Shown here: piece after piece, positions 1 to 64,000 of the stretch
Layout: each line of letters starts with the position of its first letter
Numbering within the stretch: position 1 is the first letter of the stretch
NCBI RefSeq assembly: GCF_006517275.1
Contig: NZ_CP041191.1
Location: forward strand, 862,501 to 926,500
Direction of reading: 5' to 3'
Length of the DNA: 64,000 bases
From: Labrenzia sp. PHM005
GTDB taxonomy: Bacteria > Pseudomonadota > Alphaproteobacteria > Rhizobiales > Stappiaceae
Notes under the pieces: model-generated
Told to the model about the DNA's origin: nothing
Database searches by the model: none
What the model saw: the letters and a program-made list of their open reading frames with translations, nothing else
Position numbers and translations under genes: made by a program

Positions 1-180
1 GACCAGTTTTCCGGAATTTAGAGCGCAGCGCCCTCTCGCCAGCGACGTTGCCGCCGTCGATGGAGCGGGTTATACGCAGACCAATCGGAACGGTCAACAG
101 CGGAATTCGAAAAAAATCAATTTTTGCGAAAAAAAATTCATAGATGGCATTATTCTCAATTATTACAGATAGTTATGCTT
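1..180. other. Left edge, no supported gene
   Basis: No convincing coding sequence was found. Short open stretches exist in several frames but none has a start codon with a ribosome-binding site. The stretch contains runs of A on the plus strand near 110-140, just beyond the 3' end of the minus-strand thiolase gene. On the minus strand this reads as T-runs, so transcription from the biotin operon might end here, but I see no clear stem. Confidence 0.4.
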
Positions 181-1350
181 TCACCGATCACGCGACGGGT
201 GACCTTCAACGAGAATTCCTGCAGATAGACCGCCAGCTGCCGCAATCAGCGCCATGCCCTGAAATTCATCAGCCAAGCCCTGCCTCTCTGCAAGCCGCAT
301 GGATTGAAACATCTGGACCATTAGGATGGCGCCGGACGCCCCTATTGGATGCCCACGGGCCAGACCGCCCCCCAGCGGGTTTAGAATCCGTGGGTCGACC
401 GCCAATGTTTGAGCGGTGATCATTGCCTGGACAGCATAAGCTTCATGGATCTCGATTGCCGACAATTGTTCGATGCTCTTGCCCGTTTGAGCCAGAAGGT
501 CTCGCGCGAGGCCGATCGGAACCAGTGCCGGATCGGCGGGATCGCCGCCGCGGCTTCCAGCTGCCATAATTTGAAGACCGGGCATCTGGAGGTCTCTGGC
601 GAGGTCGTCACTGACCAACAGTACAGCCGCCGCAGCATCTGCTTCACAGGCGATTGTTCCGGCAGTCAGACCAATTGATTGATTTCCTGCGAGGACGGGG
701 GCGCGCAGCGCTGTTCGGCTCGTAAGGCCGCGTGTAAAACTGTCAGTCTTTAGACCGCTGCCCGGACAATCCACCAGTCTCGCGCCAATGCTAGCGGCCG
801 CAGCACGCGCTTTATCATGAGAACCAACGGCAAACTCCGCCTGAGTAGTCCGGCAAAGTTTATATTGGCCCGCAAGCGCGGCTGCGGCTTCTGTCAGGTC
901 CGGATCGGAAAACGGAGGCGGCGCAAAAGGCGGGCGGCTATAGGCGACCGGCTCAGACACTGGCGCAAGGGGCCGATGCAGTCGCAGGGGTGCCCGGCTA
1001 AAACTCTCCGTACCTCCGGCTAAAACACAATCGGCAGCGCCCGATTCGATCAACCGGGCCGCCATGATGATCGCGTCCAGGCCGGAGCAGCATTGAGTAT
1101 CGAGAGTTAAAGCGGGACCGGTTTCAGGTAATCCGGCACGAAGCGCGGCCATACGCGCCGGGTTGCCCCCAGCATACAGCGCATTTCCCAGAAGAACGTG
1201 GTCTACTGATGTGTGATCAAGGCCTGCGTCTTCAACAAGTTTGTCGAGGACTGGTGCTGCCAATTCATCGGCCTGAAGGTGACTGAGGCTGCCCCCCCTT
1301 GGGGCGACCGGAGTTCTACGTGCTGCAATGACAACGGCGCGGCGCGTCAT
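181..1350 (-). CDS. Thiolase-family protein with atypical active site
   Basis: Thiolase-superfamily protein of 389 residues, the usual length of an acetyl-CoA acetyltransferase. Seen: the nucleophile Cys87 in TQCCSG, and the His of ARGHPIGASG at 334. The usual NEAF motif reads HEAYA (His302), and the C-terminal CxG cysteine that acts as general base in ordinary thiolases is Ala370 (ALIAAAGG), in an otherwise gap-free alignment. The start overlaps the stop of the acyl-CoA ligase gene by 4 bases (ATGA), so the two are translationally coupled. It is the last gene of the bioM-bioN-bioY-ligase-thiolase operon. Family knowledge says thiolases make or cleave beta-ketoacyl-CoA; the missing Cys makes a normal thiolytic cycle doubtful. 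A Claisen condensation or a step in biotin or pimelate side-chain metabolism is inference from the operon only. Confidence 0.85.
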   Translation of the reverse strand: MTRRAVVIAARRTPVAPRGGSLSHLQADELAAPVLDKLVEDAGLDHTSVDHVLLGNALYAGGNPARMAALRAGLPETGPALTLDTQCCSGLDAIIMAARLIESGAADCVLAGGTESFSRAPLRLHRPLAPVSEPVAYSRPPFAPPPFSDPDLTEAAAALAGQYKLCRTTQAEFAVGSHDKARAAAASIGARLVDCPGSGLKTDSFTRGLTSRTALRAPVLAGNQSIGLTAGTIACEADAAAAVLLVSDDLARDLQMPGLQIMAAGSRGGDPADPALVPIGLARDLLAQTGKSIEQLSAIEIHEAYAVQAMITAQTLAVDPRILNPLGGGLARGHPIGASGAILMVQMFQSMRLAERQGLADEFQGMALIAAAGGLSAGILVEGHPSRDR

Positions 1351-2828
1351 AAGGCCTGGCTTTCCATCTGCCGGACCTCTGACTGTCCGCCGTCTAGACT
1401 GTCCTTTATCGCGGGAATGTCGGGTTTGCCGCCCGCGGTCAGAGGCAGTTTATCTCTGATGTGAAACCGCTTCGGACATTTGGCACGCCCAACACGTGCC
1501 CTGCAATGATCCGCCAGCGCGCGTTCAGGGTCTTCAAGAGTTGTTTTGAGTTCAACAACAGCTTCGAGCCTTTGACCACGCAATGAATCATCAAGACCCA
1601 AGACAACTGCCCCAGAAATATCCGGATGCTGGAGAAGGGCCGCTTCAATCTCTTCCGGATAGACATTCAGCCCAGAGGTAATGACCATCCGGTTCCCACG
1701 TCCGGATAAATACAAAAAACCATCCTCATCCAGAAAACCGTGATCTCCAAAGGTCAGCCAGCCGTCTTGCCACTTTGTTTCCGGCGCAGTGCCGCAAATA
1801 TAGTCCCTGAAAAGAAGAGGGCTTTTCACCCAAACCGGTCCGGATACCCCGGCCGCTGCTGGATCAGCCGGATCACCAATGGCCGCTTCAACACCATCCG
1901 CCGGGCGTCCGACAGATCCAAGTGGCGTGTTTTCGCCGCTACGGGCAAAACTGATGAAACTTGTTTCAGACGCGCCGTAGAACTCTACCAACCTGGCATA
2001 CGGGAACACTTTTCTAAGCGTGGCGCGGGCCTCTCCGGACCATTTGGCGCCGCTGCAAAAGACCAGGGGAACGCACTCCAGCGGCCCCGTCCTGCGCGCG
2101 GCTTCAACAATTAGCTGCAGTTGGGTCGGTGTTGCATAGAGCGCCGCGCCGCCGCCATCTGCCTGCAATTCGGCAAGAACCGTTCGCGGATCAAACCGCG
2201 GCATTAGCGTTACCGAGATCCCTCGATGAAGCCCATGCGCCGCGCCATAAAGATGGAGGGAATGGCTCACACCACCAGCAAGGACAATCCGGCGCGGGTG
2301 TATTTGGTCAAAATCAACATCACTCAGCCGGAAACTTTCCAGCCACGAGCGGTGCGACCTCACATACCCTTTTGGAAGGCCCGTCGAACCGGATGTGAAG
2401 CCGGCATAAAAATCGGAGCCTTCTGTTGGCGGAGTTTTTGGTTTAGGTGCCTTGGTCGGATCATTCGTGTCGGCCGCTTTTTGATTTTTTTGCCAGAGCG
2501 CCTGATATTCAGCGTCATCAATACAGAGGGTCGGCTGTGTTGCTGCGATCAACTCCTGAATTCGCGGCTTTGGCCAAGAAACCTCCATAATCATGGCAAT
2601 CCGGCCAGCCCGCGCACAGGCAAAAAAACAAACGAGAGTTGCGGCGGGATCTGAAAGAAGAAGTGCCACGCGCGCGCCAGGCACAGTCTGCGCCAGGACA
2701 GCGGCCTCAAGCTTTTGGACCGCGTCAAAAAATCCGTTCCACGTCAAATTGGTGGACGCGCATTTCAGCGCGGCACTGTTCGGATGGTGCCACGCTGAAG
2801 TTTCCAGGTGTTCGCCGATATAGGCCAT
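1347..2828 (-). CDS. AMP-forming acyl-CoA ligase in biotin transport operon
   Basis: ANL-superfamily acyl-CoA synthetase, 493 residues from the start at 2828 (MAYIGEHLE). Visible motifs: the phosphate-binding loop TSGSTGLPKG, the A5 motif FYGASETS, the hinge region with TFGDHGFLDEDG and SGRGNRMVITSG, and a late LTAGGKPD carrying the catalytic Lys. It therefore should activate a carboxylic acid with ATP and join it to CoA; the substrate cannot be read from sequence. An upstream in-frame start exists at 2909 but would overlap bioY, so the shorter form is preferred; the Shine-Dalgarno is weak for either. It sits 28 bases after bioY and overlaps the thiolase gene by 4 bases. Biotin, pimelate or another dicarboxylate is a reasonable guess from context. 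Confidence 0.88.
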   Translation of the reverse strand: MAYIGEHLETSAWHHPNSAALKCASTNLTWNGFFDAVQKLEAAVLAQTVPGARVALLLSDPAATLVCFFACARAGRIAMIMEVSWPKPRIQELIAATQPTLCIDDAEYQALWQKNQKAADTNDPTKAPKPKTPPTEGSDFYAGFTSGSTGLPKGYVRSHRSWLESFRLSDVDFDQIHPRRIVLAGGVSHSLHLYGAAHGLHRGISVTLMPRFDPRTVLAELQADGGGAALYATPTQLQLIVEAARRTGPLECVPLVFCSGAKWSGEARATLRKVFPYARLVEFYGASETSFISFARSGENTPLGSVGRPADGVEAAIGDPADPAAAGVSGPVWVKSPLLFRDYICGTAPETKWQDGWLTFGDHGFLDEDGFLYLSGRGNRMVITSGLNVYPEEIEAALLQHPDISGAVVLGLDDSLRGQRLEAVVELKTTLEDPERALADHCRARVGRAKCPKRFHIRDKLPLTAGGKPDIPAIKDSLDGGQSEVRQMESQAL

Positions 2829-2856
2829 CCGGCGCTGGATCCCAAAGATCCCAGTG

Positions 2857-3411
2857 TTAAGACCGTGACAGGACTGCGCCTGGCAAACCACGTGCAATTG
2901 TCTGAGCAACGACGGCAGTAATCGCCACCTTGATCAAGTCGCCAGGAATGTAGACGGCGCTGCCCAAGGCCGCTTTAGCCAAAGACAAACCGGTCATGAT
3001 CGAAATACCTGGAATGCCGAAGGCGTAGACAACCAGAATCCCGCCAACGGCCGCAGCGACTGCGGAGGACACCAGCATGCTGGAATTGGGTGTTGCGCGC
3101 ATGATCAGTCCGGCAACAAACGCCCCAACCGGCCAGCCGATCAGGAAGCCGACGGACGGGCCGGCAAAAACCCCAAGACCGCCACGGCCACCAGCCAGGA
3201 ATGGCGCGCCCAGCGCAACGAGGAACAGAAACAGAAGGACCGCAAGGCCGCCGCGGACCGGACCAAGCATCACGCCGGCGAGCATGACGCCGAGCGTTTG
3301 CGCAGTGATCGGAACACCACCAAGAAACGGAATTGCGACCGGCGGCAACAAACCAAGCGCCGCGATCAAAGCTGCATAAAAAGCAATGTGAACCAGAGAA
3401 CGATCTGCCAT
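2857..3411 (-). CDS. bioY: BioY, biotin ECF transporter S component
   Basis: Integral membrane protein of 184 residues with about six hydrophobic segments, matching BioY in length and in features such as PITAQTLGVMLAG near the N-terminus, the GGRGGLGVFAGPSVGFL loop and YIPGDLIK near the C-terminus. BioY binds biotin in the membrane and is energised by the BioM ATPase and BioN coupling protein, both encoded just upstream. I chose the start at 3411 (MADRSLVHIAF) because it gives the normal family length and has an AGAAGG ribosome-binding site; a longer frame to 3546 would add a polar leader foreign to the family. Confidence 0.93.
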   Translation of the reverse strand: MADRSLVHIAFYAALIAALGLLPPVAIPFLGGVPITAQTLGVMLAGVMLGPVRGGLAVLLFLFLVALGAPFLAGGRGGLGVFAGPSVGFLIGWPVGAFVAGLIMRATPNSSMLVSSAVAAAVGGILVVYAFGIPGISIMTGLSLAKAALGSAVYIPGDLIKVAITAVVAQTIARGLPGAVLSRS

Positions 3412-3549
3412 GGGAGTTTTTACCTTCTTTCTCGACTTCGTTGTTTCATTGTTCAAGAACCCAGCACCCACATTTGCCCGGCTCCATTCCCTTTTCAGCT
3501 GGCCCATTGTCTTTGAATGATTGCGGCCTGCTAAATTTCTCCACACCCG

Positions 3550-4161
3550 TCAGCGGGGCGCCATTCCTTCCGATCCGCCCCGGGCTGCCAAAGCTTCGGA
3601 CACATTGTCCGACATCTTAAGCGCCTGCAGCGCAAAAGGTGCAATCAACCGCCAAGATGTCTTTTGCCCGGTTCTCGCCTGGAAGGCTTCCCGCAACATC
3701 CCGAAAATCTCGATCAGGTGCGGCGCAAAGCGCAAAACCAGGGTCACCCCAAGTGCCGGCTTGCGGGCGGAAAACCCGAGCCACTCAAGCGGCCGGAAGA
3801 GCGGCATCACCGCAGCAAGCATATCATCCATACGCGTTGTCATCGAGACAAAGCTGGCCGCAAGCACCATAACGCAAAGCCGCAAAACAGCAGCGATGCC
3901 TTCCATAACCGTCCCAGACAACCAATGCAGCGCCAGAATAGCCGCCAGAAAGATCGAAAGCCCCTTGAGCAGCCGCAGCCGGTCGACACCGCCCCGCCCC
4001 AAGGACACATAGGCAGCGAGCACAGCTGCAAAACAGACCAGAAACACCCAGATGGTCTGGGTCTTGAACAACAAAAGACTGCCAATTGCCACTACAAGCA
4101 GCTTCAGCCCGGCAGGCAGGCGGTGCGCCCAACTTTGACCAGATAGGTAGACCGACATCAT
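3550..4161 (-). CDS. bioN: BioN, ECF transporter T component
   Basis: Energy-coupling factor transmembrane protein of the CbiQ/BioN family, 203 residues with four or five hydrophobic segments. Near the C-terminus it carries the conserved coupling element, here EALAARGG, which docks onto the ATPase. The gene starts inside the stop codon of bioM (ATGA overlap of 4 bases), and bioY follows after 138 bases. It should link ATP hydrolysis by BioM to biotin release by BioY in the inner membrane. A second Met directly after the first could also be the start. Confidence 0.9.
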   Translation of the reverse strand: MMSVYLSGQSWAHRLPAGLKLLVVAIGSLLLFKTQTIWVFLVCFAAVLAAYVSLGRGGVDRLRLLKGLSIFLAAILALHWLSGTVMEGIAAVLRLCVMVLAASFVSMTTRMDDMLAAVMPLFRPLEWLGFSARKPALGVTLVLRFAPHLIEIFGMLREAFQARTGQKTSWRLIAPFALQALKMSDNVSEALAARGGSEGMAPR

Positions 4162-4934
4162 ATTGCGGCCACCTCCATAAAGGTTCCGGACCGGCGTTCG
4201 ATATCAGCCTGGTAAGCAGCAATCACCTTTGCAGCCGGACCATCCATCCTGACGCGACCGTCTTCCAGCCACAGTATCCGGTCAAACCCTTGAAGCAGGC
4301 TTATGTTGTGACTGACCATAACAATGCGCTGCGGCAGTGACATGAGCTTGTCAAAAATCCGGCGCGACGCAAGGGCATCCAGGCTTGTCATTGGTTCGTC
4401 CAGGACCAGGACACCGGGATTCATCACCAGAACCGCCAGAATACAAATCAGCTGCTTTTGTCCACCGGACAACTCGGCAAAGGGCATGGCGGCAAGGCCG
4501 CTGCAGCCATGCTGATCGAGAAATTCCAATGCTTGCGTCTGGGCTTCCTGTTTGGTGGCACCGAGCTGGGTTAGGCCGAAAGCAATTTCTTCTTCGACAG
4601 TTGGAAAAATTGCCTGATGATCCGGGTTTTGAAAGACAAAGCCGACATGGCGCGGCAGTTCGCTGCGCACGTCTGTTGCTTCGGCGCCAAACAACGTCAC
4701 GCGGCCGCTGTCAGCCAAATGGAGCCCATTCAACAAACGCACAAAACTGCTTTTGCCAGACCCATTCAGACCAATCACCCCAATGCGGTGTTCATCAAGC
4801 GTCAGGCTGAGATCACGCAGGATCTCCCGGCCACCCAGCGTCAATCCGGCTTGATCGAACCGGGCATAGGGCGACGCGGTTGGATTGCAGGCTCCAGCAA
4901 TTTTATCTTGTTTTTTTGAGCGCCAAAGCACCAT
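4158..4934 (-). CDS. bioM: BioM, ECF transporter ATPase
   Basis: ABC-type ATPase, 258 residues, with Walker A GLNGSGKSS, Q-loop in FVFQNPDHQ, signature LSGGQKQ, Walker B ending VLVLDEP, and a switch His in MVSHN. The NPDHQ form of the Q-loop is typical of ECF (CbiO/BioM) ATPases. First gene of the biotin operon. The first ~25 residues (charged, before YARFDQAGLTLGG) are less conserved, so a slightly later start is possible. Two copies of a GATG-CAAA-CATC palindrome lie 78-115 bases upstream and may be the operator. I found no exact copy of the alphaproteobacterial BioR box here. Confidence 0.92.
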   Translation of the reverse strand: MVLWRSKKQDKIAGACNPTASPYARFDQAGLTLGGREILRDLSLTLDEHRIGVIGLNGSGKSSFVRLLNGLHLADSGRVTLFGAEATDVRSELPRHVGFVFQNPDHQAIFPTVEEEIAFGLTQLGATKQEAQTQALEFLDQHGCSGLAAMPFAELSGGQKQLICILAVLVMNPGVLVLDEPMTSLDALASRRIFDKLMSLPQRIVMVSHNISLLQGFDRILWLEDGRVRMDGPAAKVIAAYQADIERRSGTFMEVAAI

Positions 4935-5011
4935 CGGTTCCTGCCACGCACTAGCCGAGCGGCTGATATATTGCCGCTACGTTTGCGCCGCTTATCGTCT
5001 GGAACGCTATT

Positions 5012-5049
5012 GATGTCAAAACATCCACATCGATTCGGATGCAAACATC
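5012..5049. promoter_or_regulatory. Two GATG-CAAA-CATC palindromes upstream of bioM
   Basis: GATGTCAAAACATC (5012-5025) and GATGCAAACATC (5038-5049) are two inverted repeats with the same CAAA core, 26 bases apart from start to start (about 2.5 helical turns), in the 156-base gap between the MocR-type gene and bioM. The placement and repetition suggest an operator for the biotin operon. The cognate regulator is unknown. Confidence 0.45.
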
Positions 5050-5090
5050 GCCGCTTTGACTAAGCCCTCCCCCTATAACAAGGCAGGTCG

Positions 5091-6500
5091 TTACCCCACA
5101 GGACGAGTAAGGTCCGGCGGCTCAGAAAACTCAGCAATTGTCGCTTTTATCCGCTCAAGTGCCCAGCGGAACCGCTCGTCGCTCTCTTCTGATCCGAAAG
5201 TGATGCGGATGTAGGGTGCAGGTTTTTGTCCTTTGGTTTGGAAATACCGGGCGGACAGCACCGAGATATCCTGATGCGACAGCGCGGCTTGAAGCGCATC
5301 GGGATCAACATCCGGTGGCAGAGCCAACCAGCCAAAGACCTTGTGACTGCCGCTTTGTAGGAAATGCGGTTCTAGAATCTTGCGGGCCATTTCAAACCGG
5401 ACACTGTTAGCCCGCCGCTTTACACGCAAAGCCTTCGCCAGCTGACCTTCGCGGACCCAGCCCGAAATCAGCTCGGCCGTGATTGGCGATGCCATCCAGG
5501 TACTTTCACCGATTTTGTTTCGGATGGAAGCGCCGAAGGGTGCAGGAACGTGAACAAAACCGATCCGGCTGCCCGGAGAACAGACTTTTGAAATACTGGC
5601 AATGGAAGCGGTCCGCTCCGGCGCCAATGCGCCAAAAGCCGGCAAAGTTTCGGTGAGAAACGGAGTGTAGGGATCGTCTTCTATGATCTTCAGATCGTGC
5701 GCCCTTGCCACATCGACCAGGGCATTGCGCTCTTCGCAGGACATGGTGTGGGTTGTCGGGTTTTGCATATTGGGCATCAAAAAGACGCCCTTCACGAGGT
5801 GCAGGCTGGCTGCTTGCGCCAGGGCGTCCGGATCCATCGCCCCAAGACCTCCATCAGCCCGCTGCAAGGCAGGCACAGGAACAGCCTTCAAGCCGAGCGC
5901 TGCCAAGGAACTGAATATCGATGGATAGGTGAACTGATCGACCGCAACGGCATCGCCGGGCAGAAACAGCGCCTGACACGTAACCTGGATCCCGTGCTGA
6001 GCACCGCAAGTGACGGCGACCCGGTCCGGATCGGCATCCAGCCCATAGTCCTTAAACACCAAGACCCCGGTTTCCCGGTGCGCCATTAGCCCTTCCGACG
6101 GTACAAACCCATTGAGACGCTCAATCCCGTGCGTTTTCGCCATGCGAACCAACCCATCCGACAGGCTGGGATTGAGATGCGGATAGGCGAAATTGCGCGC
6201 TAAGTCACAACTGTCCGGTTCGCCTTCTTTCGGGATCAATGGCGAAATCTTCTGACTTTCCGGCGCCACATAAGTGCCGCGTCCTGTTTCACCTTTGACC
6301 AGCCGGCGGCGCTCCGCTTCGGCGTATGCTCGAGTCACCGTGCCCAGCGTTATGCCAAGTTGATAGGCAAGCTCGCGTTGCGGCGGCAGGCGGTCTCCTC
6401 GGGCCAAACTGCCCGCCAGAATATCCGCCTCCAGCGCATCGGCAATTGCCAGGTAAATCGGCCCAGAAGCCGTATCAATCGCAGGAACCCACATTGTCAT
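5091..6500 (-). CDS. MocR-type regulator (GntR HTH plus aminotransferase fold)
   Basis: A 469-residue fusion typical of the MocR/PdxR group: an N-terminal GntR winged helix (residues about 10-75, containing GDRLPPQRELAYQLGI) joined to a fold-type I aminotransferase-like domain. The PLP lysine is expected in SISKVCSPGSRIG, and the cofactor pocket is seen in MPNMQNPTTHTM and IIEDDPYTPF. Such proteins use PLP as an effector or sensor and often control the divergent neighbour. Here that is the LysE exporter, 94 bases away, with a direct repeat in between. It lies upstream of the biotin operon on the same strand, so a role there cannot be excluded. Confidence 0.9.
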   Translation of the reverse strand: MTMWVPAIDTASGPIYLAIADALEADILAGSLARGDRLPPQRELAYQLGITLGTVTRAYAEAERRRLVKGETGRGTYVAPESQKISPLIPKEGEPDSCDLARNFAYPHLNPSLSDGLVRMAKTHGIERLNGFVPSEGLMAHRETGVLVFKDYGLDADPDRVAVTCGAQHGIQVTCQALFLPGDAVAVDQFTYPSIFSSLAALGLKAVPVPALQRADGGLGAMDPDALAQAASLHLVKGVFLMPNMQNPTTHTMSCEERNALVDVARAHDLKIIEDDPYTPFLTETLPAFGALAPERTASIASISKVCSPGSRIGFVHVPAPFGASIRNKIGESTWMASPITAELISGWVREGQLAKALRVKRRANSVRFEMARKILEPHFLQSGSHKVFGWLALPPDVDPDALQAALSHQDISVLSARYFQTKGQKPAPYIRITFGSEESDERFRWALERIKATIAEFSEPPDLTRPVG

Positions 6501-6560
6501 GAGAACAATGTTATCATTGACCCATACATTTTTTCAAGTCAGTGGTTGTTTTGAGTACTT

Positions 6561-6578
6561 TGTATCGATTGTATCGAA
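6561..6578. promoter_or_regulatory. TGTATCGA direct repeat between mocR-type gene and lysE-type gene
   Basis: TGTATCGAT is followed immediately by TGTATCGAA, a tandem repeat with 9-base period, 16 bases before the exporter start. MocR-family regulators are known to favour direct repeats in the shared intergenic region, so this is a candidate operator. Confidence 0.4.
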
Positions 6579-6594
6579 ATTGAATGAGTCCCTG

Positions 6595-7191
6595 ATGGAT
6601 ATCGCCACCTTAACGGCCTTCGCCCTGTTTATCATCGTTATGACCGGCACGCCCGGCCCCGGAAACCTGACCTTCCTGGCCATTGGTGCCGCGGCTGGCT
6701 ACCGTTCTGCATTCCCGGTTATTGTCGCATCACAAATCGGTTCGCTACCGCTAAAACTGAGTGTTGCGTATGGCCTTGGTCATGTGATGGCCAGTGGCGG
6801 GCCGATTGTATTGGCCTTCAAAGTCCTCAGCATGGCCTATATGACCTACCTTGCCTGGCGGATTGTGTCGTTGAGCGTAAAACCCAAAGGAGAAGTCTCT
6901 TTGCCCAGTTTCTGGGAGGGCCTTTTGATCCACCCGCTCAGTCCGAAGACTTGGGCCATGAACATGGTTGCCTTCACAACCTTTCTTGCTGGCAATGGTC
7001 TCAGCGTTCATGAAAATGCGATCATTCTGACCACCGGATTTGTACTCGGCGGGCTCGTGTTTCACTCTCTTTGGGCCCTGGCTGGGGTATCCATTCTGGC
7101 GATCGTCGGCGAAGGCCGTTTGATGCGGGCGATCACTGTGTTGATGGCCTTTACAATGCTCGCGGCGACCATTTGGGCGTTGATGCTGTAG
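6595..7191 (+). CDS. LysE/RhtB-family amino acid exporter
   Basis: Membrane protein of 198 residues with about six hydrophobic segments. The N-terminal MTGTPGPGNLTFLAIGAAAG matches the family hallmark GPGP(D/N) region. Members export amino acids or related small metabolites. The start at 6595 (MDIATLTAF) is chosen because an upstream in-frame ATG at 6499 would add a leader that overlaps the divergent regulator's start region. Divergent from the MocR-type gene, which probably controls it; the substrate is unknown. Confidence 0.88.
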   Translation: MDIATLTAFALFIIVMTGTPGPGNLTFLAIGAAAGYRSAFPVIVASQIGSLPLKLSVAYGLGHVMASGGPIVLAFKVLSMAYMTYLAWRIVSLSVKPKGEVSLPSFWEGLLIHPLSPKTWAMNMVAFTTFLAGNGLSVHENAIILTTGFVLGGLVFHSLWALAGVSILAIVGEGRLMRAITVLMAFTMLAATIWALML

Positions 7192-7438
7192 TGTTCAGAT
7201 CTTTGACTTGTCGGAGTCAACGGGAGCATAATCCAGTGTTACTCCGTCTGTCAGCTGAGGACTTAACTGCCTCGCGGACAGCTGGAGCATCTGAAGCCGA
7301 TTGTTCGATATAGCAGAGACAATTCCAGTCGATTTTCAACGCTTCAAACGCCAAGTCCCGAAAAACTGCCAATTTATTGCGATCTGCACACATGCTCAAA
7401 TACAGCTCTTCTGTCAGGTGTAGCTGAGGAACATTCAG

Positions 7439-8185
7439 TTGGGTCGCAAGCCTTGGTTCCAAACTCTTATTGCCGTTCCCGCAGTTTTTTTAACAGCGAT
7501 AATGGCCACTGCAGACACTCGCACTCCAACGATCATTTTGGCGACAAACTACCCGCCGTTCGATATTGAGGAACCGGCAGATGGCCTGCACGGCTTTGAT
7601 CATGAAGTCACAATGGAAGTCTTCAAACGCCAGAACGTAGATGCCAAAATCGTCTTTGTTCCGTGGTCACGCGCAGTCCATGAAACGGAAATCGGAAATC
7701 ATCCCGGTTTGCTCACCTGCGCCCGCACCGAAGACCGGGCAAAACACTATCTTTTTAGCGACCCTATAAGCCAGGAAGCTTATGGAATATATTATCAAAA
7801 CGGTTTTCCAGTAGATGAGATCATCGATATACCTGATCTTGCTGGCTACAGCGTTGCCTCTGTTTTGGAGTACGCACCGAATGCCACTCTGACAGACAAT
7901 GGCGCAGTTCTTGTCGACATTCCCTCCGATGAAACAGGCTTCAAAATGCTGGAGCTCAGCCGTGTCGATTTTGTTTACACCGGCAAGGCAGCCGGGGACT
8001 ACCTAATCAAGCAGCTCGGACTAAGAAATAAGTTTGCATTCAAGCCTTTTGTTGTCTGGGATTATCATCTTTGTTTTTCCCGCAAACACCCGCACTCAAC
8101 CGAATTGAGGCAACGGTTTAATACCGGGCTGGCTGCAATCAAGGCCGATCAGACCTACACACGCATCCACGCCAAGTATCGCTAA
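7439..8185 (+). CDS. Exported solute-binding protein, family 3 type
   Basis: A 248-residue protein with an N-terminal hydrophobic signal (cleavage probably after VFLTAIMATADT) and the family 3 solute-binding fold: TIILATNYPPFD at the start of lobe 1, a GFDHEVTMEVFKRQ helix and FVPWSRAV. The start is TTG at 7439, supported by TGAGGA 10 bases before it. No permease or ATPase gene is adjacent, so it may be an orphan sensor or serve a transporter elsewhere. It resembles in general plan the tandem pair at 53.9-55.7 kb (both have a PW(S/K)R motif after the first domain) but is clearly more distant. Ligand unknown. Confidence 0.8.
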   Translation: MGRKPWFQTLIAVPAVFLTAIMATADTRTPTIILATNYPPFDIEEPADGLHGFDHEVTMEVFKRQNVDAKIVFVPWSRAVHETEIGNHPGLLTCARTEDRAKHYLFSDPISQEAYGIYYQNGFPVDEIIDIPDLAGYSVASVLEYAPNATLTDNGAVLVDIPSDETGFKMLELSRVDFVYTGKAAGDYLIKQLGLRNKFAFKPFVVWDYHLCFSRKHPHSTELRQRFNTGLAAIKADQTYTRIHAKYR

Positions 8186-8240
8186 TCCAAGCCGCCTGAC
8201 ACCACCCCTGCGGGCATGTGCACCATCGGTTTTTGAGCCT

Positions 8241-8471
8241 TTACCGCCTCAGCCGGTCTATTTCCTGGTGCCATTTGTCTTCGAAACTGAGGCGCGCGCG
8301 GACGTCTGGTTCAAAGCCGATATCGCGGCGCAGGTCCGGCGGCAGGTCACAAATCTGGACCAGCTTCCGCCGCCCGGCCCAACTCGGTCCGAGGAGACTT
8401 TGAATAAGTCCGGTTAATACATTTTTCCTGTTTCCCTGGTCTTTCACAGGGATTGAATCTGCTCTAGGCAT
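8241..8471 (-). CDS. Small DUF1127-like protein
   Basis: 76 residues, basic, with a C-terminal stretch ICDLPPDLRRDIGFEPD that fits the short DUF1127-type motif (L..LP...LRDIG). The N-terminal half is less conserved. It is divergent from the LysR gene, with 103 bases between starts. DUF1127 proteins are small RNA- or stress-linked proteins in alphaproteobacteria; no specific function is claimed. The Shine-Dalgarno is weak. Confidence 0.6.
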   Translation of the reverse strand: MPRADSIPVKDQGNRKNVLTGLIQSLLGPSWAGRRKLVQICDLPPDLRRDIGFEPDVRARLSFEDKWHQEIDRLRR

Positions 8472-8501
8472 AGCTCAACTCGTTTTTTGAATTGCATTTG
8501 T

Positions 8502-8515
8502 ACAATCAATATTGT
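8502..8515. promoter_or_regulatory. ACAAT-CAAT-ATTGT palindrome in LysR divergent region
   Basis: A 5-base perfect inverted repeat (ACAATCAATATTGT) sits between the divergent DUF1127-like and LysR-type genes, about 60 bases before the LysR start. Position and symmetry suit a LysR or other regulator site. The motif is short and AT-rich, so confidence is low. Confidence 0.3.
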
Positions 8516-8574
8516 TCCTCCATCATTGATTGACCAATGAAAAGACGATAGGCATGCATAAGGAGTATTTATGT

Positions 8575-9504
8575 ATGGCACAGTCCCTTCCCCCTCTGCC
8601 CGCAATCCGGGCCTTTGAAGCCGTCAGCCGGCACCTGAGCTTCACCAAGGCAGGTGAGGAACTGGGCATGACCCAGGCAGCGGTCAGCTACCAGATCAAG
8701 CTTCTGGAAGAAAAACTCGGTTTTGCCGTGTTTGAACGGAAACCCCGCAAGATAGAACTGACGGCCAAAGGAGCGCAGCTTGCAGAAGGGGTTGTAGACG
8801 GTTTTGAAAGATTACGGACTGCGTTCGAGGATGTGCGCGGTACCCATGCAAACGAGCTGGTGATCAACAGCAACACGACCTTTGCAATGAACTGGCTGGG
8901 GTCACGTCTGTTTGAGTTCCAGATGCAAAACCCGGATCTGGCGGTCAGGATCGTTCCCTACGGGCCGTGGGAAAAACCAACCTTTGACTGTGCCGATGTG
9001 ACAATATCGGCCTGTTTTCCGCCCCCGGAAGGTTCTGTCACCCTGCCGCTGGTCAAAGCTGAATTTACACCGCTGGTCGCGCCGGAACTTGCGGCCAGCA
9101 TCGGCGGTATTCACACGCTAGAAGATCTTCTCAAAATACCGATCATCGATCCCGGCGATCCCTGGTGGCTCATGTGGTTCGCTGCTGCTGGAATGCCCGA
9201 TCCCGATCTGAGCCGCTGGCCGGAATCCCGTATGGGATCTCAGGCGCTGGAGGCCAACCGGGCGCTGGCCGGGCAGGGGGCTGCGATCCTTACCCCCTAT
9301 TTTTGCCGCGATGCCCTGCAGTCCGGACGGCTGATTCAGCCGTTTGAGCTGGTCTGCGAACACCCGAATGAATCTTGGTTGCTCAGTTATCCGCCGCAAA
9401 ACAAAAACAGCCGGAAAATCCGGCTGTTCTGCGATTGGGTGGTCGCGGAGCTGAAAAAGGACGGACTTGCGCTTCCGGCAGGATCAGACGGACTGGCGGC
9501 GTAG
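8575..9504 (+). CDS. LysR-family regulator, GcvA-like
   Basis: 309 residues. The N-terminal winged helix has the GcvA-type opening LPPLPAIRAFEAVSRHLSF and TKAGEELGMTQAAVSYQIK, followed by the LysR substrate-binding domain (TLPLVKAEFTPLVAP onward). I chose ATG at 8575 because AAGGAG lies 9 bases before it; the longer frame from 8530 has no such site. Convergent with the BKACE/aminotransferase pair, and divergent from the DUF1127-like gene. It may control either neighbour. Confidence 0.9.
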   Translation: MAQSLPPLPAIRAFEAVSRHLSFTKAGEELGMTQAAVSYQIKLLEEKLGFAVFERKPRKIELTAKGAQLAEGVVDGFERLRTAFEDVRGTHANELVINSNTTFAMNWLGSRLFEFQMQNPDLAVRIVPYGPWEKPTFDCADVTISACFPPPEGSVTLPLVKAEFTPLVAPELAASIGGIHTLEDLLKIPIIDPGDPWWLMWFAAAGMPDPDLSRWPESRMGSQALEANRALAGQGAAILTPYFCRDALQSGRLIQPFELVCEHPNESWLLSYPPQNKNSRKIRLFCDWVVAELKKDGLALPAGSDGLAA

Positions 9505-9532
9505 CACCTACTCCTCTTGAATGAGGGAGGCC

Positions 9533-10342
9533 CTAAAGAACAGAAATATTCTTTTCTTCCAGCGCCGCCACCAGATCCTTGACCCTGTCAGCGTTGTCAT
9601 TTGCACACGCGCCGTCGCGGTTCCAAAGACTGTTTTCAAATCCGATCCGTGCCTTGCCGCCCTTTTGAATGGCATGCACCAAACATTCTGTTTCCCGATG
9701 GCCGAAGGCACAAACCGCCCATTCGATCCTGTTGCCGTTGCGGCGGGCGTCCAGCAATTCCAGAAAAGGTTCCAAGTCCTCCGGCGTGCTTTGCTGATTG
9801 TCTGAATACCGGCCGAGGACGAGCAAAATCTGATGCCCATTTCCGGGAATGACGCCGCTTTCGACCAGATCAAAAAACCGGTCGAGATCCTCCGGACTAT
9901 AAAGGATGTGCTGCACCGTACAGCCGTCCCTCAATACCTCTTCGTAAAAGGCTGCAGCGGCATCTGTGTTGTCATCCGGAATCATTTCTCGAACCGCGAT
10001 CGAAACAAACGATGGCTTGACCGTCCGCACCAACTGCCGTTGCTCATCCGGCGTATATTTCCCGACGGCTTCTGTAGTGATTTGAACCTGCATATGCGGC
10101 GCAGCCGCTGCCAGCTCTGACAGCAATTCTTGATACCGGTCCGCGTCCAGAACATGGCCTCCGCTGTCATCACGGACATGCGCATGAATGGCGCCGGCGC
10201 CGGCCTTAAAACAAGCGACCGCAGTATCCACAGTATCCCGGATGGACATCGGCAAAGCCTGGTGATCGGCCTTCGTCCGGCGCGCACCATTTGGCGCCAC
10301 CATGATCAATGGCAGCGGAGCCACTTGTTTCTCTAGTCTCAT
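9533..10342 (-). CDS. BKACE-family beta-keto acid cleavage enzyme (DUF849)
   Basis: 269 residues, matching the BKACE (formerly DUF849) family: N-terminal PLIMVAPNGAR, the metal-binding GAIHAHVRDDSG, a VSIAVREMIPD strand, and C-terminal ARIGFENSLW. Family members use Zn and acetyl-CoA to cleave a beta-keto acid into acetoacetate and an acyl-CoA. The founding member, Kce, acts on 3-keto-5-aminohexanoate. The gene begins 2 bases after the stop of the aminotransferase, so the two are one transcription unit: the aminotransferase would make the keto acid that this enzyme cleaves. The true substrate is unknown. Confidence 0.9.
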   Translation of the reverse strand: MRLEKQVAPLPLIMVAPNGARRTKADHQALPMSIRDTVDTAVACFKAGAGAIHAHVRDDSGGHVLDADRYQELLSELAAAAPHMQVQITTEAVGKYTPDEQRQLVRTVKPSFVSIAVREMIPDDNTDAAAAFYEEVLRDGCTVQHILYSPEDLDRFFDLVESGVIPGNGHQILLVLGRYSDNQQSTPEDLEPFLELLDARRNGNRIEWAVCAFGHRETECLVHAIQKGGKARIGFENSLWNRDGACANDNADRVKDLVAALEEKNISVL

Positions 10343-10344
10343 GA

Positions 10345-11661
10345 TCAGAAAACTGCCTTGAACGCTGTTTGAAGTTTGTCAGTGATTTCGGAGATGTGGC
10401 TGTCGTCGATGATAAACGGCGGAGCCAGCAAGATGTGATCTCCGTTGACCCCGTCAATCGTACCGCCCATCGGATAACAGATCAGTCCGGCTTCAAAGGC
10501 CGCCTTCTTGAGCGCTTTGTTGATGCCACGCTTCGGATCGAAGGGGGCTTTTGATCCCCGATCTTCAACCAGTTCAATTCCCCGGAACAGTCCGCGTCCC
10601 CGGACGTCGCCGACATGGGGGTGCTGACCGAAAGCGTCTTTCAGTGCAGCATCCAGTTTGTCGCCGAGCGGTGCGACACCGGCGGCAACTCCACCGGTTA
10701 GTTTTTTCAAGACAGCGACAGCAGCGGCACAGGCTGTCGGATGGCCGATGTAGGTATGGCCGTGCTGGAAAAACCCGGTTCCATTCTCAATCGCTTCATA
10801 GATTTCTGAGGTACACAGCATGGCTCCGATTGGCTGGTAGCCAGCTCCAAGCCCCTTGGCGATGGTCAGGATGTCCGGAGCGATCCCGTCCTGTTCACAC
10901 GCAAACAGTGTCCCGGTCCGGCCCATGCCGCACATGACTTCGTCCAGGATCAGAAGGATACCGTAGTGGTCGCAGATCTCACGGATCCGTTTGAAATAGC
11001 CTTCGACAGGAGCCACGGCCCCTGCCGTTGCGCCGACAACAGGTTCGGCGACAAAGGCCATGACATTTTCCGCGCCCAAACGCTGGATTTCGGTCTCCAG
11101 TTCATTGGCAACCCGTCGACCGTACTCATACGCTGTTTCGTCGTCTTGCCGGCCCCGGTACTCAAAACACGGAGAAATGTGAGATGTTTCAATCATCAAC
11201 GGCGAAAATGGCTCCCGCCGCCATTGATTGCCGCCGGTCGCCAGCGCGCCGAGCGTATTGCCATGATAACTTTGGCGGCGGGCGATGACCCGGTGCCGGG
11301 AAGTCTCCCCCTTCTCCAGAAAATACTGACGCGCCAGCTTGAGCGCGGCCTCTACGGCTTCGGACCCCCCGGAAACAAAATAGACCCGGTCGAGATCGCC
11401 TGGCGCATGCTCAATCAATAAGTCAGCAAGCTGTTCGGCAGGTTCCGAGGTGAAAAAACCTGTGTGGGCAAATGCGATCTGATCCACTTGCCCCTTGATC
11501 GCCGCGATCACATCCGGATCGTTGTGACCGAGGCACGACACTGCGGCTCCACCAGAACCGTCAAAATACTTTTTGCCTGAATTGTCAGTGATGTAACAGC
11601 CTTCTCCACGCACTGCGATGGGCGGCTTGGCTTTGGTATGACGGGGAAAAACGTGAGACAT
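10345..11661 (-). CDS. Class III (omega) aminotransferase
   Basis: PLP-dependent class III aminotransferase, 438 residues. Seen: DNSGKKYFDGSGGAAVSCLGH near the N-terminus (usual for the family), the VSGGSEAVEAALKLAR cofactor loop, LILDEVMCGMGRTG, and the PLP lysine in LTIAKGLGAGY. The start at 11661 (MSHVFPRHT) fits the family; seven extra residues are possible from 11682. First gene of a two-gene unit with the BKACE enzyme, and upstream DNA holds two inverted repeats. It likely removes an amino group from a beta- or omega-amino acid (or amine) to give the BKACE substrate. The exact donor cannot be read from sequence. Confidence 0.9.
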   Translation of the reverse strand: MSHVFPRHTKAKPPIAVRGEGCYITDNSGKKYFDGSGGAAVSCLGHNDPDVIAAIKGQVDQIAFAHTGFFTSEPAEQLADLLIEHAPGDLDRVYFVSGGSEAVEAALKLARQYFLEKGETSRHRVIARRQSYHGNTLGALATGGNQWRREPFSPLMIETSHISPCFEYRGRQDDETAYEYGRRVANELETEIQRLGAENVMAFVAEPVVGATAGAVAPVEGYFKRIREICDHYGILLILDEVMCGMGRTGTLFACEQDGIAPDILTIAKGLGAGYQPIGAMLCTSEIYEAIENGTGFFQHGHTYIGHPTACAAAVAVLKKLTGGVAAGVAPLGDKLDAALKDAFGQHPHVGDVRGRGLFRGIELVEDRGSKAPFDPKRGINKALKKAAFEAGLICYPMGGTIDGVNGDHILLAPPFIIDDSHISEITDKLQTAFKAVF

Positions 11662-11714
11662 TCTGGGGCACCTGACCAACAAAAGGCGCGCTGATAGAAA
11701 GCGCTTGTGACATT

Positions 11715-11751
11715 TGTATCAGAAATACATAGTGATTGAAACATTTGTTTC
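11715..11751. promoter_or_regulatory. Two inverted repeats upstream of the aminotransferase-BKACE unit
   Basis: TGTATCAGAAATACA (11715-11729; 5-base arms) and GAAACATTTGTTTC (11738-11751; 6-base arms, 2-base centre) lie 54-90 bases before the aminotransferase start. Such closely spaced palindromes are likely operator sites, possibly for the nearby LysR-type protein or a GntR-type regulator. Confidence 0.4.
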
Positions 11752-11851
11752 TAACGCCGGTTAACCACGTCTTTCATTAAAATTTTAATCAAATGCCCGG
11801 TAATTTTGCGGGTGGGGGACAGACATACATAAGATTGCAAGGCTGTTTGTT

Positions 11852-12268
11852 ATGCGTCAGCGTTTTTTGGCCTGGACTGTTTTTTTGGGCTTGTCCGCCG
11901 TTTTGGTGGGCTGCGGCTCGGTTGCCGGTGTCACCGGATTGGGCTGGGCGACCGGCTCCCACAACTCCATCCACTACGACGATTCATCGTGGTGTGTTCC
12001 GCGCAAGCTGAAAAAAGTGTTGAATAAAGTCGCCAAACGGTACGGCAAGGTGACCGTGCATTCCACCAAACGCTGGTGGCTAGAAAACTGGTGGAAGGGG
12101 GGCGCCAAGGATTCCTACCATCTGAATTGTCAGGCGGTTGATTTCTCAGTTGGCGGCAATCCGTCGTCTGTGATCGCTTTTCTAAAGTCCCAACCGTCTG
12201 TTGGCGGTTACAAACACTATTCCTCAGGCCACTATCACATCGACACTGGTCCACGCCGGACCTGGTGA
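11852..12268 (+). CDS. Lipoprotein with peptidase M15-like domain
   Basis: 138 residues. A type II signal peptide is clear: basic MRQR, a hydrophobic stretch and lipobox VLVGC, so it should be an anchored lipoprotein. The mature part has the M15A/YcbK-like arrangement: Tyr-His near YHLNCQAVDFSVGG (His and Asp metal ligands) and the late HYHID motif. These suggest a Zn-dependent murein-cleaving or DD-carboxypeptidase-like fold. It is short for a peptidase, so it may be a minimal or binding variant. Single gene; AAGG lies just upstream. Confidence 0.75.
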   Translation: MRQRFLAWTVFLGLSAVLVGCGSVAGVTGLGWATGSHNSIHYDDSSWCVPRKLKKVLNKVAKRYGKVTVHSTKRWWLENWWKGGAKDSYHLNCQAVDFSVGGNPSSVIAFLKSQPSVGGYKHYSSGHYHIDTGPRRTW

Positions 12269-12300
12269 ACGGTTCTGGCCTTCGCCCTGCCGTTTCCTCT

Positions 12301-12392
12301 ATGCCTCGTAGGCATTTGCATTGACAGCACTTGCCGCTGTCCCGGCCTTGAGCCGGGACCACAATGCAATAGACCCCGGCTCAGGGCCGGGG
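12301..12392. repeat. Cluster of GC-rich hairpins (REP-like)
   Basis: Three hairpins in the convergent gap between the lipoprotein and ArsC-family genes: ATGCCT-AGGCAT (12301-12315), GTCCCGGC-GCCGGGAC with loop CTTGA (12339-12359), and CCCCGGC-GCCGGGG with loop TCAGG (12374-12392). The CTTGA-loop hairpin recurs almost exactly at 49848-49866. This suggests a dispersed intergenic palindromic repeat that may also work as a bidirectional terminator. Confidence 0.6.
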
Positions 12393-12426
12393 AAGCCGTA
12401 GGTTTGAAAAGGCCGCAGCTTTTGCC

Positions 12427-12786
12427 TTATTTCAGCTCGCCCAACTCTAGAGCCATTTCCCAGGCCACAGCATCAAAGCCAATGAAGTTCTTAGACTCGC
12501 CTTCGACAATCGGCCGTTTGATCACAGACGGATTGTCGATCATCACTTCGAGCGCGCTTTTGGCATCCGTAACACCGTCCTGGGTTGCCTCATCAAGGCG
12601 CCGCCAGGTCGTGCCGCGTTTGTTCAAAACCGCGTCCCAGCCAAATTCACCAACAAAATTTGCCAGTTTGTCGGCGTCGACTCCCTCCTTCTTGTAGTCA
12701 TGGAACGTGTAGTCCACACCCGCTTCTTCCAGGAATTTCCGCGCTTTTTTGACCGTATCGCAATTCTTGATGCCGTAGACCTTCAT
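12427..12786 (-). CDS. ArsC/Spx-family reductase-like protein (YffB type)
   Basis: 119 residues, thioredoxin fold of the ArsC family. It starts MKVYGIKNCDTVKKARKFL, with a single Cys in the NCDTVKKA loop as in YffB-type members, and has the family features DYKKEGV and the late PSVIKRPIVEG. These proteins are often annotated as arsenate reductase, but YffB-type members lack proof of that activity. I set the start at 12786 because the extra 26 residues possible upstream are not family-like. Convergent with the lipoprotein, divergent from the cyclase gene. Confidence 0.88.
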   Translation of the reverse strand: MKVYGIKNCDTVKKARKFLEEAGVDYTFHDYKKEGVDADKLANFVGEFGWDAVLNKRGTTWRRLDEATQDGVTDAKSALEVMIDNPSVIKRPIVEGESKNFIGFDAVAWEMALELGELK

Positions 12787-12971
12787 AGATCTCCATCCTG
12801 TAGCTGTTTGTTTGGCGGCACCTTTGCCTTTTGGCCGCACGGTTTCAAGGCTGCACGTCGACAATCCACGAACCGGTCACCATCTGCCTTGACGAAGGCG
12901 CTGCAAGCTGCACTCAATTGCAAACAATTTGCCGTTCACATCATCAGGCACCGATACAGGCATCCAAGTTC

Positions 12972-14711
12972 GTGACCGATTCTACTGCACTTTCAAAGCT
13001 GTCTCGAACAGTCAAAGCAGTATCCCGGCCCAGGCCCGGACAGGGAAACTGGCGTCAGAGGCTGAGGCTTTGGAGCGGTCTGATCCTGTTTTTGTTTTGC
13101 CTCAGCCATTTTTCCAATCACGCGTTGGGCATTGTCTCCGTCAATGCGATGGAGAAGGCCTCCCTTTGGCACTACTGGATTTGGCGCGGTCCAATAGGCG
13201 AGACAGTTCTTCTCATCGCCGCATTAACCCACGTCGTGCTAGCATTCTGGCGCACATTTAAACGGCGGACGTTAAAAATGCCGCCCTGGGAATTCACTCA
13301 GCTGGTTCTGGGCCTCTACATTCCCTGGACGCTGATCCCCCATGTGATTGTCACCATGGGACTGGCCAAACAAACGGGCTTCATTCCGAACTATCACCAG
13401 ATGCTCACCATTCTTTGGCCGATGAACGCGTTCATGCAAGGCATTCTTCTGTTGGTGGTGTGGACCCATGCGATGATCGGGCTGCATTTCTGGCTGCGCC
13501 TTTATCCTATTTATCATCGGGTCAAATACGTGGCGCTTGCTGCGGCCATTGCCTGGCCGGTTCTAGCCTTGTGGGGGTTTGTCGAAGGGGCGCGGCGCCT
13601 CGCCTTGGCCAAAGACGTCAAAGTGAAAGTCAGTCAAGATCAATGGGATTGGGTATTCGTGCTGACAGATCAAGCCCGGGCGTTTTTCTTCAGCATTGTA
13701 ATTTTCAGTCTTCTGGTGATCCTGGGCCGCTATCTGGCTGGCCGGTTTTCCCGAGGTGTTTCCATTTCTTATCCAGGCGGCCTGTCCGTCAAAGCGCAGC
13801 CCGGGGCATCGCTTCTCGAAATCAGCCGGATGCACGGTGTACCACTGGCCTCCGTCTGCGGTGGGCGCGCCCGGTGTTCAACCTGCCGCGTGAAAGTGAT
13901 TGAGGGCCTGGATACCCTTCCGGAACCAAGTCCAGCAGAAACTACGGTTTTGAAACGGATCGGTGTCTCCGAAGATGTCCGGCTTGCCTGCCAAATCCGG
14001 CCGGCATCAAACCTTCAGGTCCAGCCTTTGGTGGCAGTCAAATCCCAAAATGGCCGTCAAACTCATATTCAAGACGCCTATTATTGGGGAGTTGAGCAGG
14101 ATGTGGTCATCATGTTCGTTGACCTCAGAAATTTCACCAGCATGACCGAAGCGCAGCTGGCGTATGATGTGGTTTTTTTGCTCAATCAGTATTTGGACCG
14201 GGTGTCAGCCGTCATCCGCGCAGAAGGCGGCCATGTCGACAAGTTCATCGGTGACGGGATCATGGCGATATTCGGCATGCAGACCGGGCCGGAAACCGGC
14301 GCGCGCCAAGCTTTGAATGCGTGCCGGCGGATTGAAAAGGTGATGCAGGCTCTAAATGATGAGAAAGGCCCGCAGTTCCGCGACGCAATCCGGCTCGGTG
14401 TCGGTCTGCATCTCGGTCAGGCCATTTTGGGGCGGATCGGCGCCGCAGGAAGCGACGGTTCACGAGGTGGATTGACGGCCCTTGGTGATGTTGTGAACAC
14501 AGCCAGCCGCCTGGAAACGGAAAACAAAAGCCACGGCAGCTTCCTGGTAGTTTCCAAGGCTGTAGTTGACGCAGCTGGCGCAACGGCACCTGAGGACAGC
14601 TTGTGTGAAATCAGCGTGCGCGGCAAAGAAAAACCGCTTGAAATCTTTGCACTTCAACAAATGGATGGTTTATTGCTGCCAGGTGAAGCGGGTACGGAAA
14701 TACCCGTATAA
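12972..14711 (+). CDS. cyaC: Membrane redox-sensing adenylate cyclase, CyaC-like
   Basis: From the GTG at 12972 the protein has 579 residues and three parts. First, a six-helix membrane domain (about 30-260) with His in SHFSNH (46, 50), LTHVV (87), LIPHV (124) and WTHAMIGLH (166, 172), the tetra-His pattern of diheme succinate dehydrogenase anchors. Second, a plant-type 2Fe-2S ferredoxin domain with Cys296, Cys302, Cys305 and Cys340. Third, a class III cyclase domain with metal Asp in FVDLRNFTS and FIGDGIMAIFG. The Sinorhizobium CyaC protein has this plan and responds to quinone redox state, so this is probably its orthologue. The start is uncertain: an ATG at 12831 would add 47 residues with no family look. 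argE follows after 14 bases. Confidence 0.87.
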   Translation: MTDSTALSKLSRTVKAVSRPRPGQGNWRQRLRLWSGLILFLFCLSHFSNHALGIVSVNAMEKASLWHYWIWRGPIGETVLLIAALTHVVLAFWRTFKRRTLKMPPWEFTQLVLGLYIPWTLIPHVIVTMGLAKQTGFIPNYHQMLTILWPMNAFMQGILLLVVWTHAMIGLHFWLRLYPIYHRVKYVALAAAIAWPVLALWGFVEGARRLALAKDVKVKVSQDQWDWVFVLTDQARAFFFSIVIFSLLVILGRYLAGRFSRGVSISYPGGLSVKAQPGASLLEISRMHGVPLASVCGGRARCSTCRVKVIEGLDTLPEPSPAETTVLKRIGVSEDVRLACQIRPASNLQVQPLVAVKSQNGRQTHIQDAYYWGVEQDVVIMFVDLRNFTSMTEAQLAYDVVFLLNQYLDRVSAVIRAEGGHVDKFIGDGIMAIFGMQTGPETGARQALNACRRIEKVMQALNDEKGPQFRDAIRLGVGLHLGQAILGRIGAAGSDGSRGGLTALGDVVNTASRLETENKSHGSFLVVSKAVVDAAGATAPEDSLCEISVRGKEKPLEIFALQQMDGLLLPGEAGTEIPV

Positions 14712-14725
14712 AAATTGGGGCAAGC

Positions 14726-15886
14726 GTGCCGAATATCTATACGCCGAAGGAAATGCTGGCGAAACTTGTGTCGTTCAATACAGTTTCAAGCCACAGCAAC
14801 CTCGAACTGATTGCTTTTGTTGAAGACTATCTTTCTTCGCATGGTGTTACATCTCACAAAGTACCGGATGAAACAGGCGAAAAGGCCGCCTTGTTTGCAA
14901 CGGTTGGCCCTTCGGTAGATGGCGGTATCGTTCTGTCCGCACACACCGATGTGGTGCCCGTTGAAGGTCAAAACTGGTCCTCGGATCCTTTTACCGCCCG
15001 CGAAGAAGACGGCCGACTTTATGGGCGTGGCACAGCGGATATGAAAGGCTTTGCCGCGACTGTCCTCGCAAAGGTTCCCGATTTTCTCGCCGCGAGCCTC
15101 TCAAAACCGGTCCACATCGCGTTGTCTTATGATGAAGAAGTCGGCTGTTTTGGTGCGCCGCCAATGATCAAGTCGATGCTTACCAACGGGCCTCAGCCTG
15201 CCGCTGTCATTGTTGGCGAACCAACCAACATGAAGGTTGTCACAGGACACAAGGGCATCGCGGTTCTGAAAACCCAAGTTCACGGCCATCCAGTGCACTC
15301 CAGCCAGTTGCATCGGGGTGTTTCTGCGATTTCGGCCGCCGTTAAGCTGATTTCCTGGCTTGATGACCGCACAGCGGAAAACAAAGCCAAAGCCGATCCG
15401 GAATGCCCATTCGAACCGCCCTACACCACTTTACACTGCGGAACGATCCAGGGAGGCAAAGCCCACAACATCACGGCGCAGTCCTGCGAATTCATGACCG
15501 ACATCCGGCTGCTACCGGGGGAAAACATCCATGACTGGATCAAAGCCTACCAGGATTTTGCAAAAACCCATGTTTTGCCGGACATGCAAGCCATCTCAAA
15601 AGATTGCAAGATCGACATAGATGTTCTGGCCACTGTTCCGGGCCTTTCCGAAGAACGTGATGGAACCGCTGAAGAATTGGTGCGCCGTTTAACCGGCGAC
15701 AATGGTCATCATGTCGTGGTTTACGCAACCGAAGGTGGTCAATTCCAAGAACACGGACTTTCGACCGTGGTTTGCGGCCCTGGGTCTATTGACCAAGCAC
15801 ATCAGCCGGATGAGTTCATTGAACTTGCCGAATTGGACCGCTGTACAGTTTTTCTGGACGATCTGTGTGGAAAAGTTTTGCGCTAA
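14726..15886 (+). CDS. argE: Acetylornithine deacetylase
   Basis: M20 metallopeptidase-family protein of 386 residues. Metal ligands are visible in SAHTDVVPV, GRGTADMKGF, DEEVGCFG, and the dimerisation domain follows VTGHKGIAVL. It matches alphaproteobacterial ArgE, which removes the acetyl group from N-acetylornithine in arginine synthesis. Start is GTG at 14726 after GGGGC. The gene directly follows the cyclase and is followed by a peptide importer, so a role in peptide or N-acyl amino acid use is a possible alternative, but the ArgE call fits better. Confidence 0.87.
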   Translation: MPNIYTPKEMLAKLVSFNTVSSHSNLELIAFVEDYLSSHGVTSHKVPDETGEKAALFATVGPSVDGGIVLSAHTDVVPVEGQNWSSDPFTAREEDGRLYGRGTADMKGFAATVLAKVPDFLAASLSKPVHIALSYDEEVGCFGAPPMIKSMLTNGPQPAAVIVGEPTNMKVVTGHKGIAVLKTQVHGHPVHSSQLHRGVSAISAAVKLISWLDDRTAENKAKADPECPFEPPYTTLHCGTIQGGKAHNITAQSCEFMTDIRLLPGENIHDWIKAYQDFAKTHVLPDMQAISKDCKIDIDVLATVPGLSEERDGTAEELVRRLTGDNGHHVVVYATEGGQFQEHGLSTVVCGPGSIDQAHQPDEFIELAELDRCTVFLDDLCGKVLR

Positions 15887-15904
15887 TGGGCTAAAACCGG
15901 TTTG

Positions 15905-15991
15905 ATGGCTTTCGCTATCGCTGCCATAATTGGGATAATTTACGATCTCAATGGCCGTAAAGAGAAACCGAAGAACAAACAGTTCATGTAA
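15905..15991 (+). CDS. Possible 28-residue membrane peptide
   Basis: A 28-residue frame: hydrophobic start MAFAIAAIIGIIYDL then a basic tail NGRKEKPKNKQFM. Its shape (one membrane helix plus charged tail) is like small membrane proteins. It fills most of the gap between argE and the peptide-binding gene. No good Shine-Dalgarno sits before it, so it may be chance. Confidence 0.3.
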   Translation: MAFAIAAIIGIIYDLNGRKEKPKNKQFM

Positions 15992-16018
15992 GTGCTGAAT
16001 AGCAACAAAGAGGGGACT

Positions 16019-17602
16019 ATGAAAACCAAAACCAAAATGATTGCTGCGGCCGTAGCAACATTTGGCGTGGCATCTGCCGCGCAGGCGGAAACACTGAAGT
16101 TTGCGTTTCAAGGCACGCTGAATGCCCTGGACCCGTATAGCCTCAACGAAACATTCACGCTCTCCGCACTTGGCAACACCTATGAAGGTTTGACCCGCCG
16201 CGGCGCGGACCTTCAAATCGAACCGAGCCTGGCCGAGAGCTGGGAAGTTGTTGAGCCGAACCGCTGGCGTTTCCACCTTCGTAAGGGCGTCAAGTTCCAC
16301 AATGGCAATGACTTTACCGCAGCTGACGTCGCCTTCTCTGTCGACCGTGTACGCTCTGAAGGTTCCGACCTCACCACCCGCGTTCCGGGTGATGCCAAAG
16401 TCGAAATCGTCGATGACTACACTGTCGATTTTGTCCTGACCGGTCCGAACCCGATCCTGCACTATGAGTGGGATACGTTCTACATCATGGACAAGGAGTG
16501 GACCGAAGCCAACGACGCGGTCAAAGTCACGTCTGCCTCTGACACCACACCGAACTATGCTGCACTGAATGCAAACGGCACTGGCCCGTTCAAATTGGTG
16601 AGCCATGAGCCGGGTGTTAAATCCGTCTATGAAAAGAACGACGGCTGGTGGGACACTGCATCTCACAATCTGGATACAGTTGAATTCACGCCGATCGGCT
16701 CCGATGCGACACGCGTTGCAGCACTTCTGTCCGGTGAAATGGACATGGTGTATCCGATCCCGATCCAGGACATCAAACGCATCAACGACAACGACGGCAC
16801 AGTTGCTCTGACCGGTCCGGAACTGCGGACTATCTTCCTTGGTATGGACCAGATGCGCGATGAGCTGCTCTATTCCGACGTCAAGGGCAAGAACCCGTTC
16901 AAGGATGATAAAGTCCGCAAAGCGTTCTACCACGCGATCAACATCGAGGCGATCAAGCAGAAGGTGATGCGCAATCTTGCAACACCATCCGCCATCATGA
17001 TCTCCCCGTTCATGTTCTCCAAAGCTGGTGACTTCGAACGGTATCCGTACGACCCGCAGGCTGCCAAAGACCTTTTGGCTGAAGCCGGATATGCCGATGG
17101 CTTCTCCGTTGGCATGGACTGCCCGAACGACCGTTACGTCAACGACGAATCGATCTGTCAAGCGGTTGCTGCGATGCTGGCCCGTGTTGGCGTCAAGGTT
17201 GACCTCAATGCCCAGCCGAAAGCGAAGTACTTCGCCAAGGTTCTGGCATCCGGCGGTTTTGACACTTCGTTCTACCTGCTCGGCTGGACCCCTGGTTCCT
17301 TCGACAGTTACAACATCCTGACCAACCTGATGCATTGCCGCGACGAAGCTGGCAAAGGCTCTCCGTTTAACCTTGGCGGTTTCTGCGATCAGAACATTGA
17401 TGCGTTGACCGCTAAGATCCTGGTTGAAAACGATCCGGCAAAACGCGACGACATGATCGCGGAAGCCTACAAGATCTCCCATGACAACGCCTACTACATC
17501 CCGCTGCACCAGCAGGGTCTGGCGTGGGGCGTTGCCGACAACGTTGATCTTGTCCAGCGTGCGGACAACCAGTTCCACTTCCGCTTCGTCACAAAGAAGT
17601 AA
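16019..17602 (+). CDS. Peptide ABC transporter substrate-binding protein
   Basis: Family 5 (DppA/OppA-type) solute-binding protein, 527 residues. It has an export signal (MKTKTKMIAAAVATFGVASA, cleaved after AQA) and typical segments such as TLNALDPYSLNETFT, GLTRRGADLQIEPSLAESW and FRLRKGVKFHNG-like text (FHLRKGVKFHNGNDF). AGAGGGG is upstream of ATG 16019. First gene of a four-gene importer: binding protein, two permeases and a fused double ATPase. A hairpin with T-run lies just after it, so it is probably made in excess of the permeases. Likely ligands are di- or oligopeptides. Confidence 0.93.
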   Translation: MKTKTKMIAAAVATFGVASAAQAETLKFAFQGTLNALDPYSLNETFTLSALGNTYEGLTRRGADLQIEPSLAESWEVVEPNRWRFHLRKGVKFHNGNDFTAADVAFSVDRVRSEGSDLTTRVPGDAKVEIVDDYTVDFVLTGPNPILHYEWDTFYIMDKEWTEANDAVKVTSASDTTPNYAALNANGTGPFKLVSHEPGVKSVYEKNDGWWDTASHNLDTVEFTPIGSDATRVAALLSGEMDMVYPIPIQDIKRINDNDGTVALTGPELRTIFLGMDQMRDELLYSDVKGKNPFKDDKVRKAFYHAINIEAIKQKVMRNLATPSAIMISPFMFSKAGDFERYPYDPQAAKDLLAEAGYADGFSVGMDCPNDRYVNDESICQAVAAMLARVGVKVDLNAQPKAKYFAKVLASGGFDTSFYLLGWTPGSFDSYNILTNLMHCRDEAGKGSPFNLGGFCDQNIDALTAKILVENDPAKRDDMIAEAYKISHDNAYYIPLHQQGLAWGVADNVDLVQRADNQFHFRFVTKK

Positions 17603-17621
17603 GCGGTCTAAAACAATCGAG

Positions 17622-17650
17622 CGCCCCCGGTACTTCCGGGGGCGTCTTTT
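17622..17650 (+). terminator. Hairpin after the peptide-binding gene (partial terminator)
   Basis: CGCCCCCGG (17622-17630), loop TACTT, CCGGGGGCG (17636-17644), then TCTTTTCTT. The strong stem and T-rich tail lie between the binding protein and the first permease, a common place for a leaky terminator that lowers permease expression. Confidence 0.8.
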
Positions 17651-17674
17651 CTTGCCAAAATGTAAAGAGCCGAA

Positions 17675-18649
17675 ATGATAGGTTTTGCAACACGTCGTTT
17701 GTTACAAGCGATGATTGTCATGCTGGTGGTGGCCCTGCTCGCCTTCACCATGTTCCGTTATGTCGGGGATCCGGTCAATCAGATGGTCGGGATCGAGACA
17801 TCAATTGAGGAACGCGAAGCATTGCGCGAGCGGCTGGGATTGAATGATCCCGTACCGGTGCAGTTCTATCGCTTCATCAGCAAAGCCGTACAATTTGATT
17901 TCGGCACATCCTATCAGTTCCGCCAGCCGGTTTCCGAGCTCTTTGCCAAGCGCATTCCAGCGACACTTGAGCTCAGTTTCGCCTCCTTTATCTTCGCTCT
18001 CATCGTGGGGATACCAATGGGCATCTATGCCGGTCTCAACCGGGAATCGCCCATCTCAAAACTTTTCTTGTCCGTTTCGCTCGTCGGAATCTCGCTGCCG
18101 ACCTTCTTCATCGGTATTTTGCTGATCTTCCTGTTCTCAGTGACTTTGCAGTGGCTGCCGAGCTTTGGCCGCGGCGACGTGGTTCAGGTCGGCTCCTGGT
18201 GGACGACCGGCTTTTTGACTGTATCCGGTCTGAAAGCCCTGATCCTGCCAGCGGTAACGCTTGGCATGTACCAGATGACCTTGATCATGCGTCTGATCCG
18301 CGCCGAAATGCTGGAAGTCATCCGGACCGATTACATCAAATTCGCACGCGCACGCGGCCTGCCAGATCGGCTGGTCAACTTCCGCCACGCGTTGAAAAAC
18401 ACAATGGTGCCGGTGATCACCATCACAGGTCTTCAGTTGGGCGCGATCATCGCGTTCGCCACCATTACCGAAACCGTCTTCCAGTGGCCGGGCATGGGAC
18501 TGATGTTCCTGCAGGCTGTTCAGAACGTCGATATCCCGATCATGTCCGCATACTTGTTGCTGACCGCATTCCTGTTCGTTGCGATCAACTTCATCGTCGA
18601 CATCCTTTATTTCTTCATCGATCCGCGTCTGCGGGTCGGCCGGCCATAA
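17675..18649 (+). CDS. Peptide ABC transporter permease, DppB type
   Basis: 324 residues, about six membrane segments. N-terminal MIGFATRRLLQAMIVMLVV and the extended RERLGLNDPVPVQFYRFI segment match DppB/OppB-family permeases. The EAA-loop that contacts the ATPase is seen as YIKFARARGLPDRLV. Forms the inner-membrane channel with the next gene's product. Twelve bases separate it from the second permease gene, so they are co-translated. Confidence 0.94.
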   Translation: MIGFATRRLLQAMIVMLVVALLAFTMFRYVGDPVNQMVGIETSIEEREALRERLGLNDPVPVQFYRFISKAVQFDFGTSYQFRQPVSELFAKRIPATLELSFASFIFALIVGIPMGIYAGLNRESPISKLFLSVSLVGISLPTFFIGILLIFLFSVTLQWLPSFGRGDVVQVGSWWTTGFLTVSGLKALILPAVTLGMYQMTLIMRLIRAEMLEVIRTDYIKFARARGLPDRLVNFRHALKNTMVPVITITGLQLGAIIAFATITETVFQWPGMGLMFLQAVQNVDIPIMSAYLLLTAFLFVAINFIVDILYFFIDPRLRVGRP

Positions 18650-18661
18650 GGAGACTTGAAA

Positions 18662-19606
18662 ATGGCTGATGTCTCCAACACAAACTCCGCACCGCAAGGC
18701 CGGCTGGCGAAGATGATCGACACCGATATCTTCCACTCGTTCCTGCGCTCGAAGGTAACCGTCGTCGCAGCGTTTATGACACTGCTGCTGTTCTTGTTGG
18801 CGTTTCTCGCGCCTTGGGTCGCCCCGCACAATCCGTTCGATCTGGCAACAATATCTATTCTGGACGCCCGGGTTCCGCCGGTCTGGATGGAGTTTTCCGA
18901 TCCACGCTTCCTCTTGGGAACTGATGATCAGGGCAGGGATCTCTTGTCCGGCATCTTTTATGGTATGCGCATTTCGCTGATTGTCGGCTTCTGCTCAGTT
19001 CTCGCGGCAGCCGTCATAGGCATCACAGCTGGGCTGGTTGCCGGTTACATGGGTGGCCGGGTCGATGCCATCATCATGCGGATCGCCGATGTTCAGCTCA
19101 CCTTCCCGGCAATTCTGATTGCGCTTCTGATCGATGGTGTCGCCGCCGGTATCTTTGGCGGAATCGACCGCGAAGTTTTTGCGTTCTACATCCTGATCGT
19201 GGCGCTCGCCTTGTCTTTCTGGGTGCAATATGCCCGGACGGTGCGCGGTTCGACGATGGTGGAAAAGAACAAGGAATATGTGCAAGCCGCCCGGGTGATC
19301 GGTATTCCGTCGGTTATCATCATGGCCCGCCATATCCTGCCGAATGTCATGGGACCGGTTCTGGTTATCGCGACCATCAATCTGGCCCTGGCCATCGTGA
19401 CCGAATCCAGCCTGTCGTTCCTCGGTGTCGGTATGCCACCCACCCAGCCGTCGCTGGGAACGCTGATCGCGATCGGCAACGACTTCCTCTACTCCGGGGA
19501 ATGGTGGATTGCGATCTTCCCGGGTATTGCGCTGGCATTGCTGGTGCTCAACGTCAACCTTCTGGGCGACTGGTTGCGTGACGCCCTCAACCCGAAACTG
19601 CGCTGA
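18662..19606 (+). CDS. Peptide ABC transporter permease, DppC type
   Basis: 314 residues, six membrane segments, with the DppC/OppC hallmark N-terminal region (FLAPWVAPHNPFDL) and the segment FLLGTDDQGRDLLSGIFYGMR. The EAA-loop is YVQAARVIGIPSVIIMARHI. I chose ATG 18662 because AAGGAG lies 9 bases upstream; a TTG six bases earlier is less likely. Partner of the preceding permease in the importer. Confidence 0.94.
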   Translation: MADVSNTNSAPQGRLAKMIDTDIFHSFLRSKVTVVAAFMTLLLFLLAFLAPWVAPHNPFDLATISILDARVPPVWMEFSDPRFLLGTDDQGRDLLSGIFYGMRISLIVGFCSVLAAAVIGITAGLVAGYMGGRVDAIIMRIADVQLTFPAILIALLIDGVAAGIFGGIDREVFAFYILIVALALSFWVQYARTVRGSTMVEKNKEYVQAARVIGIPSVIIMARHILPNVMGPVLVIATINLALAIVTESSLSFLGVGMPPTQPSLGTLIAIGNDFLYSGEWWIAIFPGIALALLVLNVNLLGDWLRDALNPKLR

Positions 19607-19615
19607 GGTGCTTCC

Positions 19616-21337
19616 GTGAACGTCCTAGATATCAAAGACCTTCGGGTCGAGTTCCCGGGCCGCAAATCAGTCTTTGTTGCGGTTGACGGGGTCAATTTGA
19701 GCGTTGAAGCCGGCAAGATCCTTGGTGTTGTCGGAGAATCTGGCGCCGGTAAATCCACCGTCGGCAATGCGGTGATCGGCCTCCTTCAGGAGCCAGGCCA
19801 TATTGCCGGTGGTGAGGTCTACCTTCACGGCGACCGGATCGACGAGCTGCCTTATAAAAAAATGCGCAAACTGCGCGGCCGCAAGATTGGCATGATCTTC
19901 CAGGATCCTCTGACCTCGCTCGATCCGCTGCAGACGGTGGAATCCCAATTGGTGGAAACCATTCGGACCCACTTGCCACTCTCGGCCAAGGAAGCCCAGC
20001 AACGCGCCATTGAGCTCATTGATGCTGTCGGCATTCCCAATCCGGCGGAACGGATCAAACAGTATCCGCATCAGTTCTCCGGCGGGATGCGTCAGCGCGT
20101 TGTGATCGCGCTGGCACTCTGCGCCGAACCGGAACTGGTGATTGCCGATGAGCCGACCACGGCACTCGACGTTTCCATTCAGGCGCAAATTCTGGAGCTG
20201 ATGAAAAAGCTCTGTGCTGAACGAAATGTCGCCATGCTGGTGATCACGCACGACATGGGCGTGATTGCCGACATCACCGACCATGTCGCGGTGATGTATC
20301 ATGGTGAGCTGGTGGAATACGGTGAAACCAATCAGGTCTTGGGCGCCCCAGTCCACCCCTACACACAGAGCCTGATTTCGGCCGTTCCGCGCCCGGATAT
20401 CAAAGTGGAGCGCTTTCCGGTGGTCAACTACATCGAAAAGGCTGGCACACCGCAAAAGCAGATCGACATCTCTACCCATTGGCTCGGACAGTCCCGGGAC
20501 TACGAAAAGGTAAGCGGTCCGCTTGTCCAGATCCGTGACCTGGAAATGCGCTTTGAAACCAAGGGATCGATTTTCCCGTCACAGCGCCAGTATTTCCATG
20601 CGGTCAAAAAAGTCAGTTTCGATATTCATGAAGGCGAAACCTTTGGCGTCGTTGGCGAAAGTGGCTCGGGCAAATCCACGATCGCACGCGTGATTACTGG
20701 CCTTTATCACCCGAGCGGCGGATCGATCCTCTTCGGCAAGACGGAATTGACGTCACTGAAGAACCAGAAAGAAATTCTGGCGATGCGCCGTCAGATGCAG
20801 ATGATTTTCCAAGATCCATATTCGTCGCTGAATGCACGCATGCGGGTCCGCGATATCATCGCTGAGCCAATCAAGTTCCACAAACTGGCCTCCAGCAACA
20901 CGGAAGTTCGTCAAATCGTCGATGATCTGCTTGATCACGTTGGCCTTGGATCGGCGGCGGGTCAGAAGTTCCCGCACGAGTTTTCCGGCGGTCAGCGCCA
21001 GCGGATTTCCATTGCGCGCGCACTTGCGACCCGGCCCCGGTTCCTCATTTGCGATGAACCAACGTCGGCGCTCGATGTTTCGATCCAGGCACAGATCCTC
21101 AATCTTTTGAAGGATTTGCAGGAAGAACTCGGCCTAACAATGCTGTTCATCAGCCATGATCTCGCCGTCATCCGCCAGATGTGCAACCGCATCGGCGTCA
21201 TGCGCAATGGCGAATTGTGCGAAGTCGCGGACTGCGATCAGTTGTTTGAGGCTCCACAGCACGAATACACGCAGCAGCTCCTCAACTTAATGCCGTCCAT
21301 GGAACTGCTATCCCGGGCCAATCTGGAAACCGCCTAA
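19616..21337 (+). CDS. Peptide ABC transporter ATPase, DppD-DppF fusion
   Basis: 573 residues holding two complete ABC ATPase domains in one chain. Domain 1 (about 1-265) has Walker A GESGAGKST, signature FSGGMRQR and Walker B LVIADEPTTALD. Domain 2 (about 300-560) has GESGSGKST, FSGGQRQR and LICDEPTSALD. Short oligopeptide-transporter C-terminal extensions follow each. Start GTG 19616, ten bases after the permease gene. Fused DppD/DppF ATPases are known in peptide and glutathione-type importers, so this is normal though less common than separate genes. Confidence 0.94.
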   Translation: MNVLDIKDLRVEFPGRKSVFVAVDGVNLSVEAGKILGVVGESGAGKSTVGNAVIGLLQEPGHIAGGEVYLHGDRIDELPYKKMRKLRGRKIGMIFQDPLTSLDPLQTVESQLVETIRTHLPLSAKEAQQRAIELIDAVGIPNPAERIKQYPHQFSGGMRQRVVIALALCAEPELVIADEPTTALDVSIQAQILELMKKLCAERNVAMLVITHDMGVIADITDHVAVMYHGELVEYGETNQVLGAPVHPYTQSLISAVPRPDIKVERFPVVNYIEKAGTPQKQIDISTHWLGQSRDYEKVSGPLVQIRDLEMRFETKGSIFPSQRQYFHAVKKVSFDIHEGETFGVVGESGSGKSTIARVITGLYHPSGGSILFGKTELTSLKNQKEILAMRRQMQMIFQDPYSSLNARMRVRDIIAEPIKFHKLASSNTEVRQIVDDLLDHVGLGSAAGQKFPHEFSGGQRQRISIARALATRPRFLICDEPTSALDVSIQAQILNLLKDLQEELGLTMLFISHDLAVIRQMCNRIGVMRNGELCEVADCDQLFEAPQHEYTQQLLNLMPSMELLSRANLETA

Positions 21338-21352
21338 CCCGGCTTTTAGCAA

Positions 21353-21382
21353 GCGCTGTCCCGCGACCTCGTGGGACAGCGC
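21353..21382 (+). terminator. Hairpin after the peptide importer operon
   Basis: Perfect 10-base stem GCGCTGTCCC / GGGACAGCGC with loop GCGACCTCGT, 16 bases after the ATPase stop. No T-run follows (ATCTCACC), so it may be an RNA 3' stabiliser or weak terminator rather than a classic one. Confidence 0.6.
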
Positions 21383-21638
21383 ATCTCACCTGTAAATCAC
21401 TGATTCTGAGTCTTTTTTCAGATTCGCTCGAGTCGCTCTCTTGACTCCATCAGACCCGCCGATTCCCTCTTTCCCGGCTTTCGATAGTCACAATGGAGTG
21501 GCAGCCCGGCAATTCTTGCCGGTCAGAGTCACCGGGTCATATCAGTACTTTCCTTTTACATACTGAACACCGCTATCATTCCCATTTTTTTAATATTGTT
21601 TCTTTTCTTTTAGATTATTTCACTATAATTTTCGTATA

Positions 21639-21690
21639 TTGACCATTTATTGACCTGTTATCAAAATAATTTTCCTGCTATTATTTGACC
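21639..21690. promoter_or_regulatory. TTGACC repeats in AT-rich region
   Basis: TATTGACC occurs at 21639-21646 and 21650-21657 (11-base period), and TATTTGACC ends at 21690. The first two are one helical turn apart, as for a regulator's direct-repeat site; each also resembles a -35 box. Low confidence since AT-rich DNA gives such matches by chance. Confidence 0.3.
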
Positions 21691-21741
21691 TTACTTTTTT
21701 TTGATTTGCCTTTTCTATTTCAAAAATAACTTCCACGAATT

Positions 21742-21870
21742 ATGACTTATTTTCTGGATAGTTCTTCTTTGACCGAAAACCGCTGTAAGGTCTTCAATAT
21801 CGATAATTATGCCGATGCAATCAGCGACTTAGAGATTGAGCCGCAGCTGGTCGCATTGCTCCAGCTCTAA
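21742..21870 (+). CDS. Possible 42-residue small protein
   Basis: An ATG-to-TAA frame of 42 codons, acidic at the end (ISDLEIEPQLVALLQL), ending 75 bases before the ATPase-like gene. It has no recognisable Shine-Dalgarno and no known family. Codon quality rises towards its 3' end. Could be a leader peptide for the next gene, or chance. Confidence 0.25.
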   Translation: MTYFLDSSSLTENRCKVFNIDNYADAISDLEIEPQLVALLQL

Positions 21871-21945
21871 CCGTCCCGCATTTTTATTTCCTGCTCGCCA
21901 ACCCGGCAGAAGTCTTCGGGAAGAGCGCAAATAACAGGGACGAAA

Positions 21946-23544
21946 ATGCAACAGGTCGCGGCCATGCCAACTCAAACACTCATCGTGCTCTACCGGATGT
22001 TCTTTCTCGGCGGATCAGCATGTATTTTTGTTCTGGCAGCACTGATCTCAGATTTAACACCTGCTCTCCTGCCCGGCGGCACCCCTTTGAGCGGATCTAT
22101 ATCCGTTCCCGTACTTTGCGCTCTGTCATGCCTGCTTGCAGCTTTATGCCTTGCGTTTTCGTTCCCAGACCCGACCGGCCGCCGGCTGAGTTCTTTGACT
22201 TTTGCTGCAAGCTGCTTGCTTCTCGGTGCTTCGCTGAGCTTCTTACCAACTGCCATCGGCACAGCTTCCTCCGATCTGCTGGCTTTCAGTGCCGCCATTA
22301 TGATGATCCTGCGCGTTCTGGCGGTTTGGGTTCTGCCGCCGCGCGGTGAACGGTGTGGCACACGGGAAGCATTCGTCTCTTCCCAATTGAGCATTTTATG
22401 CTGTGGTCTTTGGCTCGCGGTTGATCCGATCCAAGCTCCCGTAGCCGGCGCTGTCTGCCTCTTGCTGTCCTGGCCCTATCTGGCCGATGGCATCAATGCC
22501 TTTGCCGACAAGGTGTATCATGAGGCTGCCAAAGCCGCCGGACTTCGCAATGTGGCGCCGGGAACCTTTACCAAAGTTGCCACCGCACGTGACATCGTCA
22601 TCGACAAGGCTGCCGTTATGTCTGGCCCGACCCTGACAGTGACGAATGTGATGGCCTTCGACAATGATCCGAGAACCCTTCTGGCTGTTGCAGCCTCTGC
22701 CGAAGCCGGCTCAGACCATCCAGTGGCCCATGCGCTCCGCCAATTGGCGGAGCAGTGGCAGGTCGACCTGAAACACCCGGACCGGATAGATCCGGCCCCA
22801 GGCCTGGGTGTTGTGGCTCTGCTGGGCGGTCAAACGGTTGTTGTTGGAACAACGGATCTATTGAACAAACTCAAGATCGACAGCTTTACGGCTGATGCCA
22901 TTGCCAAATCGCTTGAAGCCGATGGCAAGACGGTTCTAAGGGTTGCCGTCGGTGGACGGGTCGTTGGTGTACTTGGACTAGAAGGCACGTTGCGCCAGGA
23001 TGCAGGTGTTGCCGGAATGGCCTTGCGGGCTGAAGGATTGGTGCCTTGGCTTTATAGCGGTGATAGCGAAAAGACCCGGCAGGCCCTTGCTGAAATGCTC
23101 GGCCTGGAGCCCGTTGCGGACCCCAAACCCGGCGAATCTGCTAGCGAAGCGGCCTTCCGGACATTGGAAGACCACAACCCCCTGGTTCTTACCTTGTCAC
23201 AGGACAGAACGTCCTTTGAACTCAGATCCTTCCGGCCCAGTGCCTCTGATGAAACCACTCCTGAAACCACATTGCTTGCAGTCAGCAGCACCGATGATAT
23301 TGGCGCTTTTCCTGCGCTCAAAGAACTTGCCATGCGGCGAACGGCATTGGCAGTTCATGCCCGTCGGTTTTTGTCCGGCCTGTCCGTTATGTGCGGCATT
23401 TGCGGTGGCCTATTGCTGCTGCCTTTGTCGGCAACACCGGTGCTCTTTGCGGTGAATCTTGCCATTTTGTGGGGTTTTGCCCGCTTCTCAGTCGCCGACA
23501 GGTCCCAGCAAGTGGTCAATAATGCTTTGATTGCTGCGAATTAA
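21946..23544 (+). CDS. Degenerate P1B-type ATPase-like membrane protein
   Basis: 532 residues. The N-terminal 185 residues form about six hydrophobic segments. The rest resembles the P and N domains of heavy-metal P-type ATPases: IVIDKAAVMSGPTL at the place of the phosphorylation motif (Asp220 kept, DKTGT changed to DKAAV), AASAEAGSDHPVAHAL matching the P1B SEHP nucleotide motif, PGLGVVALLGGQTVVVG matching the GxG loop, and WLYSGDSEKTRQALAE in place of TGDN. The C-terminal tail again has two membrane segments. No CPC metal motif, no TGE actuator domain and no GDGxND motif are found. It is uninterrupted, so it is not a decaying pseudogene by reading frame, but transport activity is improbable. 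AGGGA precedes the ATG. Confidence 0.7.
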   Translation: MQQVAAMPTQTLIVLYRMFFLGGSACIFVLAALISDLTPALLPGGTPLSGSISVPVLCALSCLLAALCLAFSFPDPTGRRLSSLTFAASCLLLGASLSFLPTAIGTASSDLLAFSAAIMMILRVLAVWVLPPRGERCGTREAFVSSQLSILCCGLWLAVDPIQAPVAGAVCLLLSWPYLADGINAFADKVYHEAAKAAGLRNVAPGTFTKVATARDIVIDKAAVMSGPTLTVTNVMAFDNDPRTLLAVAASAEAGSDHPVAHALRQLAEQWQVDLKHPDRIDPAPGLGVVALLGGQTVVVGTTDLLNKLKIDSFTADAIAKSLEADGKTVLRVAVGGRVVGVLGLEGTLRQDAGVAGMALRAEGLVPWLYSGDSEKTRQALAEMLGLEPVADPKPGESASEAAFRTLEDHNPLVLTLSQDRTSFELRSFRPSASDETTPETTLLAVSSTDDIGAFPALKELAMRRTALAVHARRFLSGLSVMCGICGGLLLLPLSATPVLFAVNLAILWGFARFSVADRSQQVVNNALIAAN

Positions 23545-23630
23545 CTCGCACACCTTTCAAAAACCGCTGCCCCCTTGTATCTATCGGCTTAATATCTCCG
23601 CCGTAAGAAATACAGAGGGTGAGGCGCCAA

Positions 23631-25427
23631 ATGAGCAATACCAAAAAGCCGAATTTCCGGTCCGCTGCCTGGTTCGACAATCCAGACAATCCGGGAATGA
23701 CGGCGCTCTATATTGAGCGGTATCTCAATTTTGGCATTACCCGCGAAGAACTGCAGTCCGGCAAACCGATAATCGGTATTGCGCAGACAGGCTCCGACCT
23801 CTCACCTTGCAACCGCCACCATCTGGAGCTAGCCAAACGGATCCGGGAAGGCATCCGGGACGCAGGCGGAATTGCCTTTGAATTTCCAGTCCACCCCATT
23901 CAGGAAACCGGCCGGCGGCCCACAGCGACGCTTGATCGTAATCTTGCCTATCTTGGATTGGTTGAATTACTGCACGGCTACCCGATCGACGGTGTTGTGC
24001 TGACCATTGGCTGTGACAAAACCACACCGGCCTGTTTGATGGCCGCGGCCACCGTCAATATTCCAGCCATCGCACTCTCCGTTGGTCCAATGCTCAACGG
24101 CTGGCACAAAGGTGAGCGCACCGGCTCCGGCACAATCGTTTGGAAAGCGCGGCAAATGCTGGCAGCCGGCGAGATCGATTATCCTGGTTTCATGGATCTG
24201 GTCGCATCCTCCGCACCATCTGTCGGGTATTGCAACACCATGGGCACTGCAACAACCATGAACTCACTCGCTGAAGCACTCGGCATGCAGCTTCCAGGAT
24301 CTGCTGCCATTCCGGCGCCTTACCGCGAACGCGGCGGAATGTCTTATGAGACCGGACGCCGGATTGTGGAAATGGCGTATGAGGATCAAAAACCCTCAGA
24401 TATCATGACCCGCCAAGCCTTTGAAAACGCGATTGTTGTCAACTCAGCCATTGGCGGATCAACAAACGCACCAATCCATTTGAATGGCATTGCCCGGCAT
24501 CTTGGAATTGAACTCACCAATGATGATTGGCAGGAAATCGGTCATGATGTGCCGCTGCTGGTTAATCTACAGCCGGCCGGTGACTACCTCGGCGAGGACT
24601 ATTTCCACGCCGGCGGTGTTCCAGCAGTCATTTCCGAACTGCTGCGTAATGGAAAACTGCCGCATCCTGATGTCGTTACTGCAAACGGCAAAACCATGCG
24701 GGAGAATTGCGAAGGCATCACCACCGATCTACCGGACGTCATCAAGCCGTTCGAGACCCCGATGTTGGAAAAGGCGGGGTTCCTCAATCTGAAAGGCAAT
24801 CTCTTCGACAGTGCGATCATGAAAACCAGCGTGATCTCGGAGGAATTCCGCAACCGGTATCTCTCCAATCCGGATGATCCTGAAGCCTTTGAGGGCCGGG
24901 CGATCGTCTTTGAAGGACCGGAAGATTATCACGATCGGATTGACGATCCTGCGCTGGAGATCGACGAGACTTGCATGCTCTTTGTCCGTGGCACCGGACC
25001 GATCGGATATCCGGGCGGTGCGGAAGTGGTCAACATGCAGCCGCCGACGGCCCTAATCAAACGCGGCATCACCGCCTTGCCATGCATAGGCGATGGACGC
25101 CAGTCTGGCACGTCCGGCTCGCCATCCATTTTGAACGCGGCTCCGGAAGCGGCGGCTATGGGCGGGCTAGCCCTCATCAGAACCGGAGACCAGGTCCGGA
25201 TTGATCTGAACAAAGGAACGGCAAATATCCTGATTTCAGATGAAGAACTCACCCAACGCCGTGCTGATCTTGAAGCAAACGGCGGTTTTCAAGTTGCCGA
25301 GAGCCAAACGCCCTGGCAGGAAATCCAGCGTGGTCTGGTTGCCCAATTCGACAAGGGTATGGTTCTGGAACCTGCGGTCAAATACCAGGATGTCGCCAAC
25401 AAAGGCCTGCCGCGGGACAATCATTAG
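23631..25427 (+). CDS. xylD: D-xylonate dehydratase-like IlvD/Edd-family enzyme
   Basis: 598 residues of the IlvD/Edd dehydratase family. It strongly resembles, from memory, the Caulobacter D-xylonate dehydratase from the N-terminal [18 protein letters not shown] to the C-terminal [17 protein letters not shown]. The likely Fe-S cysteines are in [18 protein letters not shown] and GYCNTMGTA. Such enzymes remove water from a sugar acid to give a 2-keto-3-deoxy acid. No xylose dehydrogenase, lactonase or transport gene lies alongside, so the exact sugar acid (xylonate, arabonate or similar) is open. ATG 23631 has GAGGGTGAGG upstream. Confidence 0.85.
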
Positions 25428-25447
25428 TCTGCACGCAGCCAGGTTCG

Positions 25448-25482
25448 CCGAGCTCACCTGATGTCTAATCAGGTGAGCTCGG
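25448..25482. terminator. Strong palindrome after xylD-like gene
   Basis: Perfect 14-base stem: CCGAGCTCACCTGA and TCAGGTGAGCTCGG with 7-base loop TGTCTAA. It starts 20 bases after the xylD-like stop. There is no long T-run, but the stability suggests a terminator or RNA processing stop before the kinase gene. Confidence 0.65.
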
Positions 25483-25589
25483 GATAATTCCTAGGGAGAC
25501 ATACGACCTCAGCATAACTGCCAATGAAACGTTTTTTCAAAGATTTACCTGCACTCTAGCTACAAATGAACTTGTAGAGAGTAGGGTTC

Positions 25590-28052
25590 TTGGGCAGTTA
25601 CACCAGCAAGCAGGCAGCCAGCTCCGGGCAGGAAGCGGCTCCGATCGCGGAACAGAGCACCACCGAAGAAGCTGCTTTGAAGCACGCCGCAGTAGGTCCA
25701 GAAACTGACGCTGCGGACCTGGATGGGGCTGTCATCAACACCGGTTTAGACCGGACTGCTGAAATCGATGTAGATGAGGACATCGGGCCGGAGGTTGGAC
25801 CCGGGCGGCGTGCCACGGACATTCCTGTCACCGCTCCGGCCAAAGCTCTGCAAACCCTTGCAACTGTGGGCCTGGTCGTCGGACTGATTGCTGCTCTCTT
25901 TCTCGTCGCAACCGATGGGGTTAACCGGTTCTTTGGTGTGGGACTGGCGTTTTTCGCGGGCGGATTGGCTGTATGGCGGCTGTTTGCCGACGACATGCAC
26001 CGGTCCATCCGCTCTTTGCAGCACAAAGATGAAAAGATCCGCCGCCTGATGGCCCGCTGTGAGGAACTGGAGGACCGGGCCTGGGAATTGGGTGAATCCG
26101 ATGAACGCCACGCCAGCATTCTCGGCACGCTTGGTGATGTGGTTATCCGCCGGGATCAGGACGGCACAATCACCTATGCCAATTCAGCAGCTGAAGATGT
26201 TTTCGGGCCGGACCATGCGCTTCAACCCGGCAGCTCAATGCAATTGCCGATCATTCATCAAGCAAGCCGTGAATTGTTTGACCTGGATGCACCGGAAGAG
26301 GTCAGCGAAGGGATTGGATTTGGCGACCTCCGCTTGAATACAGCGCAGGGCCAGCGCTGGTTTTCGCGGATCGACATTCCTGTTCGCGATACAGCCACCG
26401 ACCGCCAGCTTGTTCAGACGGTTCTGCGTGATGTCACCGAGCGGCGCCTCATAGAAGAGGAGTTGCTGGCTGCCCGCCATTCGGCGGAAAGTTCCAATGA
26501 GGCAAAATCGCGGTTTTTGGCCACTGTCAGCCATGAGATCCGGACACCTTTGAATGGTGTTCTCGGCATGGCGGCGCTGCTGCGCGACACCCGGCTGACC
26601 AAGGAGCAAAGCGCTTATATCGAAGCTCTGGAAACCTCTGGCGAAACACTTCTTTTGCTCATCGATGAAGTTCTGGACTTTTCAAAGGTCGAGGCCGGCA
26701 AACTGGATATCCATGCGGTTCCGGTCAAGGTCGGAGCCCTTGCGGAAAGCGTCGTTGAATTGCTGGCTCCCAAAGCCCACGCAAAAGATCTCGAAATCGG
26801 AACGATGATCGACCCGCGCCTGCCGGAAAATGTCACGTTGGACGCGACCCGCGTCCGCCAGATTCTGTTCAATTTGATCGGCAACGGCGTCAAATTCACA
26901 GATACGGGCGGTGTTGCAGTCGAACTGTTCGGCCGGCAGAAACCGGAAGGTGGCAGTTTTATAGATCTTATTGTGCGCGACACCGGGATCGGCTTCGGCG
27001 CCGACGAGGCGGAAAGGCTGTTCCAGGAGTTCGAGCAAGTCGATCACGGTCCTGCACGAAAATTCGGCGGAACCGGCCTAGGTTTGGCGATTGCCCAGCG
27101 CCTTGCGCGTTTGATGGGCGGCGGCATAACCGCAAAACCAGCTGAGGGCGGCGGAGCGCTGTTTGAAGTCTCTTTGCCGATCCCCGAAAGCTTGAATGGC
27201 AGAGCGGATACAAGGCTCGACAAATTCGGCGACAAGGACATCGTTTTTGTCACCACCAGCCAGATTGAATGTCCGCTGCTTGCCCGGCGGCTTGCCAGCC
27301 ACGATGCGAAAGTGTCGGTTTTGGCGCCTGGCAGTGAGGGGCTCGACGATGCACTGATGCGTGCTGATCTGATTGTTGTCGACAACGCCGCCTTGTCCGA
27401 CAGCGCGGGCTGGCTTGCCACAGCCCATTTGAGTGGCTGTGCCGCTCCGGCCGTGGTTCTGATTTCACCGCCAGAGCGGGATCGTCTGGAACATCTGCGT
27501 GAAGCCGGCTACGCAGCCTATCTGATCCGCCCGGTGCGCATCGAATCGCTGGTTCAAGTCTTCTCCGGACTATTAGATGCAGAGTCGCCGGGCCATGCCT
27601 GGGATGTCAGCGCAGAACCGGTTCAAAATGGGTTCATGGCGAATCGCAATCCGGTGCCGAGCCGCCCCTTGAGACTGCTGGTCGCAGAAGACAACGATAT
27701 CAACCGGCTTTTAAGCGAAGCCATGCTGCGCAAACTCGGTCATGTGCCGATTATGGTTGTCGACGGCGAAAAGGCTGTTGCCGAAGCAGCGACCGGATCC
27801 TTCGATGCAATCTTGATGGATTTGCATATGCCCGGCCTAGATGGCATCAGCGCAATCAAACAGATCCGGCTCGATGAGCATAAGACGGGCCGCCCGCAAG
27901 TCCCTGTTCTCATGGTAACAGCGGATGTCATGAAGGAGGCGCGCGATCGCGCTACTGAAGTCGGCGCTGCCGGATATCTGACCAAGCCGCTGTCTGTTGA
28001 CGCCATCTCGGATGCCCTTGCCGAAATCAGCCGGATGAAAGCGACTGGCTGA
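25590..28052 (+). CDS. Hybrid sensor histidine kinase with two receiver-like domains
   Basis: 820 residues from a TTG start (25590) preceded by GAGAGTAGGG. Order: an acidic, Ala/Glu-rich 85-residue N-terminus; two membrane helices (about 90-130); a short coiled segment; a PAS-like domain (about 172-285); HisKA with His315 in ATVSHEIRTPLNG; HATPase with NLIGNGVKFTD, DTGIGFG and GGTGLGLAI; a degenerate receiver (DKDIVFVTTSQ onward) with no phosphoacceptor Asp in the usual setting; and a complete receiver (LLVAEDNDINR, ILMDLHMPGLDG, TKPLS). The output partner and signal are not evident; no response regulator is next to it. A 6-base inverted repeat (CTACAA/TTGTAG) lies just before the start. Confidence 0.9.
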   Translation: MGSYTSKQAASSGQEAAPIAEQSTTEEAALKHAAVGPETDAADLDGAVINTGLDRTAEIDVDEDIGPEVGPGRRATDIPVTAPAKALQTLATVGLVVGLIAALFLVATDGVNRFFGVGLAFFAGGLAVWRLFADDMHRSIRSLQHKDEKIRRLMARCEELEDRAWELGESDERHASILGTLGDVVIRRDQDGTITYANSAAEDVFGPDHALQPGSSMQLPIIHQASRELFDLDAPEEVSEGIGFGDLRLNTAQGQRWFSRIDIPVRDTATDRQLVQTVLRDVTERRLIEEELLAARHSAESSNEAKSRFLATVSHEIRTPLNGVLGMAALLRDTRLTKEQSAYIEALETSGETLLLLIDEVLDFSKVEAGKLDIHAVPVKVGALAESVVELLAPKAHAKDLEIGTMIDPRLPENVTLDATRVRQILFNLIGNGVKFTDTGGVAVELFGRQKPEGGSFIDLIVRDTGIGFGADEAERLFQEFEQVDHGPARKFGGTGLGLAIAQRLARLMGGGITAKPAEGGGALFEVSLPIPESLNGRADTRLDKFGDKDIVFVTTSQIECPLLARRLASHDAKVSVLAPGSEGLDDALMRADLIVVDNAALSDSAGWLATAHLSGCAAPAVVLISPPERDRLEHLREAGYAAYLIRPVRIESLVQVFSGLLDAESPGHAWDVSAEPVQNGFMANRNPVPSRPLRLLVAEDNDINRLLSEAMLRKLGHVPIMVVDGEKAVAEAATGSFDAILMDLHMPGLDGISAIKQIRLDEHKTGRPQVPVLMVTADVMKEARDRATEVGAAGYLTKPLSVDAISDALAEISRMKATG

Positions 28053-28083
28053 CAGCTCAAAAGCACCTATATGCCAATTGGAT

Positions 28084-28103
28084 TCACAAGGTCCGCCTTG
28101 TGA
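28084..28103. terminator. Small hairpin after the hybrid kinase gene
   Basis: TCACAAGG, loop TCCG, CCTTGTGA: an 8-base perfect stem 32 bases after the kinase stop. No T-run follows, so termination is only possible, not shown. Confidence 0.4.
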
Positions 28104-28191
28104 TATAGGCTGGTATTGAAAGACATGGGTCAAAACCCGATGTCATTCAGTTGTCGGAAAACTATGATCTACGGCATGACCAATCTATAGA

Positions 28192-28220
28192 TTGCCGGAA
28201 CACGAACGATATTCCGGCAA
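28192..28220. promoter_or_regulatory. TTGCCGGAA/TTCCGGCAA inverted repeat upstream of olsB-like gene
   Basis: Perfect 9-base arms (TTGCCGGAA 28192-28200, TTCCGGCAA 28212-28220) with an 11-base spacer, 80 bases before the chosen acyltransferase start. It could be an operator or an upstream terminator; the location inside the leader of the acyltransferase gene favours a regulatory role. Confidence 0.4.
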
Positions 28221-28299
28221 GAAAACCCGGTCGAGAACTCCCGCATCAAGGCGGCAGACGGGTTTCCAAATTGAAACGGCAAAGGGTGGACCGTCCAAT

Positions 28300-29223
28300 A
28301 TGCGCCAGAACCCATTTTCTCCCAGAAAACTGGTGCGGAAATTTACGCCTGCAGTGCGCCCGACCATAGCAATGCCGCGCAATGTTGTCAGGTTACCCGT
28401 AAAGACCGGCGAAACCCTTGGCCGAATTGGCTCTTTAGAGGTGCGCATGGCGCGCAACTTCAAGGAAGTCAAAAAAGCGCAGCGGCTGCGGTATGAAGTC
28501 TTCTATGAAGAAATGTCGGCCATTGCCGATGCGCAGGCTCTGGCAACCCGCAGGGATGCCGATCCCTTCGATGCCTATTGCGATCATCTTCTCGTCGTTG
28601 ACCATGCCTCACTGAAGCGCAACAAACTCGGACGCCTGAAGCCGGAAATTGTCGGCACCTACCGGGTGCTGCGGCAGGAAATTGCGGATCAACATGGCGG
28701 ATTCTATACGTCCGGTGAATATGACATCCAAGCCTTGATCGACGCCAATCCGGGCAAACGTTTCATGGAGCTTGGCCGGTCCTGTGTACTTAAGCCCTAC
28801 CGGAACAAAAAAACGATCGAGCTGCTATGGCACGGACTCTGGTCTTATGTGCTGCGTCACAAGATCGACGTGATGCTCGGCTGTGCGTCGATTGAAGGGA
28901 CCGATCTTGACGAAATCTCCGGCCAACTGTCTTTTCTCCATCACCATGCCCGAGCACCGGAAGAATGGCGGGTTCGGGCGGTCGAGGACCGGTTCGTGGA
29001 CATGAACCGGCAACCTGCAAACGATATCAATCAAAAAGAAGCCTTGCGGGCTTTGCCGCCGCTGATCAAGGGCTACTTGCGCCTCGGGGCTTTCATTGGT
29101 GATGGCGCGGTCGTGGATCATCAATTCTGCACCACAGATGTCCTAATTGTCATGCCGGTTTCTGAACTGAACACTCGGTACGTCAACTACTACGGTGCCG
29201 ACGCGAGCCGCTACGCCAGCTGA
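28300..29223 (+). CDS. olsB: L-ornithine N-alpha-acyltransferase, OlsB-like
   Basis: 307 residues from ATG 28300 (GGTGGA upstream). GNAT-type acyltransferase of the OlsB/hemolysin-like group: LEVRMARNFKEVKKAQRLRYEVFYEE, then the CDHLLVVD, IVGTYRVLRQ and FMELGRSCVLKPYRNKK segments typical of the family. OlsB joins 3-hydroxyacyl-ACP to ornithine, giving lyso-ornithine lipid, the first step of the phosphorus-free ornithine lipids of many alphaproteobacteria. The second acyltransferase, OlsA, is not next to it. The segment upstream to 28192 has only a TTG start and is not family-like. Confidence 0.82.
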   Translation: MRQNPFSPRKLVRKFTPAVRPTIAMPRNVVRLPVKTGETLGRIGSLEVRMARNFKEVKKAQRLRYEVFYEEMSAIADAQALATRRDADPFDAYCDHLLVVDHASLKRNKLGRLKPEIVGTYRVLRQEIADQHGGFYTSGEYDIQALIDANPGKRFMELGRSCVLKPYRNKKTIELLWHGLWSYVLRHKIDVMLGCASIEGTDLDEISGQLSFLHHHARAPEEWRVRAVEDRFVDMNRQPANDINQKEALRALPPLIKGYLRLGAFIGDGAVVDHQFCTTDVLIVMPVSELNTRYVNYYGADASRYAS

Positions 29224-29362
29224 ACACATACCGTGCGCTCGAATCGCTGATAATCCCTGCCAAAAACTGCAAGGCTTAACGCCCCCTTAAATTGCCGCAT
29301 TCTAGGATCATGACCGGGGATATCTGGAGCTTTCCAGACACTTGGTTATGGGACGGTAATTG

Positions 29363-31639
29363 ATGGCGCCACGGGCGAAACGCCAGGCACGGGTAGAGCC
29401 GACACTCGGCGCGGCCAGCAGCAGTCTGCTGGACCTGCGGCTGCGTCCGGACGACCGGCCCAGTGGCCCATCCGGCAAATCCCGGTCAAAGTCCAAATCC
29501 GGAACCAAGGCTAAACCGAAATCCAAATCCTCCGGATCTTCAAAGTCCAAAAAGCCGTCATCTGCCAAAGCCACCTCCCAGCGCGGCAAAGGTAAGGCGT
29601 CTGGCGGAAAATCCGGTGGACGCGGCGGCCGGTCCGGAGCCAAACGCCGGAGCCAGAAACGCAAATCCCGGTCGTCCTTTACACCGTTCCTCGGCCGGCT
29701 CATCAAGCGCGGCGTTTATTGGGGTGCTGTTCTCGGCATCTGGGCCACGATCGCCGTGGTCTGTGTAATCGGCTATTATGCCGCCTTCCTTCCGCCAACC
29801 TCGGAATGGCAGGTTCCAACCCGTCCGCCGAACATCAAGATCGTTGCCTCCAATGGCCAGCTGCTTGCCAACAGAGGCGATACCGGCGGTGAAGCTGTGC
29901 GGCTGGAACAACTGCCGCCGTATTTGCCGAATGCCGTCATTGCCATCGAAGATCGGCGGTTCCGGTCGCATTTCGGCATCGATCCCCTCGGTTTGACACG
30001 TGCGCTGGTAACCAACTTCACCACCGGACGGCTGGTCCAGGGCGGGTCCACCTTGACCCAGCAGCTGGCCAAGAACCTCTTCCTAGAGCCGGACCGGACG
30101 ATCAAGCGGAAGATCCAGGAGCTGGTGCTCGCCTTTTGGCTGGAAGCTAAATACTCCAAGGATGAAATCCTGGAGATGTATATGAACCGGGTCTATCTCG
30201 GATCAGGTGCTTATGGTGTTGATGCTGCAGCCCGCCGCTATTACGGAAAATCCGCCCGGCTGATGACGATTGCCGAATCCGCGACAATTGCAGGCCTCTT
30301 GAAAGCACCATCGCGCTATTCCCCCGCGCGTAACCCGGATTTGGCTGAAGACAGGGCCCAGCTCGTTCTCGCAGCCATGCACGAAGAAGGTTACATCAGC
30401 GCCGAAGAAGCCAAGAACGCGCTCGCGGCCCCTGCAAAAGTCGTCCGCCGGCACACCACCGCCAGCGAAAACTATGCGGCCGATTGGGTTGTGGACGTGC
30501 TGCCGCATTTTGTCGGCTCAATCGAGGGCGACATCATTGTCGACACCACTATTGATCCGGCAATCCAAAGCGCTGCAGAAACCACGCTCCGCAATGCTTT
30601 GAAGGACTACCGCCAAACGTTCGGGGTTTCGCAGGGAGCGATTGTCACCATCGATACAGCCGGCGCCGTCAAAGCCATGGTCGGCGGGGCTGATTACTCC
30701 AAGAGCCAGTTCAACAGAGCCGTTTACGCCAAACGTCAGCCAGGATCTGCATTCAAACCGTTTGTCTATCTGGCTGCGCTGGAAAACGGCATGACCCCAC
30801 AAACGGTGCGCCAGGATCAACCGATCACAATCGGCGGCTGGTCACCGAAAAACTATACCAAACAATACTATGGACCCGTGACCCTGACGCGCGCCTTGAG
30901 TCTGTCGCTCAACACTGTAGCCGCCCGGCTTGCCTATGAGGTTGGCGCCGGAAATGTGGCCTCCACGGCCAAACGGCTCGGTGTCAACTCAGATTTGAAG
31001 CGAAACCTATCGTTGTCGCTTGGAACATCAGAGGTCACACCACTGGAAATTGCCGCGGCCTATGTTCCATTTTCAAACGGCGGTTATGGTGTTCTGCCGC
31101 ATATCATCCGGCGGATCAAAACCGTTGACGGTAAAACGCTGTATTCCCGGACCGGTGACGGACGCGGCCGCGTTGTCGAGCGGCGCGATGTCGGTAATAT
31201 GAACCTGATGATGTCGGAAACGCTCCTGACCGGCACCGGGCGTAAAGCCAGACTGGAAAACGGTCGGCCCGCTGGCGGTAAAACCGGCACCAGTCAGGAT
31301 TTCCGCGATGCCTGGTTCATTGGCTACACAGGCAACATGACCACCGCGGTTTGGTTCGGCAACGACGACAATTCGCCGACCAAAAAAGCTTCGGGCGGCA
31401 AATTGCCAGCCGTTGTCTGGAAAGAAGTCATGGACAAAGCGCACGCGAAACTGCCTGCCGCTGACCTCCCGGGCGTACCAAACGTGCCTGTCTCAGTGTC
31501 CGCGCCGAAACGTCCCGTTGCACCGCCGTCCAACACCGACGCAGAAAGTGGCCCCATTCCGCCAGCACCGCTTGGCGACAGCGGGGAACGAAGAGGTCCG
31601 CTGAACTTATTGCGCAACCTCTTCGGTGGTGGCGGTTAG
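29363..31639 (+). CDS. Penicillin-binding protein 1A, bifunctional
   Basis: 758 residues. A cytosolic N-terminus of about 110 residues is very rich in Lys, Ser, Gly and Arg (low complexity), followed by one membrane helix (about 118-138). Then come the glycosyltransferase domain, with IEDRRFRSHFGIDPLG and GGSTLTQQLAKNLFL, and the transpeptidase domain, with the active Ser in GSAFKPF, SLN, and KTGTSQ. The basic tail and ATG at 29363 suit PBP1a of alphaproteobacteria. It makes and cross-links peptidoglycan. The long Lys/Ser tail, nearly all basic and hydroxyl residues, is unusual in length and could bind nucleic acid or a partner. Confidence 0.95.
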   Translation: MAPRAKRQARVEPTLGAASSSLLDLRLRPDDRPSGPSGKSRSKSKSGTKAKPKSKSSGSSKSKKPSSAKATSQRGKGKASGGKSGGRGGRSGAKRRSQKRKSRSSFTPFLGRLIKRGVYWGAVLGIWATIAVVCVIGYYAAFLPPTSEWQVPTRPPNIKIVASNGQLLANRGDTGGEAVRLEQLPPYLPNAVIAIEDRRFRSHFGIDPLGLTRALVTNFTTGRLVQGGSTLTQQLAKNLFLEPDRTIKRKIQELVLAFWLEAKYSKDEILEMYMNRVYLGSGAYGVDAAARRYYGKSARLMTIAESATIAGLLKAPSRYSPARNPDLAEDRAQLVLAAMHEEGYISAEEAKNALAAPAKVVRRHTTASENYAADWVVDVLPHFVGSIEGDIIVDTTIDPAIQSAAETTLRNALKDYRQTFGVSQGAIVTIDTAGAVKAMVGGADYSKSQFNRAVYAKRQPGSAFKPFVYLAALENGMTPQTVRQDQPITIGGWSPKNYTKQYYGPVTLTRALSLSLNTVAARLAYEVGAGNVASTAKRLGVNSDLKRNLSLSLGTSEVTPLEIAAAYVPFSNGGYGVLPHIIRRIKTVDGKTLYSRTGDGRGRVVERRDVGNMNLMMSETLLTGTGRKARLENGRPAGGKTGTSQDFRDAWFIGYTGNMTTAVWFGNDDNSPTKKASGGKLPAVVWKEVMDKAHAKLPAADLPGVPNVPVSVSAPKRPVAPPSNTDAESGPIPPAPLGDSGERRGPLNLLRNLFGGGG

Positions 31640-31656
31640 AGCCTGGCGCTCTCGTT

Positions 31657-32502
31657 TTAGAGTTTTTCGTCGAAAAACACCTTAATGGTCTGGATGGCCG
31701 TTTGATGCGCGTCCGCCGCATATTTGAGCCAGTGCAAACGCCCGGTATCACCTGGAATACGGATCCCATCGCCCACATCCGGATTATCAAAGGCGTGGGT
31801 AGCACCAGGCAAAAGCGTCAAGTCGACTTCATGCTCGGTGTTTTCCGTTCCAGCCTTCAGCCTCTGGCAATCGGCCGCCGGGGTCCAGTCATCTTCTTCA
31901 CCAATTAGTATTGAGACCGGACGGAAGAAGGTCCGTCCGGTAATGCAATACGGATAAAACGCCGCAACACTCTGGAATGTTTCTGGAAATCTTTCGCCAA
32001 TACCGTTTTCACTGACAGCAGACAGTGCTGCGATGCCGCCATGGGACCAGCCGATCAAACCGATCCGGTCCGCATCGATGTCAGACTGTCTTGAAAGATA
32101 CTGAAGTGCGCCATAAGCATCCAGCACACGGCCGGATGGAGATGCGGCTGCAATGCCACTGCCGCATTGGCGGACAATGCTGCGCGGGCGGAAACTGTCG
32201 ACGATCAGCGCTGCAAACCCCGCATCATTTAGCTTATGCGCCCAATCGAAATGCGATTGCTGTATCCCGCTGCAGCCATGCATCAAGACGATGGCCGGAT
32301 GCGGCCCTTGGCCAGACGGCAGCTTAAGATGGCCCCAAATCTGGTTCTCTGGCTCCGGTTTGGTGGTTTCACCGCCCGGCATTGCAGCAGCTGAAAAATG
32401 CACGACATCAAACCCGAAACCTGCCGATGCAGGCGCGGTTTGAAGGAAAAGGCCTGCAATAAGAGCAAAGCCAGCAGTTTTAATGATAGAAATGCGTTTC
32501 AT
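31657..32502 (-). CDS. Exported alpha/beta hydrolase, dienelactone hydrolase-like (copy 1)
   Basis: 281 residues from ATG 32502. The signal peptide (MKRISIIKTAGFALIAGLFL, cleaved near ASA) predicts export. Then the hydrolase fold: VLMHGCSGIQQSHFDW, the nucleophile elbow GWSHGG, an acid in EEDDWTPAADC and a late His in TLLPGATHAFDNP. The nucleophile is Ser, where classical dienelactone hydrolases have Cys. It is a close paralogue of the next gene (about 60 percent by eye in the core), so the pair arose by tandem duplication. Substrate unknown. It ends 18 bases from the convergent PBP1a gene. Confidence 0.82.
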   Translation of the reverse strand: MKRISIIKTAGFALIAGLFLQTAPASAGFGFDVVHFSAAAMPGGETTKPEPENQIWGHLKLPSGQGPHPAIVLMHGCSGIQQSHFDWAHKLNDAGFAALIVDSFRPRSIVRQCGSGIAAASPSGRVLDAYGALQYLSRQSDIDADRIGLIGWSHGGIAALSAVSENGIGERFPETFQSVAAFYPYCITGRTFFRPVSILIGEEDDWTPAADCQRLKAGTENTEHEVDLTLLPGATHAFDNPDVGDGIRIPGDTGRLHWLKYAADAHQTAIQTIKVFFDEKL

Positions 32503-32684
32503 GGGGGCTCCCAAACCTGCCCCCCAGCACGGTCTTTGGCGCGCCTCTCGCGCTTGGCAGATTTTACCAAATTGCGATCACTTGCTCAATCAAAGACGCA
32601 ATTCCGGTTTATGCATCTTATAGGTGCAAATCCTTAAGCTTGGAGTATCACTCAGCAGTTGCTGTCCCGCTCTTCTGATCCTGA

Positions 32685-33557
32685 TCACAGCCTCTCGCCA
32701 AGTAGTTGTTTTGTCCTTTGAACGGCTTTTTGGTGCGCCGCTCTATTGTATTGAAGCCAGTGTTTTTGCCCTGGGGCGCCTGGCACAAAAAAGCCCGATC
32801 CAAACATAGGATTGTCGAACCCATGAAACGCATCGGGATAAACTGTTAAATCCAACACATGCGAGTGGCTTTGAGTTTGTTTCTGTAAGTTCTCGCATGA
32901 GGCTGCTGAGGTCCAATCATCCGAAGCACCGATGATTACGGCCACCGGTTTCGTGAAACGCCGTGATGCAACACAGTGTGGATAGAGTGCGATCACTGTT
33001 TGAAATTCAGCAGGGAACGTCGCTCCGACACCATTGTCAGTAACGGCTGATAGCGCGGATATTCCGCCATGCGACCAGCCCATCAATCCGATACGGTCTG
33101 GATCGACGTCATTTTGCCCGCGCAGAAATTCCAGGGCACCATACGCATCTAATACACGTCCGGCTGGGGAAGCAGCCGTCGATCCGCCTCCACATTGTTG
33201 AATGAGACTGCGCGGCCGGAAACTATCAACGACCAGTGTTACATATCCATCCGCATTCAGCGTCTTGGCCCAGTCGAAATGCATCTGCTGAATGCCGCCG
33301 CATCCATGCATCAAAACGACGGCCGGGTGGGGACCTTTTCCTGCTGGACGTCCCAAATGTCCCCACAACGGATAGCCGTTACGGTCACCCTTTGTTTCTG
33401 AAGTCTTATTGACCTCTGCAGCAGGAAAATGAACAACGTCATAGTGTTCAAATGCAAATCCCTGCTGCTGTAAACCAACAAATGCAGCTACAAAAACTGC
33501 TAAGAAAAATAGATTTTTCACCCAAATCGAAAAACTCTTACGCAAAATTGTTCGCAT
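32685..33557 (-). CDS. Exported alpha/beta hydrolase, dienelactone hydrolase-like (copy 2)
   Basis: 290 residues from ATG 33557 (MRTILRKSF), a signal-peptide type start with FFLAVFVAAFVGL. The core repeats that of copy 1: VLMHGCGGIQQMHFDW, GLMGWSHGG, GASDDWTSAASC and YPDAFHGFDNP. It lies 13 bases after a small exported protein, so these two form a transcription unit. An upstream in-frame start at 33659 would overlap that gene and is not preferred. Substrate unknown; tandem copies and export point to an extracellular or periplasmic ester or lactone. Confidence 0.82.
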   Translation of the reverse strand: MRTILRKSFSIWVKNLFFLAVFVAAFVGLQQQGFAFEHYDVVHFPAAEVNKTSETKGDRNGYPLWGHLGRPAGKGPHPAVVLMHGCGGIQQMHFDWAKTLNADGYVTLVVDSFRPRSLIQQCGGGSTAASPAGRVLDAYGALEFLRGQNDVDPDRIGLMGWSHGGISALSAVTDNGVGATFPAEFQTVIALYPHCVASRRFTKPVAVIIGASDDWTSAASCENLQKQTQSHSHVLDLTVYPDAFHGFDNPMFGSGFFVPGAPGQKHWLQYNRAAHQKAVQRTKQLLGERL

Positions 33558-33570
33558 ATAATTTCCACCC

Positions 33571-33993
33571 TCAACACCTGTGACTATAGGTAAAGACCAG
33601 CGTATCAGTTGTAAAACGGCCAGTCGGCTGGCAACGGTTATAGACTTCCCGTGTGCCATGTACCGTCACTTGAAGCTGATCTTCCCGGACCGGACCTTCC
33701 ACAAGATACTCCAAAGGTGTTCCGGGGCAGTATTTTGAGAATACCCGCGCGGTTCCTGAGTACCAATTTCCGTTTTTAATGCCGTTGAATAACAGTGTGC
33801 CCGGCTGAACACCCGCATTGGCTAGAACAGGTCTTGGAATTTCATAAGACAGCCAACGCTGATTTCCCTCCGCCTGCAGCCGCATAAGGGACCCATTATG
33901 GTTCCAGCAGCTGTCTGCGAGAGCGTCCGCCCCCGTGGCAAGCCCAACAGATAGAATTGCGCTGACAATCGCCGCATTTGCAGTGAACCGCAT
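33571..33993 (-). CDS. Small exported protein of unknown function
   Basis: 140 residues with a signal peptide (MRFTANAAIVSAILSVGLAT, cleaved near ALA-DS). The mature part has four Cys (SCWN, YCPG, NRCQP, SHRC at the very end) that could form two disulfide bonds, and is beta-rich in appearance. No family recognised. Encoded directly before hydrolase copy 2, so it may assist or share the substrate of that enzyme. Confidence 0.7.
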   Translation of the reverse strand: MRFTANAAIVSAILSVGLATGADALADSCWNHNGSLMRLQAEGNQRWLSYEIPRPVLANAGVQPGTLLFNGIKNGNWYSGTARVFSKYCPGTPLEYLVEGPVREDQLQVTVHGTREVYNRCQPTGRFTTDTLVFTYSHRC

Positions 33994-34056
33994 CTTTGCC
34001 TCCCAGCCATTTCCAGGATCAAGCGAACCACATATCCGGCAAAAAGCAACTGATTT

Positions 34057-34800
34057 TCAGCCGTAGCCGTGCAAGCGCAAACCGTGTTCTTTCAGCCAGA
34101 CACGGGCCTCCGGCGTCTGCGGCGCAAGCTCTTCGCACAACCGCCAAAACCGGTCTGAGTGGTTCATTTCCTTCAAATGCGCCACCTCATGGGCGGCCAC
34201 ATAATCCAGGATGTCCGGTGGCGCCAGTATCAGGCGCCAGGAAAACGACAAACGGCCATTCGACGCGCAGGATCCCCAACGGCTTTTGGTGTCGCGAACA
34301 CTGATCGCGGCGATTTTTTTGCCGATTTTGGCTGCATGTTCTTCCGCCCGGGCGGTCAGATCCGCTTTGGCTTCGCCCTTCAGCCAGGATGTGACTTTTC
34401 TTGGGATGTGGTCCTCGGCTCCGGGTACCAGAAGGGCGGGGGAACCGCAGTCCGCTTCACCTTTGGAAACAAGTCCGCGCAGCTTTCCGGTCGGCACAAT
34501 CAGATGATCCTCACCGCGCAACGGCACAAAATCTCCCGGACTCAACGTGACTTGCTCCGGCCGGCCTTCAAGACGTTCGATCAGCCAACTAATGTGCTGG
34601 CGCGCAAAGCGCTCGGCCCGGGAAAGATCTCCCCCTTTTGGCACGGTCAATACCGGCCCGGAATGGTCAGCTGGAATGCGCAGCAAATACCGCTGTGCCC
34701 GTGCGTTAGCCCGCAGCCGGATCTTTACCGGCGTATCACCGGCATCAATTTCAATGTGGTCGGGCAAGGTGATTTTGCGGGCGCGCAATTTGGTTCCCAT
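34057..34800 (-). CDS. M48/YgjP-type metallohydrolase (DUF45)
   Basis: 247 residues. The C-terminal Zn motif HEVAHLKEMNHSDRFW carries the HExxH variant HEVAH and a downstream His, typical of the YgjP/DUF45 group. The upstream DTKSRWGSCASNGRLSFSWRLILAP segment is the other family signature. These are putative Zn-dependent hydrolases of unknown physiological role. Monocistronic on the minus strand, with DUF2852 upstream. Confidence 0.88.
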   Translation of the reverse strand: MGTKLRARKITLPDHIEIDAGDTPVKIRLRANARAQRYLLRIPADHSGPVLTVPKGGDLSRAERFARQHISWLIERLEGRPEQVTLSPGDFVPLRGEDHLIVPTGKLRGLVSKGEADCGSPALLVPGAEDHIPRKVTSWLKGEAKADLTARAEEHAAKIGKKIAAISVRDTKSRWGSCASNGRLSFSWRLILAPPDILDYVAAHEVAHLKEMNHSDRFWRLCEELAPQTPEARVWLKEHGLRLHGYG

Positions 34801-34863
34801 GGATGAAGAGCGAATCAGTTGCGGCTAGTTTATGCGAGAACACCGGCCGTTCAAAAGGACGAA

Positions 34864-34888
34864 AGCGGCGCCTTTGAAAGGCACCGCT
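34864..34888 (-). terminator. Hairpin after DUF2852 gene
   Basis: On the minus strand AGCGGTGCCTTT and AAAGGCGCCGCT form a stem with one mismatch and a short loop, followed by TTTCGTCCTTTTG. It lies between DUF2852 and the metallohydrolase gene, so it likely ends the DUF2852 transcript. Confidence 0.5.
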
Positions 34889-34933
34889 CTCGGTCTGCCC
34901 GCCTGGGAGGAAGCGGGTCTGGGAGGATAGTTA

Positions 34934-35359
34934 TCAGGCTGGATTTGCTTCTGCACCACCAGCCGGACGGCGGCGGTTGGCCATGAAGCGATCGAATTCT
35001 TCCTGATCACGCGCCCGGCGCAATTCGGTCATGAACTCATCGAACTCGGCGCGCATGGCGTCGATTTTCGCCCGTTCTTCTTCAAGACGTTTCAACTCAC
35101 GCTCCCGGTACTCATCGAAAGCAAGATTGCCAGTCCGCCCATAAGAAGGTTTGTTCATTTGATCGAATGCTCCTTTCAGCGGGCTGCCCCGCCATTGATC
35201 TTTGGCATCGCGGGCCATGCCCTCGAACCGGTCACCCCACAAAATGTAGGCCAGCATGGCGAGGCCAAGCGGCCAGAATACCACAAACCCAAGCACCATC
35301 AGACCAACGGTCATCGGCGTCCAGGCGGGTTTAATCCTACAGCTTTTGGTCGTCGTCAT
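34934..35359 (-). CDS. DUF2852 membrane protein
   Basis: 141 residues. One membrane hairpin near the N-terminus (MTVGLMVLGFVVFWPLGLAMLAYI), then a charged coiled-coil helix (about 85-125: YRERELKRLEEERAKID ... DQEEFDRFM). It matches alphaproteobacterial DUF2852 proteins, whose function is unknown. The start at 35359 (MTTTK) is chosen, though 35371 is also in frame. Confidence 0.85.
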   Translation of the reverse strand: MTTTKSCRIKPAWTPMTVGLMVLGFVVFWPLGLAMLAYILWGDRFEGMARDAKDQWRGSPLKGAFDQMNKPSYGRTGNLAFDEYRERELKRLEEERAKIDAMRAEFDEFMTELRRARDQEEFDRFMANRRRPAGGAEANPA

Positions 35360-35461
35360 AGTCCTATCCATTCAAGACATCCACGATTGAGACGTGGGGA
35401 TTGATGGGCTGTCCTTCAAGGATTTGTGATCCAAATCACGTTGTGCGGTGCCGTCAAAACG

Positions 35462-35491
35462 AAAAAATCCCCGCTGTTGCCAGCGGGGATT
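35462..35491 (-). terminator. Rho-independent terminator for phaZ
   Basis: Perfect 11-base stem AATCCCCGCTG / CAGCGGGGATT with a 4-base loop, followed on the minus strand by a run of T (35462-35465 as A on plus). It lies 34 bases past the phaZ stop. Confidence 0.85.
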
Positions 35492-35524
35492 CTTATGACC
35501 CCAACAAAAGATCTTTTTCTTTAG

Positions 35525-37105
35525 TCAGCTCACCGTTTCTGCAAGTGACTGCGCCTGAGCAATCCAGTTGTCCCGAGCCATACGGCCACGGAAATCCAAT
35601 TTGGAATCAAGAGCTTCGATTTGCTCATCTGTCAACGACGCGATCTGCCAGTAATGAAAGATGCCGGCTTCGTTAAGCGCAGTTTCCAGCTTAGGTCCGA
35701 CACCGCTGATCGCCTTCAGATCGTCTGCAACACCCTTCGGTTTTGCCAAAAGGATTTTTTCAAGCGACGCGCCGGCTGTTTTCGGCTTGGCGGAGGCCAT
35801 TGTAGGATTGGCAGACGGTTTGGCCTTGGCAGGAGCCGATGGTGCTTCGTTGGCGCCTGCCCGGTTGGATTGAATAAAATCCATGACCCGTGGAGCAATC
35901 TCGGCTCGCCAGCGCGATCCGTTGAACACACCATAATGGCCGACATTCGGCTGCTCGTAGTGTGCCTTCATCTCATCAGACAGATTGACGCAAAGATCGT
36001 GCGCTGCCCGGGTCTGACCCCGGCCTGTGATATCGTCTTTTTCGCCCTCAACAGTCATCAACGCTGTCCGAGTGATCTTGGAACAGTCCACCAAACGGCC
36101 ATTGTGCTGCATTTTGCCTTCCGGCAGGGAGTGGTCAATGAAAACCGTTTCGACCGTTTGCAGATAGAATTCCGCCGTCAGATCCATGACCGCCAGATAT
36201 TCATCATAAAAATCACGGTGTTTTTCAGCGCTATCGCCGTCGCCTTCCACCAGATGCTGGAAGAAGTCCCGGTGTGCCGTCACATGACGGTCGAGATTCA
36301 TGCCCATGAACCCGGAGAGCTGCAAAAATCCCGGATAAACATCCCGCATAAAGCCGGCGTGCGGGAATGGTACCTTCATGACAACGTTGTTCTTGAACCA
36401 CTCTATGCCCTTGGATACGGCAAGATCATTCACCGCCGTCGGTTCGACCCGGGTGTCGATCGGCCCCCCCATCAAGGTCATGGTTGCTGGCACATAAGGA
36501 TCTTCGCGATCCTCCATGACTGCAACAGCCGCCAAAACCGGAACGGACGGTTGGCAGACGCCCAAGACATGCGTGTCGGGCCCCAGGAAGTGCAACATCG
36601 AAATGATGTAGTCGATGTAGTCATCCAGATCGAACTTGCCTTCTTGGATTGGCACCATGCGGGCATCAATCCAATCTGTGATGAATACATCGGCATTCGG
36701 CATCAAGGCTTCGACCGTGCCGCGCAGAAGCGTGGCATAGTGGCCCGACATCGGCGCCACGATAAGGATCTTTGGATCGTTGCGGTGCGAAGTAACACCC
36801 CGCTCAAAGTGGATCAGATCGCAAAACGGACGGCCCCAAACAATGTTTTCCCTGACAGGAACACGGACACCACCGACGACGGTTTCATCCAAACCGAATT
36901 CCGGTTTTCCATAGCGCCGGGTGGTCCGCTCCAGAACTTCACAACCAGCTGCAATCGAGCGCCCGTAACTGGTGTGAGTCAGCGGATTCAGTGGGTTTTG
37001 GAAGTAGAGCCGGGTCATATCCGCCATTGCCCGCAGCGGTGCCATAGCGGCATGGTTCAGCTCATAAAGATGGTAAAACGGCAAAGGCGCATCTCCTTTG
37101 TTCAC
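35525..37105 (-). CDS. phaZ: Intracellular PHB depolymerase with C-terminal helix-hairpin-helix domain
   Basis: 526 residues. Residues 1-415 match cytoplasmic PHB depolymerase (PhaZ) of rhizobia: FYHLYELNHAAMAPLRA, ILIVAPMSGHYATLLRGTVE, WIDARMVP, LGVCQPSVPVLAAVA with Cys184 at the nucleophile (PhaC-like lipase-box) and a late NVGHYGVFNGSRW His. Then an Ala/Pro/Lys linker (about 417-455) and about 70 residues with LKAISGVGPKLETALNEAGI and HYWQIASLTDEQI, a helix-hairpin-helix-type fold (as found in DUF4332 and in some ribosomal or NADH-dehydrogenase-linked proteins). PhaZ mobilises stored polyhydroxybutyrate. A typical PhaZ ends near residue 410-430, so the added domain is unusual. A TGC-rich palindrome lies upstream. 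Confidence 0.88.
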   Translation of the reverse strand: MNKGDAPLPFYHLYELNHAAMAPLRAMADMTRLYFQNPLNPLTHTSYGRSIAAGCEVLERTTRRYGKPEFGLDETVVGGVRVPVRENIVWGRPFCDLIHFERGVTSHRNDPKILIVAPMSGHYATLLRGTVEALMPNADVFITDWIDARMVPIQEGKFDLDDYIDYIISMLHFLGPDTHVLGVCQPSVPVLAAVAVMEDREDPYVPATMTLMGGPIDTRVEPTAVNDLAVSKGIEWFKNNVVMKVPFPHAGFMRDVYPGFLQLSGFMGMNLDRHVTAHRDFFQHLVEGDGDSAEKHRDFYDEYLAVMDLTAEFYLQTVETVFIDHSLPEGKMQHNGRLVDCSKITRTALMTVEGEKDDITGRGQTRAAHDLCVNLSDEMKAHYEQPNVGHYGVFNGSRWRAEIAPRVMDFIQSNRAGANEAPSAPAKAKPSANPTMASAKPKTAGASLEKILLAKPKGVADDLKAISGVGPKLETALNEAGIFHYWQIASLTDEQIEALDSKLDFRGRMARDNWIAQAQSLAETVS

Positions 37106-37179
37106 GCAGCCGCCGCCTGCCCCCTTATTGGCAAAACCTCAGCTGATTTGTTGCGGCCGGTTCTTCTTAACATCACCTA

Positions 37180-37190
37180 TTGCATTGCAG
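37180..37190. promoter_or_regulatory. PhaR-like TGC palindrome upstream of phaZ
   Basis: TTGCATTGCAG reads CTGCAATGCAA on the minus strand, one mismatch from the CTGC-N3/4-GCAG site bound by PhaR in related alphaproteobacteria. It lies about 75 bases before the phaZ start. Inference only. Confidence 0.35.
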
Positions 37191-37366
37191 CAGGATAGCC
37201 ACAGTGGGCGCCTCCGGCAATAGTGCTATTTGGTAGGAGAGCGCAGAAATCTGCCAGTTTTCGCGTGAGTTGCGTGTTTAGCCGCCGAAATGACTGGTTA
37301 CAGATGAAACAAGAACTGTATTTAAATCAAAGTGATAAATATAATTTAGCCGTTCAATTGTTTCGA

Positions 37367-38530
37367 TCAAGCGGCCAAGTCCGCAACAACTGCATCCAAA
37401 ACGAAAAAACCATCCCGTGTCGCACGCACACGGTTATCCCCGAGTTCCTCAACCATTCCATGATCGAGTAAGTCTTTCAGCCGCTTCGGATCAACGGATC
37501 TATGAGAGAAAGCCTCAAACCGTTTCAGGTCGATTCCCTCTGTAAGACGTAAGCCCATGAGCAAGAATTCGTCGCCCTGTTCCTCCTCGCTTAAGCCCGC
37601 AAACTCGATCATCCCGTGACCGTTCTGCTCGACTGCTTCCAGCCAAGTCTCCGGGTGACGCTCGATGGCGGTCGCCATCCGGTTGACACCCACTGTTAAG
37701 CGCCCATGGGCACCGGGACCGACACCGACATAATCACCGTAGCGCCAATAAACGAGGTTGTGGCGGCATTCCGCGCCTGGCCGGGCATGGTTTGAGACTT
37801 CATACGCGGGCAGTCCCTCCGCTTCCGTCACCTTCTGAGTCAGTTCATAAAACTGAGCGCCCAGTTCCGGGTCGGGCATCTTCAATTTGCCAGCGTGATA
37901 AAGATTGTAGAACGGCGTGCCTTCTTCGATCGTCAGCTGATAGAGCGACAGGTGATCGGCCGCCAGGCTGATGGCATCCTTCAATTCCGCTTCCCAACTG
38001 GCCAGCGTTTGATCTGGACGGGCGTAGATCAGATCAAATGACAGGCGCGGAAACGTCGACCGGGCAATCTCTATTGCCTTGCGGGCCGTATCCGCGTCAT
38101 GCAAGCGGCCAAGGAGTTTCAAATCCGTATCGTGCAGAGACTGCACACCAAGCGAGACCCGGTTGACCCCAGCGGACCGGTAGCCTTTGAAGCGGTTGGC
38201 CTCGACCGACGTCGGATTGGCCTCCATGGAAATTTCCACGTGCTGGTCCAGTGACCAGCGATCGGAAATAGCAGTCAGGATCCGTTCGACCGTCGCCGGC
38301 TCCATTAAGGAGGGCGTACCGCCACCCAAAAACACTGACTGAACAGTTTTGCCCTGGGTCAGCTCTGCAAAATGGCTGAGCTCGCGCTCGAAAGCGGCCG
38401 CATAGCGGGCCTGATCCACTGGCTGATGGCGGACGTGAGAATTGAAATCACAATAGGGGCATTTGGCTGAGCAAAACGGCCAATGCACATAAATCCCAAA
38501 TCCGCCCTCAGAAGCCGGGTTCGCCGCCAC
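37367..38530 (-). CDS. hemW: HemW-like radical SAM heme chaperone
   Basis: 387 residues. Starts MAANPASEGGFGIYVHWPF and carries CSAKCPYC, the CxxxCxxC cluster of radical SAM proteins, then LGGGTPSLME and ISMEANPTSV. It is the HemW family (once called oxygen-independent coproporphyrinogen III oxidase-like). HemW binds heme and donates it to respiratory proteins; it lacks the extra N-terminal parts of HemN. Third gene of rph-rdgB-hemW with a 6-base gap from rdgB. Confidence 0.92.
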   Translation of the reverse strand: MAANPASEGGFGIYVHWPFCSAKCPYCDFNSHVRHQPVDQARYAAAFERELSHFAELTQGKTVQSVFLGGGTPSLMEPATVERILTAISDRWSLDQHVEISMEANPTSVEANRFKGYRSAGVNRVSLGVQSLHDTDLKLLGRLHDADTARKAIEIARSTFPRLSFDLIYARPDQTLASWEAELKDAISLAADHLSLYQLTIEEGTPFYNLYHAGKLKMPDPELGAQFYELTQKVTEAEGLPAYEVSNHARPGAECRHNLVYWRYGDYVGVGPGAHGRLTVGVNRMATAIERHPETWLEAVEQNGHGMIEFAGLSEEEQGDEFLLMGLRLTEGIDLKRFEAFSHRSVDPKRLKDLLDHGMVEELGDNRVRATRDGFFVLDAVVADLAA

Positions 38531-38536
38531 TTAAGT

Positions 38537-39175
38537 TTATCCTTTCAAACAAGCCTTAGAGAACATTTCAAACGCACGCGAGCGATGCGACAAAGCCGGT
38601 GTATCCGGCCCCCAGCCATGCTTTTCCTCAGAGGTCATTTCGCCAAAAGTGCGCTCATGCCCATCCGGCTGGAACACCGGATCATATCCGAAACCTTGAG
38701 TTCCGCGTGGCGGCCAGACGATTTGGCCGTCCACCTCTCCGCGGAAAAACTCTTTGTGGCCATCCGGCCAAGCAAGGCACAAAACCGCGACAAAGGATCC
38801 ACGGCGCCGGTCCGGCGTTGTTGCCCCGGCAGACTGCAGCTTTTCCTCAACCGTGCGCATAGCCATCGCAAAATCTTTGTCCGGCCCAGCCCAGCGCGCC
38901 GAATAAATGCCCGGATCGCCGCCGAGTTCGGCGACACAAAAACCGCTGTCATCAGCAAGCGCCGGAAGGTTCGCCACCGTTGCTGCCGCAACGGCTTTGA
39001 TTTCCGCATTGGCTTCAAAGGTCGTGCCGGTTTCCTCCGGCTCCGGCAATCCGAGATCACCGGCCGAGACCACCTCAAATCCATACGGTTCAAGCAACTC
39101 GTTGATTTCGCGAAGTTTGCCCTTGTTGTGACTAGCGACAACCAGCTTGCCAGGCTCCAGTTTGCGGTGGCTCAT
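38537..39175 (-). CDS. rdgB: XTP/dITP diphosphatase
   Basis: 212 residues, family signature [15 protein letters not shown] near the N-terminus, [24 protein letters not shown], and the C-terminal SHRSRAF. It hydrolyses non-canonical purine nucleoside triphosphates (dITP, XTP) to protect DNA. Lies 13 bases after rph and 6 bases before hemW, consistent with a co-transcribed housekeeping set. Confidence 0.95.
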
Positions 39176-39188
39176 AACACTGTCATCC

Positions 39189-39902
39189 TCAGAGAATGCT
39201 CATCTTCTGCAAGTCAACCAGACGATTGATGCCTGCCTTGGCCAGACCGAGCAGTTGAGCGAACTCGTCTTCGGAGAACGGCTTGCCTTCCGCGGTGCCC
39301 TGAATTTCGACGATGCCGCCAGATCCGGTAATAACGAAATTGGCATCGGTTTCGGCGGTGCTGTCTTCATCATAGTCGAGATCGAGCACTGGTGTGTCCT
39401 GATAGATACCGCAGGAAATGGCCGCGATGTGATCCGTCAAAACATCGCCGGATACCATGTCCCGGGCCTTCATCCATTCGATGCAATCGCGCAAGGCTAC
39501 CCAGGCACCGGTTATTGCGGCAGTCCGTGTGCCGCCATCGGCCTGGATGACGTCACAATCGACAGAAATCTGTACCTCGCCCAGTGCCTCCAAATCGACG
39601 ACGGCGCGCAAGGATCGGCCAATCAGCCGCTGGATCTCTTGAGTCCGGCCAGACTGCTTGCCAGCACTTGCTTCCCGGCGCATGCGGCTGCCGGTTGCGC
39701 GTGGCAGCATGCCATATTCCGCCGTCACCCAACCTTTGTTCTGGCCGCGCAGCCAGGGCGGGACCCGCTCTTCAAGGCTGGCTGTGCACAAAACATGCGT
39801 GTCGCCGAATTTCACCAGGCAGGAGCCTTCAGCATGTTTGGATACGCCACGCTCAAGCGTGACAGCACGGAGTTCATCGGCAGCGCGTTTTGACGGACGC
39901 AT
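39189..39902 (-). CDS. rph: Ribonuclease PH
   Basis: 237 residues from ATG 39902 ([19 protein letters not shown]). Contains [20 protein letters not shown] and the [15 protein letters not shown] segment of RNase PH. It trims the 3' end of tRNA precursors with phosphate. A longer frame to 40085 exists but overlaps hrcA's coding start. Divergent from hrcA across a 173-base gap, an arrangement common in alphaproteobacteria. Confidence 0.95.
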
Positions 39903-40075
39903 GGCTCTCCCTTTCAACCTTTGAAATCGGCGAAGCAGCCAGCCCGCCTTATTTGTTAACGGCCTTGTAGACCTCATTTCCCGGCGGCGTAAAGGCCAAG
40001 CTTCACCTCTGGACCATTTTGCGCCTATATCTTGAAGAACAGGACTTTGGTTCGCCGGATCTCCCGGCCGCCGCG

Positions 40076-41143
40076 ATGGAGACAAACACTTTGAGCCTCA
40101 GCGACCTCGACAGAAGATCCCGGGACATCTTCCGCTCGATCGTGGAAACCTATCTGGAGACCGGAGAACCCGTCGGCTCCCGCAATATCTCGCGCAATCC
40201 CAGCATTTCCTTGTCACCCGCCTCCATCCGCAATGTCATGTCGGACCTGGAGCACATGGGCCTTCTGCATTCACCGCATACCAGCGCCGGGCGTTTGCCG
40301 ACCGAAATCGGTTTGAGATTTTTTGTCGACGCACTTCTGGAAGTTGGTGACCTCACCCAGGACGAGCGTCACCAGATCGATGTCCAGGTCAAAGCCTCCC
40401 AGCAGGCCAATTCAGCTGAACAGGTGCTGACCGAAGCCAGCCAGATGCTTTCGGGTCTTTCCATGGGGGCGGGTGTCGTTCTGACCCACAAGTCGGACAT
40501 GCGGCTGAAACACATCGAATTCGTTCGCATCGAACCGTTGAAAGCGTTGGCCATCCTGGTCGGTGAAGATGGCACTGTCGAAAACCGTGTCGTAGACCTG
40601 CCGCCGGATTTGCCATCCTCCGCATTGGTCGAAGCGTCAAACTACCTCAACGCCAAAATTCAAGGCCGGACAATCGGTGAGATCCGGACCGAACTTGAAA
40701 AAGTGCGGGCCGCAGATCAAGCCGAGCTCAACCAGCTCAGCCAGAAGGTTATTGATGCCGGCCTGGCGGTTTGGAGTGGCGAGGACGGCATGAGCGATCC
40801 TGGAACCTTGATTGTCCGCGGCCGGTCCAACCTCCTGTCCGATCTGGAAGCGGCGGAAGATCTGGAACGGATCAAACTGCTCTTCGATGATCTGGAAAAT
40901 AAAAGCGATCTGATCCAGCTTCTCGGACTTGCCGAACAAGGCGATGGTGTCCGGATCTTCATTGGCTCGGAAAACAATTTGTTCTCGCTTTCCGGTTCGT
41001 CTTTGGTGATCTCGCCCTACCGTGACAGCAATCAACGGATCGTCGGTGCGCTCGGTGTCATCGGCCCCACTCGGCTGAACTACGCCCGTGTCATTCCGAT
41101 GGTCGATTACACCGCCCGCCTTGTGAGCAAGATTTTGGGCTAG
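40076..41143 (+). CDS. hrcA: Heat-inducible transcription repressor HrcA
   Basis: 355 residues from ATG 40076 ([11 protein letters not shown]). The winged-helix part has [33 protein letters not shown], and the GAF-like part ends [22 protein letters not shown], both typical of HrcA. It represses groESL and dnaK-type genes via the CIRCE site. I saw no CIRCE copy in the divergent gap with rph. In many relatives grpE comes next; here a MoeB/ThiF-type gene follows after 62 bases. Confidence 0.95.
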
Positions 41144-41205
41144 GGCTTGAACAACCCCGCAACTCTCGCCCATTTAGTAATAAACTCCTCAAAACAGGCC
41201 TCACC

Positions 41206-42015
41206 ATGCAGTCCTTATCGCCCGCCGAATTGGAACGTTATGCCCGCCATATTGTCCTTCAGGAGATTGGTGGCGCCGGTCAGCAGAAGCTAAAAGCGGC
41301 CAAAGTCCTGGTGATCGGTGCCGGCGGCCTTGGCGCGCCGGTCTTGCAATATCTGGCAGCAGCTGGGGTGGGCACGCTCGGTATTGTTGATGATGACACC
41401 GTGTCCCTTTCCAATCTACAGCGGCAGATCATCCACGACACCGGCCAGCTCGGCGAACCGAAAGTGGCAAGTGCGGCCGAAGCGATTGCCAAGCTCAACC
41501 CAAATGTCGAAGTGATGGTCTTCCCAACGCGGATCACCGGTCAAAACGCCATGGCGCTTGTCTCTGAATTTGATCTCGTGGTCGACGGCTCAGACAATTT
41601 TGACACGCGCTATCTCGTATCCGATGCCTGTTTTTTTGCCAAAAAACCCCTGGTGACGGCGGCGGTCGGCCAGTTTGACGGTTCGATCACGACCCTCAGG
41701 CCCTTTGAAACGAACGCGGACGGCGAACTTAACCCGACCTACCGTTGCTTGTTTCCAAAAAAACCGCGCGCGGGCCTCCTTCCAACCTGTGCGGAAGCCG
41801 GGGTGCTGGGTGCGCTCACGGGGATCCTGGGTACGATGCAGGCGATGGAAGTCTTGAAAGAACTGACCGGGACAGGCGAGGGGCTCACCGGCCGATTGAT
41901 GATGTTCGACGCCAAAGCCTTCCGGATGGAAACCATCCGTTACAAACGCTCCCCGAAAAATCCGCTCAATGGTGACAATCCCAAAACCTGGGTCGAGCTG
42001 CTTGAACAAGGATAG
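41206..42015 (+). CDS. MoeB/ThiF-family adenylyltransferase
   Basis: 269 residues, single E1-like domain. The nucleotide loop GAGGLGAPVLQYLAAAGVG, LSNLQRQIIHDTGQLG, the Asp of DGSDNFDTRYL and the catalytic Cys in LLPTCAEAGVLGAL are all seen. The Zn-binding CxxC pairs of MoeB and ThiF are not: only the single Cys of YRCLFP is present. MoeB and ThiF activate the C-terminus of a ubiquitin-like sulfur carrier. Which carrier this one serves (MoaD or ThiS) is not shown by its neighbours. Confidence 0.87.
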   Translation: MQSLSPAELERYARHIVLQEIGGAGQQKLKAAKVLVIGAGGLGAPVLQYLAAAGVGTLGIVDDDTVSLSNLQRQIIHDTGQLGEPKVASAAEAIAKLNPNVEVMVFPTRITGQNAMALVSEFDLVVDGSDNFDTRYLVSDACFFAKKPLVTAAVGQFDGSITTLRPFETNADGELNPTYRCLFPKKPRAGLLPTCAEAGVLGALTGILGTMQAMEVLKELTGTGEGLTGRLMMFDAKAFRMETIRYKRSPKNPLNGDNPKTWVELLEQG

Positions 42016-42105
42016 GCACGCGTTGCGCTAAATTTGATCATTCCAAACACCCAGTTTTGACGCATAGTTCATCCTGAACTTCAAAAATCCGGATTCAAGA
42101 ATATC

Positions 42106-42336
42106 ATGCACCCAAGATTTGCCCCTTATCTCTTCGGCGCCATGCTGTCCGGATCGATGTCGTTCATTGTGTCCGGCATTGCCACCTTCCGCGCGATTGG
42201 TCCGCATCCTGAGTTTTTCAGTTTCTGGATTGAATCCTGGCTTTTTGCCTGGGCGGTCGCCTTTCCGGCGGTCCTGGTTTTGGCACCAATTGTCCGGAAA
42301 ATTGTCGCCAAACTGGTCAAGGCGCCAGAAGAATAA
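42106..42336 (+). CDS. DUF2798 small membrane protein
   Basis: 76 residues with two membrane helices (FGAMLSGSMSFIVSGIATF and LFAWAVAFPAVLVLAPIV) and a short charged tail. It matches DUF2798, a small two-helix family of unknown function. It sits in front of trpF with 56 bases between and may be independent of it. Confidence 0.75.
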   Translation: MHPRFAPYLFGAMLSGSMSFIVSGIATFRAIGPHPEFFSFWIESWLFAWAVAFPAVLVLAPIVRKIVAKLVKAPEE

Positions 42337-42392
42337 GCGCCCCAGCCATCATCCTTTGACAAAGCCTTCCCCAGCGGCGATACCTCGAAGCC

Positions 42393-43058
42393 ATGTCGGA
42401 TATCAAAGTTAAAATCTGCGGTCTGTCGACCGAAGACACCATGGAAGCGGCGCTGGAGGCGGGAGCGGATATGGTCGGGCTGGTGTTTTTCCCAAAAAGC
42501 CCGCGCCATGTGAGCCTCATGGATGCTTGCAAGCTGGCCGATATGGCGCGAGGCAAGGCAGACATTGTCGCGCTGACCGTCAATATGGATTTGGACGGGC
42601 TATCGCGCATCAATGAGCTGGTGGCGCCGGACTATTTCCAGTTTCATGGAAGCGAAGCCCCGGAATCCCTGGCCGCAGCCAAAGTCATGCACGGAAAAAA
42701 AGTGATGAAAGCTATTTCGGTTGCCGGTAAATCGGATCTGGAACAAGCGCTTTACTACTCTATTGTTGCAGACAAGATCCTCTTTGATGCCAAACCGCCC
42801 AAGGGATCAGACATTCCCGGCGGCAACGGCGTTTCGTTTGACTGGACGATCCTGAAAGATCTTGACCTGAATAAGCCGTTCATGCTTTCGGGGGGATTGA
42901 ATATGGACAATGTGGCGGACGCAATCCGTTTGAGCGGCGCCAAGGAAATCGACCTGTCGTCCGGCGTTGAACGCGAACGCGGTGTCAAGGATCCTGAATT
43001 GATCCGGTCGTTCCTGGCCAAAGTAAAAGATATTCAGGCGGAAGCGGGTAAGGAGTAA
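42393..43058 (+). CDS. trpF: Phosphoribosylanthranilate isomerase
   Basis: 221 residues, TIM-barrel. Opens with [19 protein letters not shown] and [12 protein letters not shown], with [21 protein letters not shown] and [15 protein letters not shown] later, all standard for TrpF. The Cys of KICGL and the Asp of LFDAKPP are the catalytic pair. Catalyses the third committed step of tryptophan synthesis. trpB starts 4 bases after the stop. Confidence 0.95.
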
Positions 43059-43062
43059 ACGC

Positions 43063-44277
43063 GTGAACGATATGGCGAACAGCATCCGGACAGGTCCGGA
43101 CGATCGTGGGCATTTCGGCATTTTCGGCGGCCGCTATGTGGCGGAAACCCTGATGCCGCTGATCCTGGATCTGGAAGCGCATTATAAAGCTGCCAAGAAC
43201 GATCCGGAGTTTCATGCCGAAGTCGAAAAGCTGAACACGCATTATACGGGCCGCCCGTCGCCGCTCTATTTTGCCGAGCGGCTGACTGAAGAACTCGGCG
43301 GCGCGAAGATCTATTTCAAACGCGATGAGCTGAACCACACCGGATCCCACAAGATCAACAACTGCCTTGGCCAGATCCTTTTGGCCAAACGCATGGGTAA
43401 AACCCGGATCATCGCGGAAACCGGTGCAGGCCAGCATGGTGTGGCGACCGCCACCGTTTGTGCCCGCTTTGGATTGCCATGTGTTGTTTATATGGGTGCG
43501 ACAGACGTTGAGCGGCAGAAGCCGAATGTCTTCCGCATGAAACTTTTGGGCGCCGAAATCGTTCCGGTAACCGCCGGTGCCGGCACCTTGAAAGACGCCA
43601 TGAACGAGGCGCTGCGCGATTGGGTGACCAATGTCGACAACACCTACTATCTGATCGGCACGGCGGCAGGCCCGCACCCATATCCGGAGCTGGTGCGCGA
43701 CTTCCAGTCGGTGATCGGCAAGGAGTTGCGCGACCAGATTTTGGAAGCTGAAGGCCGTTTGCCGGACGCACTCGTCGCCGCTGTTGGCGGCGGATCCAAT
43801 GCGATTGGCCTGTTCCATCCGTTCCTCGACGACAAAGACGTGAAAATTGTCGGCGTCGAAGCAGGTGGACGTGGCCTGACCGGTGAAGAGCACTGCGCTT
43901 CTCTCAACGCAGGGAAGCCGGGGGTTCTTCACGGCAACCGCACCTATCTGATGCAGGATGACGACGGCCAGATCCTGGAAGGCCATTCGATTTCAGCCGG
44001 TCTCGACTACCCGGGTATTGGACCGGAGCATTCCTGGCTGAAGGAAATCGGCCGGGCGGATTATGTACCGATCATGGATGACGAGGCGCTGGAAGCCTTC
44101 CAGATGCTGACCCGGGTTGAGGGTATCATTCCGGCATTGGAACCAGCCCACGCCCTCGCTCAGGTGGCCAAAATGGCGCCGCAGATGGACAAGGATCAGA
44201 TCATTGTCATGAATCTCTGCGGCCGCGGCGACAAGGACGTCTTTGCCGTTGGTGAAATGCTGGGCTTCGATCTCTGA
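43063..44277 (+). CDS. trpB: Tryptophan synthase beta chain
   Basis: 404 residues. PLP lysine in [15 protein letters not shown], phosphate-binding [11 protein letters not shown], and the [13 protein letters not shown] segment are clear. It joins indole from TrpA with serine. The start is GTG 43063, with GGAG 8 bases upstream; an ATG three codons later is the alternative. A factor-independent terminator follows directly, so trpA, 817 bases downstream, is transcribed separately. Confidence 0.97.
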
Positions 44278-44300
44278 TCTAAATAGACTTACGAAATGAT

Positions 44301-44336
44301 GGGCTGGGCACGTCAGTGCCTGGCCCTATTTTTTTT
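44301..44336 (+). terminator. Terminator after trpB
   Basis: Stem GGGC-TG-GGCAC / GTGCC-TG-GCCC with loop GTCA, followed by TATTTTTTTT on the plus strand. It ends trpF-trpB transcription 24 bases past trpB and overlaps the 3' end of the small minus-strand gene. Confidence 0.85.
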
Positions 44337-44514
44337 GCGCAGCAAATGCTTCTTCCAATAGCAATTGCCGGCCACGGGCATCCAGGTTTTGCATGTCCGT
44401 TTGCCGTACTGGGAAATGAGATCCCGCGAATGGCGTCTGTTTCAGACTTTTCACATGACGCCAGAGTTTTTCAGACAGTGGTTCCGGTGCAGGTTCGAAC
44501 AGGGAATGGGCCAT
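44326..44514 (-). CDS. Small protein of unknown function between trpB and trpA
   Basis: 62 residues, MAHSLFEPAPEPLSEKLW at the start and QQLLLEEAFAA-like helix (RGRQLLLEEAFAAQKK) at the end. It has an excellent ribosome-binding site (AAGGAG, 6 bases before the ATG on the minus strand), which strongly supports translation. No family is recognised. It is antisense to nothing but the trpB terminator. Confidence 0.72.
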   Translation of the reverse strand: MAHSLFEPAPEPLSEKLWRHVKSLKQTPFAGSHFPVRQTDMQNLDARGRQLLLEEAFAAQKK

Positions 44515-44655
44515 TTTCAGCTCCTTTTTCCGTTTGGCTCTTCACTCAACATAGGCGCACATAGTGCGCATTTCCAGATCAAATATCGAAATGAAGACCT
44601 GATCGGTGTTGAATGCATTTCTACGGGGCAGCTTTGCCCGAGTTCAGCAGCCACA

Positions 44656-44670
44656 GCATTGCTGCAATGC
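44656..44670. promoter_or_regulatory. GCATTGC-T-GCAATGC palindrome
   Basis: Perfect 7-base arms around one base, about 86 bases before the 56-residue DUF1127-like gene. It shares the TGCATTGC/GCAATGC core with the candidate PhaR site before phaZ (37180-37190), so one regulator may see both. Candidate operator only. Confidence 0.4.
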
Positions 44671-44755
44671 AAAAACAGCACTCGTGTCCATATCAGGGAA
44701 GATTATATTGAGCTCAAATAGGCAGGAGCCATGCCTACTTTGAAAGGATCTTCCA

Positions 44756-44926
44756 ATGGCACTCCGTTCAGTTTCGCATTTTCTACATCAGGTCGGTCAG
44801 GCCCAACGTATGTCAGCTGATTATGATCGCTTACGCCAAATGAGCCCGGAATGCCTGTCGCGTATGGGTGTGGAGCGCAACGATATCGCAACCCATCTCT
44901 ACAACAAGTACTTCGGCAACCGCTGA
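44756..44926 (+). CDS. Small DUF1127-like protein (56 residues)
   Basis: ATG 44756 to TGA 44926, preceded by AAAGGA 7 bases upstream. The middle reads YDRLRQMSPECLSRMGVERNDIATHLYNKYF, which fits the DUF1127-type helix pair (L..M....L..MG..R.DI). It is short enough to be missed by usual gene callers. A hairpin-type repeat (TAGGCA/TGCCTA at 44719-44737) sits before it. No assigned function. Confidence 0.75.
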   Translation: MALRSVSHFLHQVGQAQRMSADYDRLRQMSPECLSRMGVERNDIATHLYNKYFGNR

Positions 44927-45094
44927 TCCGATAGGACTGCGCGAAACGCCCGAAATTGCCGCGACGTCGACAATATGCAGCTTCTGAAAGCCATATCGGC
45001 AGTTCTTTGATTGACATCCCCTTGCCCGCTCCCCTACATCGCTTGGATGTTTTGCAGACGGACCCGTCTGCTGTATGGGCAAGAGGACAGCTGA

Positions 45095-45928
45095 ATGACG
45101 GAAACGCGTATCGATCGCCGGTTTAAAGCCTGTGCCGAAGCGGGCCGCCCCGCATTGGTCACCTTTATTACAGCTGGCGACCCGGACCTTGAGACGTCAC
45201 AAGCGATCTTGAATGCCCTCCCGGCCGCCGGTGCCGATGTGATAGAACTGGGCATGCCGTTCTCCGACCCAATGGCTGAAGGTATTCCGATCCAGCTCGC
45301 CAACCAGCGTGCGCTCGCCGCCGGGCACACAATGGATAAAACGCTGGACATGGTCCGCGCGTTTCGTAAACAAGATCAAGACACGCCGATCATTCTGATG
45401 GGCTACTACAATCCGATCTATGTTCGTGATCCGGTGAAATTCGTTCAGGTCGCCAAGGACGCCGGTGTTGACGGCTTCATTATTGTCGACGTGCCTGCTG
45501 AAGCGGATGACGAGTTCTGCATTCCAGCTCTGGACGCCGGACTGAACTTCATTCGTCTGGCAACCCCCACCACCGATGACAAGCGCCTGCCGGCCGTTCT
45601 GGCCAATACCTCCGGTTTCGTCTATTACGTCTCCGTGACCGGTATTACGGGCGCAAAAATCGCTGATACGGGCCGCGTTACGGCCGCTGTCAACCGGATT
45701 AAGGGTCATACGGATCTGCCGGTTGCGGTCGGATTTGGCGTCAAAACCGCAGAACAGGCTGCAGACATCGGCAAGGACGCGGACGGCGTCGTGGTCGGTT
45801 CTGTTCTTGTAAATGCAGTCAAGGACAGCCTGGATGCTAACGGAAAGGCAACGGACCGGACCGTAAAAGCGGTCGCCGATGTGGTTGCTGACCTGGCTTC
45901 TGGGTGTGCGCGGGCCCGCGCGGCCTAA
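45095..45928 (+). CDS. trpA: Tryptophan synthase alpha chain
   Basis: 277 residues. The catalytic Glu ([15 protein letters not shown]) and catalytic Asp ([14 protein letters not shown]) and the phosphate loop [11 protein letters not shown] match TrpA. It releases indole from indole-glycerol phosphate for the beta chain. In most relatives trpA follows trpB directly; here they are 817 bases apart with two small genes and a terminator between. AGGACAGCTG precedes the ATG. Confidence 0.97.
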
Positions 45929-45932
45929 AGCT

Positions 45933-45984
45933 AGATCAGCGGCTTTTCAGGTTGAATCGCTTGAACAGCCAAAAGCTGATCGAT
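45933..45984 (+). terminator. Hairpin after trpA
   Basis: GATCAGC and GCTGATC arms with TTTT/AAAA extension (GATCAGCGGCTTTT ... AAAAGCTGATC), just after the trpA stop. The outer stem has a bulge and no clean T-run follows, so it is a weak terminator call. Confidence 0.45.
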
Positions 45985-45994
45985 TTTAAGGTGG

Positions 45995-46036
45995 TAGAGC
46001 ATCTTGTCTGCGTTCGCCTGAACACAGGATGCTCTA
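45995..46036. repeat. TAGAGCATC...GATGCTCTA palindromic element
   Basis: Nine-base perfect arms TAGAGCATC (45995-46003) and GATGCTCTA (46028-46036) enclose a 24-base loop. Palindromes with a GAGCAT-type arm are dispersed intergenic repeats in many Hyphomicrobiales, so this may be one copy. It lies between trpA and accD. Confidence 0.55.
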
Positions 46037-46109
46037 GGCCTTAAAAATGTACCTTTTCCAGCGGACACAGTCCGTTGTTGTGTAACTTTAGTAGACGGAC
46101 GCGTTTGAC

Positions 46110-47069
46110 GTGAACTGGATCAACTCAATTGTGCGCCCCAAGATCAGTGGTCTTTGGAAGAAGCGCGAAGTTCCGGAAAACCTCTGGATCAAATGCCCTG
46201 AAACGGGCGAAATGGTGTTTCACCGGGATCTCGAGGCCAATCTTTGGGTCATTCCAAGTTCTGGCCACCATATGCGTATGCCGGCACGCAAACGGTTGGA
46301 CTCCTTCTTTGATGAAGGCAACTACACGCGCCTCGAAACACCGGATGTTACCGCCGATCCGCTCAAGTTCCGCGACAGCAAACGCTATACCGACCGGTTG
46401 AAGGATGCCCGTTCCAAAACCGGCGAAGAAGAAGCCATTCATGTAGCGCAAGGCAAAGTCAACGGTATGGACCTGACCGTTGCCATTCAGGATTTCGCCT
46501 TTGTCGGTGGATCTTTGGGCATGGCCGTTGGCGAAGCCATCCTTTCCGGAATGATGAAGGCGGTTGAAGACAAAACACCTTTTGTGATGTTCGCAGCTTC
46601 CGGCGGTGCGCGCATGCAGGAGGGGATCTTGTCGTTGATGCAGATGCCGCGCACCACAGCTGGTATCCAGATGTTGCGCGAAGCCGGCCTGCCATACATC
46701 GTGGTTCTGACCAACCCGACAACCGGGGGTGTCTCAGCATCTTATGCGATGCTCGGTGATGTGCACATTGCAGAGCCGGGCGCCATGATCGGTTTTGCCG
46801 GCCGCCGCGTCATTGAACAGACCGTGCGGGAAAAGCTGCCGGACGACTTCCAGACCGCTGAGTACCTACTTGATCATGGCATGGTCGACATGGTTGTGCC
46901 GCGTCAAGAAATGAAAGACACGATTTCCCGGGTTTGCGGTATCTTGATGAAACGCGAAGTCGAATTGCCAACAGTGGCGTTGGAAGCCCCGAAGGCTGAA
47001 AACAACAACGTGGAAGAGCCGACGCAGGACACCCAAGAACCGGAAAAACAGCCTGAAGTCGCTGAATAA
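46110..47069 (+). CDS. accD: Acetyl-CoA carboxylase carboxyltransferase beta subunit
   Basis: 319 residues, GTG start. The carboxyltransferase core is intact: [36 protein letters not shown] and [16 protein letters not shown]. The N-terminal zinc ribbon, however, keeps only one of four Cys: [11 protein letters not shown] (Cys29, Thr32) and [12 protein letters not shown] (Ile48, Ser51) replace CxxC...CxxC. I recall similar loss in other alphaproteobacterial AccD, so it is lineage-typical rather than damage. The C-terminus ends in an acidic tail of about 40 residues. It makes malonyl-CoA with AccA. Confidence 0.95.
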
Positions 47070-47077
47070 GTGTAAGA

Positions 47078-47120
47078 ATCTGACTGGCTGATGTCGCTTT
47101 TCAGCCATGGTCAGTCAGAT
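47078..47120 (+). terminator. Hairpin after accD
   Basis: ATCTGACTGGCTGA and TCAGCC-ATGG-TCAGTCAGAT pair to a long stem (9 outer plus 6 inner bases, with a bulge), followed by CCGGGTGCTTTTTCG. Located 8 bases after accD, so it is a probable terminator. Confidence 0.6.
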
Positions 47121-47208
47121 CCGGGTGCTTTTTCGATTTCGCCTGCTGCTATGTCCTGCAGATGGCAAATAGCTAAAGCACGAAGTACAGGACCCTGCGG
47201 AGGGCCCC

Positions 47209-48525
47209 TTGGATCAAATCACAAGAATACTCGACCGGCTGCTAGCGCTGCATCCCAAAGAGATTGATCTCTCCCTGGGACGTATGCACCGCTTGCTCGA
47301 CGCGCTCGGCTCGCCCGAAAAACGCCTACCACCGGTCATTCATATCGCCGGTACCAATGGTAAAGGCTCGGTGACGGCAACGTTGCGCGCCATTCTGGAA
47401 GCCTCCGGAAAACGCTGTCATGTCTATACGTCCCCGCATCTGGTCTCTTTCAACGAGCGGATCCGCCTGGGAACAGACGGAAAATACGTTTCTGATCCAG
47501 TGCTCTTTGATGCCTTGCAACGCTGCGAAGAAGCCAACGGCGGCGAAGAAATCACCTTTTTTGAGATCACAACGGCAGCGGCATTGTTGCTCTTTGCCGA
47601 ACATCCGGCCGATGTCGTCCTTCTGGAAGTTGGCCTGGGCGGACGCTTAGACGCCACTAATGTCATCAATGAGCCGTTGGTGTCGGTGATCACGCCTGTC
47701 TCCATGGATCATGAGAAATTCCTCGGTGACGATCTCACCGTGATTGCAGCCGAAAAAGCAGGCATCATCAAACCGGGGGTTCCGGTGGTATCCGCTGAAC
47801 AGGATCCGGACGTGCTCAAGGTGATCGAACGCCAGGCCGCGAGAAACAAAACCCGTGTCGATGTCTTTGGTCAGGACTTTGTTTCCCAGCTGGACCAAGG
47901 ACGGATGACCTTTCAAGACGAAGACGGATTGCTGGATTTGCCGCAACCGGTTCTTGGCGGAAGCCACCAGTTCGCCAATGCTGCTCTGGCGATGGCCGCA
48001 CTCAAAACAACGGGGTTGCTGCCAGACGAAGATGTCATCAGCACTGGGCTTAAATCCGTCAATTGGCCTGGTAGACTGCAGCCGCTTACGCACGGTCCGC
48101 TCGTCGATATGTGCCCGGAAGGGTCGGAAGTCTGGCTCGACGGCGGGCACAATCCCGGTGCTGGTGTTTCTATCGCCCAATTTATGGGCGAACAGGAAGA
48201 ACGAGCTCCCCGGCCGCTGTATCTGATTGCCGGAATGCTCACGACAAAAGATCCTAGCGGGTTTTTCCGTCCGTTCGATGGGCTGGTCCGCCATGTAGGT
48301 ACGGTGCCGATTGCGACCACCAACACGGCCCGTTCTCCCGAAGAATTGGCGGACCTGGCACGCTGTGCTGGCCTTGAAGCCACGCCGTTTCCCTCCCTAG
48401 ACGCAGCCATAGCCGATGTGGCAGCTTGTGCCGCAGACGATGGCGAAGCCCCGCGGATACTGATTTGCGGCTCGCTTTATCTTGCCGGTGAGGCCCTTGC
48501 CCGGAACAATATGGCACCGGACTAA
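47209..48525 (+). CDS. folC: Folylpolyglutamate synthase / dihydrofolate synthase
   Basis: 438 residues from a TTG start at 47209, supported by CGGAGGG just before. The ATP loop IAGTNGKGSVTATLR, SPHLVSFNERIRLG and the GLGGRLDATNVI motif match FolC. The enzyme adds glutamate to folates and joins dihydropteroate to glutamate. It follows accD as in many alphaproteobacteria; a hairpin separates the two. Confidence 0.95.
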   Translation: MDQITRILDRLLALHPKEIDLSLGRMHRLLDALGSPEKRLPPVIHIAGTNGKGSVTATLRAILEASGKRCHVYTSPHLVSFNERIRLGTDGKYVSDPVLFDALQRCEEANGGEEITFFEITTAAALLLFAEHPADVVLLEVGLGGRLDATNVINEPLVSVITPVSMDHEKFLGDDLTVIAAEKAGIIKPGVPVVSAEQDPDVLKVIERQAARNKTRVDVFGQDFVSQLDQGRMTFQDEDGLLDLPQPVLGGSHQFANAALAMAALKTTGLLPDEDVISTGLKSVNWPGRLQPLTHGPLVDMCPEGSEVWLDGGHNPGAGVSIAQFMGEQEERAPRPLYLIAGMLTTKDPSGFFRPFDGLVRHVGTVPIATTNTARSPEELADLARCAGLEATPFPSLDAAIADVAACAADDGEAPRILICGSLYLAGEALARNNMAPD

Positions 48526-48559
48526 GCCTCACCCTCCGGTATATGGTGGAGGTTTTAGT

Positions 48560-49822
48560 ATGCTTTTGTCCGGTCCGGCGCTCAAACGGGTCGCTGCAGG
48601 TTTGATGTTTGTAGGTTTTTTGACCGGACCTGCTCTTAGTCTGTCTGATCAATATGAAACGGCGCCAGAACAGGCTCCAGCTACGCTCCTTAACGGTAAA
48701 GACTTTGGCCCCGGCTATGCCATTCTTCCGCCGGTTCGCAGCAACGGCTTTTTCTATGCCTATCAGCTCCAAGCCAGCCAAGGTGTCGAAACGGTTCAAG
48801 GAACCGGACTTCTCAACCTGCGGCTATCGGAAATCAAAGCCTATGTCGCTTTGGAAAGCCTAAAAAAAGATACGAGCTTTCTCGAAGGCCTGAAACAATC
48901 GGCGCAAAAACCAGTCGATTTTGTTGAGAGCACCATTAGCGACCCGGTCGGCACAGCAAAAAACACCGTGTCAGGCGTCGGGCGCGTATTCGGCCGGCTC
49001 GGCAAGGGGGTGGAAGCCGCTGTGACCGGACAAGGCGGGTCTGCGACAGACATTGCAAAGTCTATCACCGGGCAGGCAAAAGCACGGCGCGAGTTGGCGG
49101 TTGAACTGGGGGTGGACCCTTATACCTTCGACAAGCTTCTGTCGGCCAAGCTCGATGAAACCGCCAGTGTGACCGCGGCAGGCAGCTGGACCGTGACTGC
49201 GATCACGGCGCTGATCCCCGGAGGGGTGTTTGTAAATGCGACCCGGACGGCTGATGATTTTCGGAATGTGATCGTCGACAGCACCGAAAATGAACTGCGC
49301 GAGCGGACAGCGGAGACTTTCCGCTCTGCTGGGATCTCTGAAACCAATATCCTGAAGATCGAAGCCAACCCACACTATACAGCGTCTGAAAAAGCTGCGA
49401 TCGCCTATCAGCTGGCCGCAATGCCCGGTGTTCAAAACTTGGATCTGATTGCCGAAGACGTTGCAAAAGCGGCAGAGCGCAGTCCGGCCTATTTCCAACT
49501 ACGCCGCGTCGTGCTTCTCGAAAACTACAACAGAACCATCTCCGGACTGGGCCAAATCCGTGACGTCGCCGGACTTTCAGTCGCTATCCGGCGCGACGGC
49601 ATGGCGGCAATCGTGATGCCCTACGACATCGTTGCCTGGACACAAACAACGGCAATGACGTTTTCAAGCCTGCAGGAAGGGCTCAACCAGCTCCCCTTTC
49701 CGCCAACCGGTGTTGACTTGCTGATCACCGGAGATCTCACCCAAATGGCCGCGGAGCGCCTGACTGCCTATGGATGGCAGATCACTGGCAACTTTCCGAT
49801 GCCGGACGGCCCGGTGCATTAG
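48560..49822 (+). CDS. Exported protein of unknown function
   Basis: 420 residues with a signal peptide (MLLSGPALKRVAAGLMFVGF, cleaved after LTGPALS or so). The body is mainly predicted alpha-helix with segments such as TISDPVGTAKNTVSGVGRVFG and TAVTG-like Gly-rich stretches. The second half has two internal repeats of the type LAAMPGVQNLDLIA, and a C-terminal LLITGDLTQMAAERLTAYGW. It is not a family I recognise. It lies 34 bases after folC, so it may be in its operon; the start at 48560 avoids overlapping folC. Confidence 0.65.
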   Translation: MLLSGPALKRVAAGLMFVGFLTGPALSLSDQYETAPEQAPATLLNGKDFGPGYAILPPVRSNGFFYAYQLQASQGVETVQGTGLLNLRLSEIKAYVALESLKKDTSFLEGLKQSAQKPVDFVESTISDPVGTAKNTVSGVGRVFGRLGKGVEAAVTGQGGSATDIAKSITGQAKARRELAVELGVDPYTFDKLLSAKLDETASVTAAGSWTVTAITALIPGGVFVNATRTADDFRNVIVDSTENELRERTAETFRSAGISETNILKIEANPHYTASEKAAIAYQLAAMPGVQNLDLIAEDVAKAAERSPAYFQLRRVVLLENYNRTISGLGQIRDVAGLSVAIRRDGMAAIVMPYDIVAWTQTTAMTFSSLQEGLNQLPFPPTGVDLLITGDLTQMAAERLTAYGWQITGNFPMPDGPVH

Positions 49823-50152
49823 GCTGTTTTGCGTTATTACTTAGCCTCCCCGGCCTTGAGCCGGGGAAATCGCAGATTTGGCGAACTGCGCTCAGACCAA
49901 GATTTCTGATCGGACTTTAAGGGTCATCCCCGCCCCCGAGCGGGGATCTACTCGCGATCCCACTTGCCGCAGGTTATGCGTATTTGCGCAAAAGCTCTGC
50001 AAACGAGTGGATCCCCGGTCTCTGCTTCGCGACGCCAGGGATGACTGTCGCGAGTATGGTTACAATCCATCTCTTTCGGCACTCGTATGTATCACGAACT
50101 CCATTCGCCTCTCGCGCCGCAGTCTTCAACCATGACGGCCAACAAAGTTGTT
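49823..50152. repeat. Intergenic palindromic element, 330 bases without a gene
   Basis: Contains a CCCCGGC-CTTGA-GCCGGGG hairpin (49848-49866), a GTCATCCC/GGGATGAC pair 49923-50045 that bounds a 123-base unit, and within it ATCCCCGC/GCGGGGAT (49926-49947) and CGCGA-type ends. Elements beginning GTCATCCC and ending GGGATGAC recur through genomes of this group. The first hairpin is shared almost exactly with the one at 12339-12392, so at least two dispersed copies occur in this window. Confidence 0.65.
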
Positions 50153-51070
50153 TCAAACACACTCCAGAACCGGTCCGGAAAGGCCGGTTTCCCAGCCCAA
50201 AATGGCGCGTTTGCGGGTGAGGCCCCAGTGATAACCGCCAAGCTTTCCGCCTTTGGCGAGCACCCGGTGGCAGGGCACCACAAAGGAAATCGGATTACGC
50301 CCGACCGCAGATCCGACCGCCCGGGAGGCCTTCGGACTTCCAAGGCAAGCGGCAATATCGGAATAGGTGGTCGCTTTGCCCATCGGGATCTTTAAAAGCG
50401 TTTGCCAGACCCGGATCTCAAAGTCGGTGCCAATCATAACGATGTTCAGCGGCTGATCTTCCTGCCATTTCTCCGGATCAAACACACGGCCCGCATATTT
50501 GGCTGTTTCTTCTTGGTCTTTATGAAACGCGGCTGCCGGCCAGCGTTCACACATATCAGCAAGTGCGGTGCCTTCTTCGCCCGGATCGGCAAATCCCAAC
50601 CCTGCCAAGCCCTTGTCTGTTGCCATGATCAGGACCTGACCGAACGGGGAGGGATGAAATCCATAGGCAATCTTCAACCCGGCACCCCGGTTTCTATAAT
50701 CGCCGGGCGTCATGGCTTCATGGGTTACAAACAGATCATGCAGCCTGGAGGACCCAGACAAACCGACTTCGTAAGAGGCATCAAGCACGCTGGCGGTATC
50801 GCGCAACAACGCCTTCGCATGATCCAACGTGATCGCCTGCAAGAATTGCTTGGGGGTGAGCCCAGCCCAGCGTGCAAAAACCCGCTGCAGCTGGATCGGT
50901 TGCAATCCAGCTTCCTTGGCCAGCAACTCCAGCGTCGGCTGGTCCCGCCAATCCTCGGTGATCCGCTTCAAGGTCTGCCGGACGACCGCATAATTTTCCG
51001 CTGCTTCCTCACCAACTGAAATCGGCTGCGGATCTGAAGTGAACTGGGAAAGATCGAGTGCTTTGGTCAT
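50153..51070 (-). CDS. ada: Ada-like methylated-DNA--cysteine methyltransferase with AraC domain
   Basis: 305 residues from ATG 51070. N-terminal AraC-type helix-turn-helix (about 28-108, PTLELLAKEAGLQPIQLQRVF) then the O6-alkylguanine transferase domain with the active Cys in VVPCHRVLAKGGKLGGYHWG and the YSDIAACLGSPKASRAVG segment. The N-terminal Zn/methylphosphotriester domain of Escherichia coli Ada is absent. It repairs O6-methylguanine and probably regulates its own or other repair genes. Confidence 0.9.
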   Translation of the reverse strand: MTKALDLSQFTSDPQPISVGEEAAENYAVVRQTLKRITEDWRDQPTLELLAKEAGLQPIQLQRVFARWAGLTPKQFLQAITLDHAKALLRDTASVLDASYEVGLSGSSRLHDLFVTHEAMTPGDYRNRGAGLKIAYGFHPSPFGQVLIMATDKGLAGLGFADPGEEGTALADMCERWPAAAFHKDQEETAKYAGRVFDPEKWQEDQPLNIVMIGTDFEIRVWQTLLKIPMGKATTYSDIAACLGSPKASRAVGSAVGRNPISFVVPCHRVLAKGGKLGGYHWGLTRKRAILGWETGLSGPVLECV

Positions 51071-51148
51071 TGAAGAACCGTCTGTTTCTAAATCTGGTGC
51101 CACTATACTCTGCGCTAAACGCGGCAGCGACCCGATTTGCGAGGCAGA

Positions 51149-51610
51149 TTACCCCAGCACATCCTTAAAAAGGTCTGCAGAGACGGCTGGTCCTTTCCGG
51201 GTGCTCAACAGTATGTTTGTTTCCGACCCTGAAATACCGTCTATCAACCGGATGCGGTGAAGGGCATCGTCAAAGGCCGCCAAGTCCCGCGTCGCAATTT
51301 CCAGGATCAAGTCCCACTTGCCGTTGGTGGAGTGGATCGCCCTGACTTCCGTCATGGCGCCCAGCGCCCTGGACACCGGATCGGTGTTCTGACCATCCAC
51401 CTCGACCAGCGTAATCGCGCGGATCGGCAGGTCGCGCCAATCATCACGCAAAACCGCCGTGAACCCCAAGATCTCTCCATTGTCGGTGAGCTTCTCCATT
51501 CGGGACCGAACCGTTGCCCGCGAGACTTTGAGATCGCTTGCCAAATCGGACACGGACCGGCGGCCATCATGGCGTAAGAGCGAGATGAGACGGGTATCAA
51601 GATCATCCAT
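51149..51610 (-). CDS. Lrp/AsnC-family regulator of arginine catabolism
   Basis: 153 residues from ATG 51610 (MDDLDTRLISLLRHDGR). Winged helix (VSDLASDLKVSRATVRSRMEKL) and a RAM domain, LVEVDGQNTDPVSRALGAM. Divergent from the arginase gene with a TTATCA/TGATAA palindrome between, so it probably controls the arginase-ornithine cyclodeaminase unit, as Lrp-type ArgR/PutR do elsewhere. The frame to 51925 is rejected because it reads into the arginase gene. Confidence 0.92.
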   Translation of the reverse strand: MDDLDTRLISLLRHDGRRSVSDLASDLKVSRATVRSRMEKLTDNGEILGFTAVLRDDWRDLPIRAITLVEVDGQNTDPVSRALGAMTEVRAIHSTNGKWDLILEIATRDLAAFDDALHRIRLIDGISGSETNILLSTRKGPAVSADLFKDVLG

Positions 51611-51633
51611 TTTATCAATCCGGGAAACATGAC

Positions 51634-51648
51634 TTATCAAATTGATAA
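51634..51648. promoter_or_regulatory. Lrp-type palindrome before arginase
   Basis: TTATCAAATTGATAA, 6-base perfect arms with AAT centre, lies 24 bases before the Lrp start and 97 before the arginase start. A second pair CACTT/AAGTG around TTGATC is at 51658-51673. Lrp-family proteins bind such AT-rich palindromes, so these are good candidates for its operator. Confidence 0.55.
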
Positions 51649-51744
51649 TTCTGACCGCACTTTTGATCAAGTGACTGGATTTACTCCGCCGCGTCAAATT
51701 CGCACAGTCCCCGCAATAAAACCTGGCGCAAAGGCACGCGGATC

Positions 51745-52680
51745 GTGGAGCAAAAGAATATCGTACTGGTCGGAGCACCGATTGAGGAAGGCGCAGGCCG
51801 GCGCGGCTGCGTGATGGGCCCTGACGCCTACCGAACCGCCGGCCTTGCCGATACGCTGGAAGCGCTCGGCCACTTGGTGACTGACGCAGGCAATCTCTGG
51901 CCTGAGAATGCCGAGGACGCCACACCGCCGAACGGTACAGTCAAAAACTTTGAAGCCTATGCCGGCTGGACCCGAGCGCTTTATAGGAAAGCCGCGGATC
52001 TGGGTTCTGGCGACAGTTTTCCGATCTATATGGGCGGCGATCATGCGATGGCTGCCGGTACCGTTGCCGGACACGCCAAATCGGCCGCCGAAAACGGTCG
52101 GCCTCTATTTGTACTCTGGCTCGATGCCCATTCTGATTTTCATACCCTCGACAGCACTGGAAGCGGAAATTTGCACGGCACGCCTCTCGCATTTGCCTGC
52201 GGATTGCCCGGGTTTGATGCACTTTTAGGGGCACCTTTACAGTATCCGGTGGCGCCAGAGCGGGTGGAAATCATGGGGGTGCGCTCCATCGATGACGCGG
52301 AGCGGGAGTTTCTTTTGAAACACGGCGCCGGTGTCTCGGACATGCGCCAGATCGATGAAGACGGGATCGGCGCCCTTCTTGAACCGTTTCTGGAGCGTGT
52401 GCGCACCGTCAATGGCCTTTTGCATGTCAGCCTGGACGTCGATTTCCTGGATCCTGACATCGCACCCGCTGTCGGCACTACCGTGCCGGGAGGCGCAACC
52501 TTCCGCGAAGCCCATCTTGTCATGGAAATGCTGCATGACAGCGGCCTCGTGACGTCGCTCGACCTGGTTGAGCTCAACCCGTTTTTGGATGAACGCGGCA
52601 AGACCGCTCGCCTGATGGTGGATCTCGCCGGCAGCCTCTTTGGCCGCCGCGTCTTCGACCGTCCGACACGTAGCTATTAA
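51745..52680 (+). CDS. rocF: Arginase
   Basis: 311 residues from GTG 51745. Mn ligands are visible: GGDHAMAAG, DAHSDFH, and SLDVDFLDP, together with LHGTPLAFACG. It hydrolyses arginine to ornithine and urea. It is followed after 10 bases by ornithine cyclodeaminase, which takes ornithine to proline. Divergent Lrp-type gene likely regulates both. No urease gene is in the window. Confidence 0.94.
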   Translation: MEQKNIVLVGAPIEEGAGRRGCVMGPDAYRTAGLADTLEALGHLVTDAGNLWPENAEDATPPNGTVKNFEAYAGWTRALYRKAADLGSGDSFPIYMGGDHAMAAGTVAGHAKSAAENGRPLFVLWLDAHSDFHTLDSTGSGNLHGTPLAFACGLPGFDALLGAPLQYPVAPERVEIMGVRSIDDAEREFLLKHGAGVSDMRQIDEDGIGALLEPFLERVRTVNGLLHVSLDVDFLDPDIAPAVGTTVPGGATFREAHLVMEMLHDSGLVTSLDLVELNPFLDERGKTARLMVDLAGSLFGRRVFDRPTRSY

Positions 52681-52690
52681 AGGGAATACC

Positions 52691-53782
52691 ATGGCTGAGA
52701 TCCGTCACAACCCGAACCCGTCCGACTTGGCATTTGTGCCCTTTGTCAGTGTCGACCACATGATGGCCAATGTCCGCGCTATCGGTCCGGAAACCTTCAT
52801 GCGCGGCATCGCGGATTACATCGAACAGGATTTCCGCCGCTGGGAGAGTTTCGACAAGAAGCCGCGCATTCCGGCGCATGCACCGCAGGGTGTGATCGAG
52901 TTGATGCCGGCCAGTGATGATGAGTATTTCGGTTTTAAATATGTGAATGGGCATCCGGCTAACACCCGCACCGGTATGCAGACCGTCACCGGGTTTGGCG
53001 TCTTGTCTGAAATGTCGACCGGATATCCTGTTCTGTTTACAGAAATGACTATTCTGACTGCCCTGCGGACAGCAGCGAATTCGGCGTTGGCGGCCAAATA
53101 CTTGGCACCGAAGGGATCAAAGACCATGGCCATCATCGGCAATGGCGCCCAATCTGATTTCCAGTGCCTGGCGTTCAAAGACATGCTCGGCATTACCGAA
53201 ATCCGCGCCTATGACATCGAACCGGCTGCAAGCCTACGCCTTGCACGCAACCTGGCAAACTCCGGTTTGAACGTCACCATCTGCAAAACACCGGAAGACG
53301 CCATTGAAGGTGCAGAGATCATCACAACAGTGACTGCCGATAAACGGTACGCCACGATCCTGACCGACAACATGGTCGGCGCTGGCGTCCACATCAACGC
53401 GATCGGCGGCGATTGTCCGGGCAAGACGGAACTTCACAAAGATATTTTGCTGCGGTCGGATATCTTTGTCGAATTGACCGAACAGACCCGCGAAGAGGGT
53501 GAACTTCAGCAGCTCGATCCGGATCATCCAGTCACCGAGCTCTGGCAAGTCTATGCCGGCAAGGCCGAAGGCCGGACATCGGACAATCAGATCACGCTAT
53601 TCGACAGCGTTGGTTTTGCGATCGAAGATTTCGCGGCCCTGCGCTATGTGCATGATCTTTTGCCGAGCATGGGCCATTACGAAAAACTCGATCTGCTGGC
53701 CGACCCGGATGATCCGCGCGATCTCTTTGGTATGGTGCTGCGGTCTGGCGCGACCAACGGTGATCAAGCCGCTGCTGGCTAA
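52691..53782 (+). CDS. ocd: Ornithine cyclodeaminase
   Basis: 363 residues from ATG 52691 with AAAGGGA upstream. Contains the family features GFKYVNGHPANTRTGMQTV and the NAD fold around LAPKGSKTMAIIGNGAQSDFQ, then the Asp and Lys catalytic features near NAIGGDCPGKTEL. It converts ornithine to proline and ammonia. With arginase it completes a two-step route from arginine to proline for nitrogen. A strong terminator follows. Confidence 0.94.
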   Translation: MAEIRHNPNPSDLAFVPFVSVDHMMANVRAIGPETFMRGIADYIEQDFRRWESFDKKPRIPAHAPQGVIELMPASDDEYFGFKYVNGHPANTRTGMQTVTGFGVLSEMSTGYPVLFTEMTILTALRTAANSALAAKYLAPKGSKTMAIIGNGAQSDFQCLAFKDMLGITEIRAYDIEPAASLRLARNLANSGLNVTICKTPEDAIEGAEIITTVTADKRYATILTDNMVGAGVHINAIGGDCPGKTELHKDILLRSDIFVELTEQTREEGELQQLDPDHPVTELWQVYAGKAEGRTSDNQITLFDSVGFAIEDFAALRYVHDLLPSMGHYEKLDLLADPDDPRDLFGMVLRSGATNGDQAAAG

Positions 53783-53796
53783 ATCGAAAAAATTCT

Positions 53797-53822
53797 GCCA
53801 CCGCATCTGCGGTGGCTTTTTT
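53797..53822 (+). terminator. Terminator after ornithine cyclodeaminase
   Basis: GCCACCGC (53797-53804), loop ATCT, GCGGTGGC (53809-53816), then TTTTTT. A textbook factor-independent terminator, 14 bases past the stop codon; the convergent solute-binding gene ends at 53872. Confidence 0.92.
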
Positions 53823-53871
53823 GTGATCTAAAGGCCCAGGGATTTAACGGCACCTCAACCAAAGTGAAAAC

Positions 53872-54735
53872 TCAATTCAACTGGGGACCGCCTTTGCCGT
53901 CATAAACGCCGTTCGCCAGATCTTTCTGCATGGCATCGAAGCGGCCGCTTTCTTTCAGCTTCTTAAATCCTGCATTGAATTTTTCGATAAAATACTCTGC
54001 CTTGTCGCATTGTTTCGATACGATTAGGTGCAGGGTAGATTTTTCGAATTCCTTGGGATGGTACGTAATTGAGCCGGCTTCGTCTGGCGACAACGAAGCC
54101 CGAATTTGCGCCAGTCCGACAGTCAAATCATTTGGAAAGACATCTATTCGGTTCGCGGCCAATTTCCTGAAATTCGTTTCATCGTCCGCTACCCATTCAA
54201 CATTGAGCTCATAGTTCTCAATACGGCTCATGAAATCGGTGCCGTAATCGTATTCCAGTGTTGTCCCAACCACGAGACCATAGAGATCGTCGAAGGTTTG
54301 CCATTTGAACGGCCTATCCTTGCGATGGAAAAACACAAAAGAGGTTTCACTGACCGCGTCTCCCAGAAGAAAACTCTCCAGCGTTTCTTGTGCAGGCCAC
54401 CACGTTGCTGACGCATGCCAACTCTGACAGGTTTTGGCGATTTGATATGAGCGTTTCCAGGGAAAGAAGCCCCACTCAACATCAATTCCTTCCATTCTGA
54501 AGGCTTCGGCAACAATGTGCGAGTTCACCCCGAACTGATAACTGTGTTCCGACATAAACGGCTGCCACTCGCCGTTGGTTATCCGGATCGTTTCGGCGGA
54601 AAGTGGGGAACGCTGTACCTCCGCCGCACTTAGCAGCAACAGAGCGAAAACAACTCCCACCGTCCGCCGTACACAGCCTGTAACGTATCTAAGACTGGAA
54701 TTGTCAAATGCCTTCATTTTCTGTCGGCCATACAT
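53872..54735 (-). CDS. Exported solute-binding protein, family 3 type (tandem copy A)
   Basis: 287 residues from ATG 54735; GGAG lies 6 bases before it. Signal-type N-terminus with a hydrophobic segment (VGVVFALLLLSAAEVQ), then ETIRITNGEWQPFMSEHSYQF. It closely follows copy B in the shared blocks NGEWQPFMSE, VEWGFFPWKR, WHASATWWP, ETSFV and RIDVFPND, so the two arose by duplication. No permease or ATPase is nearby. The protein family usually binds amino acids or similar small ligands, but the ligand is unknown. Confidence 0.83.
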   Translation of the reverse strand: MYGRQKMKAFDNSSLRYVTGCVRRTVGVVFALLLLSAAEVQRSPLSAETIRITNGEWQPFMSEHSYQFGVNSHIVAEAFRMEGIDVEWGFFPWKRSYQIAKTCQSWHASATWWPAQETLESFLLGDAVSETSFVFFHRKDRPFKWQTFDDLYGLVVGTTLEYDYGTDFMSRIENYELNVEWVADDETNFRKLAANRIDVFPNDLTVGLAQIRASLSPDEAGSITYHPKEFEKSTLHLIVSKQCDKAEYFIEKFNAGFKKLKESGRFDAMQKDLANGVYDGKGGPQLN

Positions 54736-54837
54736 ATAGAACTCCAGCCTCTTCAGCGGGAAACTACGTAAGTAGCGCTTCCTGTGAATAGGACAACTTG
54801 CATTCGTACATACCAATGACTGCGATACTTAATTTCT

Positions 54838-55680
54838 TTAGTTCGTCCAGATGGACTCCTGACGGTCATATTTGCCGTTGGCCAAGTCTTTCATAATTTG
54901 ATCAAAGCGCCCGCTTTCTTTTAGTTTTGCTAAGCCGGAATTGAACTTATCGACAAAGTGATCCGCGTTTTCGCATTTCTTTGAAACAATTAGGTGCAGC
55001 GTGCTGGCTTCGAATTCTTTTGGGTGATGCGTGATTTTTGCAGCATCTGCCGGGTCAAGTGCAGCCCTGATCTGCGCATAGCCGACCGTCGGATCATTTG
55101 GGAAAACGTCTATCCGACCAGCGGCCAGCTTTTTGTAACTGGTTTCATCTTCTGCAGCGGAATCTGCTTTTACCCTTTTGTCGTCCAAAAGGGCCGTAAG
55201 GTCGGCTCCGTAATCATAACCAAGCGTGACGCCAACCTTAAGCCCGGCAAGATCGTTAAAGTCGGCCCAGTCAAACTGCTTGCCTTTTTGATAAAAAAGG
55301 ACAAAGGACGTTTCACTGATGGCATCTCCGAGATGGAAACTCTCCTTGGTTTCTTCTGTAGGCCACCAGGTCGCGGAAGCGTGCCAATCGTTGCAGGACT
55401 TGGTTGATTCAAAGGCCCGTTTCCAAGGAAAGAAGCCCCATTCAACAGTGATACCTTCTGCCTTAAAAGCCTCCGAGATGACGTGAGAGTTTGCCCCATA
55501 TTGGAAACTGTATTCGGACATGAATGGCTGCCATTCGCCGTTCGTTATCCGAATTGTGTCCGCTGCGTCCGCCGAGCCGGTAAACGATGCAAGAAGACCC
55601 CCAGCAGCAATCGAAACCGCCAGTTTTGACGAAATGGTTTTGATCAACGTGCGTTGCGGAGCCGTTTTGACATAGTTCAT
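54838..55680 (-). CDS. Exported solute-binding protein, family 3 type (tandem copy B)
   Basis: 280 residues from ATG 55680, with GGGAGAAG just upstream (a strong Shine-Dalgarno). The leader MNYVKTAPQRTLIKTISSKL with SIAAGGLLASFTGSADA looks like an export signal. The mature start is DTIRITNGEWQPFMSEYS, as in copy A. It is a full-length family 3 binding protein. With copy A and a third, distant member at 7.4-8.2 kb it is one of three binding proteins in this window without their own transporter genes. Possibly a sensor for a kinase or chemoreceptor. Confidence 0.83.
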   Translation of the reverse strand: MNYVKTAPQRTLIKTISSKLAVSIAAGGLLASFTGSADAADTIRITNGEWQPFMSEYSFQYGANSHVISEAFKAEGITVEWGFFPWKRAFESTKSCNDWHASATWWPTEETKESFHLGDAISETSFVLFYQKGKQFDWADFNDLAGLKVGVTLGYDYGADLTALLDDKRVKADSAAEDETSYKKLAAGRIDVFPNDPTVGYAQIRAALDPADAAKITHHPKEFEASTLHLIVSKKCENADHFVDKFNSGLAKLKESGRFDQIMKDLANGKYDRQESIWTN

Positions 55681-55908
55681 TATTACTTCTCCCTGCTTTC
55701 CTTGAATTTGTAACCGCGTCCCGCACAGGCACTATTTGGCCATGCCAGCCGGAAGGGTGTCCGGCGGGCTGATGCTTGCGGAAAGGATAAATTCTTGGAA
55801 ACAAATGGTTACGCCATGAAGCTGAAGATTCAGCCCTACGTGACGCTACGTAATCATTATCTACAGGGATATGTAAAATACGTTAAACCAATCGTAGACT
55901 CAGAGGCA

Positions 55909-56634
55909 CTAAATCGAATTTTCGATTTCCTGAACTACGGCTTCCGCAGCTGCTTTCGGGTCATCGGCCTGCGTAATTGGACGGCCAATGACCAGATAAT
56001 CACTGCCGGCCTTGATCGCATCAGCAGGCGTCATCACCCTGCGCTGATCACCGGCGGCGCTGCCGGCCGGACGGATTCCCGGTGTGACGATAACCAATTC
56101 ATCACCAAGGATCTTGCGCATGTTTTTCGATTCCGTTGGTGCGCAGACAATGCCGCCCATGCCCGCAAGCTTGGCATCCTTTGCTCTGTCTTCGACGACA
56201 CTTGCAATCGGACCTTTGTAGCCCGCGGCAACCAGATCGGCCTCATCCATGGAGGTCAGGACGGTCACTCCGAGGATGCAGAGATCCGGATTGCCTTCTT
56301 CCGCCAAGCCCTTCAAAGCTGCACGCATGGTTTTTGGATAGGCGTGGACCGTCATGAAGGTCATGCCCATCTTGGCTACGTTGCGCACCGCTTTGGTAAT
56401 GGTGTTGTCGATGTCGTGTAGTTTGACGTCCAGAAAAATTTTATGGCCGCTTTCGGCAAGCTCGCGTGCGAACTCCAGCCCGCCTGCAAATTGAAGCTCC
56501 ATACCGATCTTGTAAACACCGACTGTGCCTTCGGTTTTCTTGACCAAATCTTCCGCTTCGCAGACGGTTGGAACATCCACCGGCAACATCAGACGGTCGA
56601 GGGCAGATTTCGGGGCAAAGCGGCTGGTCGGCAT
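55909..56634 (-). CDS. pyrF: Orotidine 5'-phosphate decarboxylase
   Basis: 241 residues with the family signature KIFLDVKLHDIDNT (the catalytic Lys-Asp-Lys-Asp array) and VVTPGIRPAGSAAGDQRR at the phosphate end. It makes UMP from OMP, the last step of de novo pyrimidine synthesis. Divergent from hisB with a 237-base gap that holds promoter elements for both; a terminator was not spotted in the gap to the SBP gene. Confidence 0.96.
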   Translation of the reverse strand: MPTSRFAPKSALDRLMLPVDVPTVCEAEDLVKKTEGTVGVYKIGMELQFAGGLEFARELAESGHKIFLDVKLHDIDNTITKAVRNVAKMGMTFMTVHAYPKTMRAALKGLAEEGNPDLCILGVTVLTSMDEADLVAAGYKGPIASVVEDRAKDAKLAGMGGIVCAPTESKNMRKILGDELVIVTPGIRPAGSAAGDQRRVMTPADAIKAGSDYLVIGRPITQADDPKAAAEAVVQEIENSI

Positions 56635-56871
56635 GTCTATCTCCTGGCTACGGAATTGCCCGTTCCTATCACCAAGTCCCAGGCGGAACTACCGAATAAA
56701 CGGAACGCCCCCGTGAGCTGTCTTCACGGATAGGCTGCTCGATATCCGATCAAAAGCTGGTCAGTCAAAGGAATATCGCGGCGTCGAAGCTTGGCTATTT
56801 TCTTAAAAGGTTCAGCCTGCTACAACAGCGCCGCCGGACAGCTTTGACGGCTCAAGAGGAGACTGCCTTTC

Positions 56872-57465
56872 ATGCGCACAGCGAGCGTATCGCGCGATAC
56901 CAAGGAAACCAAAATTTCGGTCGATATCAATCTGGACGGAACGGGCGCTTATGACGTTCAAACCGGTGTCGGATTTTTCGATCATATGCTGGAGCAACTT
57001 GCGCGACATTCGCTGATTGATATCAAAGTGCGCGCAGATGGGGACACGCATATCGATTTCCACCATACGGTGGAAGATACCGGTATTGCTCTTGGCCAGG
57101 CCTTGTCTCAGGCGCTGGGAGACATGGCCGGAATTACCCGTTATGCCGACACGCACCTTGCCATGGACGAAGCTCTGACCCGCTGCGCTCTCGATGTGTC
57201 TGGACGGGCGTTTCTGGTCTGGGACGTGACCTTTGACCGGGACAAGGTCGGCGACTTCGATACCGAGCTGTTTCAGGAGTTTTTCCAGGCGTTCGCCATG
57301 AATGCCGGGATTACCCTTCATATCGCCAATCTTTATGGGTCCAATTGCCACCATATTGCCGAAACCTGCTTCAAGGCCGTTGCCCGGTCCCTGCGCAAAG
57401 CGGTCGAGATCGACCCGCGTCAGGCTGACCGCGTGCCGACGACCAAAGGCCAACTGGGCGGCTAA
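56872..57465 (+). CDS. hisB: Imidazoleglycerol-phosphate dehydratase
   Basis: 197 residues, monofunctional His[40 protein letters not shown] and the [16 protein letters not shown] metal-binding segment are typical. It dehydrates imidazoleglycerol phosphate in histidine synthesis. First gene of a run of histidine genes to coaA; GAGGAG sits about ten bases before the ATG. Two sites of His ligands (HHTVED and CHHIAE) are intact. Confidence 0.96.
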
Positions 57466-57494
57466 CGCCCGTATTCCAAGGAACGGACCGGCCC

Positions 57495-57998
57495 ATGACC
57501 AGCTATGTTGTGATGGCTCCGCCCGAATTTGAAACCCTGGGCGGCGATCCGGAAATCACCGGTGACCTGCAATTCGTGCCGGACAGGTTTTCGGCGCTTG
57601 CCTTCCTGTTCTCAATTCCCTGGATGCTGGTCCATCGTATGTGGCTGGTGTTGCTTGGTTATCTTACCATCACACTGGTTATTGAAGCCACGGCCCTGTC
57701 GCTGGGCGGACCAGCTGCCGGCATAGCAGCCCTTGCTATTGCTTTTCTATTTGGCTTTGAAGCCCAGACGCTGCGCTGCTGGTCTTTGCAGCGCAAGGGC
57801 TGGCACATGCTGGGCGTTGCAGAAGGTGTGGCCAAAGAAGAGGCCGAACTCCGCTTTTTCCGCAATCGTGCGGACTTTGAACAAAATCCCATCAAGAGTG
57901 ACCGGCAGAGCTCCCGGCCCGCCGCTGAACCGATTGTCCCAAGGATCGGCAGCGAGCAGGTCGTCGGCCTGACCCTTGGTCCGGAGACCCGTCAATGA
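57495..57998 (+). CDS. DUF2628 membrane protein in his operon
   Basis: 167 residues. Two membrane segments ([19 protein letters not shown] and [13 protein letters not shown]) around a DUF2628-type core ending [12 protein letters not shown], then an acidic and Arg-rich C-tail. It overlaps hisH by 4 bases (ATGA), so it is translationally coupled. Commonly found in this position in Hyphomicrobiales; function unknown. Confidence 0.85.
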
Positions 57999-58648
57999 CA
58001 ATTGCGATCATCGATTACGGCTCGGGCAATCTGCGCTCGGCCGAAAAGGCATTCGAGCGCGCGGCCCGCGCTCATGCCCATGTTCCTGATGTGATCGTCA
58101 CCGCAGATCCCGAGCGCGTTTTGAAAGCCGACCGGATTGTCCTGCCCGGCGTCGGCGCCTTTGCCGACTGCAAGCGCGGCCTTTGGGCCGTTGACGGCAT
58201 GCCCGAAGCCCTGGAAGAGGTGGTTCACAAACAGGGCAAACCGTTTTTTGGCATCTGTGTCGGCATGCAGCTGATGGCCAGCCGCGGCCTGGAATTTGAA
58301 ACCATCGACGGTTTCGATTGGGTCAGCGGTGATGTCACCGAAATGAAGCCGACCGATCCAACCTTAAAAATCCCGCACATGGGCTGGAACACCATTGACG
58401 TGCGCCCGGAAAGCCATGCTGTGTTCAAGGGAATTGAAACAGGGCCGAACGGTTTGCACGCCTATTTTGTGCACTCTTACCACTTTTCCTGCGCCAATGA
58501 CGCGGACCGGCTGGCGACCTTCGACTACGCCGGGACGTTCACCGCGATGGTGGCCAAGGACAATATGATCGGAACACAGTTCCACCCGGAAAAAAGCCAG
58601 CGGCTCGGCCTTGAGCTGATCGGCAATTTTCTGGACTGGACGCCATAA
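57995..58648 (+). CDS. hisH: Imidazole glycerol phosphate synthase subunit HisH
   Basis: 217 residues, class I glutamine amidotransferase. [17 protein letters not shown] at the N-terminus, the Cys nucleophile in [11 protein letters not shown], and the His-Glu pair at QFHPEKSQ are seen. It supplies ammonia to HisF. The first 4 bases overlap the DUF2628 gene. Eighteen bases separate it from DUF1330. Confidence 0.97.
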
Positions 58649-58665
58649 CAAGAGGGGAGAAAACT

Positions 58666-58953
58666 ATGGCAAAGGGGTATTGGGTCGCACGGGTCGACGT
58701 TCGCGACGCAGATCGTTATCCGGATTATGTGGCAACTGCAAAACCGGCCTTTGAGCGCTTTGGGGCCAATTTCCTCGCCCGGGGCGGAAACGCCAACACG
58801 ATCGAGGGGCCTGGACGGGCGCGGAACGTTATAATCGAATTTCCAAGCTTCCAAGATGCCGTCGATTGTTATAACTCGCCGGAATATCAAGAGGCGGTCA
58901 AAATCCGCCAGTCATGTGCCGATGGCGAGATCGTCATCGTGGAAGGAATTTGA
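58666..58953 (+). CDS. DUF1330 protein in his operon
   Basis: 95 residues, a ferredoxin-like fold family: WVARVDVRDADRYPDYVATA, FLARGG, and NVIIEFPSFQDAVDCYNSPEYQ. Members (DUF1330) are small stress-linked proteins with dimeric alpha-beta barrels; function unknown. It sits between hisH and hisA, 7 bases before hisA. Confidence 0.88.
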   Translation: MAKGYWVARVDVRDADRYPDYVATAKPAFERFGANFLARGGNANTIEGPGRARNVIIEFPSFQDAVDCYNSPEYQEAVKIRQSCADGEIVIVEGI

Positions 58954-58959
58954 GATAAA

Positions 58960-59703
58960 ATGATCCTGTTTCCCGCCATCGATTTGAAAGACGGCCAATG
59001 CGTGCGCTTGAAACTCGGCGACATGGACCAGGCAACTGTGTTCAACGACGATCCGGGCGCTCAGGCCAAAGTTTTTGAAGATCAAGGCTTCGAGTGGCTG
59101 CATGTGGTTGACCTCAATGGCGCCTTCGCCGGAGAAAGCGTCAATGGCGCTGCGGTCGATGCCATTTTGAAGTCGACGAAAAACCCGGTTCAACTCGGCG
59201 GCGGGATTCGGACGCTGGACCATATCGAAGCATGGCTGGACAAGGGCATCAGCCGAGTAATCCTCGGCACCGTTGCGGTCCGGGATCCAGACCTGGTCAA
59301 ACAAGCCTGCAAAAAATTCCCGGGCAATGTTGCCGTCGGGATCGATGCCAAGGGTGGCTATGTCGCCGTTGAAGGCTGGGCGGAAACGTCTGAGCTAACG
59401 GCTGTCAGCTTGGCGAAGCAGTTCGAGGATGCAGGCGTTTCGGCGATCATCTATACGGACATCGACCGGGACGGCATCTTGAAAGGCCTCAACATCCCGT
59501 CGACCTTAGAACTTGCCCAAGCCGTCTCCATTCCTGTGATCGCTTCCGGCGGTCTGGCTTCCATCGACGATATCCATCAGCTGTTGGAACCCGAGTGCGC
59601 CATCCTGGAAGGCGCAATTTCCGGCCGCGCGCTCTATGATGGCCGCCTCGACCCAACAGAAGCGATGGACCTGATCCGCACCAGCCGGAGCAAAGCCTCA
59701 TGA
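58960..59703 (+). CDS. hisA: Phosphoribosylformimino-AICAR-phosphate isomerase
   Basis: 247 residues, TIM barrel. [20 protein letters not shown] (catalytic Asp in AIDLKDG), [26 protein letters not shown], and [15 protein letters not shown] (second catalytic Asp) are all present. It carries out the Amadori rearrangement of ProFAR. It overlaps hisF by 4 bases. Confidence 0.97.
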
Positions 59704-60479
59704 CCCTCAAAGCCCGTGTCATACCCTGCCTCGATGTCAAAGACGGCCGTGTCGTCAAGGGCGTCAATTTCGTGGACCTCGTGGATGCCGGAGATCCGGT
59801 GGAAGCGGCCAAGGCCTATGATGCAGCCGGGGCTGACGAGCTCTGCTTTTTGGACATTACCGCCAGCCATGAGGGCCGGGACACGATCTATGACGTTGTG
59901 CGGCGGACCGCTGAGGCGTGTTTCATGCCGGTGACTGTCGGCGGCGGCGTGCGCACCGTGGAGGATATCCGCAAACTCCTGATTGCCGGGGCAGACAAGG
60001 TGTCGATCAACACGGCCGCGGTCAATAATCCGGAATTCGTCAAGGAAGCGGCAGAAAAATTCGGCGCGCAATGCATCGTCGTTTCCATTGATGCCAAGCA
60101 GGTCAATGAGCCCGGCGAACCGGAGAAATTCGAGATCTTTACCCACGGCGGGCGCAATCAAACCGGAATTGACGCCATTGAATTTGCCAAGAAGGTGGTC
60201 GCGCTGGGAGCAGGCGAACTTCTTGTGACGTCCATGGACCGCGACGGCACAAAGTCTGGCTATAATCTGGCGCTGACGCGGGCGATCGCCGATGCTGTGC
60301 CCGTTCCGGTCATTGCCTCTGGAGGTGTTGGCAACTTGGAGCATATGGTGGAAGGGATCCGGGATGGCCATGCAACAGCTGTTCTGGCCGCGTCGATCTT
60401 CCACTTCGGCGAATACACCATTCACGAAACCAAACAGCATATGACGGACGCAGGCATTGCCATGCGGATGGACGGCTGA
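59700..60479 (+). CDS. hisF: Imidazole glycerol phosphate synthase subunit HisF
   Basis: 259 residues, TIM barrel paralogue of His[19 protein letters not shown] has the catalytic Asp, and [18 protein letters not shown] the second. It forms imidazoleglycerol phosphate and AICAR from PRFAR with ammonia from HisH. The start overlaps hisA by 4 bases; hisE follows after 35 bases. Confidence 0.97.
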
Positions 60480-60514
60480 ATGCCGCATAAAAGTTTCCGC
60501 AAGGACATAGACCA

Positions 60515-60838
60515 ATGACGAAGTTCACACTGGAAGACCTCGACGTCATTATTGCTGCACGTGCGAAGAGCGCGGACGAGATGTCCTATACGCGCAAGCT
60601 CGTCGGCAAGGGCGTTGCCAAATGCGCTCAGAAACTGGGAGAAGAAGCAGTGGAGGCGGCGATTGCCGCCGTCAAAGAAGACCGGAAGGAACTGACCTCA
60701 GAAGCCGCAGATCTGCTTTACCATTTGCTGGTGGTTCTGAATGTCTTAAATGTTCCGCTCGATGATGTCATGGCAGAGCTTGCAGGGCGCACGGGACAAA
60801 CCGGTCTTGAGGAAAAGGCATCCCGCCAACAGGAGTGA
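60515..60838 (+). CDS. hisE: Phosphoribosyl-ATP pyrophosphohydrolase
   Basis: 107 residues, monofunctional His[29 protein letters not shown] and [13 protein letters not shown] give the MazG-like all-helical fold with acidic metal ligands. It hydrolyses phosphoribosyl-ATP to phosphoribosyl-AMP. Its stop overlaps the upstream frame of coaA. Confidence 0.95.
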
Positions 60839-60888
60839 TTCCTGATAGGCTATTGCCAACCGGCCGCTGCAGCAGGGACAAAGTCACC

Positions 60889-61854
60889 ATGGATCAAAAA
60901 GTCGCCACTGCGCTGGACATGGATTTATCCCCCTACCGGGTGTTCACAGAACGCCAGTGGTCACGCTTGCGGGCGGACACGCCCATGACCTTGACCGAAC
61001 AGGAAGTTGCCCAGCTTCAAGGCCTCAACGCCCCGGTTTCCATGGAACAAGTGGAAGCGATCTATCTGCCACTGTCCCGCCTTCTGGCTTTTTATGCAGA
61101 AGCCACCGTTGGCCTTCACCAGGCGACCCAGGACTTTCTTGGAACACGGGACGGCAAGACGCCATTTATCATTGGTGTTGCTGGATCTGTTTCCGTTGGA
61201 AAATCGACCACCAGCCGCGTTTTGCGCGAACTTCTGGCCCGCTGGCCGGCCAGCCCGAAAGTCGATTTGATTACAACGGACGGATTTCTGTTTCCCAATG
61301 CCATTCTGGAATCCGAAGGCCTAATGTCCAAAAAGGGTTTTCCGGAAAGCTTCGACCGGCCGCGTCTGCTGAAATTCCTCTCCGATATCAAAGCCGGCAA
61401 ACGCAATGTCCGCGCACCCGTCTATTCGCACTTCTATTATGATGTCATGCCAGGCCACACGGTCACCGTCGACAAGCCGGACATTTTGATTGTTGAGGGT
61501 TTGAACGTATTGCAAACGCGCGAATTGCCGAGGGATGGCCGGGCGGTTCCGTTTGTGTCCGACTTCTTCGACTTTTCTGTCTACATGGACGCCGATGAGG
61601 AACTGCTGCGGCAATGGTATGTCGACCGCTTTATGCGCCTCAGAGAAACCGCCTTCCGCGATCCCGGCTCTTACTTCCATAAGTATTCCCGCATCACGGA
61701 CGAAGAAGCGGTCGAAACTGCCAATAAAATCTGGGCTGAGATCAACTTGTTGAATCTTCGGGAAAACATTCTGCCGACCCGCCCGAGAGCGGACCTGATC
61801 CTGACAAAAAATGCGAGTCACCGCATTTCCAAGGTGGCGCTGCGCAAGGTCTGA
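60889..61854 (+). CDS. coaA: Pantothenate kinase type I
   Basis: 321 residues from ATG 60889. The P-loop [50 protein letters not shown] and [12 protein letters not shown] match type I CoaA. It phosphorylates pantothenate, the first and key step of CoA synthesis. Last gene of the his-coaA set, a usual linkage in this group. An extra 18 residues from GTG 60835 are less likely. A bidirectional terminator follows. Confidence 0.95.
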
Positions 61855-61872
61855 ATACATCGACAGCTTACA

Positions 61873-61904
61873 AAAAACCCGCGAAGCCATGCCACGCGGG
61901 TTTT
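61873..61904. terminator. Bidirectional terminator between coaA and mcp
   Basis: AAAACCCGC and GCGGGTTTT arms with a short loop (GAAGCCATGCCAC), flanked by A-run and T-run. Serves coaA on the plus strand and the chemoreceptor gene on the minus strand. The very same stem recurs at 63873-63903 after the neighbouring chemoreceptor copy. Confidence 0.9.
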
Positions 61905-61928
61905 GTCTGTTTTGAGAGCTGAGGCGCT

Positions 61929-63617
61929 CTATGCCGCTGAACGCTTGCGCACTTCGCTTAAGAACGTCGCCACTTGATCACGCAGCATGCCGGCGTTCTG
62001 CTCTAGTTGCTGGGCTGATGCTTCAACGTTGCCGGCCGTGTCTTTGGTGTTTTCCGCAGCTGAGGCCACCGATTCAATGCTGGTCGTCACTTCAACCGTG
62101 CTGCGCGAGGCTTCCGTCGCGTTGGTCGCGATTTCCTGAGTCGCGACACCTTGCTCTTCGACCGATGAGGCAATGGAGGACGCAATCTCGTTCATGTTGT
62201 TGATGATCTCGGTCACCGAGGAAATCGCGCTCGCCGCATGGCCGGTCTCGTCCTGGATCGCCGTGATCTGGCTGGAGATCTCTTCCGTTGCCTTGGAGGT
62301 CTGGGTCGCCAGTTCCTTCACTTCCGATGCAACAACTGCGAAACCTTTGCCCGCTTCACCGGCACGGGCGGCCTCAATGGTCGCATTCAGTGCCAGCAAG
62401 TTGGTCTGCTCGGCAATGGCTTGAATGAGCGTGACAACCTCGCCAATTCGGCCGGCCGATTCAGACAGACCATCCATCCGCTGGTTGGTTGCTTCCGCTT
62501 CGCTGGCTGCTTTGGCAGCAATCTGGCTGGAAGATTGTACCTGGCGGCTGATTTCGCTGACCGACGCCGATAATTCTTCCGCTGCTGCTGCCACCGTCTC
62601 AACATTATGGGAAGCCTGAGAAGAAGCATTGGAAACAAATCCGCTTTGTTCGGTCGTCTGAGCTGCAACACCGGTCATGTCCGCTGACGCCGACTGGAGG
62701 TTCTGGACTGAGCTGTCGATCGTGCTCATCATTTCCATGATTTGCTGATCAAACTCACCGCTGAGTTGCTGGATTTCCGCACCTTTGCGCGCCGCATCTT
62801 CCTGGCTGGCATTTTGTTGTTGTTCAAGGTTACGGCGCTCAGTCTCGTTCTGGACGAAGATTTCCATCGCAGACGCCATCTGACCAATCTCATCGCCCCG
62901 GCCGGCGCCTTCAATGTCTATACCAATTTCACCCTCTGCCAGGCGATTCATGCTGTTTGTCAATTGCTTGAGCGGACGAACCGTTGCACGCACCGCAATG
63001 ACCGCTATCGAAATGGCAATCGCTGCCCCAACAAGCCCAAGCGCGATGATGACCATGGCTGCATTCCAGTAGGCCGCGTCCAGATCGTCCATATAGACGC
63101 CTGTTCCAACCCACCAGTTCCACGGGGAGAAATCGGCGCCCCAGCCATATTTGGCGACAGGTACTTCGCTGTTGGCGCGCGGCCAATAATACAAAACAGA
63201 ACCTCCGCCGGCCTTCGCCTTGCTGGTCAATTCCGCGATGATCCGCACGCCAGTTTTATCTTTGAAATCCATCATGTTGGTGCCCACAAGGGAAGCCTTA
63301 GGGTGCACCAGGTTGATGCCGTTGTAGTTGTAAGCAAAAACGTAATTGTTGCCTTCGAAGCGGATGGCGCCAATCGCCGCCTTTGCAGCCGCTTGAGCAT
63401 CTTCGCGGCTCATCGCGCCGGTCGTTTCTTGCCCGTGATAATATGCAGCGATCGATACGGCGCTGTTCGAGATATCCTCGATTTTGGCGATACGTTCTTC
63501 AAACATTGCCGAATAAAGGCTGTTGAGACTGATCACACAAATCGCAAACGTGAAGAGCAAAATCGTAGCAATTGGGAGACTTATCTTCCAGGTGATGGGC
63601 CAGCGCGCAAAGGACAT
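61929..63617 (-). CDS. Methyl-accepting chemotaxis protein with single Cache domain
   Basis: 562 residues. First membrane helix ([19 protein letters not shown]), a periplasmic sCache_2-type domain (about 38-180) with [20 protein letters not shown] and [18 protein letters not shown], a second helix ([18 protein letters not shown]), a HAMP, and the long coiled signalling domain with the hairpin tip [22 protein letters not shown]. It binds small carboxylate-type ligands in relatives and passes the signal to CheA. The C-terminus (VRKRSAA) lacks a clear CheR-tether pentapeptide. Its 5' leader forms a hairpin. Paralogue of the gene at 63937. Confidence 0.95.
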
Positions 63618-63663
63618 AACGAGCGTTTCCTATTTATCATATCTTCCCTTAAGGAAACTCGTT
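63618..63663 (-). promoter_or_regulatory. 5'-leader hairpin covering the chemoreceptor ribosome-binding region
   Basis: On the minus strand AACGAGTTTCC (63663-63653) can pair with GGAAACGCTCGTT (63630-63618), ending directly at the ATG, with 6 + 5 base pairs and a two-base bulge. The AGGAAAC in the second arm is the only likely Shine-Dalgarno, so folding would hide it. This resembles an RNA thermometer or a site for translational control; not tested. Confidence 0.55.
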
Positions 63664-63936
63664 ATCGTTGACTAAATGATTAATTCGCCCGCCAATTTAT
63701 CAATATTATCTTTAGCTTGCGTAATATTACCTATGTAGTTTTGACATTTATCTCTGATCTATAGGTAAAACCAATCATAGGATGTTTTGTTATTATCTAT
63801 GGTTGCTAATGTTTAAGCGACTATGACATCAATCTTATAGAATTAATGCGTATCGTCTGCCTTTAAATCGGAAAAACCCGCAAAGCTTGGCTTCGCGGGT
63901 TTTGACTGTGCCGATTTTGTTGAAAGCTGAGGTACG
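63664..63936. other. AT-rich intergenic stretch between two chemoreceptor genes
   Basis: About 273 bases of low GC DNA between the chemoreceptor start region and the partial second copy. It holds the strong hairpin at 63873-63903 and several AT-rich promoter-like tracts (for example TATAGG and TTGACA-like text). No open frame with a ribosome-binding site was found. Probably the promoter region of the chemoreceptor at 61929-63617 plus the terminator of the second copy. Confidence 0.5.
63873..63903 (-). terminator. Terminator of the second chemoreceptor gene
   Basis: AAAACCCGC and GCGGGTTTT arms around AAAGC-TTG-GCTT, with A-run and T-run on each side. The stem and its distance from the stop are nearly the same as at 61873-61904, so the terminator was duplicated with the gene. 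Confidence 0.85.
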
Positions 63937-64000
63937 TTAAGCAGCCGAACGCTTGCGCACTTCGTTCAAGAACGTCGCAACCTGATCACGCAGCATACCA
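63937..64000 (-). CDS. Second methyl-accepting chemotaxis protein, C-terminal end only
   Basis: The last 20 or so codons of a second chemoreceptor, cut off by the window edge. The translated end ([18 protein letters not shown]) is nearly identical to that of the gene at 61929-63617. This shows that two tandem paralogous receptors lie on the minus strand. Start, ligand domain and length are outside this window. Confidence 0.85.
   Translation of the reverse strand, partial: GMLRDQVATFLNEVRKRSAA

Follow-up and report, generated by a model that had tools for sequence, protein, structure and literature searches.

What could an acyl-CoA ligase and a thiolase-like enzyme contribute to a biotin transporter operon? 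The question is raised by the genome of Labrenzia sp. PHM005, a marine bacterium, in which both genes stand in one unit with bioMNY. We analysed a stretch of 64,000 nucleotides around this unit, referred to as the window (assembly GCF_006517275.1, contig NZ_CP041191.1, positions 862,501–926,500, forward strand). A prediction made earlier from this DNA had proposed that the pair could make or shorten a biotin- or pimelate-like side chain, and had compared the residues of the thiolase with those of FabF-type condensing synthases.

Results

Gene unit and gene models

The open reading frames and Pfam domains (Thiolase_N/C, AMP-binding and AMP-binding_C, BioY, CbiQ for BioN, ABC_tran for BioM) reproduce the predicted minus-strand unit bioM-bioN-bioY-ligase-thiolase in place and strand (Table 1). 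Both predicted 4-base ATGA overlaps can be read in the DNA, at 4158–4161 between bioM and bioN and at 1347–1350 between ligase and thiolase. Comparison with relatives revised two starts: the ligase begins at Met28 of its listed frame (2828 instead of 2909) and BioY at Met46 (3411 instead of 3546), and bioY and the ligase gene therefore do not overlap. bioY is the sole PF02632 match in the genome.

Table 1 Features of the biotin transporter unit, in positions of the window
Feature	Position	Strand	Evidence
Thiolase-like protein of 389 aa from the biotin-operon thiolase clade; final gene of the unit	181..1350	-	ORF, Pfam, AF2, Foldseek
Ala370 codon, replaces CxG base Cys	241..243	-	Ala in 115/120 nearest proteins, Cys in none
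His334 codon (GHP)	349..351	-	His in 119/120 nearest proteins
His302 codon, replaces NEAF Asn	445..447	-	His in 14/120 and Met in 104/120 nearest proteins; Asn in 16/16 ordinary thiolases
Cys87 codon, nucleophile, CXS loop, preceded by D84-x-Q86	1090..1092	-	Cys, D84 and Q86 each in 120/120 nearest proteins
AMP-forming acyl-CoA ligase, 493 aa from revised start, PRK07638-like	1347..2828	-	NF005797 (PRK07638 model), 323.2 bits, below cut-off 518
bioY, biotin S-component, revised start	2857..3411	-	PF02632, 121.4 bits
bioN, ECF T-component, CbiQ family	3550..4161	-	PF02361, 57.3 bits
bioM, ECF ATPase	4158..4934	-	ABC_tran and ECF_ATPase models
Leader of the unit	4935..5090	-	Without BirA-like box, BioR-like palindrome or Rfam family

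A thiolase fold with an altered active site

Alignment with PDB thiolases, E. coli AtoB and FadA and the six other thiolases of the genome bears out the residues originally proposed: Cys87 and His334 are kept, His302 stands for the NEAF Asn and Ala370 for the CxG Cys. All six other thiolases of the genome retain NEAF and the Cys of CxG. The window protein has further lost VMG, a third fingerprint, in place of which it reads D-P-A. In Foldseek, its AF2 model (pLDDT 93.0, pTM 0.93) is nearest to the Z. ramigera biosynthetic thiolase (TM 0.87). The protein thus has the fold and domains, the nucleophile Cys (CXS) and the GHP His in common with biosynthetic thiolases such as those of Z. ramigera and E. 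coli (AtoB), but not the NEAF Asn, the CxG base Cys or VMG. It differs as well from SCP2-thiolases, whose motif is HDCF, and from TLP1, with HEAY, GHP and AAA instead of HDCF or YSCF, GGL and NGG. YSCF, GGL and NGG are the TLP1 motifs given in the available text of PMC3406046, where the thiolase Cys378 is described as the base and Asn316/His348 as the enolate oxyanion hole.

In a phylogenetic tree, a branch with support of 100/99 separates 52 biotin-operon thiolases from 16 ordinary ones; the former are a clade if the root falls among the ordinary thiolases, and only then. The 52 rows comprise 24 of the 52 family rows (the window and L002–L052), seven loci of a class-wide sample and 21 Bacillus-type loci; L053, an ordinary thiolase, was excluded from the family. 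D-x-Q-C and the absence of the CxG Cys are found in 52/52, and the VMG Met is likewise replaced in every one. Among the ordinary thiolases, the VMG Met is present in 14 of 16 and the CxG Cys in 15 of 16, the 16th sequence being cut short. The whole clade hence shares Asp-x-Gln ahead of the nucleophile and is without both the CxG base Cys and the VMG Met. Judged by its residues, the enzyme is no ordinary acetyl-CoA thiolase, since no member of the clade retains the CxG base Cys.

His302, by contrast, is a local trait, with Met in 104 and His in 14 of the 120 nearest proteins. The window protein resembles KAS I/II (FabF/FabB) in having Cys, His and His without a CxG Cys, but it belongs to the thiolase sequence family and most of its relatives have Met at the NEAF position. 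A FabF-type Cys-His-His set, as first proposed, is consequently not supported as the family's mechanism; it may serve the window's own small branch. The YhfS branch of Gram-positive bacteria retains Asn and His and has Gly at the CxG Cys position. The clade displays a natural series on one fold: Cys-Asn-His-Cys, Cys-Asn-His-Gly, Cys-Met-His-Ala and Cys-His-His-Ala.

Linkage to bioY in distant bacteria

Besides other Alphaproteobacteria, the pair accompanies bioY in Bacillus-type genomes and in Salinibius, a gammaproteobacterium. The ligase gene adjoins the thiolase gene in 50 of 51 loci of other genomes (the 51st starts inside the thiolase), and bioY occurs within the examined stretch in 46 and is absent from it in five. 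An independent class sample contained the thiolase in at least 8 of 289 genomes, a lower bound since the best six candidates per genome were scored; at the seven loci besides the window's own, the ligase is present in 7/7 and bioMNY in 6/7, with bioY absent from the examined stretch of one. The order bioY-ligase-thiolase recurs in 20 of the 21 Bacillus-type loci examined (20 and Neobacillus, L069, out of 31 matches), the examined stretch of one being without bioY. This linkage is more than chance. A FAS1_DH/MaoC pair (HadA/HadB-like) and/or a FabG-like SDR follows the thiolase gene in 13/20 Bacillus-type units, and neither a reductase nor a dehydratase gene is found in 7/20; none was seen in the alphaproteobacterial units.

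The counterparts in Bacillus and Staphylococcus are YhfT-YhfS (PRK07638 and PRK06690), likewise an adjacent ligase and thiolase beside bioY. The thiolases fall on the same side of the 100/99 branch and share D-x-Q-C and the loss of the CxG Cys, and the ligases share motifs: FYxGFTSGSTG, SGAKW and EFYGASExSF are common to the window's branch (11 rows) and nine others in a comparison of 20 rows (in 27 of 46 loci the motif could not be placed in one long open frame). The two branches differ in that the window's carries Ala where the other has Gly at the CxG Cys position, and Met or His where the other has Asn in NEAF; it is also without a BirA-like box, shows no reductase or dehydratase and has its own ECF module, bioMN. 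The window's ligase and thiolase, moreover, score below the PRK07638 and PRK06690 cut-offs (thiolase 204.6, cut-off 498). Among PDB neighbours of the ligase the best was MenE (117.8 bits), which gave no substrate hint.

Regulation

A BirA-like box, TGTNAAC-N15-GTTNACA, precedes bioY in 16/20 Bacillus-type loci and occurs nowhere else in 283,521 bp, a dyad that was sharpened after first inspection of the loci. The genes yhfT-yhfS of Bacillus and Staphylococcus have been described as BirA targets, and the available text of PMC6391492 reports repression of the yhfS-yhfT promoter by BirA and biotin. Together with the bioY neighbourhood across groups, the box supports the biotin-specific role originally suggested for the pair. 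Neither the window nor the alphaproteobacterial loci contain such a box; the BirA of Alphaproteobacteria reportedly has no DNA-binding domain (PMC5343134, in part). A search with a BioR-like consensus found no palindrome in the window or L001–L052 and one in L053, the ordinary thiolase locus. Rfam families were absent from positions 1–9000 of the window, and the regions upstream of bioM and the ligase gene yielded no convincing shared dyads or words. A TCGGA dyad is present in 6/22 upstream regions of L002–L023.

Biotin synthesis genes in carriers

The Labrenzia genome has no bioB match over the cut-off (the best reaches 36 bits against 225). Of its 11 bioA-like aminotransferases, none exceeds the bioA cut-off. 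bioB was likewise not found in 42/49 pair-bearing genomes, several of these 49 being metagenome bins with possible gaps, in 8/8 thiolase-bearing genomes of the class sample and in 4/31 Bacillus-type carriers, two of which (L114 and L121) have MaoC-like genes after the pair. We considered the pair as a marker of biotin auxotrophs and rejected this: in one alphaproteobacterial family bioB showed no association with the thiolase (3/30 with vs. 19/129 without, p 0.77), and in Bacillus-type genomes the relation was opposite, bioB being commoner in carriers (27/31 vs. 52/89 non-carriers, p 0.004). Salvage by auxotrophs is therefore not the whole story. The genomes without bioB also led us to reject pimelate synthesis as a general role, which they make unlikely.

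Discussion

We tentatively place the pair in a biotin-supply module that is called yhfT-yhfS in Gram-positives, as its alphaproteobacterial branch; the module would activate an imported acid with CoA and extend it by two carbons, a reading that is plausible, at somewhat less than even confidence. Most likely, a carboxylic acid imported by BioMNY would be converted by the ligase to its CoA thioester, and the thiolase-like enzyme would take the acyl group onto Cys87 and then pass it on. In the YhfS branch the acyl group would most likely be condensed with malonyl-CoA or malonyl-ACP by decarboxylation, and where a FabG-like reductase and/or HadAB-like dehydratase is present, the outcome would be one reductive two-carbon extension. 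We infer the substrate, the malonyl dependence and the direction of the reaction. A side-chain-shortened biotin, perhaps bisnorbiotin, restored to biotin would fit best, since it would agree with BioY, with BirA control and with genomes lacking bioB; a literature search on bisnorbiotin gave no lead. Salvage of an imported vitamer, one of the roles originally proposed, is thus the favoured reading in view of the bioY linkage and the missing bioB, with its substrate a deduction.

In the window's branch the chemistry would have shifted again, either to an altered condensing enzyme or to plain acyl transfer, because the enolate-stabilising Asn is replaced too (by Met, here by His). Loss of the Asn316 equivalent argues against enolate chemistry there, and this branch may have moved towards acyl transfer. 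Applied to the whole module, transfer without carbon–carbon chemistry would mean that biotinyl-CoA or the CoA ester of a vitamer traps the vitamin, while the thiolase-like enzyme moves or hydrolyses the acyl group. Such a role would suit an enzyme that has lost base Cys and Asn and kept Cys87 and the GHP His in units where no reductase or dehydratase is seen, but we regard it as doubtful given that the sister branch keeps Asn and has reductase and/or dehydratase genes in 13/20 loci. Similarly doubtful is a biotin-sparing lipid module, in which exogenous fatty acids, once activated by the ligase, are remodelled or lengthened by thiolase, reductase and dehydratase: short biotin would mean less acetyl-CoA carboxylase and malonyl-CoA, and the link to bioY would reflect shared regulation, not a shared substrate. 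The FabG-like and HadAB-like partners are of fatty-acid type. The Staphylococcus operon vraA-vraB-vraC, which we take to be equivalent to yhfT-yhfS, also bears on this. Its description as fatty acid metabolism (PMC11730646) and a reported role of yhfT in surfactin production (PMC6323116), both from partial texts, hint at fatty acids. A malonyl-independent route, however, needs deprotonation of acetyl-CoA, yet the base Cys is gone in 52/52, and the transporter genes themselves are linked to the pair in several gene orders, which points to a common substrate.

Two roles contained in the original prediction fare worse. Synthesis of a pimeloyl precursor by extension of glutaryl-CoA to 3-oxopimeloyl-CoA, comparable to BioZ, would use the same enzyme steps and would accord with bioB in most Bacillus-type carriers, but the unmatched bioB here and in the carriers counted above makes it very improbable. 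BioZ itself is KAS III-like, acts on glutaryl-CoA and malonyl-ACP and resembles the proposed module in a two-carbon extension within biotin metabolism; it is FabH-like and occurs in biotin-making genomes (PMC11089781, available part), unlike the thiolase fold and missing bioB match here. Most improbable is that biotin is degraded by beta-oxidation to serve as a carbon source. Ligase and thiolase are by name a beta-oxidation pair, but thiolysis requires the Cys that is lost, the dehydratases are similar to enzymes of the (3R)-hydroxyacyl, biosynthetic type, and biotin represses, and does not induce, the Gram-positive counterparts according to the available texts of PMC6391492 and PMC7235819, so that degradation fits badly with BirA control. 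Of the earlier interpretation, the biotin-specific role and the altered active site are supported, the FabF-like triad for the family is not, and pimeloyl synthesis has become unlikely.

Returning to the biotin-supply module, its most specific version would be a vitamin repair: bisnorbiotin would be converted to biotin via CoA activation, malonyl-dependent two-carbon extension and FabG/HadAB-type reduction and dehydration, by an enzyme of thiolase fold without the proton-abstracting Cys, under biotin-starvation control in Bacillus-type genomes and as part of the BioMNY operon in marine Alphaproteobacteria. As a complete scheme this is rather unlikely, though not implausible. In model Gram-positives yhfT-yhfS are members of the biotin regulon, and the literature searched, seen in part, does not say what they do in biotin metabolism. 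Their connection with a diverged branch in Alphaproteobacteria, with bioB-less genomes, with FabG/HadAB-type partners and with the loss of the base turns an annotation gap into something testable. The occurrence of similar pairs in biotin-controlled operons of distant bacteria suggests a little-known recovery of usable biotin under scarcity. If salvage is true, microbial biotin exchange may include vitamers that auxotrophy predictions ignore.

Organization and distribution of the ligase–thiolase unit

The genes for the AMP-forming acyl-CoA ligase and the thiolase homologue close a unit in which both predicted four-base overlaps, ATGA at the bioM/bioN and ligase/thiolase junctions, were read in the sequence. 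Roseibium/Labrenzia were the closest named relatives in a homologue search. The genome contains one BioY match and six other thiolases above the TIGR01930 cut-off; no bioB was found in it above cut-off (best match 36 vs. 225 bits), and none of 11 bioA-like aminotransferases exceeded the cut-off for bioA. A MocR-type regulator (best NCBIfam match EhuR, 345.6 bits, cut-off 480) is encoded on the same strand as bioM and directly precedes it; a divergent LysE exporter gene overlaps the regulator gene by two bases (5091-7191). A MocR gene also adjoins the unit in the fetched loci L002-L018 and L020; no match was found next to bioM in L033, L080, L083 and L084, and the Stappia loci L019 and L021-L023 stop just upstream of bioM and are uninformative on this point. 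Contigs of many Roseibium/Labrenzia relatives stop ~0.6 kb or less past the thiolase (window 1-180), perhaps at a repeated element, for which an rRNA operon is a candidate.

Genes of the biotin transporter unit in Labrenzia sp. PHM005 (window coordinates)
Gene	Coordinates	Strand	Remark
bioM	4934-4158	minus	first gene of unit
bioN	4161-3550	minus	after bioM
bioY	3411-2857	minus	start revised by comparison with relatives
AMP-forming acyl-CoA ligase	2828-1347	minus	start revised by comparison with relatives
thiolase homologue	1350-181	minus	last gene of unit

The original prediction raised the question of whether the pair accompanies bioY elsewhere. A scan of GTDB genomes yielded 52 loci, of which 51 were counted (L053, a Neobacillus locus with an ordinary thiolase, was left out), and bioY was present in the stretch fetched in 46 of these, within 3 kb in 43. 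The five remaining stretches are L030, L036, L042, L044 and L045, with L030, L036 and L044 near contig ends. The ligase adjoins the thiolase in 50/51 loci; L052 starts within the thiolase. bioY lies on the same strand as the pair in 25 loci and on the opposite strand in 21, where it is found past the 3' end of the thiolase, so that the pair and bioMNY are convergent. One locus is gammaproteobacterial (L040, Salinibius). Across an evenly drawn sample of the class, the thiolase occurred in 8 of 289 genomes (E up to 1e-85); setting aside the PHM005 genome, the ligase accompanied it in 7/7 and bioMNY in 6/7. L079 is the sole fetched locus of this sample with the pair but without bioY in 15 kb, and carries a second ligase-like gene ~2.4 kb beyond.

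Active site and phylogeny of the thiolase

Thiolases are described in an excerpt of PMC3406046 by the fingerprints CXS, VMG, NEAF, GHP and CXG, where the enolate is held in an oxyanion hole shaped by Asn316 and His348, and the base is Cys378. Alignments bore out the residues predicted for the window protein: CXS and GHP are present (Cys87, His334), NEAF is HEAY (His302), and CXG is AAA, with Ala370 at the site of the missing Cys; in addition, VMG is replaced by DPA. The protein is modeled with a thiolase fold (AlphaFold pLDDT 93.0, pTM 0.93), its top Foldseek hits being Z. ramigera thiolase (TM 0.87), and engineered N316H, N316A and H348 mutants are among the matches. Among the best 120 of 2628 homologues, Cys87, D84 and Q86 are invariant (120/120) and the CxG Cys site holds Ala in 115, Pro in two, a gap in two and Ser in one. 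The NEAF Asn site in the same 120 holds Met in 104, His in 14, Gln in one and Ile in one (a fragment), and the Cys-His-His set proposed earlier does not hold for the family. As Met predominates and the His-bearing tree rows (window, L003, L006, L009) form a single clade (100/97), the NEAF-site His is, judged from these sequences, a late substitution.

The tree comprised 68 thiolases, 52 from biotin operons and 16 ordinary (six of the PHM005 genome, seven of Neobacillus, one of Salinibius, AtoB and FadA), which fall on opposite sides of a 100/99 branch; the L040 row has a long branch and its placement is unsure. Asp three residues before the Cys occurs in 52/52 biotin-operon rows vs. 0/16 ordinary ones, and Gln one before it in 52/52 vs. 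2/16. Conversely, the CxG Cys is found in 0/52 vs. 15/16 (the 16th being truncated) and the VMG Met in 0/52 vs. 14/16.

A Gram-positive counterpart

The best single-family NCBIfam matches were PRK06690 for the window thiolase and PRK07638 for the ligase, both below cut-offs. A sample of 120 genomes from the order of Neobacillus (Bacillaceae) gave 31 strong PRK06690 matches, 21 of which were fetched, and 20 of these 21 Bacillus-type loci show the order bioY-ligase-thiolase on one strand. The remaining locus, L069 of Neobacillus itself, has no bioY nearby; in its pair (6873-9433) the thiolase is intact and the ligase is spread over several frames, so that the pair seems to be decaying. NEAF and GHP are retained by all 21 thiolases, each with Gly at the CxG Cys site. 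The window thiolase has His302 and Ala370 in place of this Asn and Gly; the Asn/Gly type also occurs in two alphaproteobacterial bioMNY loci (L083, L084).

Upstream of bioY, 16 of the 20 Bacillus-type loci carry the dyad TGTNAAC-N15-GTTNACA, a pattern tightened after a looser scan of the loci, whose half-site we take to be that of BirA. It had no other occurrence in 283,521 bp, appeared in 0 of 20 shuffled sets, and was absent from all alphaproteobacterial loci and the window. The Gram-positive pair (yhfT-yhfS) and its control by BirA are already known: in S. aureus, repression of the yhfS-yhfT promoter depends on biotin and BirA, according to an excerpt of PMC6391492, and this control is also covered in parts of PMC7235819 and of the review PMC11089781. 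The portions of the literature searched assign no biotin role to the Gram-positive pair, although the 2002 and 2007 regulon papers may say more.

Among the 20 Bacillus-type units, MaoC-type genes lie 3' of the thiolase in nine (L114, L121, L123, L124, L125, L128, L130, L131, L133) and an SDR in seven (L126-L132), giving 13 units with at least one kind, three with both and seven with neither; grouping was by BLAST clusters, with Pfam checked for a part. Pfam matches were obtained for the SDRs of three units (L126, L128 and L131), for both L131 dehydratases and for the fused pair in L133, but for a second frame in L121 there was none. In an NCBIfam scan of six proteins, FabG models were best or nearly best for the SDRs and HadA and HadB models matched the MaoC pair, all below cut-off. 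Both partners are predicted to be of the (3R)-hydroxyacyl, biosynthetic type. Some units have an SDR without the MaoC pair, and others the MaoC pair without an SDR.

Relation to bioB and possible function

Of 49 genomes that carry the pair and were searched (drawn from 50 loci; some of the genomes are metagenome bins), seven have bioB. It occurred in 0/8 thiolase carriers vs. 109/281 others in the class sample (p 0.027), in 3/30 vs. 19/129 in one family (p 0.77) and in 27/31 vs. 52/89 in the order of Neobacillus (p 0.004), the four genome sets overlapping and lacking phylogenetic independence. Since the pair is found with and without bioB, it cannot act ahead of BioB in most alphaproteobacterial carriers, which makes the suggested synthesis of a pimeloyl precursor unlikely there. 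For the same reason, the pair was rejected as a mark of biotin auxotrophy.

We infer that the pair is part of a biotin-supply module. BioY would import the substrate, the imported acid would be activated with CoA, and the acyl group would move to Cys87. The biotin-operon thiolases lack the counterpart of Cys378, which should severely impair both thiolysis and the usual condensation of acetyl-CoA. A decarboxylative route like that of ketoacyl synthases works without such a base, and the FabG- and HadAB-like partners could then complete a two-carbon extension. By deduction, bisnorbiotin is a candidate substrate, as BioY may bind it, BioB would not be needed and two added carbons would yield biotin. 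The main alternative, for the alphaproteobacterial branch with Met or His at the NEAF site, is acyl transfer alone, since the additional loss of Asn there would weaken enolate chemistry; a further one is a biotin-sparing lipid module. What appears to be new is the alphaproteobacterial branch with its residues, the loss of the base common to the biotin-operon thiolases, the putative elongation partners and the occurrence of the pair in genomes without bioB.
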